From contig JAIUOC010000004.1 in NCBI GenBank assembly GCA_020161265.1, positions 372,001-436,000 on the forward strand: DNA of 64,000 nt, written 5' to 3'. Position 1 is the first letter of the stretch. Every line of letters starts with the position of its first letter. A program made the position numbers and the translations under genes. The DNA is from Chloroflexota bacterium (GTDB taxonomy: Bacteria > Chloroflexota > Chloroflexia > Chloroflexales > Herpetosiphonaceae). Below are positions 1-64,000 of the stretch, piece by piece. Below the pieces are notes generated by a model, which made no database searches, was not told where the DNA came from, and saw only the letters and a program-made list of their open reading frames with translations.

Positions 1-2194
1 GCCGATTGCCCCCAAATTTGAGCGTTTGTTCGAGCAATGCTTGGGCTAATTGCAAAGCTTGAGCTGGATCGTTATTGGCAATCAACCAGCGGGCGTAGGT
101 ATTGGCCGCGCTAACCTGCTGCCATTGCCATGTCGTTTGCTGCACGGTCTGCGCCCAGCGCCGCACTGTCGCTACATCGCCCAAAATCAAGGCCATCCGC
201 GCCTGCGAGGCTTGAACTTCGTTGATAAAGCGTCCAACATTGTTGCGCTGGGCAAAATGCAAGGCCTGCTCAATTGAGGCTTGGCTGCTGCGCCGCTCGT
301 TGTTGGCATGCTCAACTCGCGCCCGCAAACGATAGCCATCGGTGGCAATATCCAAATAGCCATTAATTTGAGCAATGGCAATCGCTTGTTCAGCATGAAT
401 TTGGGCTTCCTCAAGCTGATTCCATTCGTAGCAAACTTCGCCCAAGCCAACATGAATCAAGCCCAAGGCTGGCACTTGATGCCAACCACGTTCGCTGGCT
501 AGCTCGATGCCACGCCGATAGGTCGCGGCAGCTTTGCGTAAATGGCCTTGTTGGGCCTGAATCTGGCCAAGATCGGCGATTGCCAAGAGCATAGCAAAGG
601 TGTTGCCGCTACGCTGATTGATCGCAACTGCATCGCTAGCTGCGGCCACGGCAATGGTTAAGTTGCCAGTCAAACGCGCCGAAACCGTCAAATTGCCCAA
701 TAAAATCCCGCGTAATACTAAATCGTCGTGTTCAACTAGTTCGAGCGCGGCCTGCGAATGCTGCATCGAATGCTCGATGTTATCGCCAAAGCGTAACAGC
801 ACCGCCTCGATTGTGGCAATTTCGGCGTTGGCTCGCGCTTGTTCAGCTTGGGGCAAGGCTTCGAGATGGGCACGAGCCTGTTGGAGATGTTCTTCAATCC
901 CTAAAATATCAACTGTCAATAGTTGCGACCAAGCAGCAATCAAGGCCAAATGGCTCGATTGGCTAAGCTGAATCGCTGGCAACCGCGTGAGCCAACTGCG
1001 CACGCTCAAAGCTTCGCCACGCATCAAGGCATCACGGCCAAACTGGGCAATCAAGTTGGCGGCTTGTTGATGATCGTTGGCCGCAAGGCTATAGTTGATT
1101 GCGCTGTTTAGATCGTTGTTGGCCGCATGCCAAGCGCTGGCACGTTGCAAAAATTCGGCAGGCGCTTGTGGATCAAGCTGCTGGAGCCGAAAACGCAAAA
1201 ATTCGGCAAATAAATGGTGATAGCGATACCAGCGTCGCTCATCATCGAGCGCCACCAAAAAGAGCTGAGCATCGGCCAATTGCGCCAACATCTGCGCCCC
1301 AGTGCCTGGCTGCCAATCCAGCAGTTGGTCGCATAAAGCTCCAGTCAAACGCTCGGCAATACTGGTAGCCAGCAGAAATTCAAGCGTCGCTGGATCAAGC
1401 TGATCAAGCACTTCTTCGGCCAAATAATCGAAAATATAACGATGGCTGCCGCTAAATCCGCTCAATATTTGTTGCACATTGGCGCGATCCTTGGCCGAAA
1501 GTGCGGCTAATTGAATGCCAGCGACCCAGCCCTCGGTGCGTTCAGTCAGCCAATCGATTGTGCTTTGATCAGGCAAATCGCCAAGGGTTTGCGCTAATAA
1601 TTGGGCAGTTTCAGCTGAATTGAATTGCAGCACACTGGCATCAAGCTCAGTCAAATAGCCTTTGCCGCGCCAACGACCCAAGGGCAAGGGCGGCACACTA
1701 CGGCTAGCAATAATCAGGTGGAGTTGGGCAGGCAATTGATCGATCAGCCAAGCCAAGGCACGATGCACAACCTGAGCATCAATCCAATGATAATCATCGA
1801 GCACGAGCAGCATCGGGGCAGGCTGGGCCACACTAATTTCGTTGATCAATAAGGTCAAAACCGCTTCAATCGCTGGTTGTTGTAAGCCATTCAACAGCGC
1901 CATTGCATTACGGCCAAGCATTGGCTCTAGCGTTTGCAGGGCCACAATTAAATAGCGAGCAAAGCGAATTGCATCATTATCGTTGCTATCGAGGGTGAGC
2001 CAAGCCACCCGCTGGCGAGCATTGGCCAAGCTACTGAGCAAGGTGGTTTTGCCACTACCAGCACTGGCGGTAATTAAGCTCACTCGCCCACGACAGGCCA
2101 AGCGATCAAGCACATGCTGGCGCTCAACCAACGTGCTAGGAATTTGGGGAGCTGCCAACTTGGTTAATAAAACTAATTGATGCAAATCGCTCAT
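1..2194 (-). CDS. MalT-like LuxR-family ATP-dependent regulator (partial, C-terminus off window)
   Basis: This is the N-terminal 731 residues of a large STAND-type transcriptional activator; the reading frame is open to the window edge. It starts with the family hallmark LLTKLAAPQIPSTLVER, followed by Walker A (SAGSGKTT, near residue 45) and a Walker B block read as LLVLDDYHW near residue 130. The rest is the helical, TPR-like sensor region usual for MalT-type proteins. The DNA-binding LuxR HTH expected at the C-terminus would lie beyond base 1 and is not seen. In this family ATP and an inducer drive oligomerisation and gene activation. The ligand cannot be told from sequence. It is read away from a short gap after guaA on the same strand. 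Confidence 0.85.
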   Translation of the reverse strand, partial: MSDLHQLVLLTKLAAPQIPSTLVERQHVLDRLACRGRVSLITASAGSGKTTLLSSLANARQRVAWLTLDSNDNDAIRFARYLIVALQTLEPMLGRNAMALLNGLQQPAIEAVLTLLINEISVAQPAPMLLVLDDYHWIDAQVVHRALAWLIDQLPAQLHLIIASRSVPPLPLGRWRGKGYLTELDASVLQFNSAETAQLLAQTLGDLPDQSTIDWLTERTEGWVAGIQLAALSAKDRANVQQILSGFSGSHRYIFDYLAEEVLDQLDPATLEFLLATSIAERLTGALCDQLLDWQPGTGAQMLAQLADAQLFLVALDDERRWYRYHHLFAEFLRFRLQQLDPQAPAEFLQRASAWHAANNDLNSAINYSLAANDHQQAANLIAQFGRDALMRGEALSVRSWLTRLPAIQLSQSSHLALIAAWSQLLTVDILGIEEHLQQARAHLEALPQAEQARANAEIATIEAVLLRFGDNIEHSMQHSQAALELVEHDDLVLRGILLGNLTVSARLTGNLTIAVAAASDAVAINQRSGNTFAMLLAIADLGQIQAQQGHLRKAAATYRRGIELASERGWHQVPALGLIHVGLGEVCYEWNQLEEAQIHAEQAIAIAQINGYLDIATDGYRLRARVEHANNERRSSQASIEQALHFAQRNNVGRFINEVQASQARMALILGDVATVRRWAQTVQQTTWQWQQVSAANTYARWLIANNDPAQALQLAQALLEQTLKFGGNR

Positions 2195-2262
2195 AGTGCT
2201 CTTTTGGCAACATCGACCACCGAAGTGGCCGATGCTGCTGCTAGAATGACTGGGCTTTTAGA

Positions 2263-3807
2263 TTATTCCCATTCGATTGTGGCTGGTGGTTTTGATGAAA
2301 TATCATACACCACTCGATTGACTCCCGTCACCTCGTTAACGATGCGACTCGAGACTTTGGCCAACAATTCGTAGGGCAAACGTGCCCAATCGGCGGTCAT
2401 AAAATCTTCGGTGCTGACTGCACGAATCGCAATGGTATCGGCATAGGTGCGATAATCGCCCATCACCCCGACACTTTGCACTGGCAATAACACCGCAAAG
2501 GCTTGTTGGGTAGCGCGATACAAACCTGCTGCCCGCAATTCTTCAAGGAAAATCGCATCGGCATGGCGCAAGGTTTCTAAGCGCTCAAAGCTAATTGCGC
2601 CTAGCAAACGCACCGCCAAACCAGGCCCAGGGAAGGGATGCCGCCAGACCCAATCTTCGGGCAAGCCTAAGGCCAAACCAGCTGCTCGCACTTCATCCTT
2701 AAACAACATGCGTAATGGCTCGATCACTTTGAGTTTCATATCGTCGGGCAAGCCGCCAACATTATGATGGGTTTTGATCTTGACTGCCACATTGCGATCT
2801 GGCGCTGTCGATTCGATCACATCGGGATAGAGCGTGCCTTGCACCAAATAGGCCGCGTCATCGAGGTTGCGGGCTTCGCGCTCGAAAATTCGAATAAATT
2901 TTTCGCCAATGATCTTGCGTTTTTGCTCAGGGTCAGTCACGCCTGCCAGGGCTGCCAAAAATTCTTCAGCGGCATCAACCGTAATCAATTCAATCTGGAA
3001 GTGATCGCGGAAGGTGCGTGAAACTTGCTCGGCCTCGCCACGGCGCAACAACCCGTTATCGACAAAAATACAGGTCAAGCGTTCGCCGATGGCTTGGTGC
3101 GCCAACAAGGCCGCTACCGCCGAATCAACCCCGCCGCTGAGCGCACAAATCACTTGGCCGCTGGGCGCTTGCTGCTGAATTCGCTCAACTGCTTCTTGGA
3201 TAAAGTGGCTGGGCTGCCAACTACCAGCACACACGCAAATGCGGTAGAGAAAATTGTGCAACACTTGCTTGCCATAGGGTGAGTGCACGACTTCAGGGTG
3301 AAATTGCAAGCCATACCAGCGTCGATCTTCATCGGCAGCGGCGGCATACGGCGAGTTAGGACTGACCGCGATTGGATGCCAGCCAGCAGGCAGGGTTTCC
3401 AAGCGATCGCCGTGGCTCATCCAAACCGAATGTTCGGTCGGAATATCGGCTAATAGTGGCGATTCAGCGGTAATGGTAATCACGGCATGGCCAAATTCGC
3501 GGTCGTTGGAAGGCTCGACTTTGCCGCCCAAATGATGGGCCTGCAATTGTAAACCATAGCAAATGCCCAACACAGGCAGGTTGCTGGCCAAAACCCATGC
3601 TGGCAGTTGCGGCGCACCCTCGGCATAGACGCTATTCGGCCCACCCGAAAGAATGATGCCCTTGGGATTGAGCGCAGCAACCGCAGCCTCGTCGGCATCG
3701 AACCGCACTAACTCACTATAAACGCCCGCTTCACGAACCCGCCGCACAATCAATTGACTATATTGTGAGCCATAATCAAGCACCACAATTGCTTCGTTCT
3801 GTGTCAT
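2263..3807 (-). CDS. guaA: GMP synthase (glutamine-hydrolysing)
   Basis: This converts XMP, ATP and glutamine to GMP, the last step of guanine nucleotide synthesis in the cytoplasm. The 514-aa length is normal. The class I glutamine amidotransferase domain (residues about 7-190) has catalytic Cys83 in GICYGLQ and His170/Glu172 in LQFHPEV. The ATP-pyrophosphatase domain carries the SGGVDS loop at 224-229. The C-terminal dimerisation domain ends in the typical KPPATIEWE. The ATG at 3807 was chosen over an upstream in-frame codon at 3831 because GAGG precedes it at good spacing and the protein then starts with the usual [15 protein letters not shown]. It reads toward the MalT-like gene and has a repeat-rich region upstream. 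Confidence 0.97.
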
Positions 3808-3871
3808 TGTTTCCTCAGTTTGGCACAACAACGGCGTTGTTATTTTGGTTGAGCATACGATGCGGCTAGTT

Positions 3872-4120
3872 TAACATAGGAACGCAGAACATAGAACATA
3901 GAGCATAGGAGTTGGGGATAGGGGATCGGTTGTTGGGGGTCGGGGATCAGGGGCTAGAGATCAGGGGCTAGGGCTTTGGCATAAGCAGCCTTCGCACGCT
4001 TCGTGTGCTTCGCGGTTTCGGCCCTTTGTCTTACTTCGTATCCTTCGTGGATCAATGCTTTTCCTTTGCGGTTTCAAAAACTGATCCCTGACTACTGGCC
4101 CCTCATCCCTCTATGTAACA
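3872..4120. repeat. Mirrored composite intergenic repeat element
   Basis: This element fills most of the 418-base gap between guaA and the pterin operon; no gene is seen in it. It opens with AACATAGA-type octamers, then G-rich units such as GGGGATCAGGGGCTAGG, then a middle with CTTCGTG-type words. It closes with C-rich units such as CTGATCCCTGAC and a CTCTATG end. The second half is roughly the reverse complement of the first, so the whole could fold into a long imperfect hairpin. Similar elements recur near 7.0, 13.1, 14.7, 18.2, 19.8, 22.9, 34.0 and 47.2 kb. Confidence 0.75.
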
Positions 4121-4139
4121 AGTTCATCCTTAAAAAACA

Positions 4140-4168
4140 TTGAGACGTATGAATTTCAATGGCATAAT
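4140..4168 (+). promoter_or_regulatory. Predicted sigma-70-type promoter of the pterin operon
   Basis: TTGAGA (4140-4145) and CATAAT (4163-4168) are separated by exactly 17 bases, 58 bases before the first ATG of the operon. It lies just outside the repeat element. The match is by eye to the bacterial consensus. Confidence 0.5.
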
Positions 4169-4225
4169 AAAAACTACGTGATCGTTAGCTGGGGGATTGG
4201 TAGTTAAAATAAGGATGAATTGCCC

Positions 4226-5047
4226 ATGGATGTTTTTGCAACACGGCGCTTTAATTTTTCGGCTTCGCATCGCTATTGGCGCGAGGAGTGGAGCCTAGAA
4301 CAAAATGAGGCGGTGTTCGGCAAATGTACCAATCGCTATGGTCATGGTCACAACTACGAGTTATTTGTGACGGTTGCTGGGGCGGTTGACCCGATCACTG
4401 GGATGGTTATGAATATGGTTGAGTTGAAGCGCCTGGTAACAACGGTGTTAGACCAGTTTGATCATAAACATCTCAATGAGGATACCCCCTACTTTCGTGA
4501 AGTGATTCCGACAACCGAAAATCTGGTACGGGTTTTATGGGGCTTGATCGAGCCGCAATTGCCTAAAGGAGTACGTTTAGCTAAATTACGTTTGTATGAA
4601 AATAGCGATTTGTATGCTGAATATTTTGGGCAGCAACAGCAAGCGACATTTAATCGGCGCTATGAATTTTCAGCGGCGCATCGCTTGCATGCCCAAGGCT
4701 TAACCGATGAGGCCAATCGTGAAATCTATGGAAAGTGTAATAATCCCAATGGTCATGGCCATAATTATCAACTAGAGGTTACAGTTGATGGTCTGATTGA
4801 TGCCCAAACCGGCATGGTGATTGATTTGGTGGATATGGATCGGCGTGTGCAGAGTGTGCTTGACAACTGGGATCATCGTCATCTTGATTATCAGGTTGCC
4901 GAATTTGCCGAACAGCCCTCGACTGCTGAAAATATTGTGGTGGTGCTGTGGCAACGCCTCGAAGCCTTGTTTGGCTCGCAATTAAAGCATTTGCGGCTAT
5001 GGGAAACCGCCAATAATGTGTTTGATTATCCGCTCAGCCAGCATTGA
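4226..5047 (+). CDS. Tandem-domain 6-pyruvoyl-tetrahydropterin synthase (fused PTPS/QueD)
   Basis: This 273-aa protein consists of two full PTPS/QueD domains in a row (about 1-134 and 140-273). PTPS converts 7,8-dihydroneopterin triphosphate to 6-pyruvoyl-tetrahydropterin. Each domain keeps the zinc histidines (His15, His40, His42; His152, His177, His179) and the catalytic Cys (Cys34; Cys171 in GKCNNPNGHGHNY). Each also keeps the Asp-His pair (FDHKH; WDHRH) and the late pterin-anchoring Glu (YENS; WETA). The motif around Cys171 resembles animal PTPS more than typical short QueD. folE and an SDR follow, which argues for tetrahydrobiopterin-type synthesis over queuosine. A TTG at 4220 is an alternative start; AAGGA at 4211 could serve either. 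Confidence 0.9.
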   Translation: MDVFATRRFNFSASHRYWREEWSLEQNEAVFGKCTNRYGHGHNYELFVTVAGAVDPITGMVMNMVELKRLVTTVLDQFDHKHLNEDTPYFREVIPTTENLVRVLWGLIEPQLPKGVRLAKLRLYENSDLYAEYFGQQQQATFNRRYEFSAAHRLHAQGLTDEANREIYGKCNNPNGHGHNYQLEVTVDGLIDAQTGMVIDLVDMDRRVQSVLDNWDHRHLDYQVAEFAEQPSTAENIVVVLWQRLEALFGSQLKHLRLWETANNVFDYPLSQH

Positions 5048-5108
5048 GCAGCGGCAACCCTGAATCGTGGATGAGGTTCTGGAACTACTAATGCAAAGGA
5101 TGGATCAG

Positions 5109-5729
5109 ATGACGCTTATTTACTCTGGCAATGGACTCAATGGCAACTCAGCACCAGCAGTGCGCGAAGATATGGAAGCCGCCGTGCGAACCATTCTCGA
5201 AGGTCTCGGCGAGGATGTTGATCGTGAGGGCTTGCAACGCACCCCACATCGGGTTGCCAAAATGTTTAGCGAGCTGACCGCTGGTTATCATACTGATCCG
5301 GTGGCGTTGATTAACGATGCCATTTTTACGGTCGAATATAACGAAATGGTCTTGGTGCGTGATATTGAGTTTTCGTCGCTGTGCGAACATCATATGCTGC
5401 CATTTTGGGGCAAAGCCCACGTTGCCTATGTGCCGAATGGCAAAGTGCTTGGGCTTTCGAAAATCCCACGGATTGTCGATATGTTTGCCAAACGGCTGCA
5501 AGTGCAAGAACGCCTAACCCGCGAGATCGCCGATTTTGTGGCGCAAACGATCGATGCGAGCGGCGTAGCGGTGGTGGTACAAGGTGCGCATATGTGCTCG
5601 ATGATTCGCGGCGTTAAAAAGGCCAACGCTCGCATGATCACCCAATCGTTGCAAGGTGTGTTTAAAACCGATCCGCAAATTCGCGCTGAATTTATGGGTC
5701 ATATCACGGCGAATTTTTCCGATGACTAA
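5109..5729 (+). CDS. folE: GTP cyclohydrolase I
   Basis: This opens GTP to 7,8-dihydroneopterin triphosphate, the shared first step of folate and biopterin synthesis. The 206-aa protein has the FolE core: [12 protein letters not shown], the zinc site Cys-Glu-His-His in [10 protein letters not shown], the second zinc Cys in [10 protein letters not shown], and GLSKIPRIV. It belongs to the decameric, zinc-dependent type I family. The ATG at 5109 is preferred because AAAGGA sits 8 bases before it; ATGs at 5091 and 5100 and a GTG at 5067 are in frame. It lies 61 bases after the tandem PTPS gene, and its stop overlaps the next start, so the three genes form an operon. A second folE for folate may exist elsewhere. 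Confidence 0.95.
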
Positions 5730-6423
5730 AACAATTGTGATTACTGGGGCTGGCCGTGGGATTGGCCGCGCAATTGCCTTGGCTTGTGCTGCCAATAACC
5801 AGCTGATCTTGCTGGCACGCAACGCAGCTGAATTGCAAGCAGTTGCCGCTGAAATCCAATGGGCTGGTGGCACGGCGCAGGTGGTAGTTGGCAACGCTAG
5901 CGATCCAGCGATTGTGCAACAGGCGATTGATCTGACGCAGCAAGCAGGCCAAGGCCAAATCGATGGGCTGATTTTGGCGGCTGGCGTGGCTCATGTGGCC
6001 GATGTTGGCACGTTAAGTTTGCAACAATGGCAACAATCGTTAGATGTAAATTTAACTGCTAGCTTTTTGGTATGCCAAGCGGCCTTGCCCTATCTCAAGG
6101 CTGGCAGCCAAATTATTGCGATTTCGTCGATTGCTGGCAAGAGTGGTTTTCCAGGTTGGGCGGCATATTCAGCCAGCAAATTTGGCTTGATGGGCTTTTT
6201 ACAGGCTTTACGCGAGGAGCTACGCCCGCAGGGAGTACGAGTCACGGCAGTCGTTTCGGCGGCGGTTGATACTGCCTTGTGGAACGACGTGGCGGGCAGT
6301 TGGAACCGCCAAAATATGTTGCAAGCCAGCGAAGTTGCCAACGCGGTCGCCCATATTTTGAGCCAACCCAGCCATGTGCTGATCGACGAGATCAGTATTG
6401 GCCATGTGGTCGGGAAATTGTAA
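5722..6423 (+). CDS. Short-chain dehydrogenase, candidate sepiapterin reductase
   Basis: This 233-aa NAD(P)-dependent SDR has the nucleotide-binding TGAGRGIG near the N-terminus and an NAG-type LAAGVAH. The catalytic Ser lies in ISSIAGKSG, and YSASK supplies the Tyr and Lys. SDRs are hard to assign from sequence. The context points to reduction of 6-pyruvoyl-tetrahydropterin (sepiapterin reductase-like) because it follows PTPS and folE. Its ATG lies inside the end of folE (8-bp overlap), which implies translational coupling. A pterin reductase of another kind, or an unrelated ketoreductase, cannot be excluded. A strong hairpin follows the stop. Confidence 0.8.
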
Positions 6424-6434
6424 ACAACAAAAAA

Positions 6435-6458
6435 CCGAGGCGGTAAATGCCGCCTCGG
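6435..6458. terminator. Hairpin after the pterin operon
   Basis: A perfect 9-bp stem CCGAGGCGG / CCGCCTCGG with a 6-base loop lies 12 bases after the SDR stop. On the plus strand it lacks a T run. On the minus strand it is followed by TTTTTTG, so it is a better terminator for leftward transcription. Confidence 0.6.
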
Positions 6459-6509
6459 CTTACTCTGGAAGTCCCAGATTGAGAATGGTCGAGCATCAAA
6501 CTGAAAGGC

Positions 6510-6660
6510 TGCGATGTGCGATGGTAGTGCGATGTCGAGTGCAATGAGCTAGAACGATGCGACAACGTGCTGGAATGTCGTGCTGCAATGTAGTAGTGCG
6601 ATGAGTGCTGCAACGAGTTTGGTTGGTGCGACGATGTGCGATGATGTGTACTACGACGAT
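6510..6660. repeat. Degenerate TGCGATG repeat tract in an 873-base gene-free gap
   Basis: No convincing gene is seen between 6424 and 7296. This part is built of the heptamer TGCGATG (exact at 6510, 6517, 6528, 6597 and 6637) and variants such as TGCAATG, TGCGACG and TGCTGCAATG. Spacing is irregular. Two copies of TACTCTGGA bracket it, near 6461 and 6699. The open frames through it are low-complexity His/Ser strings and are not taken as genes. Confidence 0.6.
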
Positions 6661-6989
6661 GTTAGGTTGCTGGGCGACTACGATGTTCAGTTCGATTACT
6701 CTGGATGTATCATACCAAGCTTATTCCATTGATTCAATCAAGCGACAGTCCATAGCTTGATAGCACCCCGCTTCCCCCATATGTGTCATCAAAAAATTTT
6801 AATAAATCACCCATTTAAGCCTCAATTCCAACACTTTACTCAATAAGTCGAGTTTTTTCGTCGTTTTAGTGGCTTATAGCGTACAATTTCGTCATTCGCC
6901 TCAACAATCTGCCTAAACAAAGGGGGGATGTAGCCATAAAGTACTATTGTGGTACGTAAGGATTGGGTTTGGGATGTCGAGAATGTGAA

Positions 6990-7255
6990 GAGCCGAAACC
7001 ACAAAGGACACGAAGTTGAGCTTTTGGCCACAGATTGACACAGATGGATGTGATTATTCTGCTATGCCCTAGCTATTTCCTGTTTCACCCCCGCATTTCC
7101 TGACCCCTGATCCCCGATCTCTGGCCCCTCCATCACTCTGCGCATCTGCGTTATAAAGTTGGCCCCTGAATCCTTGCCTCGACCCCCAACACCCAATCCC
7201 CAACTCCTATGTTCTATGTTCTATGCTCTATGTTCTATGTTCTATGTTCTCAATT
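6990..7255. repeat. Composite intergenic repeat element
   Basis: CCGAAACCACAAAGGACACG-type sequence on the left is followed by C-rich CTGACCCCTGATCCCCGATC-type units. The element ends in at least six TTCTATG heptamers directly before the promoter region of the next gene. It is the same family as the element at 3872-4120, here with the C-rich half better developed. Confidence 0.7.
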
Positions 7256-7296
7256 TAAGCTACTATTAGCCCCAAATCCTATGCAATGAGGGTGCT

Positions 7297-7755
7297 ATGC
7301 GAAATTTGATTCTGAAGGTGGTTTCCTATTTGTTCTTCATCCGTCCATCCAAACAACGTTCCTATGGCGATTACGAGAAGCTCTTGACTGAAAGTGGCAC
7401 AACGATTGAGCAGCGAGCGAGTAATGCTGCTGATCTACCCGAAAATCGCAAACAATTACGCCATATCGTGGGCATCGAACGTTGGGGATCACAACGGCTC
7501 AAAGTTTGTTTTGGTGAGCCATTTAGTCGTGATGAATATGATGTGTATGCGCCAGCCGAGGATCGTTCATGGCCTCAGTTGCTGGCAGATTTTAAGGCAA
7601 CCCGCCAAGAAACGATCGCCTTAGCCAAACGCTTTGCGCTTGAGCAACCAGCTGGCGATGTGGTTGAGCACAACGATTTTGGCGCGTGGAATGCCCGGAC
7701 ATGGCTACAATATCTCTATTCACACGGTTTAAACGAGGCTAAACGCTTACGCTAA
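7297..7755 (+). CDS. DinB-like domain protein
   Basis: This small soluble protein of 152 aa has the look of the DinB/YfiT four-helix-bundle family. It contains HIVGIERWGSQRL with a candidate metal histidine, then a YDVYAP-EDRSWPQL stretch, and near the end NDFGAWNARTWLQYLYSHGLNEAKR with two more histidines placed as in that family. DinB-like proteins bind a divalent metal through three histidines; some are thiol-dependent transferases, most have no known role. ATG 7297 follows GAGGGTGCT. It stands alone between a repeat element and a kinase gene on the same strand. Confidence 0.7.
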   Translation: MRNLILKVVSYLFFIRPSKQRSYGDYEKLLTESGTTIEQRASNAADLPENRKQLRHIVGIERWGSQRLKVCFGEPFSRDEYDVYAPAEDRSWPQLLADFKATRQETIALAKRFALEQPAGDVVEHNDFGAWNARTWLQYLYSHGLNEAKRLR

Positions 7756-7888
7756 TTGCCGAATAAACTTGCAGATCGCCAAAATCTGCTACCATGAAGC
7801 GCCATTGCTTGCGATGGCGTTTTGTTGTGCCAATAACCAACCCTCATCGCTGTGCCGCTCGGTTCTGGCATAGCTCAAGGAGTAGCGT

Positions 7889-8899
7889 GTGAAATTGTTT
7901 AAAGCCAAAGCACCAATGCGGATTGGTTTTTTCGGCGGGGGCACTGATGTTAGCCCCTATGCCGAAGAACATGGCGGCAAGGTGCTCAATTGTACGATTG
8001 ATAAATATGTGCGCTGTATGCTCAAGCCGATCGATCAGCCTGGAATTACGATTCGCTCACTTGATCTGAGTGCCGTTAGTCGGGCGGTAACTGGGCGTGA
8101 ATGGGATGGCAAGCTCTCATTGCCCCAAGCAGTGATCGATGCGCATCCTGAGATCAATGGCGTGGAAATTACCATGTTCAGCGATGTGCCACCAGGTTCA
8201 GGCTTAGGTTCTTCCTCGGCCTTGGTGGTGAGCATGCTCAAATTGCTCGATACTGCCTACCATCTCAAACTCGATGCCTACGAAATGGCCGAACTGGCCT
8301 ATCGCATCGAACGAGTCGATTTGGGGATTCCAGGTGGTCGCCAAGACCAATATACGGCGGTGTTTGGCGGCATGGCCGTACAGCACTTCGGTGGTTCGCA
8401 GGTAATTATCGAACGGGTTGCGACCAGCGAAGATGCCCTGTTGGAATTAGAATCATGCTTAATTATTGGCTATGTGCGTGATCGCAAGCTCTTGACCCAT
8501 AATTTGGTACAAGACCAAGTGCGGCGGGTGACCGAGGGCGAAACCTTGCGTCTGCACGATGAAACCAAAGCCATGGTCGATGAAGGGGCCAAGCTCTTGC
8601 GGCGTGGCCAGATCAAAGAATTTGGCAAGCTCTTGCACCATGCTTGGGAAATTAAAAAAGCCTTCTCACCACATATCGCGCCGCCAATCGTCAACGAAAT
8701 TTATGATTTAGCCTTACGCCAAGGGGCTTGGGGGGGCAAGTTATCGGGCGCTGGTGGGGGTGGCTTTATGTGTTTCTGCGTGCCATTCAGCAAGCGGTTG
8801 CAACTCGAAGCGGCCTTGATTGAAGCTGGCGTGACTGTACGACCCTTCTCATTCACCAAGCAAGGCGTGCATGCTTGGAGTGTTGAAGAAGACGATTAA
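7889..8899 (+). CDS. GHMP kinase, HddA-like sugar kinase
   Basis: This ATP-dependent small-molecule kinase of 336 aa starts at GTG 7889, six bases after AAGGAG. It has RIGFFGGGTD near residue 15, the ATP-binding GHMP loop PPGSGLGSSSA near 110, GIPGGRQDQY and the late GKLSGAGGGGF motif. This arrangement matches D-glycero-D-manno-heptose 7-phosphate kinase (HddA) and related kinases acting at the anomeric OH of sugars. No other heptose-nucleotide genes are nearby, so the exact sugar is unknown. It is closed by a clear bidirectional terminator shared with the convergent 623-aa gene. Confidence 0.88.
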   Translation: MKLFKAKAPMRIGFFGGGTDVSPYAEEHGGKVLNCTIDKYVRCMLKPIDQPGITIRSLDLSAVSRAVTGREWDGKLSLPQAVIDAHPEINGVEITMFSDVPPGSGLGSSSALVVSMLKLLDTAYHLKLDAYEMAELAYRIERVDLGIPGGRQDQYTAVFGGMAVQHFGGSQVIIERVATSEDALLELESCLIIGYVRDRKLLTHNLVQDQVRRVTEGETLRLHDETKAMVDEGAKLLRRGQIKEFGKLLHHAWEIKKAFSPHIAPPIVNEIYDLALRQGAWGGKLSGAGGGGFMCFCVPFSKRLQLEAALIEAGVTVRPFSFTKQGVHAWSVEEDD

Positions 8900-8911
8900 T
8901 CGTGATCGATC

Positions 8912-8946
8912 AAAAAACGGCTGAGGTGGTTGCCTCAGCCGTTTTT
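8912..8946. terminator. Bidirectional rho-independent terminator
   Basis: AAAAAACGGCTGAGG and its complement CCTCAGCCGTTTTT form an 11-bp or longer stem with a 6-base loop. There are T runs on both strands, and it lies exactly between two convergent genes. Confidence 0.9.
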
Positions 8947-8949
8947 GTT

Positions 8950-10821
8950 TTATTCATCGTCTTCAACGAAGTTTTTGTTTTCGACGCTGGTTTCATCTTC
9001 GGGTGGCGGGAAGTAGATAACTGCCGCTTCCTCGACGAGGAAATCTTGCTCCTCGGCCAATTCGCCCAGCAAATAGCTGCGAGTTGCCGGACGTTGGACA
9101 TTGACCCCCAAGAACAGATCGTCGATGCTCAGCTCGAAGCCAGCCCGATCGCCTGGGCGAGGTTGGCCAACTTGCTCCAAGACATAGCCAGCAGTGGTAG
9201 CTAAGCGGCGGCGTTCACCTGGAGTCAGCACTTTCATGTTCTTGAGCCGTGGCAAGCGCTCTTGGCTGGCAATCAAATCGTTATCAGCATCGCAGTAGAA
9301 GGTGTGCTTGACGAAGGCATAGCGGCCTTTTTTATCGTCTTGTTGCAGCAACTTCACATCAGCGCCGCTGGTTTCTTCATATTGCAGCGTCCAAACGCTT
9401 GGGTCATCGGTCGCCGAAAGCGTAATCAATGCGCCTGGCACCAAATGTTCCTTGAAGAAATCTTCGAGGCCATGCAACCAACCACCGCGGTTGGCGGTTG
9501 GGTAACGCAATTCAGCCAAATAGAAACTATAGTGCTGTGGCGATTCGATCCGCAAAATGGCGGTGCGTTGTTCGGGCAACAATGGCTGTGGCAAAAGCGC
9601 CTTCATTGCTGCATCGTAGGGCAACACGCCATATTCCCATTCAAAGAAGCTCAGGAAGCGGCTCAATTGGCGGTTTTGTTTGATATCATCGGGGCTGGTT
9701 TGCTTCAAGCTATCATCGAAGTGAGGTGTTTCTTCGAGGAAGCTATAAAACTGACCAAGCTCGCTGGTTTTCAAGCGTTTAGTGCCAACTGCTGGTAAGC
9801 CCTTGGCGCTCCACAAACGTGCGCCTTGCACCCCAACAAATTCAAAATCTTTTTCGCGATTCAGCCGATAGTTCAAAGCAAAGCGGAAAGTCACATAATC
9901 GTTATCGCGGGGATTTCGATAGTAGACATCGCTGAGAATTGATGTATCGGGCATTGGCTCGCCTTGCTCCACGATATACTCGCGGATGCGGCGCAGATCG
10001 CCTTTGCTGAGCGTTGGGATGTTTTCTTCAGCAAAATATTCATCACCAAAGGCCACGATGCGGCGCAGTGGGTCATTATCAATTGCTGCCGATAACGCTG
10101 CTTGGAATGTGCTGCCATGGGCGGCCAAAATATGTTCGACCGATTGGGCAAAATCGAGGGCAGCGCCACCAGGCAAGACCAAGGTGGTTGAATTAGCTGC
10201 CACAACCGGAGTTGGGGCTTCAACCACAGCTGCAGGAGCAACCACAACTGGTGCTACGGCAACTGGTTCAACTTCATCCTCGAAGGTTTCGTCAAGCTCA
10301 ACATCGCTGCTAGTAGAAATAGGCGCAACGTTGATAATTTCGCCTTCTTCACCAGTCGTTGGTGAGCGTTGTTGCCAGTAATCCGAGATAAACACTGGCT
10401 CAATCGTCGTTAAAGCTGGGCGAGTACGGGTAATCACCACGCTCAAATCATCAATTGGCAAGGGATTTTCTGGCTCGTGCAGCCGTTTGGCAAACGTATG
10501 GCGTGTATCAATTTGCGGTTCGGTATAGTAGCCGAGGCGGGTAGTGGCATAAACCACACGTTCGCCATCGTCAATCCGCCGAAAAATTTGGCTATTGGCT
10601 TCAAGCGCGGCGCTGATACTTGCTTCTAAGGCTGTTGCATCAACCCCATCTTGGCTAGCAATAAATGCGGCCAAATTGGCTACAGTTTGACGAACCGGAA
10701 CATTTTCGGGAAAAAAGGCACTTTGCAGCATCATCACATTGAAGGCACGTTCGGCCAGCGTTTGCTGCTCGCTGCTGCCATTCCATGTTGGTTGAGCTGG
10801 TGCATTGGTTGGGTTACTCAT
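8950..10821 (-). CDS. Conserved-looking hypothetical protein, 623 aa, acidic with Pro/Val-rich linker
   Basis: I do not recognise this protein. It has no signal peptide or membrane segment. Residues about 20-105 look like a small helical or winged-helix module ending in RRIDDGERVVYATTRLGYY. Residues 150-215 are a disordered acidic and Ala/Val/Pro-rich linker. A second module with LSKGDLRRIREYIVEQGEP follows, then an alpha/beta region with many aromatic residues, and an acidic tail. Both modules loosely resemble winged-helix units of the RNA polymerase delta or HARE-HTH type; this is a guess. Its start overlaps a 52-aa upstream gene by 4 bp (ATGA), so the two are co-translated. The length, clean terminator and codon use support a real gene. 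Confidence 0.85.
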   Translation of the reverse strand: MSNPTNAPAQPTWNGSSEQQTLAERAFNVMMLQSAFFPENVPVRQTVANLAAFIASQDGVDATALEASISAALEANSQIFRRIDDGERVVYATTRLGYYTEPQIDTRHTFAKRLHEPENPLPIDDLSVVITRTRPALTTIEPVFISDYWQQRSPTTGEEGEIINVAPISTSSDVELDETFEDEVEPVAVAPVVVAPAAVVEAPTPVVAANSTTLVLPGGAALDFAQSVEHILAAHGSTFQAALSAAIDNDPLRRIVAFGDEYFAEENIPTLSKGDLRRIREYIVEQGEPMPDTSILSDVYYRNPRDNDYVTFRFALNYRLNREKDFEFVGVQGARLWSAKGLPAVGTKRLKTSELGQFYSFLEETPHFDDSLKQTSPDDIKQNRQLSRFLSFFEWEYGVLPYDAAMKALLPQPLLPEQRTAILRIESPQHYSFYLAELRYPTANRGGWLHGLEDFFKEHLVPGALITLSATDDPSVWTLQYEETSGADVKLLQQDDKKGRYAFVKHTFYCDADNDLIASQERLPRLKNMKVLTPGERRRLATTAGYVLEQVGQPRPGDRAGFELSIDDLFLGVNVQRPATRSYLLGELAEEQDFLVEEAAVIYFPPPEDETSVENKNFVEDDE

Positions 10822-10976
10822 CGCCCTTCCTCCTCAACCACCAGCGAGCGCAAAATTTCGACATATTTCGCGGTGATCGCTTCTAACGTTTGAGGCTGGT
10901 TGGATGTCCGCAACCATTGGATCAGACGTTCCAAGCCAGTTTCACCGAGTCGAATTGATTTAACATCAATTGGCAT
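10818..10976 (-). CDS. Small hypothetical protein, 52 aa, coupled to the 623-aa gene
   Basis: This short gene begins MPIDVKSIRLGETGLERLI and ends in VVEEEGR. Its TGA overlaps the ATG of the 623-aa gene in an ATGA arrangement, the common sign of translational coupling. GGAGAA lies about 10 bases before the ATG at 10976. The product is a small, soluble, probably helical protein with no cysteines. It is unrecognised; a partner or chaperone of the 623-aa protein is a reasonable inference. It sits at the head of the transcription unit, 220 bases from the convergent cupin side. Confidence 0.7.
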   Translation of the reverse strand: MPIDVKSIRLGETGLERLIQWLRTSNQPQTLEAITAKYVEILRSLVVEEEGR

Positions 10977-11095
10977 ATCGGTCTGTGTTCTCCACCATGC
11001 CCCAAATTGCTAGGGCGTGGTTCTAATCAAGAGTCATTACAGTAGGCGCAAATGGCTATGACCCCATCTTGGCGATGCGGTACTGGCTATTATAC

Positions 11096-11129
11096 CATAG
11101 AACATAGAGCATAGAGCATAGAACATAGG
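11096..11129. repeat. Short AACATAGA repeat cluster
   Basis: Four to five head-to-tail ACATAGA/GCATAGA units lie between two minus-strand genes. This is a remnant or minimal form of the terminal block of the larger intergenic elements. Confidence 0.6.
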
Positions 11130-11196
11130 CTTCACAAGTCAGAGATTAAATATCAACCCATAACGATGTTTAGGCCATGTACTCTGAGGCCAATTG

Positions 11197-11607
11197 TTAA
11201 GCCCTAAATTGTTCTAGATCAGGGCGCAGCACCACACTTTCTTGTTCGTGGGGATCGGTGCGGGCGATAATCGCCACGGCCTCGGCCTCGTAGGGGTTAA
11301 AGGGAAAGTGGGGCATTCCAGCCGGAATATACACATACTCGCCAGCATGAACCACCGCATGCTGCTCCAACTGATGCCCATAATACATTTCGACGGTGCC
11401 ACTTAACATATAGATGGCGGTTTCATGGCTTTCGTGATGATGCGCTTTGGCACGTGCCCCCGCAGGCATGCGCAGCATATGCATACAAATTGCTTGAGAA
11501 CCAGCAGTTTCAGCAGCAATCCCCGCAAAATAATCCAGCCCTTGCTTGCCAGCAAAGGCGCTTTGTTCAGTTGGCCGAATAATCACACAATTCGCTTGTT
11601 CCTGCAT
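11197..11607 (-). CDS. Cupin-domain protein
   Basis: This single-domain beta-barrel protein of 136 aa has cupin motif 1 as KAHHHESHETAIYMLSG, with the metal histidines and glutamate. Cupin motif 2 is read as GEYVYIPAGMPHFPFN. Such proteins bind a metal and a small ligand; roles range from sugar-phosphate isomerases to dioxygenases and cannot be fixed here. GGGAG precedes the ATG. It lies 21 bases downstream of the MurT-like gene on the same strand, so it is probably the second gene of that unit. Confidence 0.85.
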   Translation of the reverse strand: MQEQANCVIIRPTEQSAFAGKQGLDYFAGIAAETAGSQAICMHMLRMPAGARAKAHHHESHETAIYMLSGTVEMYYGHQLEQHAVVHAGEYVYIPAGMPHFPFNPYEAEAVAIIARTDPHEQESVVLRPDLEQFRA

Positions 11608-11628
11608 AAACAGCTCCCACCTTGATGA

Positions 11629-13020
11629 TTAACTTTCCCAAAATGGCTTAAGCACACCACGATCAACTAAAACCTCGCGCATTTCGAGCATGGCCGTATA
11701 GGTTGGCAGCAGGGTTAATTCAGCATCGTTGGCAATTGCCAGATCAAAGGCTTGGGCCAAATCTGGCTCAACTTGCAATTGCGCTGGCTCAATTCCCGCA
11801 TATTTCAAGCGATTAGCCATATCTGCGGCCCGCGTACCGCTAACAACGATGCGTTGGGTATGCCCAACCAAGGCCTCAAAATCAGCATCCCAAAGCCATG
11901 AAACATCAGTTCCATCGGCGATTTTATCGTTAATTGCAAGCAGCAAGTTCAACGGCGTTTGGCTACCACTAGTAATCATGCGCACAGTTTCGCTGGCCCC
12001 AATTGGATTTTTAATCAGTGCCATCAAGACCTGTTTTTGTTGATATTCGAAGCGTTCAATCCGACCAAAGGCGGCACTAAATTGCTCCAAAGCGGCACGA
12101 ATCGTCAACAAAGGAATATCCAAGGCACTGGTTGCCGCAATCGCCGCCAAGGCATTAAGCGCATTGTAAAGGCCAGGTAAGGGCAAATTTAATTCGAGTG
12201 CTTGCTGGCCTTGATTCTGTTCCAAGACGACTCGTAAGATGCTGCCGCGCGTCCCATCCAATTCCAATTGGCGTAGGCTAATTTGGGGTTCAGGCCGCCG
12301 ATGGCCACAAGCCGGGCAATGATAACGCCCAATATGTCCATAATAGGCTGGTTCATAGTGGTAGGGCTGGCCACAGCGCCGACAGAAAATCGAATCGGCA
12401 GCATGGCGCAAAGCATCATTGCCATGGCGAACATCTTCAAGGCCGTAAAAGAGCACCTTGGCTTGCAACCCAGTTGCCAAGTCGGCGACGGCAGGATCAT
12501 CAGCATTCAAGACTACAGTGCTTGTGCTTGGCAAGGTAGCCAACACTTTTTGCCATTTAGCGGCTAAGGTATCAACCTCGCCATAGCGATCAAGCTGATC
12601 ACGAAAGAGGTTAAGCAGCAAAACGACTCGGGGCTGAGTTTCAGCAATCGCCGCAGGCAGATGCGCTTCATCGACCTCAAATAAGGCCCGTTGATAATCA
12701 GGCTGACCCCAAATCCCCAGATCAAGTGTCGCCGCAGTTAGCCCAGTAATTAGATTTGCCCCAGCCCGATTGTGCAAGGCTGGTTGGCCCTGTTGGCTAC
12801 AAATTGCCGCGATCATTCGGCTCGTGGTGGTTTTGCCGTTAGTCCCTGAAACCAAAACCACCCCACCAGTTAAGCGCTTAGTTTGATGGCGTAAGACATC
12901 GGGCGCAACCCAGCGAGCGATTCGGCCAGGTAAATTGGTGCCGCCACCAAAGCCAAATTGGCGGCTGGCCCATTGTGCCAACTGGGCAACACTTAATCCA
13001 ACATGCTCACGTATTGTCAT
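11629..13020 (-). CDS. murT: MurT-like Mur ligase family protein
   Basis: This 463-aa ligase has the Mur ligase P-loop SGTNGKTTTSR, the central-domain FEVDEAHLP and LLNLFRDQLDRYGE. It contains a four-cysteine zinc ribbon (CRRCG and CPACG) inserted as in MurT, and a C-terminal DUF1727-type domain. MurT joins the GatD glutaminase to amidate D-Glu of lipid II, giving D-isoglutamine in peptidoglycan. No gatD is adjacent: the next gene is a cupin, so the partner must be elsewhere or absent. The ATG at 13020 follows GAGG at 6-base spacing and was chosen over an upstream in-frame codon. The domain order fits MurT better than FolC or CphA. Confidence 0.88.
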   Translation of the reverse strand: MTIREHVGLSVAQLAQWASRQFGFGGGTNLPGRIARWVAPDVLRHQTKRLTGGVVLVSGTNGKTTTSRMIAAICSQQGQPALHNRAGANLITGLTAATLDLGIWGQPDYQRALFEVDEAHLPAAIAETQPRVVLLLNLFRDQLDRYGEVDTLAAKWQKVLATLPSTSTVVLNADDPAVADLATGLQAKVLFYGLEDVRHGNDALRHAADSIFCRRCGQPYHYEPAYYGHIGRYHCPACGHRRPEPQISLRQLELDGTRGSILRVVLEQNQGQQALELNLPLPGLYNALNALAAIAATSALDIPLLTIRAALEQFSAAFGRIERFEYQQKQVLMALIKNPIGASETVRMITSGSQTPLNLLLAINDKIADGTDVSWLWDADFEALVGHTQRIVVSGTRAADMANRLKYAGIEPAQLQVEPDLAQAFDLAIANDAELTLLPTYTAMLEMREVLVDRGVLKPFWES

Positions 13021-13076
13021 GGTTATCCTCGATCCCAACCAGCCCATATTTGCTGTGCATAGAGTAGCATAAAACC

Positions 13077-13275
13077 ATGAAGAAAACGATTGATCCACGA
13101 AGGAACACGAAGGGCCGAAACCACGAAGGACGCAAAGGGCGAGGGATGAGGGTTCAGAGGTCAGGATTCAGGATGTTGAATCATAGCTTTGCGATCTTCA
13201 TGGTTTCAAAACTGACCCCTAGCCCCTGACCCCTAGCCCCTGATCCCTGAACGCTATGCGCTACGCTCTGTGTTC
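13077..13275. repeat. Mirrored composite intergenic repeat element
   Basis: This occupies most of the 326-base divergent gap between murT and the polyketide synthase gene. Left to right it holds CCACGAAGGA-type units, G-rich GAGGGATGAGGG and GTCAGGATTCAGGATG, then a middle containing GAATCATAGC. The right half is ACTGACCCCTAGCCCCTGAC-type units ending in a CTATG-like block. The middle resembles that of the element near 14.7 kb. No gene is seen. Confidence 0.7.
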
Positions 13276-13346
13276 TGATTCAGCCCATGCTATAGTTAAA
13301 CGGCCAACTGCTTCAGCGGGTAAGCAGCCTCTAGTAGATAGGAACG

Positions 13347-14414
13347 ATGATGCCACGAATCCAAGCAATTGGGCTAGGTGTGCCCCAGTATTGCGTGCCG
13401 CAACGAGCGGTGCAAGAGTTGGTTGCCCAACGCTTTGCCCCGGCGTTTCCCGAAATTCAGCGCTATCTGACGATTTTTCGGCATGCCCAAATTGATACGC
13501 GCTACTTGGTACGACCTTTGGAATGGTGGCATGAACCACGTAGTTTTGCTGAATGCAACAATGTTTTTATTGAAGAAGCTCTAAACTTGAGTTGCCAAGC
13601 GATTGAAGCCTGTTTGCAACCGCTCGATCTTACACCAAACGATATTGATCATTTGGTTGTGGTGACCACAACTGGTTTGGCCGCACCCAGCCTTGATGCC
13701 CTTTTGATCCATCGGCTTGGCATGCCGCGCCAAATGCGCCGCACGCCAATTTGGGGCTTGGGCTGCGCTGGCGGTTTGGGCGGTCTCAACACGGCCTTCG
13801 ATTATCTCCGCGCTGAGCCAAACCAGCGGGTCTTGTTAATAAATGTTGAATTTTGCTCGCTGACCTATCTCGCCGATGATTTTTCTAAGCGCAACTTGAT
13901 TGCCACGTCGCTGTTTGGCGATGGCGTAACCGCCGTATTACTCGAAGGCGATCAAGTAGCTCCCCGCCAGCCAGGCTTGGGCCAGATTGTCGGCACACTG
14001 AGTCATCTCTATCCCGATAGTGCCGAAATTATGGGCTGGAATGTGGTCAATTCGGGGTTTGAAGTCGTTTTCTCCTCGCGCATTCCCTCGATCGTGCGCG
14101 AGGAATTCCGGCCTTTGTTGGAGCAATTTCTGGCCCAACATGGTCTGAGTCAAGCTGATCTTGGGCGCTATTTATTGCATCCTGGTGGGGCCAAGGTCGT
14201 GCAGGCTTACCAAGAATCGCTGCAGCTAGCTGACGCTGATTTGGCAGTTTCACGGGCAGTCTTGCGCGAATATGGCAACATGTCATCGGCCACTATTTTC
14301 TTTGTGATGCAGCAAGCCTTAGCAGCCCAACCACTAGCCAAAGACGAATTAGGCTTGTTGGCGGTGTTCGGGCCTGGCTTTAGTGCCGAATTGGGCTTAA
14401 TTCGTGGTCAATAA
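13347..14414 (+). CDS. Type III polyketide synthase (chalcone/stilbene synthase family)
   Basis: This homodimeric ketosynthase extends an acyl-CoA starter with malonyl-CoA and cyclises the product. The 355-aa length is normal. The catalytic triad is visible: Cys in GLGCAGGLGG, His in LLHPGGAKV and Asn in EYGNMSSATI. The late GPGFSAELGLI loop matches the family's GFGPG region. The starter and product cannot be predicted; bacterial members make alkylresorcinols, alkylpyrones or tetrahydroxynaphthalene. No methyltransferase or oxidase follows, as the next gene, 11 bases downstream, is xseB. AGGAACG precedes two adjacent ATGs (13347, 13350). Confidence 0.93.
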   Translation: MMPRIQAIGLGVPQYCVPQRAVQELVAQRFAPAFPEIQRYLTIFRHAQIDTRYLVRPLEWWHEPRSFAECNNVFIEEALNLSCQAIEACLQPLDLTPNDIDHLVVVTTTGLAAPSLDALLIHRLGMPRQMRRTPIWGLGCAGGLGGLNTAFDYLRAEPNQRVLLINVEFCSLTYLADDFSKRNLIATSLFGDGVTAVLLEGDQVAPRQPGLGQIVGTLSHLYPDSAEIMGWNVVNSGFEVVFSSRIPSIVREEFRPLLEQFLAQHGLSQADLGRYLLHPGGAKVVQAYQESLQLADADLAVSRAVLREYGNMSSATIFFVMQQALAAQPLAKDELGLLAVFGPGFSAELGLIRGQ

Positions 14415-14425
14415 GGAGATTAATT

Positions 14426-14632
14426 ATGTCAAACAAGCCAGCATATGAAACGGTCTTTCATGAGTTGGAACAAACGGTTAATGCGCTCGAAGTTGGTGAT
14501 TTGCCGTTGGAACAAGCCTTGAGCCACTACGAACGCGGCATGGCTCTGGCAGCCCAGTGCAATCAATTGTTACAAAACGCCGAGCTACGCGTCCAGCAAA
14601 TTATCAATGGGCAGTTGGTTACGGCAGAATAG
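14426..14632 (+). CDS. xseB: Exodeoxyribonuclease VII small subunit
   Basis: This small subunit of the XseA-XseB nuclease degrades single-stranded DNA. The 68-aa size is typical and the family signature is clear: YETVFHELEQTVNALEVGDLPLEQALSHYERGM, then a short coiled-coil LLQNAELRVQQI. AAGGAG precedes the ATG. xseA is not adjacent, which is less usual; the gene follows a polyketide synthase by 11 bases. An intergenic repeat element begins directly after the stop codon. Confidence 0.93.
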   Translation: MSNKPAYETVFHELEQTVNALEVGDLPLEQALSHYERGMALAAQCNQLLQNAELRVQQIINGQLVTAE

Positions 14633-14633
14633 A

Positions 14634-14862
14634 GGGATCACGGGTCAGTTTTTAACCACGAAGAACACGAAGGGCACAAAGAGCGAGGGATTAGGGGTCA
14701 GCAGTCAGGATTCAAAATGGTGAATTATAGCGCTGTTGGCTTTAACCCTAGCCCTCAATCTCTGATGCCTATTCTATATAACCACGAAGCGGCACAAAAT
14801 GATTATTGCTTTGTGGTTACAAAAACTAACCCCTAACCCCTAACCCCTGATCCCTACAGTCT
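14634..14862. repeat. Mirrored composite intergenic repeat element
   Basis: This starts immediately after the xseB stop. The left half is AGGGATCACGGGTCAG then AACCACGAAGAACACGAAG and GGGATTAGGGGTCAGC units. The centre holds GGTGAATTATAGCGC. The right half is ACCACGAAGCGGC, then TAACCCCTAACCCCTGATCC units. The two halves are broadly complementary. Confidence 0.7.
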
Positions 14863-14899
14863 TTGCTCTATTCATGGCACGTTGCTTGCAAAAAACTAT

Positions 14900-14928
14900 T
14901 TGACATCAAACCTAACTCAATGTAGAGT
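14900..14928 (+). promoter_or_regulatory. Strong predicted promoter of the TerC gene
   Basis: TTGACA (14900-14905) and TAGAGT (14923-14928) are spaced by exactly 17 bases. Transcription would start about 14935, just before the riboswitch, leaving a leader of about 220 bases before the TerC ATG. Confidence 0.7.
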
Positions 14929-14944
14929 TGATGGGTAGCAAAAT

Positions 14945-15062
14945 ACGAACTGCATGGGGAGTAGCCACCCGCCTTTCGGGGCAAATAGTCGTCAGTACGG
15001 AGTTCATCGCTCCCGGCTATTTGCACGTGATCAATGAATGTTCACGTCGGCAAGACCATCAC
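14945..15062 (+). promoter_or_regulatory. yybP-ykoY family (manganese-sensing) riboswitch
   Basis: The 5' leader of the TerC gene contains the conserved GGGGAGTAGCC (14956 onward) and, about 85 bases later, CGGCAAGACC (15048-15057). These are the two core strands of the yybP-ykoY aptamer. Between them are a short hairpin CCCGCCTTTCGGG, the paired strands GCAAATAG / CTATTTGC, and a CACGTGATCAATGAATGTTCACG arm. The family binds Mn2+ where the two helical legs meet and commonly controls terC-type and other Mn-efflux genes. The 3' core strand is shared with the following terminator stem, so metal binding would free transcription. Confidence 0.85.
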
Positions 15063-15112
15063 GACACGTTTCTTTCTTATTCGTGCCGTGTGGTCTTGCG
15101 CGGCGTTTTTTT
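15045..15112 (+). terminator. Riboswitch expression-platform terminator
   Basis: CGTCGGCAAGACCATCACG at the left pairs almost completely with the strand around 15082-15105 (CGTGCCGTGTGGTCTTGCGC), and seven Ts follow at 15106-15112. Because GGCAAGACC is also part of the aptamer core, terminator and ligand-bound aptamer exclude each other. This is the logic of a metal-induced ON switch. Confidence 0.85.
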
Positions 15113-15156
15113 ATGCCTCGCACCACTGGCCAAAACAAGCAGCGGAGGCGCATTCG

Positions 15157-16140
15157 ATGGATATTGGAATTTGGCCGTGGGTTGGATTTACGATCTTTGT
15201 ATTTGCGATGCTGGCGCTCGACTTGGGCGTGTTCCATCGCAATTCACACGAAGTTTCAGTCAAAGAAGCAGCAATTTGGAGCGTCGTCTGGATTTCACTG
15301 GCGCTCGCGTTTGCTGGCGGTTTAGCTTACTTTGAAAGTGGTAAGGTCGCAATTGATTTCTTGACTGGTTATGTGATCGAGAAATCGCTCAGCGTTGATA
15401 ATATCTTCGTCTTTGTGCTAATCTTCTCCTATTTCCAAGTGCCCGCCAAATATCAACACCGCGTTTTATTCTGGGGTGTGTTCGGTGCATTGCTCATGCG
15501 GGCAATCCTGATCTTCGTCGGAGCCGCCCTAATTCGAGAATTTAATTGGATTCTCTACATCTTTGGTGGTTTCTTGATTTACACCGGGATTAAGATGGCT
15601 CGCCAAGGCGAAACTCACCTCGACCCAGATACCAATCCAGTCGTCAAATTAGTGCGTAAAATCTTCCCAGTTACCTCAGAATATCATGGTGAGCACTTCT
15701 TTACGCGCCACGCTGGTAAATTGATGGCCACGCCATTATTCTTGGTCTTGGTCTTGGTCGAAGCCAGCGACTTAGTTTTTGCGGTTGACTCGATTCCAGC
15801 GATCTTTGCTGTGACCACTGATACCTTCTTGGTCTATACCTCGAATGTCTTTGCGATTCTTGGTTTGCGTTCGCTCTACTTCGTGTTGGCTGGGGTGGTC
15901 GATAAATTCTACTACCTCAAATATGGTTTGGCTGTGATTTTGACCTTCGTTGGTGTAAAGATGTTGATTGTCAAGTTCTATCACTTCCCAACCTATATTT
16001 CTTTAGGCGTGATTCTCGGTGTGTTGACAATTTCGGTCATCGCTTCGTTGATGCGTGCCAAACGCCTCGAAGGGGTCGATACGCCGTTGGATAACCCAGT
16101 TACTAACAAGCCTGTAATCAAACCCGATAGCCAAGTCTAA
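15157..16140 (+). CDS. TerC family integral membrane protein (likely manganese exporter)
   Basis: This 327-aa polytopic membrane protein of the TerC/Alx family has about eight hydrophobic segments. Family motifs include an early acidic AMLALDLGVFHRN, GYVIEKSLSVDNIFVF, RHAGKLMATPLFLVLVLVEASDLVFAVDSIPAIFAV and FAILGLRSLYF. The acidic residues in these segments are the expected metal ligands. Members such as Alx and MeeY/MeeF export Mn2+. The ATG at 15157 is preceded by GGAGG at 8 bases and lies after the riboswitch terminator. A longer in-frame extension to 15034 runs through the riboswitch and is rejected. A terminator follows. Confidence 0.92.
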   Translation: MDIGIWPWVGFTIFVFAMLALDLGVFHRNSHEVSVKEAAIWSVVWISLALAFAGGLAYFESGKVAIDFLTGYVIEKSLSVDNIFVFVLIFSYFQVPAKYQHRVLFWGVFGALLMRAILIFVGAALIREFNWILYIFGGFLIYTGIKMARQGETHLDPDTNPVVKLVRKIFPVTSEYHGEHFFTRHAGKLMATPLFLVLVLVEASDLVFAVDSIPAIFAVTTDTFLVYTSNVFAILGLRSLYFVLAGVVDKFYYLKYGLAVILTFVGVKMLIVKFYHFPTYISLGVILGVLTISVIASLMRAKRLEGVDTPLDNPVTNKPVIKPDSQV

Positions 16141-16152
16141 TCCAAGTTGATG

Positions 16153-16188
16153 CAACGCCCCCGATCGATGGCAAGATTGGGGGCGTTG
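16153..16188. terminator. Terminator after TerC
   Basis: CAACGCCCCC pairs with GGGGGCGTTG across a loop of 16 bases, 13 bases after the TerC stop, and is followed by a weak T-rich stretch (TTGATTTTAG). It is convergent with the next minus-strand gene and may serve both. Confidence 0.75.
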
Positions 16189-16291
16189 TTGATTTTAGCT
16201 GGTGGCCCAGCGCAACACTGTTTCCAATGGGCCATTGGCATTGTTGATTTTAGCTGGTGGCCCAGCGCAACACTGTTTCCAATGGGCCATT
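16186..16291. repeat. 51-bp exact tandem duplication of a gene tail
   Basis: The 51 bases at 16186-16236 recur exactly at 16241-16291, with GGCA between them (period 55). The right-hand copy contains the last 13 or so codons and stop of the DUF418-like gene (LETVLRWATS). The left-hand copy is an untranslated relic of the same tail and abuts the TerC terminator stem. Confidence 0.95.
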
Positions 16292-17374
16292 CTTGAAGCG
16301 TTCTTTCCACCAAACTGAGCAGCCAACTGCTAAGCCGAAAAAGCCCAAGGCCAACCATAGCGCGGTTGCCAGACTTTGATTTTGATACAGACCAAGGCTG
16401 GTCAGTACACCCAAGCCAATTACCACATGGCCGATATACCATGTCAGCGCCAATTGGCCAGTTGCCGCCAAGCCACGAATGATGCGGCTAGCACCAAATA
16501 ATTCACTTAGCTGTACACAACTCATAATGATTGCCAAGGCCACGCCACCTGCCGAGAGCAAAAATAAGGGCATTGGTGGAATTGAGCCAGTGCTGAACAA
16601 TAATTCGGCATCTGCTTGCCCCAATATTGGCCAAACGTTGCTAAAAACGTAGGTTAACCCAATCGATCCAATTTGTGCTCCCAGTGCCACGCCTAGCCCA
16701 AGCCAAAATAAGCGCCAACGCACTTGCGCAACTTGTACGTTTTGGCGGCCAAGCCATATACCAAAGAAAATCAGGCTAGTCCAAGGGAACACGCTGCGGA
16801 AGCCATCAAAAAACAGATTACGCAATCCGCCCTTAATCGTCCATAAATTGGTATATTCGAGGGTTGTCCAATCCCAGTTTTGGTTGAAATTGAAGCGCAG
16901 CATCAGGCCAACAAAGGCCAGCATAAAGCCCAAGGCCAAGCCCAAAATGCGCCGATTTGAGCTTTGAAACAGCCAAGCAATCAGCAAAAACGAGACCCCA
17001 TACACCCGCAAAATATCGCCTGGCCAGATTGTGAGGTTGAGCAAGCCCAAGCCAAGCAGAAATAGGCCACGTTTGGTCAACGTCCAGCGTTTGGCTTGAA
17101 TTGCCTCAGGGCTAGGATTGGCGTGGGTGCGGGCGATCAAACTCAAGCCAACTCCCGCCAAAACGACAAACAAGGCTGCGGCACGACCCTCGCAAAACTG
17201 CACAATCAAACTGAGCAGGCCATTGGTTGTCGGTTGTTCAATGTTGACGAAGGTTAATGCGAAGTGCACAATCACCATCGCCAAAATTGCTAAAGCCCGT
17301 GCTACGTCATAACCAACAATCCGTTGCGAATCTTTGACCACATTTGTGGTCTTGTAATGAGCTACAATTGCCAT
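16250..17374 (-). CDS. DUF418-like / acyltransferase-type membrane protein
   Basis: This polytopic inner-membrane protein of 374 aa has about nine to ten hydrophobic segments. It opens with RIVGYDVARALAILAMVIVHF, shared by DUF418/DUF1624 and heparan-alpha-glucosaminide acetyltransferase-like proteins. It closes with the DUF418-type NGPLETVLRW. The function of this family is uncertain; acyl transfer to an envelope sugar is the usual guess. ATG 17374 has GGAGAGG upstream; an earlier in-frame codon at 17404 is rejected. It follows a TetR gene by 32 bases, so it is probably the regulator's target. Its 3' end has been duplicated (51 bp). Confidence 0.82.
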   Translation of the reverse strand: MAIVAHYKTTNVVKDSQRIVGYDVARALAILAMVIVHFALTFVNIEQPTTNGLLSLIVQFCEGRAAALFVVLAGVGLSLIARTHANPSPEAIQAKRWTLTKRGLFLLGLGLLNLTIWPGDILRVYGVSFLLIAWLFQSSNRRILGLALGFMLAFVGLMLRFNFNQNWDWTTLEYTNLWTIKGGLRNLFFDGFRSVFPWTSLIFFGIWLGRQNVQVAQVRWRLFWLGLGVALGAQIGSIGLTYVFSNVWPILGQADAELLFSTGSIPPMPLFLLSAGGVALAIIMSCVQLSELFGASRIIRGLAATGQLALTWYIGHVVIGLGVLTSLGLYQNQSLATALWLALGFFGLAVGCSVWWKERFKNGPLETVLRWATS

Positions 17375-17406
17375 AATACCTCTCCAATTGCCACAAACTC
17401 CCACAA

Positions 17407-17997
17407 TTAAAATCGAGTGCCAGACAACAGATATTTAATCGTGTGTTTGAGACCAGTGGCATATAGGGTTAAATCATGTTCCGGATACAAACCCTTGCGC
17501 CAAGTTAGGCCATCGATCAGCATAATGATTAAATCGGCGATCTGCGGCAAATCTAAATTGGTTGCTAATTGCCCACGCTGTTGCGCCAGACTGAATAATT
17601 CAAGCAATGCTTGATGATTGGCCTGATCGCTCTGCCGAACCAAGTTGGCAATCCGTGGATTATGCATAGTTTCCGAGCCAATTTCGGCACTTAGCTCTGC
17701 ATACAGCGGCGAACTAATGGCTGCCACCAACTGATCAACCAGCCAATCCAGCCCTTGCCATAAATTTGGCAGAGCACCAACTTGACGCAACAAGTCACTC
17801 AGATCGCGGCTATCGTCTTCAACAAAAGCCGCGATAATTTCATCTTTGCTGCGATAGTAGCGATAGACTGAGCCTGGGCTAAGCTGAACTTCGCGACAAA
17901 TATCGTCCATGGTGGTCTGATGAAAGCCGCGCCGCGCAAAACAGATCGCTGCTGCATCTAAAATTTCGCGCTGCCGAGCCTCAGCTTTTGTAGCCAT
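17407..17997 (-). CDS. TetR/AcrR family transcriptional repressor
   Basis: This 196-aa repressor has an N-terminal HTH: REILDAAAICFARRGFHQTTMDDICREVQLSPGSVYRYYRSKDEIIAAF. An all-helical ligand-binding domain follows. TetR proteins dimerise on palindromes and are released by a small molecule. A perfect 30-bp palindrome lies 24 bases upstream of the ATG, so the gene most likely represses itself and the DUF418-like membrane gene behind it. The ATG at 17997 is preferred to an in-frame GTG at 18003. The inducer is unknown. Confidence 0.92.
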   Translation of the reverse strand: MATKAEARQREILDAAAICFARRGFHQTTMDDICREVQLSPGSVYRYYRSKDEIIAAFVEDDSRDLSDLLRQVGALPNLWQGLDWLVDQLVAAISSPLYAELSAEIGSETMHNPRIANLVRQSDQANHQALLELFSLAQQRGQLATNLDLPQIADLIIMLIDGLTWRKGLYPEHDLTLYATGLKHTIKYLLSGTRF

Positions 17998-18020
17998 AAC
18001 CAAATTAACTCCTAGCTAGG

Positions 18021-18050
18021 AAAATGCGAATGAACGTTCATTCGCATTTT
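18021..18050. promoter_or_regulatory. Perfect 30-bp palindromic operator of the TetR gene
   Basis: The half-site AAAATGCGAATGAAC is followed directly by its exact reverse complement with no spacer. The core TGAACGTTCA and flanking GAATG/CATTC resemble known TetR-family operators. It sits 24 bases before the TetR start, where binding would block transcription. Confidence 0.85.
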
Positions 18051-18097
18051 ATAAGAAAGAATCTATTTTGTCTAGAGTAATCAACGAAGGAATCAAA

Positions 18098-18297
18098 ACC
18101 GCGAAGAGTGCGAAGGTCGCAACGTTAAGTTTTTAGCCACGAATTGCACGAAGGACGAGGGGGTTAGGGATCAGCGGTTAGGGATCAGGTTCATGCAACG
18201 TGTTTCAAGCTGCTGACCCCTGACCACTGAATCCTAATCCCTACTATTTGATTTCTGCCTTTTGCCTTTTGATTTCTGCCTTCTGGCTTTATCAAGA
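18098..18297. repeat. Intergenic repeat element with inverted copy of the NACHT-flanking repeat
   Basis: This fills the 389-base gap between the TetR operator and the fucosidase promoter. CGAAGAGTGCGAAGG and ACGAATTGCACGAAGG units are followed by GGGATCAGC. A stretch at 18181-18242 (GTTCATGCAACGTGTTTCAA) is the reverse complement, with some mismatches, of the central segment of the two repeats near 19.8 and 22.9 kb. C-rich and TTTCTGCCTTTTG units end it. Confidence 0.75.
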
Positions 18298-18340
18298 ATT
18301 TCTGCGTGTTTTGGGCTAGGCGCAGGGCCAAAAATCGCTA

Positions 18341-18354
18341 TGATAACGTTATCA
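18341..18354. promoter_or_regulatory. LacI-type operator palindrome upstream of the fucosidase
   Basis: TGATAACGTTATCA is a perfect 14-bp palindrome with the central CG typical of LacI/GalR operators. It overlaps a candidate -10 (TATGAT, 18339-18344) and lies 33 bases before the ATG. No LacI-family gene is in the window. Confidence 0.6.
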
Positions 18355-18386
18355 CACGAATAAGTTTAGCAAAGGAATCAATCGTG

Positions 18387-19712
18387 ATGACCCATGAACA
18401 TCCGCTTATTACGGCGCGAAATCAGCGCACTGAATGGTTTTTAGCAGCGCGGTTTGGCATGTTTATCCACTGGGGGTTATATGCCATTCCGGCGCGGGGC
18501 GAGTGGGTACGCAGCCTAGAGAAAATCAGCAACGAAGCCTATCAACCCTACTTTGAGCAATTTAACCCAACTGAGTATCAGCCACGCGAATGGGCCAAGC
18601 TGGCCAAGGCAGCTGGCATGCGCTATGCAGTGCTGACCGCCAAGCATCACGATGGCTTTTGCCTTTTCGATAGTCAACTAACCGACTATAAATCGACAAA
18701 TACCCCAGCTCAGCGCGATTTGGTGCGCGAATATGTTGAGGCATTTCGCGCTGAGGGTTTGCAGGTTGGCTTATATTATTCGCTGCTCGATTGGCATCAC
18801 CCCGATTATCCCGCCTTCGACGATGAATATCATCCGATGCGTGGCAACGAGGCCTATCGCGATCAGCCACGTGATTTTCAGCGCTACCTCGACTACATGC
18901 ATGGCCAAATCGCCGAATTGCTGACCAACTATGGCAAAATTGATATTATGTGGTTTGATTTTTCGTATGGTGATCTGCATGGTGAGGCTTGGCGAGCCAG
19001 CGAGTTGATCAACAAAGCCCGTTCGTTACAACCAGATTTAATTATTGATAATCGTTTGGCGGCTAGTGGCGAAGGCAACAATAGTTTTGGCACACCAAAT
19101 CCTGAAATCTATGCTGGTGATTTTGCCTGTCCTGAACAGTTGATTCCGCCAGCTGGTTTGGTCGATCAGCTTGGGCGTTCGGTGCCTTGGGAAGCCTGTA
19201 TCACGCTCAATCAGCATTGGGGCTATTCGGCCAGCGACCGCGATTTCAAATCGTCGCGCCAAGTCGTGCATGGATTGATTGAGTGCGTGAGCAAAAATGG
19301 TAATTTGCTGCTGAATGTTGGGCCAGATGCCAAGGGCCGTATTCCGGCTGAGTGCCAGCAGATTTTACAAGAAGTTGGATTGTGGATGGCCGAGCATAGC
19401 GAAAGTATTTATGGTTGTGGTCGGAGCCAACTGGAAAAGCCGGAGTGGGGGCGCTATACCCAACGTGGCTCCACCATTTATGCCCATATTTACGAGCGGG
19501 GTATTGGCCCAATTAATTTTCGCGGCTTGAATGGCAAGGTCAAACGTGCTCGACTAATCGCCGATAACTCCGAGGTTAAACTCGAATTGCCGTGGATTGC
19601 CAAAGATTATGCCGACGATGTATTTTTGAACTGGCCCTCGGCTCAATTGCCCAACCAAACCGCGACCGTCGTGGCGTTGGAGTTAGACGAGGGATCAGGG
19701 ATTAAGGGCTAG
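18387..19712 (+). CDS. Alpha-L-fucosidase, GH29
   Basis: This 441-aa glycoside hydrolase removes terminal L-fucose by a retaining mechanism. GH29 features are clear: RFGMFIHWGLYAIPARGEW, AVLTAKHHDGFCLFDS and GLYYSLLDWHHP. The nucleophile Asp191 lies in IMWFDFSYGD, and the late region has LLLNVGPDAKGRIP. A short C-terminal beta region follows. No signal peptide is seen, so it is likely cytoplasmic, acting on imported fucosides. AAAGGA precedes ATG 18387. The last eight codons (DEGSGIKG) and the stop are made of the adjacent intergenic repeat sequence, so the native C-terminus may have been replaced. Confidence 0.93.
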   Translation: MTHEHPLITARNQRTEWFLAARFGMFIHWGLYAIPARGEWVRSLEKISNEAYQPYFEQFNPTEYQPREWAKLAKAAGMRYAVLTAKHHDGFCLFDSQLTDYKSTNTPAQRDLVREYVEAFRAEGLQVGLYYSLLDWHHPDYPAFDDEYHPMRGNEAYRDQPRDFQRYLDYMHGQIAELLTNYGKIDIMWFDFSYGDLHGEAWRASELINKARSLQPDLIIDNRLAASGEGNNSFGTPNPEIYAGDFACPEQLIPPAGLVDQLGRSVPWEACITLNQHWGYSASDRDFKSSRQVVHGLIECVSKNGNLLLNVGPDAKGRIPAECQQILQEVGLWMAEHSESIYGCGRSQLEKPEWGRYTQRGSTIYAHIYERGIGPINFRGLNGKVKRARLIADNSEVKLELPWIAKDYADDVFLNWPSAQLPNQTATVVALELDEGSGIKG

Positions 19713-19908
19713 GGGTTAGGGACCAAGCATTTAACGCAGAGGGTGTGAGGGATCAGGATTCAGGGGCTAGGGGTCAGCGAATTGAAACACGCTGCATGAA
19801 CCAGATCCCTGACCGCTGATCCCTTGTCCCTCGTCCTTCGTGCATCAAACATAAGCTTCGCGCTCTTCGTGGTTTCGCCCCTATGCTCTATGTTCTATGT
19901 TCTATGTT
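19690..19908. repeat. Intergenic repeat element, left flank of the NACHT gene
   Basis: Starting inside the end of the fucosidase gene, G-rich GGGATCAGGGATTAAGGGC units lead into a segment at 19728-19847. That segment matches 22860-22979 in direct orientation (about nine mismatches in about 119 bases by eye). It contains GCGAATTGAAACACGCTGC. C-rich units, CTTCGTGGTTTCG and CTATGTTCTATGTTC heptamers end it, directly at the stop of the NACHT gene. Confidence 0.85.
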
Positions 19909-19919
19909 CTCACGCACCC

Positions 19920-22754
19920 TCAACGCCGCGCAATAACACATCGAAAGCCACGAACATGATATATATCACCAAAGGGATGAGATCGAACTCGATTCAAACC
20001 TAAAGCGGTTCTACTATTGTCATTGTATGAAATACCCCTTAGCACCATTTCTCTTAGGCTATCGTTCAGTATTTGTTGGATACACTCGAAATTCTTACTG
20101 TAAGGCGTTGTCAACCATTCCCACAAATCACTAGTACTATCAGCAACTCCACAGGCGGATTGCCCTATCAGCCCTAAATCAACAGATAGTGGTCGATTGG
20201 TATCGCTCTGGTTATTAACTGCATACTCAGGGGTTGCTGATTGATTGCCCCATGGGTAAGTTTGGCGATTGGCTTGATCATTGTAAAATACAGCAACATC
20301 CCATTCAGCTTCACTGGCCAAGCAAACTTGATAGAACTGTGGCAGACAAGGCTTAAGTTGTTGATTAAGCCAACTGCAATAGGCCACTGACTCATACCAA
20401 CTCACCCCATAGACTGGTTGATTCAGATATTTGTTTTGGATTTGGCGATCCCAAGCCCATGGCTTTATCTGCTGATTTCTATGATTCCATTCGCAACCAT
20501 GCTTCGACCACCAATCATCGTTTTGATACCCACCAGCTTGTATAAAGGCTTGATATTGCTCGACTGTAACCATAAAGCGCCCAACCCAGTAGGGTTCAAG
20601 CCCAACAGTTGTGTAAGTTTCCTGTTCATCCCAGCCGCCGACTTTATAACTGCCTGCAGGCACATAGCGCCAGTAGTGATTGCCTTCACGGCCAAATTGC
20701 TGTGATAGCTGATGGGTCTCCTGTTGCCATTGCTCCAAGCTCACGGGGTAGCGTGGGTCGCCCAAGCCAGCTAAGAGTTCGGCGGCGTTCTGGCGTTCTC
20801 TAACCAACAATGGTGATGGTTCAATTGGCGTGCCTTGGTAATAATCGAGTGCTGCTTGGCCATGTTCACGGTCATTTAGCAATTGAGCTAGCCCCTCGCG
20901 TAGGATGCGCTTAATCCGCCGAACATCAATCCCTGCACCACTCAACAAACCCCAATCGCGGTCGGCTCCCAACTCAGCAGCAAGCACCAAATCACGATAC
21001 CACGCATATAGATGTTTACGATGATCGCTATGGTATTCATACTGATCGATCAAGGCCGTCAATAATTCGCTGATTTTACTTGCACCCAAACTTTCGCTGG
21101 TCAGGCAACCAACGCCCAAAAAAATCGGCTCACGCCAACGGTCATCACGCCGTAAGGCCAAAATCTGCCTGATCGATTCATGAAAGAGCAAATGGCGGCC
21201 CGCGCTATGTTCTTGCAAGGTCAAGTGGGCAAAGGCATAGACATTGCCTGTATCTTCAGGCTGTAACAAGCCACTGCGCTGATCGATATAAGCAATACAG
21301 CGCTCGGCAGCGCGATAAGGATCAGCAACTTTTACTAAATCGAAATATTCCATCAATTCAAGTTTTAGCTCCCGACTCGGAATCCGCCCACGACCATCTT
21401 CAGAGGTGGCTTGCAAATGGGCTTGATAACAAATATGATCGAGTACCCGATTGCGTAGTTCTTGGCTGGTAATTCGTTCGTCGCCAATGGCTTGGCCTAA
21501 ATTCTGACCCTCACGTTTAGCATCCCATTGGCCCAGCAATTGGCCCAACATTTGTTCGTAGAGGCTATGACGGTCGCGGGGCAATACGCCATTTTCAGCC
21601 AACACAAAAATCATCATGCTTAACAACAAGGGATTTTCGGCCATCTGGCGTAGTTTTTGGCGCTTGGGGTCGTGTAAAGCCTGCAATAATTCTTTGCTAT
21701 AACGTTGGGCATCATCGCTGCCAATTACCCCATTGGCAACTAATTGAGGAAACCAATAGTTGATAAAGTGGGTAATCTGGCCGCCTGTAAAAGGAGCTAA
21801 ATCAACCATCGGCCATTGAGTGATATTACTAAACTCTTGTGTCCAAGCCCGTGAGCGACAGGTAATCAGCATCCGCGCATTGGGTTTCCAATCGGCAAAA
21901 ATTCGTAGCAATGTCAGCAAAGAAGCTCGATCAAGGCTACGCTCATTAGCTTCTAGTGGAACTTCATCCAAGCCATCAAACAAAAATAGCACTTTGGCTG
22001 ATTGAGCCAAGCCAGCAGCTAAAAGTTGACGCGGCTCATCTAAGCCATATTGGTTATGCAGATAGTGCTCAATTGCATCGAGTAGCAAGCCAATTTTTGG
22101 CTCGGCGTTCAAGCCCAAATCTTTACCAGCCAAGGCTCCCGTCAATCGGCGTAACGGGATAAAGATCGGCAATAAACACAGGTTATCAGCCCAGCCAAGC
22201 AAGCTGGTTTGCTGATTAATCTGATCAAGACCACGCTGGGCTAAGGCCCAAACCAAATGTTTGGCAAAGGTTGATTTGCCACTACCAGGCACACCACACA
22301 AAACTAAGTGTTGATGCTGGGCGACCGTTTCGGTAGCTAATTCAGCGCGAAACAATGCTACTTCACCCGATCGATTGTTGTTGACCGTAACAATTGCCTG
22401 ATCTGGCAAACAGCGATCTGCACCCAATTCTTCAGGGATTTTAAACGTGCCTTGTTGCTGTCGGGCTAATTCATCAATCGTTAACTCGCGAACGACTCGA
22501 TAGTGCCCCTGCATAGCCAGCATAACATACACCGAAGCAAGCTCAATCCCTGATTCGAGGCGTGAGGCACTCAGGCCAACTACCCGCATTTTACGATGGC
22601 TATTGGCAAGTTGCTCCAAGTAGCGCACCAAACGCTGACGTTCCAACTCCTCAGGTTGGCGACCATAGATAATCGTGCCTAAATTGACCCCGACGACTGG
22701 GCCATGAAACTCTGAACCATCAGCATTGACTGAACCAGTGGTGTGATCAGACAT
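19920..22754 (-). CDS. NACHT-domain ATPase with C-terminal FGE/SUMF-like domain
   Basis: This 944-aa STAND protein has an N-terminal region of about 140 residues containing GPVVGVNLGTIIYG. The NACHT core has Walker A GVPGSGKST (residues about 153-161), Walker B VLFLFDGLDEVP (about 255-266), ITCRSRAW, and a winged-helix/helical part with LYEQMLGQLL and FAHLTLQEH. From about residue 690 there is a formylglycine-generating-enzyme-like, C-type-lectin-fold domain: YWRYVPAGSYKVGG, YWVGRFMVTVEQYQAFI, PVYGVSWYESVAYCSWL, LASEAEWDVA, YPWGN and final VRGFRCVIA. Bacterial NACHT proteins of this architecture are linked to phage defence or signalling; the FGE-like part is probably a sensor. ATG 22754 has AGAAGG upstream. 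Confidence 0.9.
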   Translation of the reverse strand: MSDHTTGSVNADGSEFHGPVVGVNLGTIIYGRQPEELERQRLVRYLEQLANSHRKMRVVGLSASRLESGIELASVYVMLAMQGHYRVVRELTIDELARQQQGTFKIPEELGADRCLPDQAIVTVNNNRSGEVALFRAELATETVAQHQHLVLCGVPGSGKSTFAKHLVWALAQRGLDQINQQTSLLGWADNLCLLPIFIPLRRLTGALAGKDLGLNAEPKIGLLLDAIEHYLHNQYGLDEPRQLLAAGLAQSAKVLFLFDGLDEVPLEANERSLDRASLLTLLRIFADWKPNARMLITCRSRAWTQEFSNITQWPMVDLAPFTGGQITHFINYWFPQLVANGVIGSDDAQRYSKELLQALHDPKRQKLRQMAENPLLLSMMIFVLAENGVLPRDRHSLYEQMLGQLLGQWDAKREGQNLGQAIGDERITSQELRNRVLDHICYQAHLQATSEDGRGRIPSRELKLELMEYFDLVKVADPYRAAERCIAYIDQRSGLLQPEDTGNVYAFAHLTLQEHSAGRHLLFHESIRQILALRRDDRWREPIFLGVGCLTSESLGASKISELLTALIDQYEYHSDHRKHLYAWYRDLVLAAELGADRDWGLLSGAGIDVRRIKRILREGLAQLLNDREHGQAALDYYQGTPIEPSPLLVRERQNAAELLAGLGDPRYPVSLEQWQQETHQLSQQFGREGNHYWRYVPAGSYKVGGWDEQETYTTVGLEPYWVGRFMVTVEQYQAFIQAGGYQNDDWWSKHGCEWNHRNQQIKPWAWDRQIQNKYLNQPVYGVSWYESVAYCSWLNQQLKPCLPQFYQVCLASEAEWDVAVFYNDQANRQTYPWGNQSATPEYAVNNQSDTNRPLSVDLGLIGQSACGVADSTSDLWEWLTTPYSKNFECIQQILNDSLREMVLRGISYNDNSRTALGLNRVRSHPFGDIYHVRGFRCVIARR

Positions 22755-22799
22755 AGACAAAACCTTCTTTCAAGCGTGGGGCAGCCTTTGTTTGATTGT

Positions 22800-23055
22800 A
22801 GATGAAGGATGTAGCTATGTAAAGGATGAAGGATGAAGGATGAGGGATTAGCAATCTGGCATTTAGCGCAGAGGGGGTGAGGGATCAGGATTCAGGGGCT
22901 AGGGGTCAGCGAATTGAAACACGCTGCATGAACCAGATCCCTGAACGCTCATCCCTCACCCCTCGTCCTTCGTGGATCAAAAACAAACTTCGTGTAACTT
23001 CGTGTCCTTCGTGGATCAAAACTTAGCCCCTGATCCCTAACCTCTAATCCCTGCT
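22800..23055. repeat. Intergenic repeat element, right flank of the NACHT gene
   Basis: This fills the 346-base divergent gap between the NACHT gene and the cyclophilin gene. GGATGAAGGATGAGGG units lead into 22860-22979, the direct repeat of 19728-19847. CTTCGTGTCCTTCGTGG units and C-rich CTGATCCCTAACC units follow. No gene is seen. Confidence 0.8.
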
Positions 23056-23100
23056 ATAATCCCACGGTGATTTTTTATGTCCTGTGAGGAGCCTTAACCG

Positions 23101-23814
23101 ATGCGACGAACAACCACGATTGCGCTGTTGGCGCTAGTATTAACCGCTTGTGGTTCAGCTGAATCAACCACAATTCCAACGATCGAAACGCGCCCAACCA
23201 CCGCCCCAACTGCTGAAGTAGCCCCAACCGAGGCGAGCACTGGCCGCCCAACCACCGCTCCCAGCGATGGTAGCAACACCAGCAGCCCTGGCATGCCGAA
23301 GCAATATGCCAGCGAACCAGCCATGACGATTGATGTTAACAAGCAATATATCGCGACCCTCAAAACTCAAAAAGGCGATATTGTGATTGAACTCAACGCC
23401 AAAAATGCTCCACGCACGGTCAATAACTTTGTGTTCTTGGCTCGCGATGGTTTCTACGATAATGTGACCTTCCACCGCGTGATTCCAGGCTTTATGGCTC
23501 AAGGTGGCGATCCGACTGGCACTGGGATGGGTGGCCCAGGCTATCAGTTTGTCAACGAATATGAAGATACCACCAGCAATTTGCTTTTCGATAAGGCTGG
23601 GGTTTTGGCGATGGCCAACGCTGGCCCTAATACCAATGGCTCACAATTCTTCATCACCTTGGCTCCAGCTTTGCACTTGACCCCTGATGCTTATACCATC
23701 TTCGGCCAAGTAACTGCTGGTCAAGATGTCGTTGATCAAATCACGCCTCGCGATCCAAATATGGGTGGCGCACCTGGCGATGCGATCTTGACGGTTACGA
23801 TTGAAGAAAAATAG
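23101..23814 (+). CDS. Cyclophilin-type peptidyl-prolyl isomerase lipoprotein
   Basis: This is an exported proline isomerase of 237 aa. A short signal peptide ends in a lipobox LVLTACG with the lipidated Cys near residue 17. A Thr/Pro/Ala-rich linker of about 55 residues follows, then the cyclophilin domain (about 80-235) with ARDGFYDNVTFHRVIPGFMAQGGDPTG, FDKAGVLAMANAGPNTNGSQFFITL and a late FGQVTAGQDVV. The catalytic Arg (FHRV) and the substrate-pocket Phe/Gln residues are present. It would fold secreted proteins while anchored to the outer face of the membrane. GAGGAG precedes the ATG. It is convergent with a carbonic anhydrase gene, with only 3 bases between them. Confidence 0.93.
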   Translation: MRRTTTIALLALVLTACGSAESTTIPTIETRPTTAPTAEVAPTEASTGRPTTAPSDGSNTSSPGMPKQYASEPAMTIDVNKQYIATLKTQKGDIVIELNAKNAPRTVNNFVFLARDGFYDNVTFHRVIPGFMAQGGDPTGTGMGGPGYQFVNEYEDTTSNLLFDKAGVLAMANAGPNTNGSQFFITLAPALHLTPDAYTIFGQVTAGQDVVDQITPRDPNMGGAPGDAILTVTIEEK

Positions 23815-23817
23815 TGC

Positions 23818-24456
23818 TTAATCAAGTGGCGTAGTCAATAATTCGACTGCGCCACTCACCAAACTATAATATGCCCCTACAATCCTCAACAGGCCCGCTT
23901 GCTCACGCTGAGCCAACAATGGTATCTGCTGCAACTCAGCCACAGTATGCACCACATTCGCCCGAACTGCTGCATCCAAGCGGTCGGGAGCATGAATATC
24001 AATTTCAGCAACCGCTGGACGCAGATGATCAACTAAAACAGCAATGCGATCGGGCGCAGTTTGATGCTGATCAAGCATGTTAATCGTCGCTTTGACAGCG
24101 CCGCAATGCTCATGACCAAGCACCACTAGCAACGGAATTTCGAGCACATCAGCGCCAAATTCGATGCTGCCAACGGTTACTTCATCGATCGCATGGCCTG
24201 CCGTGCGAATCACTAACAAATCGCCAAAACCACAATCAAACAATAATTCGGGAATCACCCGTGAATCGACGCAGCCGAGGATCATGGCAAATGGGTGTTG
24301 GCCTTGGGTTAGTTGTTGGCGGTATAAACTATCGTGGTGAGGCTCGAGTGGGAGGTTGGCGACGAAACGAGCATTCCCGGCCAGTAAATAAGCCAGCGCC
24401 GCCGCCGCATCAACGGTCAATGTTTGCAGATCTGGCAAAACAACAGGTGGAGCCAT
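23818..24456 (-). CDS. Beta-carbonic anhydrase, cytoplasmic
   Basis: This zinc enzyme interconverts CO2 and bicarbonate. The 212-aa protein has the beta-class ligands: Cys and Asp-Arg in GCVDSRV, then HEHCG with the zinc His and Cys. Other family parts are GNARFVANL, DLLVIRTAG and GSIEFGADVL. There is no signal peptide. The ATG at 24456 has AGGAAAGG upstream; an upstream in-frame codon at 24480 is rejected. It lies just downstream of a second, exported paralogue on the same strand. Confidence 0.92.
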   Translation of the reverse strand: MAPPVVLPDLQTLTVDAAAALAYLLAGNARFVANLPLEPHHDSLYRQQLTQGQHPFAMILGCVDSRVIPELLFDCGFGDLLVIRTAGHAIDEVTVGSIEFGADVLEIPLLVVLGHEHCGAVKATINMLDQHQTAPDRIAVLVDHLRPAVAEIDIHAPDRLDAAVRANVVHTVAELQQIPLLAQREQAGLLRIVGAYYSLVSGAVELLTTPLD

Positions 24457-24565
24457 CGGAAAACCTTTCCTTGTATGCAAAGCATCATTGCTACCAGCAT
24501 ATCAAGCCTTGGCTCCAACACTGTTATGGTTCCGCTACCCAAGATACGTATCTAATGACCCAAGC

Positions 24566-25282
24566 CTAGAAAAATTCGACAGTGCCACTATCTAAATGGT
24601 AGTAGCCGCCGATAATTTGGACCTTGCCTTCAGACTCAAGTTGGGCCAACAATGGCGCTGCTTTCAAGGCAGCCACGGTTAATTTGGTATTTTCACGCAC
24701 CACTGCATCAACTAAATCGCTTGGCTCTTGACCAGAAGCTTTGACGGCTTCAACCGCAGGCCGAATATGTTCAACGATTGAGGCAATTTGATCGGGCGCA
24801 GGAGTATTGCTTTCAACCGATTCGATCGTAGCGGTTACGGCACCACATTTTTGATGACCCAAAACCATCACCAAGGGAATGCCCAACTCAGCAGTCCCAA
24901 ATTCGATGCTACCAATTGCCACGTCATCAATCACTTGGCCAGCTGTGCGCACCACAAACAAATCGCCAATCCCGCGATCAAATACCACTTCTGGCCCAAC
25001 CCGCGAATCGACACAGCCAACAATTGTGGCAAAAGGTTTTTGGCCTTTGGCCGTCGTTGTACGCCGATTGGGATCTTGGTTGGGGTCAACCGTAAGATTG
25101 GCCACAAAACGGGCATTGCCATCTTTGAGCAGTTGTAAAGCACTATCGGCGTTAAATTCAGTTGGCTCAGCGGTTGCCGCAGGCTTGATGGTTTCTTCAG
25201 CACCGCAGCCAGCCAATAAACCTAACGTCGCAACTCCCGACACACCTAAAAATTGTCGTCGCGATAGTTTGCGCACATCCAT
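24566..25282 (-). CDS. Beta-carbonic anhydrase, Tat-exported lipoprotein
   Basis: This paralogue of the next gene has 238 aa and a twin-arginine signal (LSRRQFLG) followed by a lipobox GLLAGCG. It is thus exported folded, with its zinc, and tethered outside. The catalytic core has GCVDSRV and GHQKCG, with GNARFVANL and IGDLFVVRTAG. Together the pair would place carbonic anhydrase activity on both sides of the membrane. AAGGAG precedes the ATG. A 109-base gap separates it from the cytoplasmic copy. Confidence 0.92.
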   Translation of the reverse strand: MDVRKLSRRQFLGVSGVATLGLLAGCGAEETIKPAATAEPTEFNADSALQLLKDGNARFVANLTVDPNQDPNRRTTTAKGQKPFATIVGCVDSRVGPEVVFDRGIGDLFVVRTAGQVIDDVAIGSIEFGTAELGIPLVMVLGHQKCGAVTATIESVESNTPAPDQIASIVEHIRPAVEAVKASGQEPSDLVDAVVRENTKLTVAALKAAPLLAQLESEGKVQIIGGYYHLDSGTVEFF

Positions 25283-25345
25283 GAGTGCTACTCCTTAGAT
25301 AGCTAGAATCAAACTTGCCCATTATAGCCCTAACGCTTGCGCCAA

Positions 25346-26140
25346 TCAACCATGTTGAGCCTGCTCCAAAAAGACCCGAATTGCACCATAAGCAATTTCT
25401 GGTTGCTCCAAAACGCTCATATGCCCAGCATCAGGAATCGTCACCAAACTGGCGTGCGGCAAAGCTGCGACCATGGCATGGGCATCGTTAGGCGTGGTAA
25501 TTTGGTCGTCGTTGCCAACGATCACAAGGCTTGGCAGCGCCATCGTCGAAAGATAGGGCGTTGAATCAGGGCGACTGGCCATGGCATGGGCTGCGCTGGC
25601 AATCGTTTTAGGATTGGTCGTGAGCATCATGCCGTTGAGCCTCTCGATCAAACGCTGATCCTCAGCATTGGCGGGGCTGAGCAATTTGGGCAACATTTGG
25701 GCGGCAATCGGGGCCGCCCCTTCGCGGAGAGCGGTCTCAGCGGTTTTCAAACGATTTTGCTTAGCATCGTAATTGTCAGATGTGGCTTTGGTATCAATTA
25801 ACACCATTGCCCACAAACGCTCAGGATAGCGTCGCGCCAAATTCAGCGCAATATAGCCACCCATCGATAAACCAAGCACCGCAGCCCGATCAATGCCTAG
25901 ACCATCCAATAATTCAATTAAATCGTTGGCCTGATCATCGAGCGTCCAACTCTCACTGCCACTTGATTCGCCAAAGCCACGTAAATCGGGGCTAAGCACC
26001 CGATAGCGGCTAGCCAAGGCCAAGCGAGCCTCATCCCACATCGAACGATTGAATGGAAAACCATGAATACACAACACCACCTCGCCATCACCACCATCAT
26101 CGTACATCAAACTACGACCACGAACGTCAATCGGCGGCAT
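25346..26140 (-). CDS. Alpha/beta-fold hydrolase
   Basis: This 264-aa cytoplasmic hydrolase has an oxyanion-region CIHGFPFNRSMW, the nucleophile elbow GLSMGGY (Ser near residue 93), a late Asp in VGNDDQITTP and His in DAGHMSVLEQP. The substrate cannot be predicted; close relatives are annotated as 3-oxoadipate enol-lactonases or general esterases. AAGGAGCTAGCTC precedes the ATG. It is read divergently from the glutaredoxin-like gene. Confidence 0.88.
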   Translation of the reverse strand: MPPIDVRGRSLMYDDGGDGEVVLCIHGFPFNRSMWDEARLALASRYRVLSPDLRGFGESSGSESWTLDDQANDLIELLDGLGIDRAAVLGLSMGGYIALNLARRYPERLWAMVLIDTKATSDNYDAKQNRLKTAETALREGAAPIAAQMLPKLLSPANAEDQRLIERLNGMMLTTNPKTIASAAHAMASRPDSTPYLSTMALPSLVIVGNDDQITTPNDAHAMVAALPHASLVTIPDAGHMSVLEQPEIAYGAIRVFLEQAQHG

Positions 26141-26211
26141 GAGCTAGCTCCTTCCAAAAAATACACTCGTTGATCGTGGACGCGGTACAATAGCATGCTA
26201 GGAGGGTCATC

Positions 26212-26466
26212 ATGAACTGGCAGCTTTATATGCGTCCCGGGTGTCACTTATGCGACGAAGCCGAGCATTGGCTTGAAGCGCTAGCGCAGGAGTTTCAAGC
26301 TCAGCTTGTGTGTATCAATATTCTTGATGATATAGCAGTGTATGAGCGTTATAAGTATAAGATACCTGTGCTGCAAATTGCAGCCCAATCTTGGTACTAT
26401 CCGTTCAATGAGACTACCATCCGCAATGCACTCAACTCTATACCGAATCCAGATCAAGGAGTTTAA
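26212..26466 (+). CDS. Glutaredoxin-like (DUF836-type) protein
   Basis: This 84-aa thioredoxin-fold protein has the redox site CHLC at residues 10-13 and the cis-proline in KIPVLQI. It matches the short DUF836/glutaredoxin-like family, usually thiol-disulphide exchange proteins. AGGAGG lies before the ATG. Two bases separate it from the following thioredoxin-like lipoprotein gene, so the two are co-transcribed. Confidence 0.82.
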   Translation: MNWQLYMRPGCHLCDEAEHWLEALAQEFQAQLVCINILDDIAVYERYKYKIPVLQIAAQSWYYPFNETTIRNALNSIPNPDQGV

Positions 26467-26468
26467 TA

Positions 26469-27020
26469 ATGATAGGCCGTTTAGCCTCGTTTGGATGTAT
26501 GCTTTTGTTACTGGCCGCATGTGCCAGTCAAGCTAGTCCCACAGCACAAAGCCTGCCAGCCGCCAATGTCAGCTTAGCCCAAAACTTGAGTTTGGCCGAA
26601 GGCACAGTTCAAATTGGCGAGCAAATTCCTGAGCTAAGCTATGAGCAGGCAGGTAAAAAGGTCGCGCTGAGCGATTTTCGTGGCAAAGTTGTGGTGCTCA
26701 ATTTTTGGCAAACCACCTGTGTACCGTGCCGCACCGAAATGCCCGATTTCGAGGCAATCGCCCGCGAACGCCAAGATGTGGTCTTTATTGGTGTGAACAA
26801 AGATGAAAATGCTGAAGTTGTGCAGCGTTTTGCCAGCGAAATTGGGGTAAGCTATGTATTGCCACTGGATCGCGATGGCAGCATTAGCCAAGCTTTTAAT
26901 GTTAACTATTTGCCCACAACCTACTTTATTGATCCCAATGGGTTGGTCCAGAAAATCCATGTTGGAGCAATCAGCCGCTCGCAAACGCTTAAGCTGATCA
27001 GCGATTTTGGGCAACCCTAA
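26469..27020 (+). CDS. TlpA/ResA-type thioredoxin lipoprotein
   Basis: This exported, membrane-anchored thiol-disulphide oxidoreductase has 183 aa. The signal peptide ends in the lipobox LLLAACA. The redoxin domain (about 50-183) has the active site CVPC in NFWQTTCVPCRTEMPDF, an Asp-Lys rich GVNKDE segment and the cis-proline in LPTTYFID. Such proteins keep cytochrome c haem-binding or copper-centre cysteines reduced. It sits between a glutaredoxin-like gene and a DUF2085 membrane gene, probably one operon. AAGGAG precedes the ATG. Confidence 0.92.
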   Translation: MIGRLASFGCMLLLLAACASQASPTAQSLPAANVSLAQNLSLAEGTVQIGEQIPELSYEQAGKKVALSDFRGKVVVLNFWQTTCVPCRTEMPDFEAIARERQDVVFIGVNKDENAEVVQRFASEIGVSYVLPLDRDGSISQAFNVNYLPTTYFIDPNGLVQKIHVGAISRSQTLKLISDFGQP

Positions 27021-27058
27021 GCCATAAAACAACCCTAAGTAGTAGGAGTAGCCCGATC

Positions 27059-27952
27059 ATGAATGAACGTGATCTCAATCGTTTAGTGCTTGAAAAGGCC
27101 AAGCAACAAGTTGAAGCCCGTAAAGCCGAGCGCGAAGTGCTTATCCAAGAGGCGCGTAAACCCAAGCCCTTGCCCGAACGCGATGAACGCCCAGCCTTGT
27201 GGGGCTTGATCGGGGTGTTAATCACATTAACGATTGCTGGGCTATTTTTAATTCCTGGCAATTTCACCGAGAAACTTAGTTGGGTGGTGCATGGAGTTTG
27301 CTCGAAGGAGCATACCCTGAGCCTTGGCGGCACGATGATGCCACTCTGTCAGCGTAATACTGGCTTGTACAGCGGTTTCTTGGCTACAATCATCACGCTC
27401 AGTTTGTTGGGCCGTGGCCGCGCCGCCAAACTACCACCTTTGGCAATTGGGATTGTGCTGGTGCTGAGTGTCGCTTGGATGGGCAGCGACGGCTTTAATT
27501 CGTTGTTGCTTGATATTGGCAACTACAATCTCTACACACCGCAGCCAATTTTGCGCATCCTCTCAGGCTTGGCCATGGGCATTAGCATGGGGTCGATGTT
27601 GCTATTTGCCTTCAACATCAGTGTGCGAGCCAATGCCCGCCACGATCAACGAATTATTGGCAGTTGGCGCGATTATGCGATTTTAGTGGCGGTGGCAATT
27701 TGTCTGTTTGTACTGACCCAACTAGCTTCACCCTTTATCGCCTATCCGTTGGCAATTTTCAGCACGGTTGGCATTTTAAGTGTTATGTTTATCGTCAACA
27801 TTATGATCATCGCCATGATCACCCGCAGCGAAAATACAGTTGTGCGTTTGAGCCAACTGGCGCGGCCAGCAATTTTTGCTAGCTTTATGACTGCCGCTGA
27901 GTTTGGGTTATTGGCATGGCTGCGGATCATTATGGAACGTTCAGTCGCTTAG
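27059..27952 (+). CDS. DUF2085-like polytopic membrane protein
   Basis: This 297-aa membrane protein has a charged, helical cytoplasmic N-terminus (residues 1-45, rich in Lys/Glu/Arg) and about seven hydrophobic segments. The loop HGVCSKEHTLSLGG and MPLCQRNTGLYSGF has the cysteine and Arg/Thr-Gly pattern of DUF2085, a family with no settled function. It lies 38 bases after the thioredoxin-like lipoprotein gene, which fits a role with extracytoplasmic cysteines; that is inference. An alpha/beta hydrolase follows at 23 bases. Confidence 0.75.
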   Translation: MNERDLNRLVLEKAKQQVEARKAEREVLIQEARKPKPLPERDERPALWGLIGVLITLTIAGLFLIPGNFTEKLSWVVHGVCSKEHTLSLGGTMMPLCQRNTGLYSGFLATIITLSLLGRGRAAKLPPLAIGIVLVLSVAWMGSDGFNSLLLDIGNYNLYTPQPILRILSGLAMGISMGSMLLFAFNISVRANARHDQRIIGSWRDYAILVAVAICLFVLTQLASPFIAYPLAIFSTVGILSVMFIVNIMIIAMITRSENTVVRLSQLARPAIFASFMTAAEFGLLAWLRIIMERSVA

Positions 27953-27975
27953 TAGATTTTTGGAGGTACTTTGGC

Positions 27976-28830
27976 ATGCCCCAGGCAGCAATCAATGGCA
28001 TCACGCTTAATTATGAAGTCGCTGGGCAAGGCGCACCCTTGCTCTTGATTATGGGATTGGGCGGCACGATCGATGGGTGGCGCAAGGAACTGCCGTTCTT
28101 AACCAAGCATTTTCAGGTGATCTATTACGATAATCGTGGGGTTGGCCAAACCACTGCTCCCACCGATTTCACCGCCTATAGCATGGAGCATTTTGCTGCC
28201 GATGCGATTGGCTTATTGGATCATCTGGGGATTGAGCGAGCGCACGTTTGGGGCGTTTCGATGGGTGGAATGATCGCCCAGCATGTGGCCTTGAATTACC
28301 CTGAGCGCGTACAAGGCTTGGTTTTGGGCTGTACGCTACCGCATTACGCCAGCGATCCTGCCAATATTCCCGCCTTGCCCGCCGAGTTTCATGCTGAAGC
28401 CAGCAACCTCGCGCCCGAAGCCTGGGTTTTAGAACTGATGCTGAGTGGCACGCAAAAAACTGCCCACGAAGTTATGCAAGATAGTGTGCGCTTTAATTTT
28501 GCTCCCGCCTTTGTCGAAGCTCATCCCGACGTGATCGAGGAATATATTGAGGTGGGCATGCAAAATCATGGGCCAGCTCATGGCTTTATGGGCCAATGGA
28601 GCGCAATTATGAACCACAGCACAATCGAGCGTCTGCCTAAACTCCAGCATCCCACGCTGGTGCAGCATGGCGATGCCGATGTTTTGGTGCCAATTGGCAA
28701 CGGGCGCTTGCTGGCGCAGATCATTCCCAATGCTGAATTTCAATTAATTCCTGGCAGCGGCCATTGCTATTTTATCGAGCAACCCGAGCTAGCCAGCCAA
28801 GGCGTGCAGGCCTTTCTGCAAAGCCTCTAA
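27976..28830 (+). CDS. Alpha/beta-fold hydrolase
   Basis: This 284-aa hydrolase has LLIMGLGGTIDGW, the elbow GVSMGGMIAQH with the nucleophile Ser, the acid HGDADVLVP and the base SGHCYFIEQPE. It resembles many esterase, haloperoxidase or lactonase relatives with unknown substrate. The ATG at 27976 was chosen because GGAGG lies 9 bases upstream; a longer frame from 27916 overlaps the DUF2085 gene and is rejected. It is the last gene before a strong terminator. Confidence 0.88.
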   Translation: MPQAAINGITLNYEVAGQGAPLLLIMGLGGTIDGWRKELPFLTKHFQVIYYDNRGVGQTTAPTDFTAYSMEHFAADAIGLLDHLGIERAHVWGVSMGGMIAQHVALNYPERVQGLVLGCTLPHYASDPANIPALPAEFHAEASNLAPEAWVLELMLSGTQKTAHEVMQDSVRFNFAPAFVEAHPDVIEEYIEVGMQNHGPAHGFMGQWSAIMNHSTIERLPKLQHPTLVQHGDADVLVPIGNGRLLAQIIPNAEFQLIPGSGHCYFIEQPELASQGVQAFLQSL

Positions 28831-28845
28831 TTTCGGTCGATGTTT

Positions 28846-28878
28846 CAGCAGGCTGATTCAACAGCCTGCTGTTTTTTT
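28846..28878 (+). terminator. Strong intrinsic terminator, attenuator-like before azlC
   Basis: CAGCAGGCTG and CAGCCTGCTG form a 10-bp stem with a 6-base loop followed by seven Ts. It lies 15 bases after the hydrolase stop and its T run ends 15 bases before the azlC ATG, leaving only the azlC ribosome site. Confidence 0.92.
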
Positions 28879-28893
28879 AGCCAAGGAAGCTGT

Positions 28894-29580
28894 ATGCATC
28901 CAAAATATCAAGCATGGTTCGCCGGAATTAAAGCCGAAATTCCGATCGTTTTAGGGGTTGTGCCATTTGGGGTGATTTACGGCGTAACTGCATTAAAACT
29001 TGGCTTATCGCCATGGCTCATCCAAGCCATGTCCACAATTATTTTTGCTGGCTCCTCGCAGATGATCGTGGCTCAATTGTTTGGCACAGGCGTACCCAAC
29101 CTAGCGATTATTCTGACCGCAGCGGTGGTGAATTTGCGCCACGCCTTGTATAGTGCCTCGGTTGCGCCCTACTTGCAACAACTTAAACGCGCTTGGCGCA
29201 TCCTTTTGGCCTATTTGCTGACCGACGAGGCCTATGCTGTGGCAATTACCGGCTATCAAGACCGCAATGACTCAGAGTATGGCCATTGGTACTTCTTTGG
29301 GGCAGGCTTTATGCTTTGGTTCTCATGGCAGCTCAGCACAGCAATTGGCCTCTTGGTTGGTAGCCAAATTGGCACAATGCCAGTCTTGGAAATCGCCTTA
29401 GCCCTGACCTTCATTGGTATTTTAGTCCCGACTTTACGCGATAGAGCGGTGATTGGCGCAGCGGTGACTGGGGCGAGTGTGGCGGTGCTAGCAGCAGGCT
29501 TGCCCTATAAATTGGGCTTGATTGTGGCAGCGATTGTGGGCATTGGGGTCGGTTTAGGGCTGGAAGGAAAACGGGCATGA
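28894..29580 (+). CDS. azlC: AzlC family branched-chain amino acid exporter subunit
   Basis: This large subunit of the AzlCD (YgaZH-type) exporter of branched-chain amino acids has 228 aa and about six hydrophobic segments. Family traits are IPIVLGVVPFGVIYGV near the start, FAGSSQMIVAQL, VVNLRHALYSAS and LLTDEAYAVA. The ATG at 28894 has AAGGAAG upstream; an upstream in-frame extension runs through the terminator hairpin and is rejected. Its stop overlaps azlD by 4 bases. Confidence 0.92.
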   Translation: MHPKYQAWFAGIKAEIPIVLGVVPFGVIYGVTALKLGLSPWLIQAMSTIIFAGSSQMIVAQLFGTGVPNLAIILTAAVVNLRHALYSASVAPYLQQLKRAWRILLAYLLTDEAYAVAITGYQDRNDSEYGHWYFFGAGFMLWFSWQLSTAIGLLVGSQIGTMPVLEIALALTFIGILVPTLRDRAVIGAAVTGASVAVLAAGLPYKLGLIVAAIVGIGVGLGLEGKRA

Positions 29581-29876
29581 GTCAGTGGCTCACAATTGTG
29601 ATTATCGGTTTACTTACGTTCGGAATTCGCTACTCCTTCATTGCCTTGTTTGGCAACGCCAATGTACCAGAGATCATCAAGCGGGGTCTACGCTTTGTGC
29701 CTGCAGCGGTTTTGGCGGCGATTATTGCCAGCGAATTAGCGTTGAACAATGCCCAGATTGATCTGCTTAGCCCTAAAATGGCCGCTGGGGGGATTGCGAT
29801 CATCGTGGCTTGGTATACACGTCAAGTCATACCAACCCTCGTAGCTGGTTTCATCGTATTTTTGTTGCTGAATTAG
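29577..29876 (+). CDS. azlD: AzlD family exporter small subunit
   Basis: This 99-aa, three- to four-helix membrane protein has the AzlD look: TIVIIGLLTFGIRYSFIALFG, then RGLRFVPAAVLAAIIASEL. It overlaps azlC through ATGA, so the two subunits are made together. AzlD alone is not known to transport. Confidence 0.9.
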   Translation: MSQWLTIVIIGLLTFGIRYSFIALFGNANVPEIIKRGLRFVPAAVLAAIIASELALNNAQIDLLSPKMAAGGIAIIVAWYTRQVIPTLVAGFIVFLLLN

Positions 29877-29942
29877 TTGCAGGGCAGGCAGTTCTCCCGT
29901 AAAATAGAAGAGCAGCATCCTTGATCGACAAAGGAGACGACC

Positions 29943-30182
29943 ATGCAGCTGATTGGCAGTTTGGGCATTCTGGGGTTTGGCTTGGCGCACCTTGTGCTAG
30001 GAGCCATTTTGTTAGCCACTGGCTATCGCACCCTGACCAAAGAAATTATCCCGCGTTTGGTGGAAGCCCGACCTAGCGCTGGTGCTCGCGTCGGCGCAGT
30101 TTTGGGTGGAGTCGGTTGGACAGTCGCCGTTGCGCTGTTTTGCTTTTTAGTTGCCGGGCGAGCTGCCCAAATGGTCTTGTAG
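29943..30182 (+). CDS. Small membrane protein, 79 aa, unknown
   Basis: Unrecognised. There are two hydrophobic segments (about 3-27 and 50-76) with a basic, Arg-rich loop between them, so the loop is probably cytoplasmic. AAAGGAG lies 7 bases before the ATG, a good ribosome site. It stands between azlD and a HAMP-STAS gene, all on the plus strand. Confidence 0.7.
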   Translation: MQLIGSLGILGFGLAHLVLGAILLATGYRTLTKEIIPRLVEARPSAGARVGAVLGGVGWTVAVALFCFLVAGRAAQMVL

Positions 30183-30263
30183 GCCATTCTTGCAACGCTC
30201 AACAACGAATCAACAACAGCATAATCGCATGGATCATATCAACACTATTTACATTGAGGCATT

Positions 30264-31499
30264 ATGCGTTCATCGATTCGTCAACGTTTTGGCTTAGGCC
30301 TGATCATTCTGGTGATGGTGGTGGGCAGTGCCAATATCATTGCTCGCTGGTCACTGGGCAAGTATCGCACTGATGTCGAGGCGCTGATCGATCAAACGAT
30401 TCCGCAACTTGATTCATTGTTGCGGCTGCAAACTAGTGCCCAAGGCATCACCCAAAATACTCTTGCATTTTTGCAAACCAAAGATGATCAATATCTGCTT
30501 TCGCGAACTGGTTGGGTACGCGAAACTGAGCGTTTAATTGGCGTGATGGATGGCTTAACTGATGATACAAATCAGCCTGTTCAAGCAGCTTATGTGACGC
30601 TGCGCCGCTCGGTGCAATCAATTATTGAAGATACCCAAACCTTTATCGATCGCTCTGCCACCGACGACCCCCGCGTAATCGAACGCCGCTTTGATCAAGT
30701 GCGCGATTTGAATTTATCGTTCGACACGCGCTTCAAAACCTACCGCGATTTAGTCACCGAAGAAGGCGTTCAGCGCCGCGCTAATATCTCGAATAATCCA
30801 TTGCGCTATATGAATGTGCTGGGCGTGATTGGGGTAATTGCCCTGATTGGCATGACGATCTTATTTCATCATATGATCTTTAAGCCAATTCGCACTTTGC
30901 AAAAAACTGCCCAAACTGTGGCTGCCGGCGATTATGCCCAACGGGCCGAAGTTAAACGCCTGGATGAAATTGGCGATGTGTTTGTCGCCTTCAATCATCT
31001 GCTCGATAGCATTAACAACGAGCAGCAAGCCTTGCGCGATCAGGTTGAGCGGGTTGATCAAGCTCGCCATGAGGCCGAAATTGCCCGCAGCGATGCCGCC
31101 GCCCAACTCGACACCATCCAAAATCAACGGGCAATTATTCGCTCGATGAGTGTGCCGATTTTGCCTGTTGGCAAGCGCATGTTGGTGGTGCCATTAATCG
31201 GCGAACTTGGCCCACAACGCCTCAAAACCCTGCAAACCAATGTGCTTGGCCGCATCTCGACTGACCGCCCACGCTGGATTATTATCGATGTGACGGGTGT
31301 GCCAGTAATCGACAATATGGTCAGCGAAGCCTTCTCAGAACTAATTGATAGTGTGCGACTCTTGGGCAGCGAACCAATGCTGGTTGGCATTCGGCCCGAA
31401 GTTGCCCAAGCCTTAGTCACCACAGGTATGAATTTCAATAGTTTGGTGGTTGAGGCTACGCTGCAAGCAGGCATCGCCTACGCCGAACGCCATAGCTAA
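30264..31499 (+). CDS. Membrane HAMP-STAS signalling protein (RsbR-like)
   Basis: This 411-aa sensor has a first membrane helix (about 8-30) and a helical extracellular sensor region to about 180. A second membrane helix follows (about 182-205), then HAMP (FKPIRTLQKTAQTVAAGDYAQ with the DEIGDV signature), a coiled coil rich in Glu/Ala/Arg, and a C-terminal STAS domain (about 290-405). The STAS part PILPVGKRMLVVPLIGEL and IIIDVTGVPVIDN is of the RsbR type used in stressosome-like partner switching. The usual phosphorylated Ser/Thr after the DVTG motif is not obvious. No kinase partner is adjacent. A second STAS protein lies at 52.5 kb. Confidence 0.9.
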   Translation: MRSSIRQRFGLGLIILVMVVGSANIIARWSLGKYRTDVEALIDQTIPQLDSLLRLQTSAQGITQNTLAFLQTKDDQYLLSRTGWVRETERLIGVMDGLTDDTNQPVQAAYVTLRRSVQSIIEDTQTFIDRSATDDPRVIERRFDQVRDLNLSFDTRFKTYRDLVTEEGVQRRANISNNPLRYMNVLGVIGVIALIGMTILFHHMIFKPIRTLQKTAQTVAAGDYAQRAEVKRLDEIGDVFVAFNHLLDSINNEQQALRDQVERVDQARHEAEIARSDAAAQLDTIQNQRAIIRSMSVPILPVGKRMLVVPLIGELGPQRLKTLQTNVLGRISTDRPRWIIIDVTGVPVIDNMVSEAFSELIDSVRLLGSEPMLVGIRPEVAQALVTTGMNFNSLVVEATLQAGIAYAERHS

Positions 31500-31507
31500 G
31501 CGATATC

Positions 31508-31607
31508 CTCACACCCTTTGCCGCCCACTGGGCGAGGGGAACCACCGCATCATGAAACTTGGAACTCCCCTCTCCCGCCGCAGTGGGAGAGGGGTTGGGG
31601 TTAGGGA
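31508..31607. repeat. GC-rich hairpin repeat between convergent genes
   Basis: CCCCTCTCCC (31567-31576) and GGGAGAGGGG (31585-31594) form a perfect 10-bp stem. A related, less perfect hairpin with CGCCCACTGGGCG lies at about 31522-31536. It fills the gap between two convergent genes, so termination is a possible role. Confidence 0.65.
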
Positions 31608-31614
31608 CGCTCGA

Positions 31615-32394
31615 TTATTGACGATTCATGGCATGAATCATTTTGAGGCCTTCGTGGGTCAGCCATGGGTCAACATGATCAATGACATGGGTTTCGCCAG
31701 CAATAATATCGGCAATAACTTCAGCCTGACCACCAGTTGCGACAACTGTTCCACGCATGCCCAACTCCTGCCACATACGCGTGACCAAGCCTTCGACCAA
31801 GCCCGCATAGCCCAAAACAATCCCCGATTGCATATAGTGCGAGGTGTTTTTGCCAATTACGCGCGGCGGTCGGGCTAATTCCACATGATAAAGTTTGGCA
31901 GCAGCCCGAAACAGTGCATCAGCCGAAATCCCAATGCCTGGGGCAATCGCGCCACCAATATAATCGCCCTCAGCTGAAATCACATCAAAGGCCGTCGCCG
32001 TGCCAAAGGCAATCGCGATAACAGGCCCGCCATAGCGCCGAAAGGCGGCAACCGAGTTGGCAACCCGATCAGCTCCCAGTTCGCGCGGTGTGTCGATCAA
32101 TAATCGCATACCAGTTTTGATGCCTGGGCCAATCACGACTGGCTCAACATTCAAATAGGTGCGGCTCAATTCGCTAAACACACTGGTTAAGGGCGGCACA
32201 ACACACGAAATCGCACAGCCCTCGATTTGATTGATCGCAATGCCACGCAATTCAAACAAACTACGCACCAACACAGCATACTCATCGGTTAATTTTTGGC
32301 GTTGGGTTGATAAACGCCAATGCGCCACCATCTGATCGCCATCCCATGCAGCGATTTTGCTATTGGTATTGCCAATATCGATTGTTATTAACAT
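31615..32394 (-). CDS. coaX: Type III pantothenate kinase
   Basis: This catalyses ATP-dependent phosphorylation of pantothenate, the first step of coenzyme A synthesis. The 259-aa protein has the ASKHA-fold markers: N-terminal IDIGNTNSKIA, GADRVANSVAAF with the catalytic Asp, IAFGTATAFDVIS, GGAIAPGIGISADAL and VVATGGQAEVI. Type III enzymes are not feedback-inhibited by CoA and need a monovalent cation. It is convergent with the HAMP-STAS gene and divergent from the NERD gene. Confidence 0.96.
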   Translation of the reverse strand: MLITIDIGNTNSKIAAWDGDQMVAHWRLSTQRQKLTDEYAVLVRSLFELRGIAINQIEGCAISCVVPPLTSVFSELSRTYLNVEPVVIGPGIKTGMRLLIDTPRELGADRVANSVAAFRRYGGPVIAIAFGTATAFDVISAEGDYIGGAIAPGIGISADALFRAAAKLYHVELARPPRVIGKNTSHYMQSGIVLGYAGLVEGLVTRMWQELGMRGTVVATGGQAEVIADIIAGETHVIDHVDPWLTHEGLKMIHAMNRQ

Positions 32395-32550
32395 TCTGCT
32401 TTTTCCACATCAGCGTGAATCAAAAATCCAATCCATTATTGCATACTTTTGCTTTTTCAACTATTTTTAACAATTCGTCAATGCACGGAGCAACGAAACA
32501 ATGATAATATAAGCACAGAATTGGCTTTTTTTTGGCTAGGGAGCGTACCC

Positions 32551-33858
32551 GTGGCCGTTCAAGTTTGGATTGGCGAAAAGCCCGAACACCCTAATGAGCG
32601 TAAAGCAATTATTGCCTTAGCCAACGGTCTCGACCGCTTGGAAGGCCTTTATGTCATGCTGGCAAATTTTAGCGTCGGTGGCCATACCATTGACCTTGTG
32701 GTGTTGAAGAACGATGCAGTCTTTATTCTTGAAATGAAGCACTGCGATGGCAAGGTTTATGGTTCGGTCAATGGGCGCTGGAAGGTGGTCAGTAGCGCTG
32801 GTTCGGTCAAATGGCTCAATCAAGGCCGCAAAAACCCCTACAACCAAGTGATTGCCTATTACTATGCCTTCCGCAATTTCTTGCACGACCATCAGCACGA
32901 AATTATGTCGGAGCAAAAGGCTAGTCAAACCGATTTTCGGGCATGCAAGCGTTTGATCGTCATCTCACCTATTTTAGAGCGTGGCTCGGAAATAAATCTC
33001 GATTGGCGGGTCAATGTTAAAGGCTTGGATGAATTACCAACCCACTTGGTGACTGAGCGCACCGATGAAATTCATTTCACCGATGAGGAAATGCTCAAAA
33101 TTCCGCGCTTGCTGAATTGCTCGATCTGGGAAGAAGTAAATCAATTAGTGGCGGGTGTGATGCCTGCCTGGGATGATACACCCTCTGATCCGCCGCCAGC
33201 TGCTCCACCACCTGAGCCGATTGCCTTGCCCGAACCGGTGATCGAGCCAGCATTGCCAAAAACTTGGCCCGAACGCCTACGCGATAGCTCGTTACGCACC
33301 CGTTTCAATGTTTTAGGTTGGGCGGTTGTCTCAATTTTGTTGATATTAGTGTTAGTTCAGGGTCGCAATATCACGATCATTTCGAATGCACCAACGCCTG
33401 AGGTTTATGGCACAATTCCAGTTCCAGCAGCCTCGCCAACCCCAAGTGGCTGTATTACGACGTTTGGGCAAACCATTCGCAAGGCACGCGACCCAATTTC
33501 CTATCAATGGTATACGATCGATAGTCGGGCCAGCGAGACGGCCTATGTAGCAGTAACGCTTGATCGGGTGCAATTTTGTGCCGACCAAATTGTGCTGCAT
33601 TGGAGCGTCCAAAACACAACAGCTGGCATTGTTCAATTAGGTTTGACGAATAATAATATTGCGGTGAGCGACACCAGCGGAATCATCTATCGCCTACGCG
33701 AAGAACGCCAAACCATTCGCGTGCGCAACGGCAAAATCAGCAGTGGCACTGTAACGATTCCACGCTCAGTCAATTTTAGTGCCAATACCCTAACGATTGA
33801 GCTGCTCAACGAGCCATTCGGCGGCCAATTGTGGACGGTGCAAGTACCCAAAAAATAA
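32551..33858 (+). CDS. NERD nuclease-related domain membrane protein
   Basis: This 435-aa protein starts at GTG 32551, eight bases after AGGGAG. The N-terminal NERD domain (about 10-120) has an early Glu (NERKA), the Asp in HTIDLVVL and the Glu-x-Lys pair in FILEMKHCDG, matching the restriction-endonuclease-like fold. A Pro-rich linker with many PEP/PPP pieces and one membrane helix (about 270-290) follow. A beta-rich extracytoplasmic domain with two cysteines comes last. NERD proteins are poorly understood. Combining a cytosolic nuclease-like domain with an outside beta domain suggests signal-linked nucleic-acid processing; this is inference. It is followed directly by a repeat element. Confidence 0.82.
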   Translation: MAVQVWIGEKPEHPNERKAIIALANGLDRLEGLYVMLANFSVGGHTIDLVVLKNDAVFILEMKHCDGKVYGSVNGRWKVVSSAGSVKWLNQGRKNPYNQVIAYYYAFRNFLHDHQHEIMSEQKASQTDFRACKRLIVISPILERGSEINLDWRVNVKGLDELPTHLVTERTDEIHFTDEEMLKIPRLLNCSIWEEVNQLVAGVMPAWDDTPSDPPPAAPPPEPIALPEPVIEPALPKTWPERLRDSSLRTRFNVLGWAVVSILLILVLVQGRNITIISNAPTPEVYGTIPVPAASPTPSGCITTFGQTIRKARDPISYQWYTIDSRASETAYVAVTLDRVQFCADQIVLHWSVQNTTAGIVQLGLTNNNIAVSDTSGIIYRLREERQTIRVRNGKISSGTVTIPRSVNFSANTLTIELLNEPFGGQLWTVQVPKK

Positions 33859-34118
33859 AGAGCATAGAACAGAGAGCATAGAACATAAAATGCGTGGTCG
33901 GGTATTTGGAAATAGAAGAATTCGAAGCTTGTTTTGATCCACGAAGGACACGAAGGGACACGAAGTTCTATGTTCAAAAAACAGTGCCACGTTCCCCTGG
34001 CCTCTAATCCCTAGCCTCAACCCTTTTCAGGTTTTGCACCTCTGGGTTAAATTTGCTCCCCGATCCCCAACAACCGATCCCCAACCCCTATGTTCTTTGT
34101 TCTTTGCTCTATGCTCTC
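33859..34118. repeat. Mirrored composite intergenic repeat element
   Basis: This lies in the 432-base gap before the VTT gene and begins at the NERD stop codon. The ends are inverted: AGAGCATAGAACA on the left and TATGTTCTTTG/CTCTATGCTCT on the right. CCACGAAGGACACGAAGGG lies inside the left half, and CCCCGATCCCCAAC units inside the right half. Bases 34119-34290 hold nothing recognisable. Confidence 0.75.
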
Positions 34119-34290
34119 GTTTTGACTTAAAATCAACCTAATGGTCTTGATCCTGCGATAGCTATGCTTTAAGGTTGGGCCAAACCAGTACATTCGCAAC
34201 TATTTTTGGCCCCTAAGAACTAGCAACTGATCAATGGATAGTACTATGCGCAACAGTTGCAATGAATGCTAGAATTGAAAGAGCCAGTCG

Positions 34291-34815
34291 ATGACAACAC
34301 CAGCGATGCCAAAGCCCAACCGCTTGCGGGCGATCCTTACCATTGTGCTTATGATCGTAATCAGCCTTGGGTTGTTGCTGGTCGATTTTCGCCATTTTGG
34401 TCAATATGGCTATGTTGGAGTGTTTGTGCTGGTGCTGTTGGGTAATGCAACTGTGGTTGTGCCCGCGCCAGCGTTTATGACCGCCCTCGCTGCTGGCCGC
34501 ACCCTCAATCCCTGGTTTGTAGGAGTTATCAGTGGGTTAGGGGCTGGTATCGGTGAGCTAACTGGCTATATTGCTGGGCGGGCAGGTCGTAGCGCCTTTG
34601 ATCAACAACGCTTTACACGGATTCAGGGCTATGTTGAACGTTGGGGAGCACTCGCAATTTTTGGCTTAGCAGCCCTACCGAATCCACTGATGGATCTTGC
34701 AGGCATAGCCGCAGGGATCGCACGGATGCCATGGTACAAATTTTTGTTGGCATGCTGTGCTGGTAAAATTGTGCGCTTTACCATCCTTGCGCTGATCGGT
34801 CAATCTACAACTTGA
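34291..34815 (+). CDS. VTT-domain (DedA-like) membrane protein
   Basis: This 174-aa inner-membrane protein has four to five hydrophobic segments. The VTT signature is seen in GNATVVVPAPAFMTALAAGRTLNPW, GAGIGELTGYIAGRAGR and LPNPLMDLAGIAAGIARMPWYKFLLAC, with the typical Gly-Arg and Pro-Asn pairs. VTT/DedA proteins act as lipid scramblases or flippases, for example of undecaprenyl phosphate. The ribosome site is weak. It is shorter than classic DedA (about 200 aa). Confidence 0.85.
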   Translation: MTTPAMPKPNRLRAILTIVLMIVISLGLLLVDFRHFGQYGYVGVFVLVLLGNATVVVPAPAFMTALAAGRTLNPWFVGVISGLGAGIGELTGYIAGRAGRSAFDQQRFTRIQGYVERWGALAIFGLAALPNPLMDLAGIAAGIARMPWYKFLLACCAGKIVRFTILALIGQSTT

Positions 34816-34849
34816 TGCCAGTGTCATCTTTTTTGGAAGGGAGGAACAT

Positions 34850-36265
34850 GTGCATCATTTGCGAACGTTTCGTACATTAGGCTTGCTTAGTTTGCTGGGG
34901 TTGCTGTTAATTGTGGTGCAGCCAAGCCAAGCCCAACAACCGCTATCGCCAAAAATTAGGCCCGAACCAACGTTGAGTAATCGCCAACCTTTGCGTAGCA
35001 CTGCTCCTCAAGGTGGCACTGAATGGCTCGTTCCGTGTTCTGCCAGCGCAGAGAATTGGCAAAGTGCTGTACGCGAAGATACTGCTGCACTCAATTGCGA
35101 AATTTATGTGCCTGAATCGGCCATGGTTTTTGTCATGGCGACGGGTAGTTTCAGCATGCAAACCAATGCGGTAACCAATACCTACGAAGGCCGCATTAGC
35201 CTAACGTTTGATCAAGTTTTGCGCGAAAGCAGCACCCGTTGGGGCAACGTGTACGCTTTAGGCCAACTCAATACTGGCGAAACGAGCATTTTTGCCAGTA
35301 CCACAGTCTTTACGGCCAGCGCCGGCGTGCACACAGTAAGTTTAGTTGGGGGCTTTGTTGGTTATGGCCCTTTGACATTAAACAATGCCCAGTTAACCGT
35401 CTTAGCCTTCCCAACCAACTCGGCCAATATTCAGGTTTGCGCCACCGATACGGGCTTAGGGGTCTGGCGAGCAACCCCAAGCATCAGCACAATCCGTTCA
35501 TGTAGCTTCAATCTAGCCAGTAATAGCACGGTATTTGTTAGTGCTGATGGCTCAGCCCTACCCATTCCAGGCAATGAGGTAGCATTGCAATTCCGTTTAG
35601 GCGTTGATGAGGCCACGATTGGCGATGTTCGCACTGATCGTTATGTTGATGTTGATAGTGTTGAGCCAAATTCTGAGCAAGTTGATGGCAACGATATCTC
35701 AACCTCAATTGCCGCGAGCTTCAACTTAACTGCGGGCAACCATACCATTAATTTCTTAGGCCATGGCAATGGTAGTGATGCAGCCTACCTTTCACGCTCA
35801 AGCTTGGTGGTATTGATCTTCCCTAGCATTAGCCCATTTCGCACCTGCACCAGTATGAACGATTTGAGCAGCTTTTTCAGCAATAGCGAATTTAGCTCAT
35901 GGGCTAATTGTTTGTTAATCGTTACTGGTGCTCATCGGGTGATTGTCGTTGGTAACGTGACGGTGGGCCAGCAAAATGGCGAGCCACAAGTGCGCACCCG
36001 TTTACGCAGCAATACAGATCCGATCATCGGCAGCACCCGTACCAGCGATTTGACGATCTTTCGCATGGTTGGCGGCCAAGGCGACGACAAAACCATGACC
36101 TCAGTTGGGATGGCTGAATTAGCTGGTGGCTTGAATATTTTCAATTTTGATGGCTATCCATCAAATAGTAGCACGGTGCGCATGATCGATCCAAACATGC
36201 ATGCACTAGCATTTCCCGACCCATTCAGGTATAAACAATATACGCCATTAGCTATTGGCGAATAA
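34850..36265 (+). CDS. Secreted beta-rich hypothetical protein
   Basis: This 471-aa protein starts at GTG 34850 (GGGAGG upstream; an overlapping ATG at 34848 runs into a stop). It has a signal peptide (LGLLSLLGLLLIVVQPSQAQ). The mature part is rich in Ser, Thr and Asn with alternating hydrophobic strands. It carries three loosely repeated units, each with a cysteine pair (SCSFNL, CTSMND, ANCLLIV) and an AGxHT-type strand (AGVHTVSLVG, AGNHTINFLG, ITVGAH-like). It is unrecognised; surface adhesion or a carbohydrate-binding beta-sandwich is likely from composition only. Its stop is 21 bases before the phosphatase ATG. Confidence 0.8.
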   Translation: MHHLRTFRTLGLLSLLGLLLIVVQPSQAQQPLSPKIRPEPTLSNRQPLRSTAPQGGTEWLVPCSASAENWQSAVREDTAALNCEIYVPESAMVFVMATGSFSMQTNAVTNTYEGRISLTFDQVLRESSTRWGNVYALGQLNTGETSIFASTTVFTASAGVHTVSLVGGFVGYGPLTLNNAQLTVLAFPTNSANIQVCATDTGLGVWRATPSISTIRSCSFNLASNSTVFVSADGSALPIPGNEVALQFRLGVDEATIGDVRTDRYVDVDSVEPNSEQVDGNDISTSIAASFNLTAGNHTINFLGHGNGSDAAYLSRSSLVVLIFPSISPFRTCTSMNDLSSFFSNSEFSSWANCLLIVTGAHRVIVVGNVTVGQQNGEPQVRTRLRSNTDPIIGSTRTSDLTIFRMVGGQGDDKTMTSVGMAELAGGLNIFNFDGYPSNSSTVRMIDPNMHALAFPDPFRYKQYTPLAIGE

Positions 36266-36286
36266 GTGTTAGCCTGTGGGGGATTC

Positions 36287-36880
36287 ATGCGGGTCTATTT
36301 GATACGGCATGGTCAATCGGAAGAAAATGCCGCTGATTTAAAACGTTTAATTGGACTAGAAGATTTTCGGCAGTTATTGGAGCATGCCCAGCATTCGCCA
36401 TTAACTGCCTTGGGCCGTGAACAGGCGGCGACCGTTGCCGAGGAAATAGCCGCATTCAAACCTACTCATTTGTATAGCAGCCCTTATATCCGGGCCTTCG
36501 ATACGGCCCAAATTATCGCGGCACGGGTTGGGCTACCAATCCAAACGATCAACGAATTGCATGAAATTAGTGCGATTGTGCCATTTTTGCTGCGCCGCGA
36601 GCGTCATCGTGCCTTGCGCACAATGTATATTCGCGGTTATCTCTCACAATTAATTCCGCATCGACCACTGTGGGGCGAAACTTGGTGGGTCGCGCAACGC
36701 CGCGTGATCAAAGCTTGGAATACCATGCTTGAGCAATGGTCGCCTAGTACTCGCGCCGTGGTCGTGGCCCATCGCGCTTTTATTTGGATGACCCTACGCT
36801 ATTTGCAACGCCATGGTGGCTGGCGGATCATTCGGCGCAGCACCGACAATACTGGAATTTCTGAATTAGAGAGTATCTAA
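36287..36880 (+). CDS. Histidine phosphatase family protein
   Basis: This 197-aa phosphatase or mutase of the phosphoglycerate-mutase superfamily has catalytic LIRHGQSEEN at the N-terminus, SSPYIRAFDTAQIIA with the second Arg, NELHEI with the acid, and VVAHRAFIW with the second His. The canonical AHG is here AHR. The substrate is unknown. GGGGGA precedes ATG 36287; an upstream in-frame codon at 36266 is rejected. Its last 15 bases overlap the end of a convergent glycosyltransferase gene. Confidence 0.88.
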   Translation: MRVYLIRHGQSEENAADLKRLIGLEDFRQLLEHAQHSPLTALGREQAATVAEEIAAFKPTHLYSSPYIRAFDTAQIIAARVGLPIQTINELHEISAIVPFLLRRERHRALRTMYIRGYLSQLIPHRPLWGETWWVAQRRVIKAWNTMLEQWSPSTRAVVVAHRAFIWMTLRYLQRHGGWRIIRRSTDNTGISELESI

Positions 36881-37966
36881 AGTCGCTACTAACCGTTGAG
36901 CAACCTGCTGCCAGCTAAATTTGGCAGCCTGAGCGCTGGTTTGAGCGGCTAAGCTTTGTTGCCATGCCGAGTCATGGCACATGCGTTCTAGAGCTGCAAC
37001 CCACGCAGCTTGATCGTTTGGCAACAAGCAGCCAGCTGCCCCAACCGCCTCAGGCAACGATGAGCTATTTTGGGCCAAAACTGGTGTGCCACAGGCAATC
37101 GCTTCGAGCGCTGGCAAGCCAAAGCCTTCATACAACGAAGGAAATGCCAGCGCCAACGCTCCACTATACAACGCAGCAAGTTCAGCTTCGGGTACATCGG
37201 CAATGCGCCAAACTCGCCCTTGAAGTTTGGGATGCTCTAGTAATTGTTCGCTGGCAGGGTTGCGCCACCGCCCGCCCAGCACCAAACCAACCTCAGCAGT
37301 TTGAGCAGCCTGCCAAACATCAAGCAAAAAGTCGATTTGCTTATGTGGTTTATCCGAGGCAACATACACAATATAGCGCTCTGGTAAGCCATATTTTGCC
37401 CGTAGTGCTGTAATTGCAGTGGCAGGCTGGAGCTGAAATTGGGCTGAAATGCCAACTCCCAAATAGGCCAAACGCTGTGGCTTCACCCCATAAAACTGGG
37501 CAATATCGCTAGCTGCTGAATGCGAAATTGTGCCAATCGCCGCCGATTGCTGAATCGCCACATGATGCAAGGCCGCTATTTGCCAACGTTTGAGGCGGCT
37601 AAATGTCGCTGGCACGCGCCACGAAATTGTGTCGTAAATTAATGTCAGGCTAGGGCAGGGCTGGAATAATGGGCGAATATAATAGGGGAAAATCGCTAGA
37701 TCAGCCTGAATCTCACGTAGCAAGCTGCGCCATTCGCGATGTTGACCGATGCTAAATAAGCCATGGGAAACCCGCGAGACTTTAGGGTGTTGCAAAAACG
37801 GCCTGAGATTAAATTGGGTACGCGGTTGCTGTGGCAAGATGAGATGCAATTGTTCAGCGATTGGCGTTTGCAATAAAGCCAAGCTTAATTCATAGCAAAA
37901 GCGCCCAATTCCCGGAAAATGGTCGTCGAGCACGCGTAAATCGAGCGCAATTGTGGCTTGTTTCAT
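36866..37966 (-). CDS. Glycosyltransferase family 4 protein
   Basis: This 366-aa GT-B-fold enzyme has an N-terminal LDLRVLDDHFPGIGRFCYEL, a linker with LIYDTISWRVP, and AYLGVGISAQF. The nucleotide-sugar site is YVASDKPHKQIDFLL, then ALAFPSLYEGFGLPALEAIACGTPVLAQ with the E-x7-E motif. Products are probably envelope or exopolysaccharide glycans. Its ATG overlaps the stop of the upstream GT2 gene (ATGA), so the two work together. The 3' end overlaps the convergent phosphatase by 15 bases. Confidence 0.92.
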   Translation of the reverse strand: MKQATIALDLRVLDDHFPGIGRFCYELSLALLQTPIAEQLHLILPQQPRTQFNLRPFLQHPKVSRVSHGLFSIGQHREWRSLLREIQADLAIFPYYIRPLFQPCPSLTLIYDTISWRVPATFSRLKRWQIAALHHVAIQQSAAIGTISHSAASDIAQFYGVKPQRLAYLGVGISAQFQLQPATAITALRAKYGLPERYIVYVASDKPHKQIDFLLDVWQAAQTAEVGLVLGGRWRNPASEQLLEHPKLQGRVWRIADVPEAELAALYSGALALAFPSLYEGFGLPALEAIACGTPVLAQNSSSLPEAVGAAGCLLPNDQAAWVAALERMCHDSAWQQSLAAQTSAQAAKFSWQQVAQRLVATLDTL

Positions 37967-38817
37967 GCCTGATACCAACCCCAAATGTAACCCAAGGCTC
38001 CAACATAACTAGTTAATGCTTTTAAAGGCTTGAAGCTGGGTCGCCACGATGGCGCAGCAAACGAGTAAGGCAGGAAAATATTAATCGGCAAAATTAGCGT
38101 GCGCAGCAGCCAATAGGCCAAGGCATGCAATGGCGTTTTGAGCACACGCCCCCGCCCTCGTGCTGGGTCGCGCCGCACCTCTTGGGCATGGCCAACTCCA
38201 TACAACCAGTGTTTGCGCAACAGTGCCCACAAATTGGCCGGAGCCGGATGCCATGTCCAGGTATTAGGGACTAAAATAAAGCGATAGCCCGCCCGCCGAA
38301 TCCGCGTAAAAAACTCAGTATCAACCCCGCGAATCAATTCGTTGTTAAACCCAGCAACTTCATCGTACACTTCGCGCCGCATCGCGCAACAGGTCGTGGT
38401 TAATTCGCAATAAAACGAAGGCGGATCAGGATTACTTTCGAGTGGCGTTTGCACGACGGCATGTTCAATTCGCGGAACTTCGCGGGCGACCCAACGCTGA
38501 AAAGCCGAAGCATCGGGCGGCAAGAGTTTCGATGCTCCCGTTACGCCAATCGTTGGGTCGGTGAGCAAGGGCTTGACGAGTTGTTCAATCGCATCGTCGT
38601 TGGCTAAAATCGCATCATCATCAATAAAAACGAGGTAGGGCGCAGTTGTGCGCACGGTGGCAGTATTACGGGCTTTGCCATTGGGGCGCACACCGACCGC
38701 AACCTCAATTTGGCAGGGTTGCCAGGTTTGGCGGGCAATCGAGGCCCGCAAGGCCGTAATCTCGCCATTCAAGGCCGGAATAACCACAGCAATTTGGGGA
38801 ATTTCAGTCACAACCAA
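37963..38817 (-). CDS. Glycosyltransferase family 2 protein
   Basis: This 284-aa GT-A enzyme has IAVVIPALNGE at the start, GKARNTATVRTTAPYLVFIDDDA with the metal-binding DDD, a TTTCCAMRREVYDEVAGFNNEL acceptor region, and GVDTEFFTRIRRAGYRF. Hydrophobic C-terminal segments (LAYWLLRTLILPINIF) may attach it to the membrane. The start codon is uncertain: TTG 38817 or GTG 38811, with no strong ribosome site. It is translationally coupled to the GT4 gene. Confidence 0.88.
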   Translation of the reverse strand: MVVTEIPQIAVVIPALNGEITALRASIARQTWQPCQIEVAVGVRPNGKARNTATVRTTAPYLVFIDDDAILANDDAIEQLVKPLLTDPTIGVTGASKLLPPDASAFQRWVAREVPRIEHAVVQTPLESNPDPPSFYCELTTTCCAMRREVYDEVAGFNNELIRGVDTEFFTRIRRAGYRFILVPNTWTWHPAPANLWALLRKHWLYGVGHAQEVRRDPARGRGRVLKTPLHALAYWLLRTLILPINIFLPYSFAAPSWRPSFKPLKALTSYVGALGYIWGWYQA

Positions 38818-38961
38818 TCCATTCAGCTAAACCAGCAATGCTGCGGTTAATATACCATGGTGATAAGAAATACCTGCTAGAGTCCCGTTGTTTTGTTGCC
38901 AGAACCCTCTATAATGCATTTGACAGTGATTGATGCTTGATACTTTGCTAAGGTTTATACC

Positions 38962-41900
38962 ATGTCGATTCAGCCCCCATCGTCAGAATTTGCCTCATTG
39001 TTGCGTCAAGTTCAACAGGCCGAGGTAATGCCCACCCAAACGCAGCTCGATGATGTGTATCGTCAGCTTGATCAACGGATTCAGCAATTGCAGCGCTATG
39101 TGCCCGACCCAATTGTGCAGCGCTTAAAACACGGCGAGTTGCCCATTCCCTATGGCGAACGTTGGTTGGGTTCGTTGCTGTTTGCCGATCTTTCGGGCTT
39201 TACTGCGCTTTCCGAAAGCCTAACCCGCTTGGGCAAAGAGGGAGCTGAGCAAGTAACCAGCATTATCAACCGCTTATTTAATCAGTTGGTAGCTGATATC
39301 GAGGCTCACGGCGGTGCATTAATCAAATTTGGCGGCGATGCAGTCACCGCCTTTTTTGATCAAACCAAACTTGGCGAGCAGCATGCCTTGTATGCCGCCC
39401 ACGCCGCTCAAGCCATGCAAGCATCAATGGCAACTTTAGGCAAAATCCAGATTCGGGCTGGCCAATTTAATCTCACGCTGCGGATTGGCGTGCATAGCGG
39501 CGAGGCGTTTGCTGCGTTGCTGGGCGATCAGCAGCATGCCGAGTTGATGCTGACTGGGATTGCCGTCAACTTGGTGGCGCGTGCTCAAGAGTTGGCGCGA
39601 CCTGGCGAGGTGGTTTGTTCCAAAGAAACCATGCGTTTGCTAGGCTTGCCGACCGATCCCATGAATCCATTTACGGCCTTAACCACTGCGCTTGAACATC
39701 CGCCTTATCAAGCAACCAGTCAAGCACCAAGTATCCCGCAAACCATCACTTTAGCTGATGTTCAAGCCCTTGCCAGCATCTATGCAGGCATTCAGCGTTT
39801 GCTGCCCCAACGCATGAGCGAAGAACAACTGCTCAGCAATGCCGCCAGCAGAACCGGTGAAATTCGGCTGGTCACAATTGTTTTTGCCCATATTGCTCCC
39901 TTCAGCACGATTGTCGAATTGTGCAATGATGCCAGCGCAACCCAATTGCTCAACCACTACTACCAACGCATGCAGCAAATCGTCAATCACTATGGCGGGG
40001 TGGTCAATAAGCTCGATATGGCTGCCGATGGCGATAAATTGCTGGCGATCTTTGGCGCACCGATTGCCAACGAAAACGATACTGAGTTGGCAGTGCGCAC
40101 TGGCCTTGATATGCAATCGGCCATGAACGAAATTAATGCCTTGATTCAACAGCACGACCCACGCTTACCCTTGCTTGACCAACAAATTGGGATCAATCAA
40201 GGCCATGTGTTTGCGGGAATTGTTGGCAGCGAAACCCGCCGCGAATATACCGTGATGGGCGATCCAGTCAATACTGCTGTGCGCTTGATGAGCGTTTGTC
40301 GCTATGGCGAAGTGTTGGCCAGCCCCACGATCAAACGGCTTACCAGCCATGCCTTTGCCTACGAAACCCTGCCAGCCTTGCCACTCAAAGGCAAAAGCCA
40401 ACCAATCGAGCCAGCTCGGGTCGATCGAGCTTACAATGTGCGACGCGAAACTATGCGAGCCGATTTGGTTGGGCGGGTGCAAGAACTGGAACAATTAGCC
40501 ACAATCAGCATTCAAGCGCTGCAAGGCCAAGGCCAAATTATCAATATCTTCGGTGAGGCAGGCATTGGCAAATCACGTTTGCTCGAAGAATTGCTCAGCC
40601 GTTTGTCGTTGGCTTCGTTCGACCCAAGCTTGAACGTGCCCGAATTTATGCCGATCACGATTGAATGCCAGTTGTATGAGCAAACGACTCCATTTGCTTC
40701 GGCCAGCGAAGTTTTGCGCCAGGTATTGCGCTTGAGCAGCAGCCTGAATGGCGAACGCTTGGTGCAAGTCATCAGCCAACGAGTCAATCGGCTTGTGCCC
40801 GAGTTAGAGCGCTTTTTGCCCTTGCTCAGCGATATTTTGCATGTGAGCTTGGCCGAAAACGAACTAACCCAAGCCCTCGCCCCCGAACAACGCCATGATC
40901 AAACGATTGAATTAGTGGTGGCCTTGATGCTCGCCAGCGCCAACACCACGCCACTGGTGATTTTATGGGATGATGCTCATTGGATCGATGCCTCATCGCG
41001 CCAATTGCTTGAACGTTTGGCCAAGCATGCACATCAGGCCGCGATAGCCTTGCTGATTGGTTCGCGCACCAAGGGCTTAAGTGCCATGACCTGGCCTGAG
41101 CAAACTGTGCATCTTGAGTTAAGCGAATTGAGCATGCCCGAAAGCGAAGCCCTCGCCAGCGCAATTATTGGCCATGCACCATTGCCAACGGCCTTGCTCG
41201 AACGCTGGCGACGCAGCGATGAACGCTTTTTCAATCCACAAGGCAATCCATTTTTCATTGAAGAGATGATGCGCAGCTTGATTCAACAAGGTGTGATTGT
41301 TGAAACTGCGGCGGGCTGGGATTTACGCGGCGAACTCGATAGCTTGCCAACCACGATTGAGGGTGTCATTACCGCACGCTTGGATCGATTGGATAATCGG
41401 ATTCGCGAAACAGTGCAAGTGGCCTCGGTAGTTGGGCGACGCTTTGAACTGAATATTTTGCGTGGCATTACCAACGACGACGATTTAGTTAATCAAATGG
41501 ATCGCTTGACCAATGCTGATGTGGTGTTGCCCGACCATATTGCCGCCGAACTGGCCTATTTATTCAAACATACATTAACTCGCGATGTGGCCTACGAAGG
41601 CATTCTGTATGCCCGCCGGCGCGAATTACATCGACGGGTGGCTGCGCGGATTCAAGAAGTTTATCGGCAAAACCTAGTTGATGTTCTGCCGATTTTGGCT
41701 CGCCATTATGCGCGGGCTGAGGCTTGGCATGAAGCAGTACGCTATTATCGCGAAGCTGGGATCGCCTCGCAAAAACGTTATTACAACGCCGAGGCATGTG
41801 CCCATTATCGTGATGCCCTTGAGTTATTGCCAAATCTGAGTGCCTTTGATCGCTCGTTGGAGCAAGAACTAACTGAGCGTTTGGGCTATGTCACGATGCA

Positions 41901-43044
41901 AGCTGGCGATTATGCTGAAGCCCTACCAATTCTCGCTCAAGCCCAAAGCCAATTACGCCAAAGCAGCGTGTATAGTAGTAGCCGCGAAGCACGGATTTTG
42001 CGCCATATCACCACAATTTACGAGCGGCGCGGCGAATACGAACCAGCCTTCGAGCATCTGCAACAAGCGCTTGATTTGTTGGGCGAAAGTCAATCGGCGG
42101 AGCGAGTACGAGCCTTGTTGCTTGGCTCGGGGCTGCATCAGCGCCAAGGTCGTTATCATGAAACGATTACCTGGGCCGAGCAAGCCTTAGCAATTGCCGA
42201 ACAATTAAATGCCCAACCAGAACAAGCCCGTGCCTATTTGCTGATTGGCGGAACCCATCGCGTGCTTGGCTCGCGTGAGCAGGCCGTCGGCTATTTAGCC
42301 AAATCGATCGAACTGTATCAGGCAGTCAACGACATTTCGCGTTTGGCCGATGCCTATAACAACGCCGCGATCAACTTTAGCGATCTTGAACAATGGGAGG
42401 AATCAATCGCCCTATATCAGGCTGCTTTGAACATCAAAAAGACCATCAATGATAGTTATGGTCAAGCCCTTGTTAGCCTCAACCTTGGTGAGTTATATCG
42501 CAAGACTCAGCAATTTGACCAAGCTTTAGAGACCTTCAACCAAAGTTTACAGCTTTGGAACAAACTTAACTCCAAGCTTGGAGCCGCCGTCACCCAGATG
42601 AATATGGGCAACACGCTGTTTGCTCAAGGCCAAAGCGCCACCGCTGAATCCATGCTTGATCGCAGCCGCGCTATTTTTGATGAAATCCATGTCGATTCAT
42701 TTTTACCCGAGCTGTATCGGATTTATGCTGAACTTTTTTATAGCCGCCACAACTATGCCAAAGCCTTAGATTATTGTGATTTTGCCTTGGAACAGGCTCG
42801 CCAACATTCAGCCAAAGCCGATGAAGGCCTAGCCCAACTGACTCAAAGTAAGATTCTGCTGGCCTTAGACCATTATGATCCAGCTCTACATGCTGCGGAA
42901 CAAGCACTCCAGTTGTTGCAAGAATGCGATAACCAAGCTGATGTTGAACGCTGTTTGGAGCAACTGATCGCTCTGACCCAGACCAATGATCCGCAGCGCA
43001 TGGCTGATTATCAGAATCAACTAGACCAGTTAACCAAGGCATAG
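38962..43044 (+). CDS. Tandem class III nucleotidyl cyclase-ATPase-TPR protein (soluble adenylyl cyclase-like)
   Basis: This 1360-aa cytoplasmic protein has cyclase domain 1 (about 66-250) with the metal Asp76 in LLFADLSGFT, Asp126 in KFGGDAV and the Asn/Arg pair in GIAVNLVAR. Cyclase domain 2 (about 300-480) has the first metal Asp replaced by His310 (VFAHIAPF), while GDPVNTAVR is kept. A STAND-like ATPase follows (Walker A GEAGIGKS at 531-538; Walker B LVILWDDAHW), then about eight TPR repeats. The order C1-C2-ATPase-TPR matches mammalian soluble adenylyl cyclase, in which C2 is also degenerate. Activation by bicarbonate or other signals is possible but unproven. Purine specificity (cAMP or cGMP) is not certain. 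A secreted peptidase follows at 26 bases. Confidence 0.92.
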   Translation: MSIQPPSSEFASLLRQVQQAEVMPTQTQLDDVYRQLDQRIQQLQRYVPDPIVQRLKHGELPIPYGERWLGSLLFADLSGFTALSESLTRLGKEGAEQVTSIINRLFNQLVADIEAHGGALIKFGGDAVTAFFDQTKLGEQHALYAAHAAQAMQASMATLGKIQIRAGQFNLTLRIGVHSGEAFAALLGDQQHAELMLTGIAVNLVARAQELARPGEVVCSKETMRLLGLPTDPMNPFTALTTALEHPPYQATSQAPSIPQTITLADVQALASIYAGIQRLLPQRMSEEQLLSNAASRTGEIRLVTIVFAHIAPFSTIVELCNDASATQLLNHYYQRMQQIVNHYGGVVNKLDMAADGDKLLAIFGAPIANENDTELAVRTGLDMQSAMNEINALIQQHDPRLPLLDQQIGINQGHVFAGIVGSETRREYTVMGDPVNTAVRLMSVCRYGEVLASPTIKRLTSHAFAYETLPALPLKGKSQPIEPARVDRAYNVRRETMRADLVGRVQELEQLATISIQALQGQGQIINIFGEAGIGKSRLLEELLSRLSLASFDPSLNVPEFMPITIECQLYEQTTPFASASEVLRQVLRLSSSLNGERLVQVISQRVNRLVPELERFLPLLSDILHVSLAENELTQALAPEQRHDQTIELVVALMLASANTTPLVILWDDAHWIDASSRQLLERLAKHAHQAAIALLIGSRTKGLSAMTWPEQTVHLELSELSMPESEALASAIIGHAPLPTALLERWRRSDERFFNPQGNPFFIEEMMRSLIQQGVIVETAAGWDLRGELDSLPTTIEGVITARLDRLDNRIRETVQVASVVGRRFELNILRGITNDDDLVNQMDRLTNADVVLPDHIAAELAYLFKHTLTRDVAYEGILYARRRELHRRVAARIQEVYRQNLVDVLPILARHYARAEAWHEAVRYYREAGIASQKRYYNAEACAHYRDALELLPNLSAFDRSLEQELTERLGYVTMQAGDYAEALPILAQAQSQLRQSSVYSSSREARILRHITTIYERRGEYEPAFEHLQQALDLLGESQSAERVRALLLGSGLHQRQGRYHETITWAEQALAIAEQLNAQPEQARAYLLIGGTHRVLGSREQAVGYLAKSIELYQAVNDISRLADAYNNAAINFSDLEQWEESIALYQAALNIKKTINDSYGQALVSLNLGELYRKTQQFDQALETFNQSLQLWNKLNSKLGAAVTQMNMGNTLFAQGQSATAESMLDRSRAIFDEIHVDSFLPELYRIYAELFYSRHNYAKALDYCDFALEQARQHSAKADEGLAQLTQSKILLALDHYDPALHAAEQALQLLQECDNQADVERCLEQLIALTQTNDPQRMADYQNQLDQLTKA

Positions 43045-43070
43045 CAACAGATTTTCGCGATGGAGGGTTT

Positions 43071-46070
43071 ATGCGTCGTTTCAGTAAAGTCCGCTTACTG
43101 GGAATATGGGTTTTGCTGCTAAGTTTGACGGCTTATCAGCGAACTCCCAATAGTTCGGCTCAAGTGCTTCGCAGCCTTGTGCCAGTGCCCGAAATCGAAT
43201 CAAACGATGCCTGGCAAAATGCCCATGATCTGACCAGTAGTTGTTTATGGCCGAGCATTACGATTTGTGATGTAACGGGCGAGCTTGATGATGGCGAGGA
43301 CTTAGATTGGTACAAAATTACGGTGCGACCTGCAACCACCTTGTCAATTAGCCTCACCGATACCTTTGGCGATTATCAAGTTGCTTTATTTTATGATTTG
43401 GGCCAACCTATCACCCAAACTGGCCATGTGTCGCTAGGCAACCTGAACGCGATTGGCAACCTGAACGCGATTGGCAACCTGAACGCGATTGGCAACCTGA
43501 ACGCGATTGGCAACCTGAACGCGATTGGCAACCTGAACGCGATTGGCTCAAATGGCTATTCCGATGCCAGCATCAATAGTTTTTTATGGACACCTGGTTT
43601 TTATTATGTACTGGTCTATCCGCTTGATGAAGATCAATCGGGTGATTACAACTTGGCAATTGAAGCAGCATTTGATCAAAATTTGACTAAACCTTTGCCA
43701 ATTCCCTTTATGATTAACCAAAGTGAGCCACCGGATTGCAAACGCTCGCTCTATATTACCAATAGCGATTATCTAAATATTCATCAGAGTTTTTCCCCTT
43801 ACAATACCAGTGTTTATACTGAATTACTTGGTTTAGCGTCGAAACCAGGCGATACAAGCGGCTTGGTGCTTGATTTAGCTAATATTTCATGGATTCAACC
43901 AAGTAATGCATTTAGCAATCAATCGACGCAGTGGAATGCCAATCGCACCAATCCGTTCTATGCCAATCGGATTGCTGAGGGCGTGCATCATCTAATCACT
44001 CAATATGCGCGACGCTGTGCGAGCTTACGCTATGTCACAATTGTTGGCGGCGATTACGTCGTGCCATTTTATCGTGTGCCCGACGAAACCGTCATTGCCA
44101 ACGAAGGCGATTATTTGGCAAGTTCGGGAATTAACACCAATAGCTTTACCGCCAGCAGCCTGAAATATAAAACAATCTTGACTGATAATATTTATGGGGC
44201 AATCAAGCCGATTCCTTATCGTGGTCGCCAATTGTGGGTGCCTGAACTGAGTGTGGGCCGCTTAGTCGAAGGTGCTGATTCAATTCATTTTTATCTCAAG
44301 AGCATGAATCTGCATACCGATTTCCCAAGTGGCAGTATGATTAATCTAGATCCTCAACCGCAACAAGCAAATTTGGTGACGGGCTATGATTTCTTGCTCG
44401 ATCAAGCCAAGGTTGTCTCGGGAACGTTGACAAATTTAGTCGGTGCGCGTCCGGTTGGTTTGATCAGCGATACGTGGGATGCAGACGATTTACTTTCAAT
44501 CTGGTGGCCCGATGTTAATAACGGGATCGCCAACTCACCCTATCCCGCTCAATCGATCAATGCCCACTTTACCCACTATCAGGCGATTCCAGCCAATTTT
44601 GAAATTTCAAGTGATGTAGTTGAGGCCTCGTCGCTCTATTTGCATCCGCTTAGTATAGTTGCGCCAGAAGATGCCTATCAGCGTAATCGCCTAGGCTATA
44701 GTGTTGGCTGCCACTCCGGTTATAGTGTCTATGATAACGATGCTGGCGGTCTTGGTAATCCAGTTGCGATCGACTTTCCGCAAGCCTACATGAAGCAACA
44801 TGGCACGTGGATTGGCAATACTGGATTTGGCTATGGTGATAGTGATTTAGTCGGCTATTCGGAAAAACTTATGACCCAATTTACGCTCGAAATTGGCCGT
44901 GAGTGGAAAAATCAATCAGGGTTTTATGGGGGTATGCCTGTTGGCTATGCTTTGGTTCGCGCCAAACGCAGTTACTTACGCGAAGGTACACCAGGTACAT
45001 TTAGCGTCTACGACGAAAAAGTGTTGTTGCAATCAACCTTATATGGCCTGCCGATGATTCGAGTTTCAGTCCCGAATCCGGTTGCCTTCCCACCAGGTGA
45101 TCGCCAAGATTTTGCCTGTTTGACCTGTCCGCCACAGGTAGCGCATCGGGCAACCGTCACTGATCGGGCGATTGATCGCGACATTACCTTCAATATTAAC
45201 TACACAACTGCCCAAGATAATGCCCGTGGCAAAATTCTCAGGGCGCAGGCAACCGTAGTCAACGATACTGAAGGCTTATTGACTGGTCAGATGTTTAATA
45301 GCTCGTTGGTTAATGCGGCGGGCTTGCCATCATTGCCCAACTTTAGCATTCCACTTTCCTTGACCGATAGTTTTGGCGAACAACGGATTCAAGGGGTTCA
45401 GTTCCTTGGTGGAACCACAACCACTGCTGCAACCTTTAATCCAGTTATTACGCGTTTGATTACTGACGAGATTTATTTGAGCCACGAACCAACCTTTGAT
45501 TTTACTGATCGTTGGTATCCCGACCAACCATTTAGCTATAGCGTGTTCGAAAGCGATAACCTCGACGATGATGGCCCGCTCAACCAAGATCGACGTTTTT
45601 CGCAGCTTTTGTTGACTCCAACTCAATTTAAAGGCAACACATCGGGCGGTGAGTTACGCCAGTTCAGCACCATTACGCTACGGCTGAAATATTTGAGCGA
45701 TGGCGCTGATGATGATTTGCTAGATGATAATTTTGACCCAATCGTTCGTGATACCCAGCGCACCAGCGATGGCAAAATTCGGGCAATTGTGATCGAGCGC
45801 GATAACGATGGCCCAGGCGATGAGCTTGATGCTGAGATGGTTGTCAAAACCAACACTGGTGCTTGGCAAACTGTCAGCATGAATACCTTCCAAATTGGCA
45901 CAACTGAACGCTGGCAAATTGAAGGTAGCCTTCCAGCCAATACCTTTCTACCCTTGCAACTGTTGATTCAAGCGGAAGATGAGGCTGGTAATGTGGGGGT
46001 TGAAACCTATGGCGGGCGTTTCGATATTGATTATGAAATGTATCTGCCCAACGTAAATGTCAACCGCTAG
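43071..46070 (+). CDS. Secreted C25-like (gingipain-family) cysteine peptidase
   Basis: This 999-aa exported protein has a basic N-terminus and a hydrophobic signal segment (LLGIWVLLLSLTAY). Residues about 50-205 form a pre-peptidase C-terminal-type beta domain with DWYKITV. This domain holds six exact GNLNAI repeats at 123-158. The peptidase region (about 225-690) has candidate catalytic His499/His502 (AHFTHYQ) and Cys547 in VGCHSGYSV, the C25 pattern, with TIVGGDYVVPFYRVPDE before it. A C-terminal beta-sandwich with acidic, calcium-like stretches (SDNLDDDGPLNQD, DGADDDLLDDNFDP) ends near VNVNR. GGAGGG precedes the ATG. It may degrade prey or surface proteins in a predatory glider; that is inference. 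Confidence 0.88.
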   Translation: MRRFSKVRLLGIWVLLLSLTAYQRTPNSSAQVLRSLVPVPEIESNDAWQNAHDLTSSCLWPSITICDVTGELDDGEDLDWYKITVRPATTLSISLTDTFGDYQVALFYDLGQPITQTGHVSLGNLNAIGNLNAIGNLNAIGNLNAIGNLNAIGNLNAIGSNGYSDASINSFLWTPGFYYVLVYPLDEDQSGDYNLAIEAAFDQNLTKPLPIPFMINQSEPPDCKRSLYITNSDYLNIHQSFSPYNTSVYTELLGLASKPGDTSGLVLDLANISWIQPSNAFSNQSTQWNANRTNPFYANRIAEGVHHLITQYARRCASLRYVTIVGGDYVVPFYRVPDETVIANEGDYLASSGINTNSFTASSLKYKTILTDNIYGAIKPIPYRGRQLWVPELSVGRLVEGADSIHFYLKSMNLHTDFPSGSMINLDPQPQQANLVTGYDFLLDQAKVVSGTLTNLVGARPVGLISDTWDADDLLSIWWPDVNNGIANSPYPAQSINAHFTHYQAIPANFEISSDVVEASSLYLHPLSIVAPEDAYQRNRLGYSVGCHSGYSVYDNDAGGLGNPVAIDFPQAYMKQHGTWIGNTGFGYGDSDLVGYSEKLMTQFTLEIGREWKNQSGFYGGMPVGYALVRAKRSYLREGTPGTFSVYDEKVLLQSTLYGLPMIRVSVPNPVAFPPGDRQDFACLTCPPQVAHRATVTDRAIDRDITFNINYTTAQDNARGKILRAQATVVNDTEGLLTGQMFNSSLVNAAGLPSLPNFSIPLSLTDSFGEQRIQGVQFLGGTTTTAATFNPVITRLITDEIYLSHEPTFDFTDRWYPDQPFSYSVFESDNLDDDGPLNQDRRFSQLLLTPTQFKGNTSGGELRQFSTITLRLKYLSDGADDDLLDDNFDPIVRDTQRTSDGKIRAIVIERDNDGPGDELDAEMVVKTNTGAWQTVSMNTFQIGTTERWQIEGSLPANTFLPLQLLIQAEDEAGNVGVETYGGRFDIDYEMYLPNVNVNR
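43437..43544 (+). repeat. Six exact 18-bp tandem repeats inside the C25-like peptidase gene
   Basis: The unit GGCAACCTGAACGCGATT occurs six times without a single base change, encoding GNLNAI six times. Perfect identity including third positions shows very recent expansion or ongoing homogenisation. The period is a multiple of three, so copy changes alter length but keep frame. Confidence 0.98.
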
Positions 46071-46091
46071 CTATTACTAATATTGGCGGTG

Positions 46092-46127
46092 GTGGGTGCT
46101 AGCTGCAAGTTAGCACCCACTGCTTTT
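46092..46127 (+). terminator. Intrinsic terminator after the peptidase gene
   Basis: GTGGGTGCTA and TAGCACCCAC form a perfect 10-bp stem with a 9-base loop, followed by TGCTTTT, about 20 bases after the stop. Confidence 0.88.
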
Positions 46128-46241
46128 AATGAGCCATGCATTTGATCAAAAAAGTGCTACACTTAACTTTGTGTGATTGTTACCCCTATCCCTACCTCAG
46201 CTAAACCCAGTTTCCGCCAAGCCTACAGGAGCATAAAACCT

Positions 46242-47177
46242 ATGGAAGAGCAACCGACGAAGCCTGTTAAGGATGGGCTGATCGCCCAAAGTTATATTCC
46301 AACCGATCAAATTGCCACGGTGTTGTATTTGGCTGATCGCTTGGAAAAGCCGTTACTAGCCGAAGGGCCAGCCGGAGTTGGTAAAACTGAGCTTGCCAAG
46401 GCATGGGCTGCGGCAACTGGCCGCGAGTTGATTCGTTTGCAGTGCTATGAAGGGCTTGACGAGACCAAAGCGCTCTACGAGTGGGAATATGCCAAGCAAA
46501 TGTTATATACCCAACTGCTACGCGATAAACTCAATAATTTGCTTTCTGATGCCGATTCGTTGCGTTCCGCTGCCGATCGGCTTGCCGCCGAAGAAGAAGT
46601 GTTCTTTTCGCAGCGCTTTTTATTGCAACGACCCTTGCTCAAGGCGATTCTCAATCCTAAACCTACGCTGCTCTTGATCGACGAAATTGATCGAGCTGAT
46701 GCTGAGTTTGAGGCCTTTTTGCTCGAAGTGCTGTCGGATTTTCAAATTACTGTGCCGGAGCTTGGTACGCTCAAGGCTGCTCATCGGCCAATTGTGATTT
46801 TGACCAGCAACAATACTCGTGAGCTTTCCGAAGCCCTCAAGCGCCGCTGTATGTATTTATTTATTGGCTATCCTTCGCTCGAAGAAGAATTGCGAATCGT
46901 CGAGATGAAAGTGCCAGCCTTGGGAGCCAAATTGGCTCGCCAAGCGGTCGAGTTTGTGCAACGCTTGCGCAATCTTGATCTCAAAAAGTCGCCTTCAATC
47001 TCCGAAACGCTGGATTGGGCACGCGCTTTGGTGCTGCTCAATGCCAAACAACTCGATCAGGATGTCCTTGATCAAACCATGACCGTGCTATTGAAGCATG
47101 AAAGTGACCTGCAACGCACCCAACGCGCCATCCAAACAGGCCGCAACCGCAACGACGAAGGACGAAGGAAAGGATGA
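46242..47177 (+). CDS. MoxR-type AAA+ ATPase
   Basis: This 311-aa AAA+ protein has Walker A EGPAGVGKTELA, Walker B TLLLIDEIDRAD, sensor 1 VILTSNNTRELSEALKRRC and an arginine-finger region. It lies next to a VWA-domain gene, the usual MoxR partner; such pairs remodel or load metal into protein complexes (CoxD/CoxE, NorQ/NorD). The ATG at 46242 has AGGAG upstream; a longer frame from 46173 is rejected. The last residues (DEGRRKG) and stop are written in the intergenic repeat sequence that follows, so the native C-terminus may have been altered. Confidence 0.9.
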   Translation: MEEQPTKPVKDGLIAQSYIPTDQIATVLYLADRLEKPLLAEGPAGVGKTELAKAWAAATGRELIRLQCYEGLDETKALYEWEYAKQMLYTQLLRDKLNNLLSDADSLRSAADRLAAEEEVFFSQRFLLQRPLLKAILNPKPTLLLIDEIDRADAEFEAFLLEVLSDFQITVPELGTLKAAHRPIVILTSNNTRELSEALKRRCMYLFIGYPSLEEELRIVEMKVPALGAKLARQAVEFVQRLRNLDLKKSPSISETLDWARALVLLNAKQLDQDVLDQTMTVLLKHESDLQRTQRAIQTGRNRNDEGRRKG

Positions 47178-47290
47178 GGGATGAATTATGAAGGATGAAA
47201 CCTTATCTTTAGAATTACAACAATGCTCATCTGGAACCCGGTTCAAAGCTATTTCATCCCTCATCCCTCATCCTTCATCCCTTCAAAAGG
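47150..47290. repeat. Repeat element between the MoxR and VWA genes
   Basis: GACGAAGGACGAAGGAAAGG and GGATGAGGGATGAA on the left are mirrored by CATCCCTCATCCCTCATCC and CTTCATCCC on the right, across about 60 bases. The left block is inside the MoxR reading frame and gives its stop. The element splits what would otherwise be a tight two-gene operon. Confidence 0.85.
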
Positions 47291-47302
47291 GGTTTTTTTA
47301 CG

Positions 47303-48685
47303 ATGCATGAACGAATTGTGGCCTTTGTCAAGGCGCTGCGAGCAGCCGGAGTTCGTGTGTCGCTCGCCGAAAGCCTTGATAGTTTTAATGCCTTAGAACA
47401 GCTTGGCATCAGCGATCGCCAGCTTTTTCACGATGCACTGTTGGCAACCTTGGTCAAAGATGCGAGCCAGCAAGCACAGTTCGAGGAGCTATTTCCGCTC
47501 TTTTTTGGCCATGGCGATGCCCCGATGATCAGCGGTGCCAATGGCTTGAGCGGACTAGATCCTGACGAATTACAGCAATTGCGCCAAGAAATTGCCCAAT
47601 TACGCGAACGGATTCGCGAATTGATGCAACGGCTGATGGATGGCCAAAATCTTACGCCTGAGGAATTGGCGGCACTAGCACGAAGTTCGGGCATCAATCA
47701 CATTCAATCGCTCAACCAACGCCGCTGGGTCGAACGGCGCATGGAACAACAAATGGGCCTGAATGAATTTAAACAGGCGCTGGAAGCTTTGCTCAAACAA
47801 TTGGAAGAAGGCGGGATGGATGCCGATGCCTTGGCCGAAATTATGCAGCAAATGCAGGGCAACGCCCAAGCCATGCGCGACCAAATTAGCCAATTCGTTG
47901 GTTCGGGCTTAGCCGAGCGCATGAGCGACGACTACAATCCGCAAACTGGCGATGATCTCCAGCATCGACCATTTGGCTCGCTCTCTGATGCTGAAGTACA
48001 ACGCATGCGCCAAGAAGTGCGTCGTTTAGCCGCTTTGTTGCGTTCACGAGCAGCGTTGCGCCAAAAACGCGATAAAGCAGGTCAGGTTGATATCAAACGC
48101 ACTATGCGCAACAATATGCGCTACGACGGCGTGCCGATGAAATTGGAATATCGTAAAAAGCAACAAAAACCCAAGTTGGTAATCATCTGCGATATTTCGA
48201 CCTCGATGCGGCCAGTAGCAGAATTTATGCTGCGCATGATTTATGAATTACAAGATCAAGTCAGCAAGACCCATTCATTTGCCTTTATCGCCAATTTGCA
48301 CGACATTACTGAGCAATTGAATGATAGCCGCGCCGATATTAGCGTCAATGATGTGCTCGAAAGTATCCCGCCTGGCTACTACAACACCGACCTTGGCCGT
48401 AGCCTCGATACCTTTCTGCATAGCCACCTTAGTACGGTCGATTGGCGTACTACGGTGATTATTGTGGGCGATGGTCGCAATAATTTCAACAATCCACGGC
48501 TCGAATCATTGCAAACAATTCGTCGCCATGCCAAGCGCTTAATCTGGTTTACTCCCGAAGATCGCTGGCAATGGGGCACTGGCGATAGTGATATGCAGCT
48601 CTACGCGCCGCTCTGCGATCGGGTGCATCTCGTCACCAACTTGGCTGAATTAACCGCTGCGGTTGATCGCTTGTTGGCTAACTAG
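47303..48685 (+). CDS. VWA-domain (CoxE-like) protein
   Basis: This 460-aa partner of the MoxR ATPase has helical, Gln-rich coiled-coil segments from about 90 to 200 (LRQEIAQLRERIRELMQRL). The CoxE-type VWA domain is C-terminal, with the MIDAS-like motif DISTSMRP (Asp-x-Ser-x-Ser) and later DLGRSLDTFL and IIVGDGRNNFNNPRL. Such proteins are loaded onto a target by MoxR. No molybdenum hydroxylase or nitric oxide reductase gene is nearby, so the client is unknown. A hairpin terminator follows the stop. Confidence 0.92.
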   Translation: MHERIVAFVKALRAAGVRVSLAESLDSFNALEQLGISDRQLFHDALLATLVKDASQQAQFEELFPLFFGHGDAPMISGANGLSGLDPDELQQLRQEIAQLRERIRELMQRLMDGQNLTPEELAALARSSGINHIQSLNQRRWVERRMEQQMGLNEFKQALEALLKQLEEGGMDADALAEIMQQMQGNAQAMRDQISQFVGSGLAERMSDDYNPQTGDDLQHRPFGSLSDAEVQRMRQEVRRLAALLRSRAALRQKRDKAGQVDIKRTMRNNMRYDGVPMKLEYRKKQQKPKLVIICDISTSMRPVAEFMLRMIYELQDQVSKTHSFAFIANLHDITEQLNDSRADISVNDVLESIPPGYYNTDLGRSLDTFLHSHLSTVDWRTTVIIVGDGRNNFNNPRLESLQTIRRHAKRLIWFTPEDRWQWGTGDSDMQLYAPLCDRVHLVTNLAELTAAVDRLLAN

Positions 48686-48695
48686 CTATTTAGCA

Positions 48696-48720
48696 AGCCA
48701 CCTATAGGCCGTAGGTGGCT
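48696..48720 (+). terminator. Hairpin after the VWA gene
   Basis: AGCCACCTA and TAGGTGGCT pair over a 7-base loop, 10 bases after the stop. There is no T run, so it is a weaker terminator or an mRNA end. Confidence 0.6.
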
Positions 48721-48886
48721 CCTGCACCCTCTCGATTAATCCCCTCTGTGGTTGCTTTAATCCACAATTAACCTGTGCTATAGTTCGTTGGGCAAGTGTG
48801 AGCTAGCTAACAGCCGCTTGTTTACGAATTGGGCATAATAGAACCACGATACATCAAACCCACGTCAACCCAGAAGGAGACAACCA

Positions 48887-49888
48887 ATGACAACCATGAC
48901 AGTGCGTTTTTGGGGTGTGCGTGGCAGCCACCCAGTATCCGGCCCAGAATATTTGAAGTACGGCGGCAACACGTTATGCGTCGAGGTCGAGGCCAATGGC
49001 CATACGATCATCCTCGATGCAGGAACTGGCATTATTAACCTTGGCAAAAGCCTCAACGCCCGCGCCAAAGCCAGTGGTAAGCCCATCGATGTGACAATTT
49101 TGTTCAGCCATATGCACCATGATCATACCCAGGGTTTTCCATTTTTCACCCCTGCCTATCGTGGTGACACCAATATGCACATCTTTGGGCCTGGTATTTT
49201 TGAACGTGATTTAGAAGAAACCTTAGCAAAAACGATGTTGCCGCCGGTTTTTCCAGTGTCGATGGCCGAATTGCCTGCCCAAAAAATCGTTTCGAGCATC
49301 CGCGAAACTGATGTATTATTGCTTTCAGAGGCGGTGGGCGGCGCGATGCTGCGCAATCGTTTTCACGATAATCTGAGCGATATCGATGAAAATATGATTG
49401 TGATCAAAGCCTTGCGCTCATATGCACACCCCGATGGCGTGTTAGTTTACCGAATTGAATGGCAAGGAATGAGCGTTGTCTACGCCACTGACACAGAAGG
49501 CTATATTAATGGTGATCAACGGCTAGCTCAATTTGCTCAAGGTGCTGATGTGCTGATCCACGATGCTCAATATACCGAGGAGCATTATCTGGGCAAAGCA
49601 CCAGGCTTTGGTTCAACCCAAGGCTGGGGCCACTCAACCGCCACGATGGCGTGTGATGTGGCCAAATCGGCCAAAGTCGGCACATTAGTCTTGTTCCATC
49701 ATGAGCCAACCTATGGCGACGATGTGATCGAGACAATTGAAAACCATGCCAAATCGATGTTTGCTGGGGCAGTCGCTGCCCGCGAAGGCTTAGAATTGGT
49801 GCTGAACCAACCGCAACCCGAAGTAGCCAGCGTTGCGGATGCCAGCACTGCTGTAACCGAGCCATTGAGCAGCGACGTTGCAAGTTGA
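48887..49888 (+). CDS. MBL-fold metallohydrolase (RNase Z-like / phosphodiesterase-like)
   Basis: This 333-aa metallo-beta-lactamase-fold protein starts RFWGVRGSHPVSGPEYLKYGGNT, a signature of a phosphodiesterase-like subgroup. It has LDAGTGI, the metal motif SHMHHDHTQGFPFF, VYATDTEGY, and VLIHDAQYTEEHY and FHHEPTYGDD with the later ligands. The substrate may be a cyclic nucleotide or another phosphodiester, but this is unproven. AAGGAG precedes the ATG. It is followed by a Crp/Fnr gene 92 bases on, an arrangement that fits signal turnover. Confidence 0.85.
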   Translation: MTTMTVRFWGVRGSHPVSGPEYLKYGGNTLCVEVEANGHTIILDAGTGIINLGKSLNARAKASGKPIDVTILFSHMHHDHTQGFPFFTPAYRGDTNMHIFGPGIFERDLEETLAKTMLPPVFPVSMAELPAQKIVSSIRETDVLLLSEAVGGAMLRNRFHDNLSDIDENMIVIKALRSYAHPDGVLVYRIEWQGMSVVYATDTEGYINGDQRLAQFAQGADVLIHDAQYTEEHYLGKAPGFGSTQGWGHSTATMACDVAKSAKVGTLVLFHHEPTYGDDVIETIENHAKSMFAGAVAAREGLELVLNQPQPEVASVADASTAVTEPLSSDVAS

Positions 49889-49980
49889 TCAACGGTAGCA
49901 GGTGGAGGAACACGCCCATGAATCCAACCATAACAACGATTACTCCGAGTTTTGGCTGGCGCATGCTAGGAGATAGCCCA

Positions 49981-50676
49981 ATGTTGAGCGATACAGAACT
50001 GGCGTTACTCCGCGATGTTGAGCTATTTGACGGCCTCGCTCCTGAGCAGGCCGCTCAAATTAGTCGGCGCTTGGTGCGGCGTACCTTCCCTGCTGGAACC
50101 AATTTGATGTCGGTGGAGCAACCAGGCGAGGTTGTATATATCATTCTGAATGGCACGGTCAAAATTCATGTTGAGCAAGCTGATGGCACCGATGTGATTA
50201 TTGCCATGCTTGGGGCTGGCGATACCGTCGGCGAAATGAGCTTAATCGATAGCGCTGGCCGCTCGGCAACCGTGGTTACTCAAGAAGAATCAACCTTGCT
50301 CTGGATGAATCGCACAGCTTTTTTGGAAGCCTTGCAAAACGCTCCGGTGATTACCTTAAACCTTGTGCGTATGCTTTCAAGTCGTTTGCGGCTGGCCAAT
50401 GAGCAAATTCAGGCTTTAGCGACGCTCGATGTGCATGGGCGGGTGGCTCGCCAGCTCTTGGCGTTTGCCCAAAAATACGGCCACGCCGATGAAACGGGCA
50501 CGGTGCAAATTCCAATTCGGCTGACCCAAAGCGATTTGGCAGGCTTGGTCGGAGCATCACGCGAACGAGTCAACCAAGTGATTGGCTATTTCAAACAACG
50601 CCGCTATCTGAGCGTCGATCAACATTATCACATCAGTTTGCACAACCTTGAAGCCTTGGCCAAACGGATTAAGTGA
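49981..50676 (+). CDS. Crp/Fnr family transcriptional regulator
   Basis: This 231-aa regulator has an N-terminal cyclic-nucleotide-binding fold with GDTVGEMSLIDSAGRSATVV, which keeps the Gly-Glu and Arg-Ser residues that hold the phosphate of cAMP/cGMP in Crp. A dimer helix follows, then an HTH with LTQSDLAGLVGASRERVNQVIGYFKQRRYL. No Fnr cysteine cluster is present. The start at 49981 has AGGAGA at good spacing; ATG 49918 with GGAGG is an alternative adding 21 residues. A ligand supplied by the large cyclase encoded at 39-43 kb is conceivable but not shown. Confidence 0.9.
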   Translation: MLSDTELALLRDVELFDGLAPEQAAQISRRLVRRTFPAGTNLMSVEQPGEVVYIILNGTVKIHVEQADGTDVIIAMLGAGDTVGEMSLIDSAGRSATVVTQEESTLLWMNRTAFLEALQNAPVITLNLVRMLSSRLRLANEQIQALATLDVHGRVARQLLAFAQKYGHADETGTVQIPIRLTQSDLAGLVGASRERVNQVIGYFKQRRYLSVDQHYHISLHNLEALAKRIK

Positions 50677-50699
50677 GTTTTGCAACAACTTGAGCAAAT

Positions 50700-50734
50700 A
50701 GCCACAAGCGTTTTCAATTAATTCGTTTGTGGCT
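50700..50734 (+). terminator. Terminator after the Crp/Fnr gene
   Basis: AGCCACAAGCG pairs with CGTTTGTGGCT (one wobble) over a 13-base loop, with outer pairing GCAACAA/TTGTTGC and a TTTC tail. It ends 27 bases before the next gene. Confidence 0.75.
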
Positions 50735-50761
50735 TTGTTGCTTTCAAATTGGGAGAAGCGA

Positions 50762-51217
50762 ATGCAAAAATGGCTCATTGGCGGGTTATTAGCTGGATTA
50801 TTGTTAATCCGTGGATTGTTGCTAGTGAATAAAACACCGCCGCTGCATGCCCATCCTCAAGCGGCAGTTGAAGCTTATTTGCAATTTATGCAGCAACCCG
50901 ATTCCTTAAGCGAGCAAGAAGTATTTGTTGACCAGATTGCCCAGCAACGCAGCCAGTTACAGCAAGCTACGGCGATTTACGCCAATCAAACTGTTAATTT
51001 TCAAGCTGTGGCATTCCATGATACCGCTAATCAATTTTACAAAACCGCAATTATCACCAGCACATTAACCGATCAATCCGGCCAGAAACGCCAGCTTGTG
51101 GATAAAGTTGTGGTTCAGCAGGTGCGGGTCAATCATCAATATTTGCCAAGCACAAAAGCTGAAGTGAGCTGGAAAATACACTTAATTAACGGCGATTTGC
51201 CCCAGATTGTGCCCTAA
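50762..51217 (+). CDS. Membrane-anchored hypothetical protein, 151 aa
   Basis: Unrecognised. One N-terminal hydrophobic segment (LIGGLLAGLLLIRGLLLV) acts as signal anchor. A soluble outer domain follows with LYAYLQFMQQPDSL-like helical and later beta strands ending in EVSWKIHLINGDLPQIVP. The layout resembles small lumazine-binding/NTF2-like exported domains, but no motif confirms it. GGGAGA precedes ATG 50762; an in-frame start at 50729 lies within the terminator and is rejected. Confidence 0.75.
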   Translation: MQKWLIGGLLAGLLLIRGLLLVNKTPPLHAHPQAAVEAYLQFMQQPDSLSEQEVFVDQIAQQRSQLQQATAIYANQTVNFQAVAFHDTANQFYKTAIITSTLTDQSGQKRQLVDKVVVQQVRVNHQYLPSTKAEVSWKIHLINGDLPQIVP

Positions 51218-51246
51218 AATGACCATGCATGATCTGGAGATGAGGA

Positions 51247-51897
51247 ATGATCATGCTCTACTACCCTAAAATGCCTGATAGCCGCAATGCACCCTTGACC
51301 CGTTGCTGGGCCTTTGAAAAATATGATGGCACAAATTTGCACTGGGATTGGGATCGTGAGGCTGGTTGGCATCGCTTTGGCACGCGCCGCGAAGCTTTTG
51401 AATTGACCAGCCATGGCATCGAGCAATTTAGTCAAGCTCATGCCCATATTCAGGCTGCATCAAGCCTGTTTCAAGCGACATTAGCCCAGCCATTAGCCGA
51501 AATCTTGCTGAGCCATGCCAATTATCAAGCCTACAACGAAATTCGCGTGTTTACTGAGTTTTTTGGCCTCAACTCATTCGCTGGTCTGCACAAAACCAGC
51601 GATCCCAAAGAATTGTGTTTGTTTGATGTTTGGCTTGAGGGCTATGGTTTTATTGGGCCACAGCAATTTGTCGCCGATTTTACCAGCCTCAATAGTGCGC
51701 GGGTGGTTTACGAAGGTAAGTTGACTGGCCAATTTTTTGAAGATGTGCGCAATGGGAAATTTGGAGTGCAAGAGGGCGTGGTTTGCAAAGGCGGCACTGG
51801 TGGCAGCGATCTGTGGATGGTCAAAATCAAAACGCGCCACTATCAAGCGCGGCTCAAACAAGCCTTTGCCGAGCGCTGGGAAGATTACTGGGAGTAA
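51247..51897 (+). CDS. RNA ligase-family nucleotidyltransferase
   Basis: This 216-aa protein carries the covalent nucleotidyltransferase motifs. Motif I is KYDGTN with the adenylated Lys near residue 25, preceded by WAFE. Motif III-like is CLFDVWLEGYGF, motif IV is QEGVVCKGG, and motif V is WMVKIKT. It is the size of a bare adenylation domain with a short C-terminal extension, unlike replicative DNA ligases. It probably seals RNA ends. Known partners (HEN1/Pnkp, RtcB-type) are not adjacent. ATGs at 51247 and 51253 are both possible, with GAGG upstream. Confidence 0.85.
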   Translation: MIMLYYPKMPDSRNAPLTRCWAFEKYDGTNLHWDWDREAGWHRFGTRREAFELTSHGIEQFSQAHAHIQAASSLFQATLAQPLAEILLSHANYQAYNEIRVFTEFFGLNSFAGLHKTSDPKELCLFDVWLEGYGFIGPQQFVADFTSLNSARVVYEGKLTGQFFEDVRNGKFGVQEGVVCKGGTGGSDLWMVKIKTRHYQARLKQAFAERWEDYWE

Positions 51898-51950
51898 CCA
51901 GCTATGCTACAATCCACGCTAGCAACTCGCTTTACAAAGGATTGTGGATT

Positions 51951-52370
51951 ATGACGACAAATCAAGAACTTGCAACCACACCCAGCAACTCGGCCCGCGT
52001 AATTGGCCTGATTGTTGGCGATGTGGCGATTTTTGCCTTGTTTGTAATTATTGGGCGGCGTTCGCATGCCGAAGGCGTGAATGCCATGGATGTGGTGAAT
52101 GTGGCTGCGCCGTTTGTGATTGGTTGGGGAATTGCCGCCCCGCTGCTAAAGCTGTACACTCCAGCGATTAGTGATCATACCAAAACGGCGTTGCAGCGCA
52201 CGGCCTTGGCTTGGTGTGTGGCCGCGCCAATTGGCTTAACCTTGCGTTCAGTGCTATGGAAACACGATTTCAAGCCAGGCTTTGCAATTACCACCTTTAT
52301 TTTCAACATGATTTTGCTCTTAGCATGGCGCGGCTGGTCGGCCTATCGTGCTGGGAAACAAAGCCGCTAA
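51951..52370 (+). CDS. DUF3054 family membrane protein
   Basis: This 139-aa protein has four hydrophobic segments and family traits IGLIVGDVAIFALFVIIGRRSHAEG, VAAPFVIGWGIAAPLL, PIGLTLRSVLW and FAITTFIFNMILLLAWR. The function of DUF3054 is not known. AAAGGA lies 9 bases before ATG 51951. A longer in-frame extension overlaps the RNA ligase gene and is rejected. It is followed by a clear hairpin. Confidence 0.88.
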   Translation: MTTNQELATTPSNSARVIGLIVGDVAIFALFVIIGRRSHAEGVNAMDVVNVAAPFVIGWGIAAPLLKLYTPAISDHTKTALQRTALAWCVAAPIGLTLRSVLWKHDFKPGFAITTFIFNMILLLAWRGWSAYRAGKQSR

Positions 52371-52377
52371 ACCAAGT

Positions 52378-52407
52378 GCAGCGCATAAATGCAGGTTTAT
52401 GCGCTGC
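52378..52407. terminator. Hairpin after the DUF3054 gene
   Basis: GCAGCGCATAAA and TTTATGCGCTGC form a perfect 12-bp stem with a 6-base loop, seven bases after the stop. It has no long T run. Confidence 0.75.
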
Positions 52408-52533
52408 GCTAATGCCTATTGCTAACCTATTGCTGTCATCAACTTGCCACAATCATAACTATCATTGGAGCAAGGCCTAGAGTATAATAGCCCCAAGCAT
52501 CAATCCATATTGCTAGGGTCTTGGGAGCTTTTC

Positions 52534-53586
52534 ATGGCAGCAGATAAATCAATCGGCCAATCGTATCGCCAAATTCAACAAACCCTGCTTAATCAAATTC
52601 TCAGTACCATTTTAGCCTCAACCGGCACGCTCAGCGTGATAATGCTGATTGCCTTAGCCTTTCCCCAAGCCCGTACAATCCCGTTTGTGATTATGACGGT
52701 TGTCGCTGTGTGTGGTGTTATCGTTATCGTAACCAGTCAATATTGGATTCGGCGCGGCTATCCACGGCGTGGGGCATTTTTCTTTATTATGACCTCGATT
52801 CTATTAGGCGCAATTCTAGCGGTCGTATTTAATGTTCCCTCATTTATGGCATTAGTTTCGATTTTATTAATTATCGTTAGCGCTATTTTAATTGGATTTC
52901 GTTATACAATTTATCCGTTAAGCTTATCAGTTGTTATTTCAACCTTATTGATGATTTCAGAATATAATCAATGGTTCAAGCCCTATCAATTTGATAGTAG
53001 CGCGATTTTATCATTGATTATTCAGATTATTGCCACCTTGAGTATGTTGATTGTCACCGCCCTAGTGATTAATATGGCAGTCAAACGCTTAGAAGAAAGT
53101 GCCAATGAGGCATTTTTGCGGGCGCGTGATGCTGAAGAAGCTCGCTTCGATCAAATTGCGCTGAATGACCAATTGCACCACGACAACCTTGAAAAGCAAA
53201 AATTACTTGATGTGATTGCAGCCCTCGAAACCCCAGCAATTCCAATTTTAGCTGATACCGTGGTTATTCCCATTGTCGGCTATGTTTCTGATGATCGTTT
53301 AGAGAAGATTCAAAAACTTGTGCTTAAACATATTCATCGTGAGCGGATTCAAACCGTATTGCTTGATATTACTGGCGTTACCAGTGTTGATCAGAGCTTT
53401 GCCAAAGGCTTAAAGCGTTTAGTCCAAGCAATTTATGTCCTAGGCGCAAAAGTCTTTCTAACTGGTATTCAGCCAAAAACTGCTCATATATTTGTTGATC
53501 TAGATCTGCATACCGCCTTACCATCAACCTACGCCACAATTGCTGATGCAATTGAAGATTTAACCGCCCTACAGCGTAAGAGGTAA
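52534..53586 (+). CDS. Membrane STAS-domain signalling protein
   Basis: This 350-aa protein has six hydrophobic segments in residues about 20-200, a coiled-coil linker rich in Glu/Ala/Asp, and a C-terminal STAS domain (about 230-345). The STAS part contains PAIPILADTVVIPIVGYV and VLLDITGVTSVDQSFAKGL, of the RsbR/stressosome type. It parallels the HAMP-STAS protein at 30.3 kb with a different sensor. GGGAG precedes ATG 52534. A methyltransferase gene starts 3 bases after its stop. Confidence 0.88.
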   Translation: MAADKSIGQSYRQIQQTLLNQILSTILASTGTLSVIMLIALAFPQARTIPFVIMTVVAVCGVIVIVTSQYWIRRGYPRRGAFFFIMTSILLGAILAVVFNVPSFMALVSILLIIVSAILIGFRYTIYPLSLSVVISTLLMISEYNQWFKPYQFDSSAILSLIIQIIATLSMLIVTALVINMAVKRLEESANEAFLRARDAEEARFDQIALNDQLHHDNLEKQKLLDVIAALETPAIPILADTVVIPIVGYVSDDRLEKIQKLVLKHIHRERIQTVLLDITGVTSVDQSFAKGLKRLVQAIYVLGAKVFLTGIQPKTAHIFVDLDLHTALPSTYATIADAIEDLTALQRKR

Positions 53587-53589
53587 TCA

Positions 53590-54363
53590 ATGATTCAAGC
53601 CGATTATGAATATTATGGGCTGATGGCCGAAGCGTGGGATGTGCTACGCGGCGATACTTCTGGTTGGAGTGATCGCTTTTTTTATCGTGAATTGATTGCG
53701 CAACGTGGGCAGCCTGTGCTTGATGTTGGCTGCGGAACGGGTCGCTTATTGCTCGATTATCTGGCTGAGGGAATTGATATCGATGGGGTTGATAATTCAC
53801 CCGATATGTTGGAACTCTGTCGGCTCAAAGCCCGAACTCTAGGCCTTAGCCCAACCCTTTATCAACAACAGCTTGAAAATTTAGCGCTACCCCGCCAATA
53901 TGCCACAATCTTAATTCCTTCGAGCTCGTTGCAATTAATTACCGAGCCAGCACTCGTGCAACAAGCACTGCAAAATGTGTATGCGCACTTGCTGGCAGGT
54001 GGCGTGGTTGCCGCCTCGATTATGACCTTGTGGCAACCTGATGATCCACTAGAATCGACCTCTAGCACTGAGGCTACCCGCAGCAGTGATGGCGTAGTAT
54101 TTCGGCGCGAAAGTTGGTCGCGTTTCGATCCAACTAGCCAATGTGAAGCAACCAACGATCGCTATCAAAAAATTCAGGCTGGTCAGGTTATTGCCGAAGA
54201 ATCACATCAACGAGATCCAGCGACCCGTTCGTATCAGCAAGCTGAAATTAAAGCGCTGTTTGAGCAAGCAGGCTTTGTTGAGGTTCAGTTGTATCAAGGC
54301 TTTGCGTGGCAGCCAGCCGAACCGCATGAACAATTGTTTTGTGTGGTTGCTCGCAAAGCTTAA
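53590..54363 (+). CDS. Class I SAM-dependent methyltransferase
   Basis: This 257-aa cytoplasmic enzyme has SAM motif I VLDVGCGTGRLLLDYL, the acidic GVDNSPDMLELC (motif II), and a post-motif region with LIPSSSLQLI. The substrate is unknown. It begins 3 bases after the STAS gene and is followed 20 bases later by an aminotransferase, so the three are probably co-transcribed. Confidence 0.9.
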   Translation: MIQADYEYYGLMAEAWDVLRGDTSGWSDRFFYRELIAQRGQPVLDVGCGTGRLLLDYLAEGIDIDGVDNSPDMLELCRLKARTLGLSPTLYQQQLENLALPRQYATILIPSSSLQLITEPALVQQALQNVYAHLLAGGVVAASIMTLWQPDDPLESTSSTEATRSSDGVVFRRESWSRFDPTSQCEATNDRYQKIQAGQVIAEESHQRDPATRSYQQAEIKALFEQAGFVEVQLYQGFAWQPAEPHEQLFCVVARKA

Positions 54364-54383
54364 TCAGCAGAGAAGCGAATCTT

Positions 54384-55484
54384 ATGCTACAACAACTCTA
54401 CCTTGAATGGGCCAAACAACAGCCTGCCACTGCGATTTTGAGCAATAGCAGTGTCTATTTGACCAACGTTCGAAACGCAATTCAACAACAGTTGGCTGAT
54501 GCTGCATGGTTTGAAGCCGCCCAACAAGCCAATCCTTGGGGGCATCCCAACCTTCAGCACGCCTTGCAAGCATGGCACCGCAGCAGCTATCCGCCGTTAA
54601 TCGTGGCTGGCGCTTCAAGTGCTTTGGCGGTGGTATGCCAAGCCTTGTTGCAACCAGGCGATCATGCCCTGATCGAAACCCCGCAATATGAGCCATTCAG
54701 CCGTTGTGTCGCGGCCCGAGCAGCCACTTGGTGTGCTTGGCCGCGCCATCCGCAGAGCTTTGACTTGCAATTAGACCAATTAGCCAGCAGCATCACGCCC
54801 CGCACCAAGCTGCTATTAATCAGCAACTTACATAACCCCAGCAGCACACTGAGCAACCAAAGCCAATTACTTCGATTGCAACAAACCCTCAATCAAGCCA
54901 CCGATACGCTTGGAATTGCCCCGATCACAATTGTGGTTGATGAGATTTATTGGCATTTGGTATCGCAGGATGAGTTTCTTTCGGTAGCCGAGCTTGGCCC
55001 GCAGTGGATCGGGATCAACAGTCTATCGAAGGTGTATGGCCTAAGCATGCTGCGTTGCGGCTGGATTATGGCCGCACCCCAGCTGCTTGATCAATTGCGC
55101 CCAGCCTATCTCGATTTGATCAACATTGGTTCGCCGTTGACTGAATATCTGGCAGCCAGCATTATTGAACAATTGGCTAATTATCAAACTGCCGCCCAAG
55201 CCCATGTTGTCGCCAATCGCCAATTGCTACAACACTATGTGCAGCCGCTGCTTGAGCGCGAAGTGATCAACGGCATAATTCCAACGGCGGGCTGCACCTA
55301 TTTTCCCAAAATTATGCTTGATCAAGCCCAAATTGAGCAATTAGCCCAACAAACTGGCTGTGTACCTGGGCGGTTTTTCGGATCGACCTATCAGCAGCAG
55401 CTGCGGATTGGCTATGGCGGCCCCAGCAATTTAATTGAAGCAGCCTTGAAAACTTTTACCCAAATAATCAATCCTACCACTTGA
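54384..55484 (+). CDS. PLP-dependent aminotransferase, class I/II
   Basis: This 366-aa fold-type I PLP enzyme has VAGASSALAVVCQALLQPGDHALIETPQYEPF in the cofactor-binding N-part, LISNLHNPSSTLSN, VVDEIYWHL with the Asp that contacts the pyridine N, the Schiff-base Lys in GINSLSKVYGL, and the phosphate Arg in LRCGWIM. The substrate cannot be told; relatives act on branched or arginine-derived amino acids. ATG 54384 is chosen because an earlier in-frame codon overlaps the methyltransferase gene. Confidence 0.9.
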   Translation: MLQQLYLEWAKQQPATAILSNSSVYLTNVRNAIQQQLADAAWFEAAQQANPWGHPNLQHALQAWHRSSYPPLIVAGASSALAVVCQALLQPGDHALIETPQYEPFSRCVAARAATWCAWPRHPQSFDLQLDQLASSITPRTKLLLISNLHNPSSTLSNQSQLLRLQQTLNQATDTLGIAPITIVVDEIYWHLVSQDEFLSVAELGPQWIGINSLSKVYGLSMLRCGWIMAAPQLLDQLRPAYLDLINIGSPLTEYLAASIIEQLANYQTAAQAHVVANRQLLQHYVQPLLEREVINGIIPTAGCTYFPKIMLDQAQIEQLAQQTGCVPGRFFGSTYQQQLRIGYGGPSNLIEAALKTFTQIINPTT

Positions 55485-55828
55485 GTGAACTTCGGTTCAA
55501 CCCGCTATTTGTAGGATACTCCTGCAAATGTTATACTACCAAGACATCTAAATTGGTTTGTACAAGCAACATCAAGCCAATTTAATTCGATCATAGCCCT
55601 CACTTGATAGCCGTTGGCTCGCGAATCGCTCCAAGGTTTCTCACCAAATCGAACATCCTAACCCAACTATTTTGGTTCTAGCCAATCGGCGCACTGACCT
55701 CTCAACATCAACCATCTACCAACACAACTAACGTGCTGATGCTGCCCTGTTTGGTACAGATTGCAGCATTAACCATGACGGTTGAGCTTATCCCACCATC
55801 GCTGGCCATGCCACGAGACAGGAATTTT
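55485..55828 (+). other. 344-base leader/intergenic gap before the histidine kinase gene
   Basis: No gene is accepted here, although the kinase frame stays open upstream to 55733. A 9-bp hairpin TTTGTAGGA/TCCTGCAAA (55508-55528) follows the aminotransferase stop and may end its transcript. A small TGAAC-TTCG-GTTCA hairpin lies just before it. The remainder shows no composite repeat. Confidence 0.45.
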
Positions 55829-57034
55829 ATGGATCTTCACCATGTTCGGATTGTACTGCTTGATCAGAATGGGCAGGCAACGAGGCAGATTACGAGCCTG
55901 ATCACTGCAATTCAGGCGGTGCGTTACCAGCTTGTGCCCGTTACTGAAGTGGCTCAAGCGCTTGATAGTTTAGCGACACAACGGATTGATGTAGTGATTA
56001 TCGCGCTTACAGCCCATATTGATGAGCTAAATTGGCTTCAAACAATCCGTTCGAAGGCTCCCATTTGTCCTGTGATTGTGTATGCTGAAGATACCGACGA
56101 GTCGGTTGCCTTGCATGCGCTGCATAGCGGTGCTCATGATTATGTCTTAGCGAGTGATCTTAGCCCCAGTGTCTTTCAACGAACGATTCGTTATGCCCGA
56201 GCGATTGTTGCTCAAAGCGTGGCCGAACAACAAGTCCAAGCATTAACCCTCGCCTTAGCCACTGCCATGAGCGCAGCCCAACAGCTTGAACAAAACCTTG
56301 ATGTAGCGATTCATGAAATTCAAACCCCGATGAGTATTTTGCTGGGCTATATTCAGCTATTTGAGCGCCGAGTGTCTAGTTGGGGTGGCATTCCGTTGCG
56401 GGAACGCCAAATGCTCAATACAATGCGATTGCAGACAATTCATATTAGTCGTTTGGTGGGCATCTTGCTCGATTCAACTCAGATGGCGACCAATTATGGC
56501 AAACTTGAGCGGCGGCCACTTGAGCTTGGAGCCGTGTTGCGGGCAGTTGTCGCCTCAATTCAAGGCATGCGAGCGCCGCATTTGTTGGTCTTGCGCCTCC
56601 CTGAGGTGGCAGTATGGATTGATGGCGATTATGGGCGATTAATGCAGATCTTTCATAATTTGCTATTGAATGCCCTGAAATATAGCGACCTGCATAGTGA
56701 AATTACCCTAACCTTGCGAGCCGATGGCCAAATCTCAGTCCAAGATTATGGCATTGGCATTCCAAGCAATGTACTGCCCAAGATTTTCAATCCATTTTTT
56801 CGGGCAGCCAACGCTCAACTTCAGGGTGGCGCGGGCTATGGCATTGGCTTGGCAGTTGTGCAAGATCTGGTTCAACAGCACGATGGCACGATTACGGTTA
56901 CCAGTGAGCTGGGGAGCGGAACCACCATGACCTTACAATTTCCCTGCACGGTTCGCCCAAACCGCTTGGTCGAACTCCCAACCCTGATCAATGAGCTTGA
57001 TGAAGTGCTAATTCGCCAACGCTCATTGAGTTGA
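55829..57034 (+). CDS. Histidine kinase with degenerate N-terminal receiver domain
   Basis: This 401-aa soluble kinase has a receiver-like domain at residues 1-120 (VRIVLLDQNG, then DVVIIALTAH where the phospho-acceptor Asp should be, so it is probably not phosphorylated). Next come a coiled coil and a DHp helix with the phospho-His in AIHEIQTPMS. The HATPase domain has N box NLLLNALKYS, G1 DYGIGIP, F box IFNPFFRA and G2 GAGYGIGLAVV. The kinase core looks active. No response regulator is adjacent. ATG 55829 has AGGAA upstream. Confidence 0.92.
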   Translation: MDLHHVRIVLLDQNGQATRQITSLITAIQAVRYQLVPVTEVAQALDSLATQRIDVVIIALTAHIDELNWLQTIRSKAPICPVIVYAEDTDESVALHALHSGAHDYVLASDLSPSVFQRTIRYARAIVAQSVAEQQVQALTLALATAMSAAQQLEQNLDVAIHEIQTPMSILLGYIQLFERRVSSWGGIPLRERQMLNTMRLQTIHISRLVGILLDSTQMATNYGKLERRPLELGAVLRAVVASIQGMRAPHLLVLRLPEVAVWIDGDYGRLMQIFHNLLLNALKYSDLHSEITLTLRADGQISVQDYGIGIPSNVLPKIFNPFFRAANAQLQGGAGYGIGLAVVQDLVQQHDGTITVTSELGSGTTMTLQFPCTVRPNRLVELPTLINELDEVLIRQRSLS

Positions 57035-57060
57035 TTTGTGGTCATTTGCACCACAAGGGT

Positions 57061-57345
57061 TTAAGTTAATTTAATCTGCAACTCGTGCTTCGATGGCCAC
57101 AGGGCAGCCAATTCAGCTTCTCGTAAACGATGTTGAGTAATGGCTCGTAAGCGAATCGTACAACTGCGTGGCGTTTGGCAGGGAGCCTGCCTACAACCTG
57201 GGCAGACTTCGACCAAGCGAGCAGCCTCAGCGACATGCGCAGCGGCGACAACCCGAGCAATTCGTTCATCCAACAAGCGTTCCTTGGCAGCCGCATTAGC
57301 AGCCAAGCGTTGGCTGCGAGTGTGGATATAGGTTTTTGGGGCCAT
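57061..57345 (-). CDS. Small cysteine-containing hypothetical protein, 94 aa
   Basis: Unrecognised. It has an Ala/Arg-rich helical N-terminus (RLAANAAAKERLLDERIARVVAAA), then a cluster of four cysteines in CPGCRQAPCQTPRSC that could bind zinc, and a charged helical end. GAGG lies before the ATG. It is convergent with the histidine kinase gene. Overlapping open frames on the opposite strand have no ribosome site. Reality is likely but not certain. Confidence 0.55.
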   Translation of the reverse strand: MAPKTYIHTRSQRLAANAAAKERLLDERIARVVAAAHVAEAARLVEVCPGCRQAPCQTPRSCTIRLRAITQHRLREAELAALWPSKHELQIKLT

Positions 57346-57647
57346 TCATCATCCTCGTTTCATAGCGTTGTGGGGAATTTCGCGAAGTCAATAGTCAATT
57401 GGCTGAGGATCAATACTGTACGTTTTAGCAGCTATGGGTAGTTGATTAAGCGCGAGAAGATTGCATAGATTCAAGCGAATAACGGCAACTCGTACCATCC
57501 TGAATCTAGGTAATCATCGCAACATTGATCGAAGAAGCTTAACATAGTATAGCATACACGGGGCTGAGGCTTGGCTATCTGAGGTACAATAGCTGGTAGA
57601 ACCACCTGCATCATAGCTTGAAATTTGGTTGTAATCGGGGAGGCGTT
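57346..57647. other. 302-base intergenic gap
   Basis: This divergent region lies between the 94-aa gene and the lipase-like gene. It must hold both promoters. I see no composite repeat, no strong hairpin and no small gene in it. Confidence 0.4.
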
Positions 57648-58811
57648 ATGCCCAAAGCCCATTTGTATGGTCGTGATCTGCAAGGCATCAGCCGCTTGGC
57701 GATCGAGGCGACAACCCAAGTGACCAACATTAGCGAAGGCTTGTTTGCCACGATTATGCGCCGCCCCAATCGCCGCATTGGTGGCATTCCAGGCTTGGTC
57801 TATCGCCAAATTCATGGTATTACGCACTTGGTTGGCTGGAGCCTTGATCAGCTGTTTGGGGCACTTGGTACGGCCAACTCGCAGCGAGTCTCATCACGCC
57901 AACGCGACGATCTGATTGCCGCCTTGAATGGCGTTATGGGCGATTATTTAGTTGCTAGCAACAATCCCTTACAAACCAGTATGAGCTTGCGGGTAGCCGG
58001 AGCCGAACTTGAGCCAGCTACAATTGCCGCACCCCAATCACGCATATTGCTATACATTCATGGGGTTTGTATGCACGAGCAACAACTCCAGCAACAGGAC
58101 CATGATCATGGTTTAGCTGCCGCCGCAAAGCTTGGCTATAGCCCAATCCATGTTCGCTACAACACTGGCTTGCATATCGCCGAGAATGGTCAGCAACTCA
58201 GCCAATTGCTCGAACAACTGCTAGCCGATTGGCCTGTACCCGTCGAAGAATTGGTGATTCTCGGCTATAGCATGGGTGGGCTTGTCGCCCGCAGCGCCTG
58301 TTATTATGCTGAGCAGTTGGGCCATAGCTGGAGCCAACGGCTAACTAAATTGATTTTTTTAGCCACGCCGCACCATGGTTCAGCTTTTGAACGTTATGGC
58401 GCTTGGCTGCATTATGTGCTTGAGCGCAATCGCTATAGCGCCTTATTCGGCCAAATTGCCCGTTTGCGCAGCGCTGGCATCACCGATTTACGCTATGGCA
58501 CGATTTTGCCGCATGCGCAGCCGACGTTTGATCGCTTTGAACAGCCTGCTTATCGCCCCGACTTAATGCCACTACCCGCCCATGTGGCCTGTTACGCCTT
58601 GGCAGCAACTCGTTCAGAACAGCAAAGCCTCAGCAATCTGCGGGGCGATGGTTTAGTCGCAGTTGCCAGCGCGTTGGGCCACGATTCAGAGCAGCCAAGC
58701 CATAATCTTCACATCCCTGCGGCCAACCAAGCGATTGTGTATGCAACGAATCATTTTGGCATGCTCGCCAATCAGGCGGCCTATCAGCAGATTTTGGTGT
58801 GGTTGCAATAG
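57648..58811 (+). CDS. Lipase/PGAP1-like alpha/beta hydrolase
   Basis: This 387-aa hydrolase has an N-terminal helical part of about 110 residues. The alpha/beta core has LLYIHGVCMHEQQL, the nucleophile elbow LGYSMGGLVARSA, LTKLIFLATPHHGSAFER (typical of PGAP1/lipase class 2 relatives), GDGLVAVASAL with the acid, and a final His in YATNHFGMLA. No signal peptide is visible. The substrate is probably a lipid or polyester, by family only. GGGGAGG precedes ATG 57648. Confidence 0.85.
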   Translation: MPKAHLYGRDLQGISRLAIEATTQVTNISEGLFATIMRRPNRRIGGIPGLVYRQIHGITHLVGWSLDQLFGALGTANSQRVSSRQRDDLIAALNGVMGDYLVASNNPLQTSMSLRVAGAELEPATIAAPQSRILLYIHGVCMHEQQLQQQDHDHGLAAAAKLGYSPIHVRYNTGLHIAENGQQLSQLLEQLLADWPVPVEELVILGYSMGGLVARSACYYAEQLGHSWSQRLTKLIFLATPHHGSAFERYGAWLHYVLERNRYSALFGQIARLRSAGITDLRYGTILPHAQPTFDRFEQPAYRPDLMPLPAHVACYALAATRSEQQSLSNLRGDGLVAVASALGHDSEQPSHNLHIPAANQAIVYATNHFGMLANQAAYQQILVWLQ

Positions 58812-58911
58812 CTTGAATCTGGCATGAATGCTGCTAAGATTGCAACCGAGAACTGATAGACAAGAACCATTGCAGCACTACAATTGATCCATCAACGTTG
58901 ATGAGGTGGCT

Positions 58912-59829
58912 ATGCTTGAGCGATATCGTGGTTGTTTGTTGGGGTTGGCGGTTGGTGATGCAGTTGGCACGACGGTCGAATTTAGCCCGCCAGGCTCATT
59001 TAAGCCGTTGACTGATCTGGTTGGTGGTGGGCCTTTCAATTTGCCACGCGGCGCGTGGACTGATGACACTTCGATGGCCTTGTGCCTTGCCGCCAGTTTG
59101 ATCGAGCGCCAAGGCTTCGATCCAGCGGATCAGATGCAGCGCTATTGTCGCTGGCGCGATTATGGTTATATGAGCAGCACTGGCTCGTGTTTTGATTGTG
59201 GGATTACAGTTGGCAATGCGCTCAGCACATTTCAACGCACGGGCAACCCCTACAGCGGCTCAACCGATCCTGCGACTGCTGGCAATGGCTCGTTGATGCG
59301 TTTGGCTCCAGTAGTTTTGGCCTACGCCAACCAGCCTGAGCAAGCTATGCAACTGGCGGTCGATAGTTCGCGCACAACTCATGGTGCAGCAGCGGCGGTC
59401 GATGCTTGTCGTTATTTTGCTGGCTTGCTGATTGGGGCATTGAATGGAGTCGATAAAGCAACGTTGCTGGACCCGCGCTATAGCCCAATCGCCAATTATT
59501 GGCAGCAACAACCATTGCACGCCGATATTGATGAGATTGCTGCTGGCTCGTTTTGGCAGCGCCAACCGCCCGAAATCCAAGGTACTGGTTATGTGGTGCG
59601 TTCGCTTGAAGCGGCGTTGTGGGCGTTTGCTAAGAGCGATTCATTTCGTGAGGGCTGTTTGATGGCGGCCAATCTGGGCCACGATGCCGACACTACCGCC
59701 GCAATTTATGGCCAAATCGCCGGAGCCTACTATGGCGAAGCTGGAATTCCTAGCGAATGGCGTGAACCGATTGTCAGTCATGATTTGATTGTGGAATTTG
59801 CTGAGCGGCTGTATCGTTTACAAGGATGA
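58912..59829 (+). CDS. ADP-ribosylglycohydrolase family protein
   Basis: This 305-aa DraG/ARH-type enzyme removes ADP-ribose from modified proteins or small molecules. Motifs are GCLLGLAVGDAVGTTVEF, the binuclear-metal WTDDTSMAL, GNGSLMRLAP, THGAAAAVDACRYF and the late GHDADTTAAIYGQIAGA. No ADP-ribosyltransferase or nitrogenase gene is near, so the target is unknown. ATG 58912 has GAGGTG just upstream; a GTG at 58906 is in frame. Its stop lies in a GGATGAAGGATGAGGG repeat block that follows. Confidence 0.92.
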   Translation: MLERYRGCLLGLAVGDAVGTTVEFSPPGSFKPLTDLVGGGPFNLPRGAWTDDTSMALCLAASLIERQGFDPADQMQRYCRWRDYGYMSSTGSCFDCGITVGNALSTFQRTGNPYSGSTDPATAGNGSLMRLAPVVLAYANQPEQAMQLAVDSSRTTHGAAAAVDACRYFAGLLIGALNGVDKATLLDPRYSPIANYWQQQPLHADIDEIAAGSFWQRQPPEIQGTGYVVRSLEAALWAFAKSDSFREGCLMAANLGHDADTTAAIYGQIAGAYYGEAGIPSEWREPIVSHDLIVEFAERLYRLQG

Positions 59830-59882
59830 AGGATGAGGGATGAACGTTCATCCTGTATCGCTCAAAGCTGAATGATTAAACG

Positions 59883-59918
59883 AAGTGGCGGCTCAATGTT
59901 TCGATTGAGCCGCCACTT
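59883..59918. terminator. Bidirectional terminator hairpin
   Basis: A 15-bp perfect stem AAGTGGCGGCTCAAT / ATTGAGCCGCCACTT with a 6-base loop lies between convergent genes. T-rich tails are short. Confidence 0.85.
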
Positions 59919-59921
59919 TAG

Positions 59922-60476
59922 TTAAGCAGTATGCTTGGTGTCGGTCAAACATAAGAGCGTCCAGCGACGCTGACCATGATTAAAAGTGGCGAAGCTTCGA
60001 TCCCATTGGCTCGAATTAAACCATGGTGCCCATGGTCCTTCAATTCGGCAAACCGTGGTGGTAGCCATTTCGCCGCCCAACATAGCCTCGACACAGACTT
60101 TGCTCATGGTGCGGGCATCGCCATCGCTAAATGGCGAGCTGGTGTAGGCTCCGCCGCTGACCAAGGCATGGGTCAAAGCGCCTTCATATTCATAGCCGCT
60201 ATAAAACGTCAGCGGCAGGTCAAAGGGGATTTCGGTAGGTAACCCTAGCTCGGGCAATTCGCGATTAAGCGTGGGATGGCTGAGAAACCGATAAATCAGA
60301 TGGCTGGGATTAAGATTCGTATTAGCAAACAAACTATCATACGCCGATGCATCATTTGGCCGAATACTACGAAAAATCACGCCACCATTGAGATACATAC
60401 CACGCAAGGCTTGCAAAACAAGCGTAATCCGTGGATCGGTTACCGGCTCAACCACAAGATCAATGGTATGCAACAT
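59922..60476 (-). CDS. Hypothetical protein, 184 aa
   Basis: Unrecognised. This soluble protein begins MLHTIDLVVEPVTDPRITLVLQALRGMYLNGGVIF and contains ARTMSKVCVEAMLGGEMATTTVCRIEGPW and a late WTLLCLTD. It has two to three cysteines and no signal peptide or membrane helix. GGGAG lies 9 bases before ATG 60476; an in-frame codon upstream at 60563 overlaps the next gene and is rejected. It lies 49 bases downstream of the cyclase-family gene, on the same strand, and probably shares its transcript. Confidence 0.75.
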   Translation of the reverse strand: MLHTIDLVVEPVTDPRITLVLQALRGMYLNGGVIFRSIRPNDASAYDSLFANTNLNPSHLIYRFLSHPTLNRELPELGLPTEIPFDLPLTFYSGYEYEGALTHALVSGGAYTSSPFSDGDARTMSKVCVEAMLGGEMATTTVCRIEGPWAPWFNSSQWDRSFATFNHGQRRWTLLCLTDTKHTA

Positions 60477-60525
60477 AGTAAAACTCCCAGAATTGCCACA
60501 AACTGGCTGTAGCAAGCGTTCGCAA

Positions 60526-61167
60526 TTAGCGTGGTTGAAGCACGGCCCGAGCTGGAGCACCATCGCTGCCCAGAATTTTCAAGGGCAAGCAGAGCAGATT
60601 GTATGGGCCTGGAGCAACCTCGGTTAAATTGATGCCCTCTAAGATTGCCACCCGACCGCCAAGCAAAATACAGTGAGTAGGGTTGCCTGGTTCGGCCTCA
60701 AAGGGCTCGATTGAAAGATAATCGATTGCAATTAAGCGCAAATCGTGCTCAATCACCCAACGGGCAGCACTACTGTCGAGTGCGCGAAAATCGCGATGGA
60801 ACCGCAAGGGTTCTTCTTGCCAAAAGGCCGAATTGCTGGTTTTGAGCAAGAGACGAGTACAATCGCTAGGCACATTCGCGGCGGCCAGTTCAGCACCAGT
60901 AATTGGGCCAGTGCCAGTCAATTCCACCACATAACAATCACCAACAAACCGATCAAGCTCCAAGCTTTCAACTGCCAAATCGTTGTTGATAAAGTGCAGC
61001 GGCGCATCAACGTGCGTGCCAATGTGCACCCCTGTGTTGAGGCGGGTTACATTACAAATATCGCCTTTGTTCATATCGGCGGCGCGTTTTTGTTCAATCG
61101 GCGGGTCGCCTTCCCAAACCGGCAGGGCTGGCGAAATCGGAACGCTAATATCGATCAAGTGGGCCAT
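60526..61167 (-). CDS. Cyclase family protein (kynurenine formamidase-like)
   Basis: This 213-aa metal-dependent hydrolase has the family signature HIGTHVDAPLHF, preceded by DISVPISPALPVWEGDPP and NVTRLNTGV, with later SAARWVIEHDLRLIAIDYLSIEP. KynB-type enzymes open N-formylkynurenine in tryptophan breakdown; other members act on other amides or esters. No kynureninase or tryptophan dioxygenase gene is near, so the substrate is open. GAAGGAG precedes ATG 61167. Confidence 0.88.
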   Translation of the reverse strand: MAHLIDISVPISPALPVWEGDPPIEQKRAADMNKGDICNVTRLNTGVHIGTHVDAPLHFINNDLAVESLELDRFVGDCYVVELTGTGPITGAELAAANVPSDCTRLLLKTSNSAFWQEEPLRFHRDFRALDSSAARWVIEHDLRLIAIDYLSIEPFEAEPGNPTHCILLGGRVAILEGINLTEVAPGPYNLLCLPLKILGSDGAPARAVLQPR

Positions 61168-61255
61168 GGGTGGCTCCTTCAACGGCAAGGTATGCTGCAC
61201 ATACCTCTAGAATAGCTGCTTCCATTGTCTCACAAAAATGATTCTAAAATAGCAG

Positions 61256-61285
61256 GCAGCCAGTAGGTTTAAACCCACTGGCTGC
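61256..61285. terminator. Hairpin after carB
   Basis: GCAGCCAGTAGGTTT and AAACCCACTGGCTGC pair with one mismatch. On the minus strand, 15 bases after the carB stop, it is followed by CTGCTATTTT. Confidence 0.65.
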
Positions 61286-61300
61286 AAATCGGGCTACGGC

Positions 61301-64000
61301 TTAATCTTGCAAAGCTCGCACGCCCAAGCCACCTTGGCGCAGCGCTTGAATCGCGTCGGCAACCGCAGCGGCACTGGCCACGGTGGTGATCGAAATCACG
61401 CCTTGGCGCAAGGCAGTTTGGCGAATCGCCTGCTCATCAAATAACGAGGCACGGCCCAATGGCGTGTTGACAATAATATCAACTTGGCCGTTGATAATAT
61501 AGTCGGCGGCGTTGGGTCGGCCTTCGTTAACTTTGTAGATCGTTTCGACGACCAAACCATGCTCACGCAGATATTGGGCAGTACCAGCAGTCGCAATCAC
61601 TTTGAAGCCTAGTTCGCTATATTGCTTGGCAACTGGCACTAAGGCTGGTTTATCGTGGTCGTTGACGCTGACAAAGATTGCCCCGCTGGTTGGCAAGCTG
61701 CGGCCACAGCCTGCTTGAGCTTTGGCAAAGGCTGCTCCAAAGCTATCGCCGCTACCCATGGCCTCGCCAGTTGAGCGCATTTCTGGGCCTAAGGCGATGG
61801 TCGCACCCGGGAAGCGCCGCCATGGCAATACAACTTCTTTGACGTGGAAGCCGCGTAACTCCGGCGCACTGCTGATACCTTGTTGCTTGAGGCTCACGCC
61901 AGCCATCACTTTGGCAGCGAGGGCGGCCCAGGCTACCCCACTAGCTTTGGCAACATAGGGAATCGAACGCGAAGCCCGTGGATTGACTTCGAGCACGTAA
62001 ATTTCGTCGTCTTTGACCGCGAATTGAACATTCATCAAGCCAACCACACCCAAGGCGCGGGCTAATTTATCGGTGGCGATTTTAAGTTGCTCGATCACCT
62101 GAGGCTTGATGCCAACGGTTGGCATCACACAGGCCGAATCGCCGGAGTGGATGCCTGCGCGTTCGATTTGCTCCATCATGCCGGCAATTACCACGGTTTC
62201 GCCATCGGCAACCGCATCAACATCAAGTTCAGTCGCATCTTCAAGGAAGCGGTCGAGCAGCACAGGGTGTTCGGGCGAGGCCTCAGTAATATGGCGCAAA
62301 TAATCGTCAAGCCCCGCTTGATCGTGGATAATCGCCATGCCTTGGCCGCCCAGCACATACGATGGCCGCACCATGGTGGGGTAGCCGATGCGCTCAGCGA
62401 TTGCCCGCGCTTCATCCCACGAGGTTGCCGAGCCATAAGGCGTTGCCCGCAAACCACATTCTGCCAGCACTGCGCCAAATTGACCACGATCTTCGGCGCG
62501 GTCGATTGCGGCTGGCGAGGTTCCCCATAATGGCACGCCTGCGGCTTCTAAGCCTTTGGCCAATTTGAGTGGAGTTTGACCACCAAACTGCAACAACACG
62601 CCAGCTGGTTGCTCAACATCGACAATATTCAGCACATCTTCGAGGGTCAATGGCTCAAAATACAGTCGATCCGCCGTGTCATAGTCGGTTGAAACCGTTT
62701 CAGGGTTACAGTTGACCATAATCGTTTCATAGCCAAGCTCGCGCAGGGCAAACACCGCGTGACAGCAACAATAATCAAATTCAAGCCCTTGGCCGATGCG
62801 ATTGGGGCCGCCACCCAAAATCATCACTTTGCGCCGATCGCTGGGGTTGGCTTCGCTCTCGGTTTCATATGAAGAGTAGAGATAGGGCGTTTGGGCCGGA
62901 AATTCCGCCGCACAGGTATCAACATGATGATAGGTTGGCTTGATATTGTGCCCAAGCCGTTGTTGGCGAACCTCTGCTGGCGTTGCCTTCAGCAAATAGG
63001 CCAATTGCGGGTCGCTATAGCCGTTGCGTTTGGCTTGCAGCAATAGATCAGCGGGAATCGTCGCCAAGTCATAGTTGCGCACTTCTTTTTCAAGCACAAT
63101 CAAACTGGCCAACTGATCAAGGAACCAATAATCAATTTTGGTCAATTCATGAATTTGATCGACCGTCCAGCCAAGGTCGAAGGCGGTGCGCATGGCAAAA
63201 ATGCGCTGTGGCGTTGGCGTGATCAAAAGTTCGCGCAAGCGTTCTTGGGCCACCGGTTGGCTGCCATCAGCGCCCCAACCCATGCGACCATTTTCCAACG
63301 AGCGCAAGGCTTTTTGCAAGGCTTCGGTGAAGGTGCGCCCCATAGCCATCGCCTCGCCGACTGATTTCATCGCGGTGCCAAGCACTGGCTGCGAACCAGG
63401 AAATTTCTCGAAATTCCAGCGCGGAATTTTGACCACTACATAATCGAGTGATGGCTCGAATGAGGCTGGGGTTGATTTGGTAATATCGTTGGGCAATTCG
63501 GGAAGGGTGTAGCCAACTGCCAACTTAGCGGCAATTTTGGCAATTGGAAAGCCGGTTGCCTTAGATGCTAGCGCCGATGAACGCGAAACCCGTGGGTTCA
63601 TCTCAATCACGATCACGCGGCCATCGTGGGGATTGATCGCGAATTGGACATTCGAGCCGCCAGTTGCCACGCCAACAACTTCCATCACCGCCAAGCCCAT
63701 ATCGCGCAACCGTTGATATTCGCGGTCGGAGAGGGTCATCGCCGGAGCAACGGTGATCGAGTCGCCAGTGTGCACGCCCATGGGGTCGAAATTCTCAATT
63801 GAACAGACCACCACACCATTGCCAGCGCTATCGCGCATCAACTCAAGCTCGTATTCCTTCCAGCCCAGCAAACTTTCTTCAATCAACAGCTCGCCGATGG
63901 GGGAAAGTTTTAAGCCCTCTTCGACAATCCGCCGAAAATCCTCGGAGTTGTAGGCGATCCCGCCGCCAGCGCCGCCGAGGGTAAACGAAGGCCGAATAAT
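61301..64000 (-). CDS. carB: Carbamoyl-phosphate synthase large subunit (partial, N-terminus off window)
   Basis: This makes carbamoyl phosphate from bicarbonate, ammonia and two ATP for pyrimidine and arginine synthesis. The C-terminal 899 residues are present; roughly the first 165-170 of about 1070 lie outside. The frame is open to the edge, where it reads [14 protein letters not shown], part of the first ATP-grasp domain. Also seen are [36 protein letters not shown], the second ATP-grasp with [11 protein letters not shown] and [18 protein letters not shown], and a final MGS-like regulatory domain with ISVNDHDK-type [12 protein letters not shown] and [14 protein letters not shown]. carA is not in the window. 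Confidence 0.97.

Follow-up and report, generated by a model that had tools for sequence, protein, structure and literature searches.

Does a bacterial gene whose product is built like mammalian soluble adenylyl cyclase (sAC) encode a working cyclase, and does that product share the bicarbonate sensing and the ancestry of the mammalian enzyme? The question is raised by an intact open reading frame at 38962-43044 (+) of the window, the 64,000-nucleotide stretch of DNA analysed here, which belongs to a 6.04-Mb Herpetosiphon genome (G000). The frame starts with ATG and encodes a dual class III cyclase-STAND-TPR protein of 1360 aa, an assignment based on Pfam, orthologues and dN/dS. Pfam recognizes two Guanylate_cyc stretches (131 bits), AAA_16 at residues 502-692 and TPR arrays at about 1000-1350; the NCBIfam search returned sub-threshold matches only, such as TOMM_kin_cyc at 257 bits against a cut-off of 706. 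Cyclase domain C1, which supplies the metal ligands, spans about residues 40-226 (39079..39639, +; Pfam, PDB/profile match and model), and C2, which has lost its metal site and carries the substrate and catalytic residues, spans about residues 295-482 (39844..40407, +; Pfam, profile and model). They are followed by a STAND (AAA_16-type) NTPase with its subsequent helical domains (about residues 498-930; 40453..41751, +) and by a TPR superhelix (about residues 931-1350; 41752..43011, +), both placed by Pfam, model and Foldseek.

The best PDB sequence match is human sAC, which covers both cyclase domains in order, and a profile of 44 relatives is colinear with human sAC across C1 and C2 (E 4e-64). 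Full-length orthologues of 84-99% identity occur in all five other Herpetosiphon genomes searched, the one in H. aurantiacus DSM 785 being 99% identical to the G000 protein. The colinear profile match and the orthologues in 5/5 genomes are far more than chance would give, and on these sequence comparisons we take the product to be a real, conserved and intact Herpetosiphon protein with the build of mammalian sAC. The Pfam domains and the in-order sAC match thus confirm the layout given in a first-pass annotation of this DNA, namely cyclase 1, degenerate cyclase 2, STAND-like ATPase and TPR.

Alignment with human sAC, whose residue functions were used for the assignment (PMC12867704, PMC12250328), yields one complete composite site. 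From C1 come the metal ligands Asp76 (39187..39189, +; human D47) and Asp126 (39337..39339, +; human D99), together with Arg174, which aligns with human K144. From C2 come Lys350 (40009..40011, +; human K334) and Thr430 (40249..40251, +; human T405) for adenine recognition, and the catalytic pair Asn437 to Arg441 (40270..40284, +; human N412 and R416). Conservation was counted across 79 Chloroflexota loci, 78 of which reach as far as Thr430, Asn437 and Arg441. Asp76 and Asp126 are Asp in 79/79 and position 350 is Lys or Arg in 79/79, while Thr430, Asn437 and Arg441 are each kept in 78/78; Arg174 is under weaker constraint (Arg or Lys in 65/79). The mean top-residue fraction of the six main residues is 0.97, versus 0.60 for all C1/C2 columns, and none of 100000 random six-column sets reached this level of conservation. 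A single working composite site, rather than two, is the clear prediction from these alignments. In class III cyclases, the Lys/Thr pair goes with ATP as the substrate; since Lys350 and Thr430 form such a pair, the substrate is predicted to be ATP. The first-pass annotation had placed both metal aspartates in cyclase 1 and proposed an sAC-like division of labour between the domains, and both proposals hold; it had also named absence of the substrate-binding residues as a finding that would tell against it, and these residues are present in the alignment with human sAC.

The second, mirror-image site looks different, with a mean top-residue fraction of 0.63 over the same 79 loci. Its first metal Asp is replaced by His310 (39889..39891, +), as had been noted earlier and as the alignment of relatives bears out. 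The Herpetosiphonaceae orthologues share this His; human sAC has Asn there, as do most of the other relatives. In nearly all relatives the Asp is replaced by His, Asn or other residues. The second Asp of C2, D358, is preceded by a 4-residue insertion that is absent from the single-domain cyclases of G000 and equal in length to the insertion in human sAC C2. As D358 sits after an insertion with no counterpart in single-domain cyclases, it is probably no true metal ligand either. On a more generous reading, both sites are active, or the mirror site serves as an additional pocket for a nucleotide or a regulator, with His310 functionally substituting for the metal Asp. This reading draws on the retention of K122, R207 and mostly N203 in the mirror site of the Herpetosiphonaceae orthologues, and on the conservation of His310 in those orthologues across four genera. 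Nevertheless, the first C2 Asp is gone, the insertion lies ahead of D358, Met196 stands at the adenine-binding Thr position and R207 is missing from most of the wider relatives, so that we consider this reading improbable. The same retained residues, with His310 fixed in the family, underlie a narrower version in which the Herpetosiphonaceae mirror site would have a regulatory function of its own, as a pocket for some other anion, a nucleotide or protons, retuned after the split from the animal-sAC lineage; this, too, we hold to be doubtful.

sAC architecture and bicarbonate sensing are two properties that are often merged, and they are kept apart here. The first-pass annotation had imagined a CO2/bicarbonate-cAMP circuit, in which the protein would sense bicarbonate (CO2/pH) as mammalian sAC does and act together with nearby carbonic anhydrases and a Crp-type regulator. 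In human sAC, R176 toggles D99 between the inhibited and the active state (PMC12250328), and replacing K95 or R176 greatly reduces HCO3- sensitivity (PMC12867704). In the gap-free alignment with human sAC, the position of this switch Arg176 is occupied by Ala206 (39577..39579, +), which is Ala in 65/79 relatives and Arg in 0/79; the adjoining R207 occupies the catalytic-Arg position of homodimeric class III enzymes. K122 does keep the K95 position, but the sea-urchin and salmon sACs, in which one of K95/R176 is changed, respond to pH and are not activated by HCO3- (PMC12867704). Also in favour of a sensor is Thr430, a class IIIb residue whose presence in an sAC-like cyclase is thought to predict regulation by bicarbonate (PMC3383692), as is the bicarbonate regulation reported for bacterial sAC-like cyclases in general (review PMC3085406).

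The genomic neighbourhood was the other support for such a circuit. The genes themselves are indeed in the window: two beta-class carbonic anhydrases at 23818-24480 and 24566-25282 (both -), and a Crp-type regulator at 49885-50676 (+). However, when the positions of all Pro_CA matches were compared in nine genomes of the family (there are three matches per Herpetosiphon genome), linkage of carbonic anhydrase to the cyclase had to be rejected. The pair lies 13.7 kb from the cyclase in G000 and about 1.87 Mb from it in H. aurantiacus DSM 785; pair and cyclase are on different contigs in G003, G004 and G006, so that the pair is unlinked in 4/5 other Herpetosiphon genomes, and in G005 it lies 37 kb away with its relative orientation changed. 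That carbonic anhydrases and cyclase are close together in the window does not reflect a conserved unit.

The Crp gene is about 7-9 kb downstream of the cyclase in 6/6 Herpetosiphon genomes, with other genes intervening, and this constancy speaks for the circuit; against it, no cNMP gene is near the orthologue in G001, a genome of another genus, where the nearest is about 27 kb off. This comparison covers the genus and G001, as the contigs of G007 and G008 end too early. The product of the Crp gene carries a GE...RSA motif, which we take to be the typical cyclic-nucleotide-binding motif. With 12 cNMP-domain matches in G000, we regard this Crp as one candidate cAMP target among several. On balance, Ala206 at the R176 position and the unlinked carbonic anhydrases leave the proposed circuit without support, and there is only a small chance that the protein senses bicarbonate as mammalian sAC does. 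It may respond to bicarbonate by another route, since bacterial sAC-like enzymes are reported to be responsive (PMC3085406). A tighter pairing of cyclase and Crp is seen elsewhere in the Herpetosiphonaceae, where some sAC-type cyclases have a Crp-family gene as their immediate neighbour (G007:C190:2901-7047, G001:C7:13207-18790 and G007:C297:7110-8301).

Structural modelling of the C1-C2 pair, a check named in the first-pass annotation, gave a confident model (pLDDT 91.4, pTM 0.90). Its best 24 structural matches are all human sAC entries (Z 36.8-39.5), the top one aligning 425 residues at 3.6 A with Z 39.5, and the membrane cyclase AC9 comes next in the ranking (Z 35.6); identity to human sAC over the structural alignment is about 23%. 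Among the matches is also 6yii, a class III cyclase-like ATP-binding protein known by structure, which offers a precedent for a catalytically dead protein, in which STAND signalling would be joined to a nucleotide-binding head of cyclase origin. But nothing is missing from the composite site, and the six main residues in it are far more constrained than random columns, so this reading is very unlikely. Selection was assessed as regional dN/dS against three related genomes. The whole gene gives 0.07-0.10, with 0.04-0.05 in C1, C2 and STAND, 0.08-0.13 in the TPR region and 0.16-0.20 in the C1-C2 linker. Purifying selection is strong on C1, C2 and STAND, and the TPR tail is diverging faster than the remainder, particularly against G004. 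That the degenerate C2 is constrained as tightly as C1 is the expectation if C2 supplies half the site.

The tail has its own relatives. Its Walker A motif GEAGIGKS (residues 531-538; 40552..40575, +) has invariant or near-invariant GxGK columns among 31 sequences, and a Walker B-like VILWDD (residues 666-671; 40957..40974, +) has one of its two Asp invariant or nearly so in that region of the same 31. The STAND-TPR model (pLDDT 89.9) has as its top Foldseek match 6mfv, a STAND protein with a TPR sensor (E 5e-15); a structure of MalT, from the maltose system, and Apaf-1 are also among the matches. The tail shows the features that define STAND NTPases, namely Walker A and B, a NOD-type core and superstructure-forming sensor repeats. 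As in 6mfv and MalT, the NTPase core is followed by helical and TPR sensor domains; unlike in those proteins, two fused cyclase domains form the output at the N-terminus. A STAND domain is also predicted in full-length human sAC, although no nucleotide effect specific to this tail was seen with the full-length enzyme in vitro (PMC12802110). In the literature examined, we found no demonstration that a STAND module gates a cyclase.

From the sequence and the models together, the protein is probably an adenylyl cyclase of class III, located in the cytosol, whose C1 and C2 domains pair as an intramolecular heterodimer with one working site and which would be gated by the STAND-TPR tail. C1 and C2 would fold onto each other so that the metal aspartates D76 and D126 of C1 meet Lys350/Thr430 (adenine) and Asn437/Arg441 (catalytic) of C2, and the mirror site, having lost its metal site to H310 and an inserted hairpin, would play a structural or regulatory role. 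An inducer, be it a protein, a peptide or a small ligand, would most likely be bound by the TPR superhelix. Its binding would let the NTPase core, closed in its ADP form, shift to an ATP form that is open, and the open form may either relieve inhibition of the cyclase heads or cluster them. The cAMP produced would then act through at least one of the Crp-type proteins that the genome encodes.

We then come to the relation with mammalian sAC itself (ADCY10; PDB 4clf, 4cll, 4usu). The two share the C1-C2 order, the predicted STAND/P-loop tail after C2, the composite site (human D47/D99 with K334/T405/N412/R416) and a degenerate C2 with an insertion of equal length. Accordingly, two fused class III domains, metal Asp in C1 only, Lys/Thr/Asn/Arg supplied by C2 and a P-loop/STAND tail are all found in the Herpetosiphon protein; the K95 and R176 pair is not, and the protein lies outside the metazoan sAC clade, for which one eukaryotic sequence was used. 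It differs from ADCY10 further in its subclade, in the absence of R176, in Arg174 for K144 and in His for Asn in C2.

A tree built from 74 single domains has a branch (support 93) that sets off every C1 domain, the human one among them, and another (97) that does the same for every C2 domain, again with the human one; the single-domain cyclases lie apart from both. Since C1 and C2 each keep to their own side with the human domains among them, inheritance of the sAC layout from a single fused ancestor is the best reading, rather than convergence. The concatenated tree joins human sAC, within another Herpetosiphonaceae subclade, to a paralogue from the same genome as the focal gene (own_p5, at G000:C2:289831-292665, a 1138-aa open frame) and to G008c, G001c, G008b and G008e (support 96/98). 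As human sAC sits on a long branch and is the sole eukaryotic row, its exact neighbour is less sure than its separation from the focal clade. The paralogue has the same dual cyclase-AAA_16-TPR layout but is nearer to human sAC, with Lys/His at the K95/R176 positions and a C2 loop, DDKG, that resembles human FDKG; its score against human sAC is 143 bits (993 aa), versus 90 bits for the focal protein (1360 aa). That the focal protein is the bacterial orthologue of mammalian sAC, as the shared domain order and C2 insertion and the best PDB match might suggest, is most improbable and was rejected, given these scores, the 96/98 grouping and a p-AU of 0.012 against uniting human sAC and the focal group in one clade. 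By score and tree, the focal protein is an out-paralogue and not the closest relative of human sAC even in its own genome. Of the earlier description as a protein with the layout of mammalian sAC, the layout and true homology stand, while closeness belongs to the paralogue.

Bacterial sAC-like dual cyclases with a P-loop NTPase domain have been described by Roelofs and Van Haastert 2002 and by Kobayashi, Buck and Levin 2004, both as cited in PMC6660944. The focal protein likewise carries such a domain; the layout is already known from bacteria, and the protein belongs to that family. It has the family traits, sAC-type C1 and C2 clades followed by AAA_16/STAND and TPR, and 79 Chloroflexota loci were compared. 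The 2004 work of Kobayashi, Buck and Levin is said to have used a Chloroflexus enzyme; a literature search for a Chloroflexus aurantiacus cyclase returned no paper. The protein itself falls into a Chloroflexota subclade that has Ala where the switch residue would be and, among its Herpetosiphonaceae members, His310 in C2. The present analysis places this subfamily at the level of residues, separates it from the paralogue nearer to sAC and puts the proposed genomic context to the test. Bacterial dual cyclases that end in a STAND tail owe to common descent a layout which they share with an enzyme that is central to sperm function in animals. They also offer practical models of the tail of full-length sAC, which is poorly understood. 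Plasmid matches were also considered as instances of the same layout and were rejected; they are mostly from rhizobia, and, because both query halves fall on one stretch of about 600 bases, they are single cyclase domains.

Some minor observations concern the relatives and the surrounding DNA. In G001, the orthologue (G001:C5:118146-122094; L029, L031) is split into two overlapping ORFs of 737 and 880 aa with the break near the STAND start, which is a frameshift, an assembly error or a real two-protein form. In the subclade of G007b, G001b, G007f and G007g (L030, L040, L058, L059), the adenine-recognising Lys and Thr of C2 are lost, mostly to Gln/Gly, while Asn and Arg are kept; its specificity has perhaps changed. 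The gene that follows the cyclase, at 43071-46070, has no Pfam match and contains a perfect 18-base in-frame tandem repeat (GNLNAI) at 43437-43547, present in 6 copies here and in 8 in related genomes in which the region is readable. Elsewhere in the window, a near-perfect 55-base tandem duplication lies at 16182-16291, and the heptamer CTATGTT forms two arrays, at 7207-7250 and 19881-19910.
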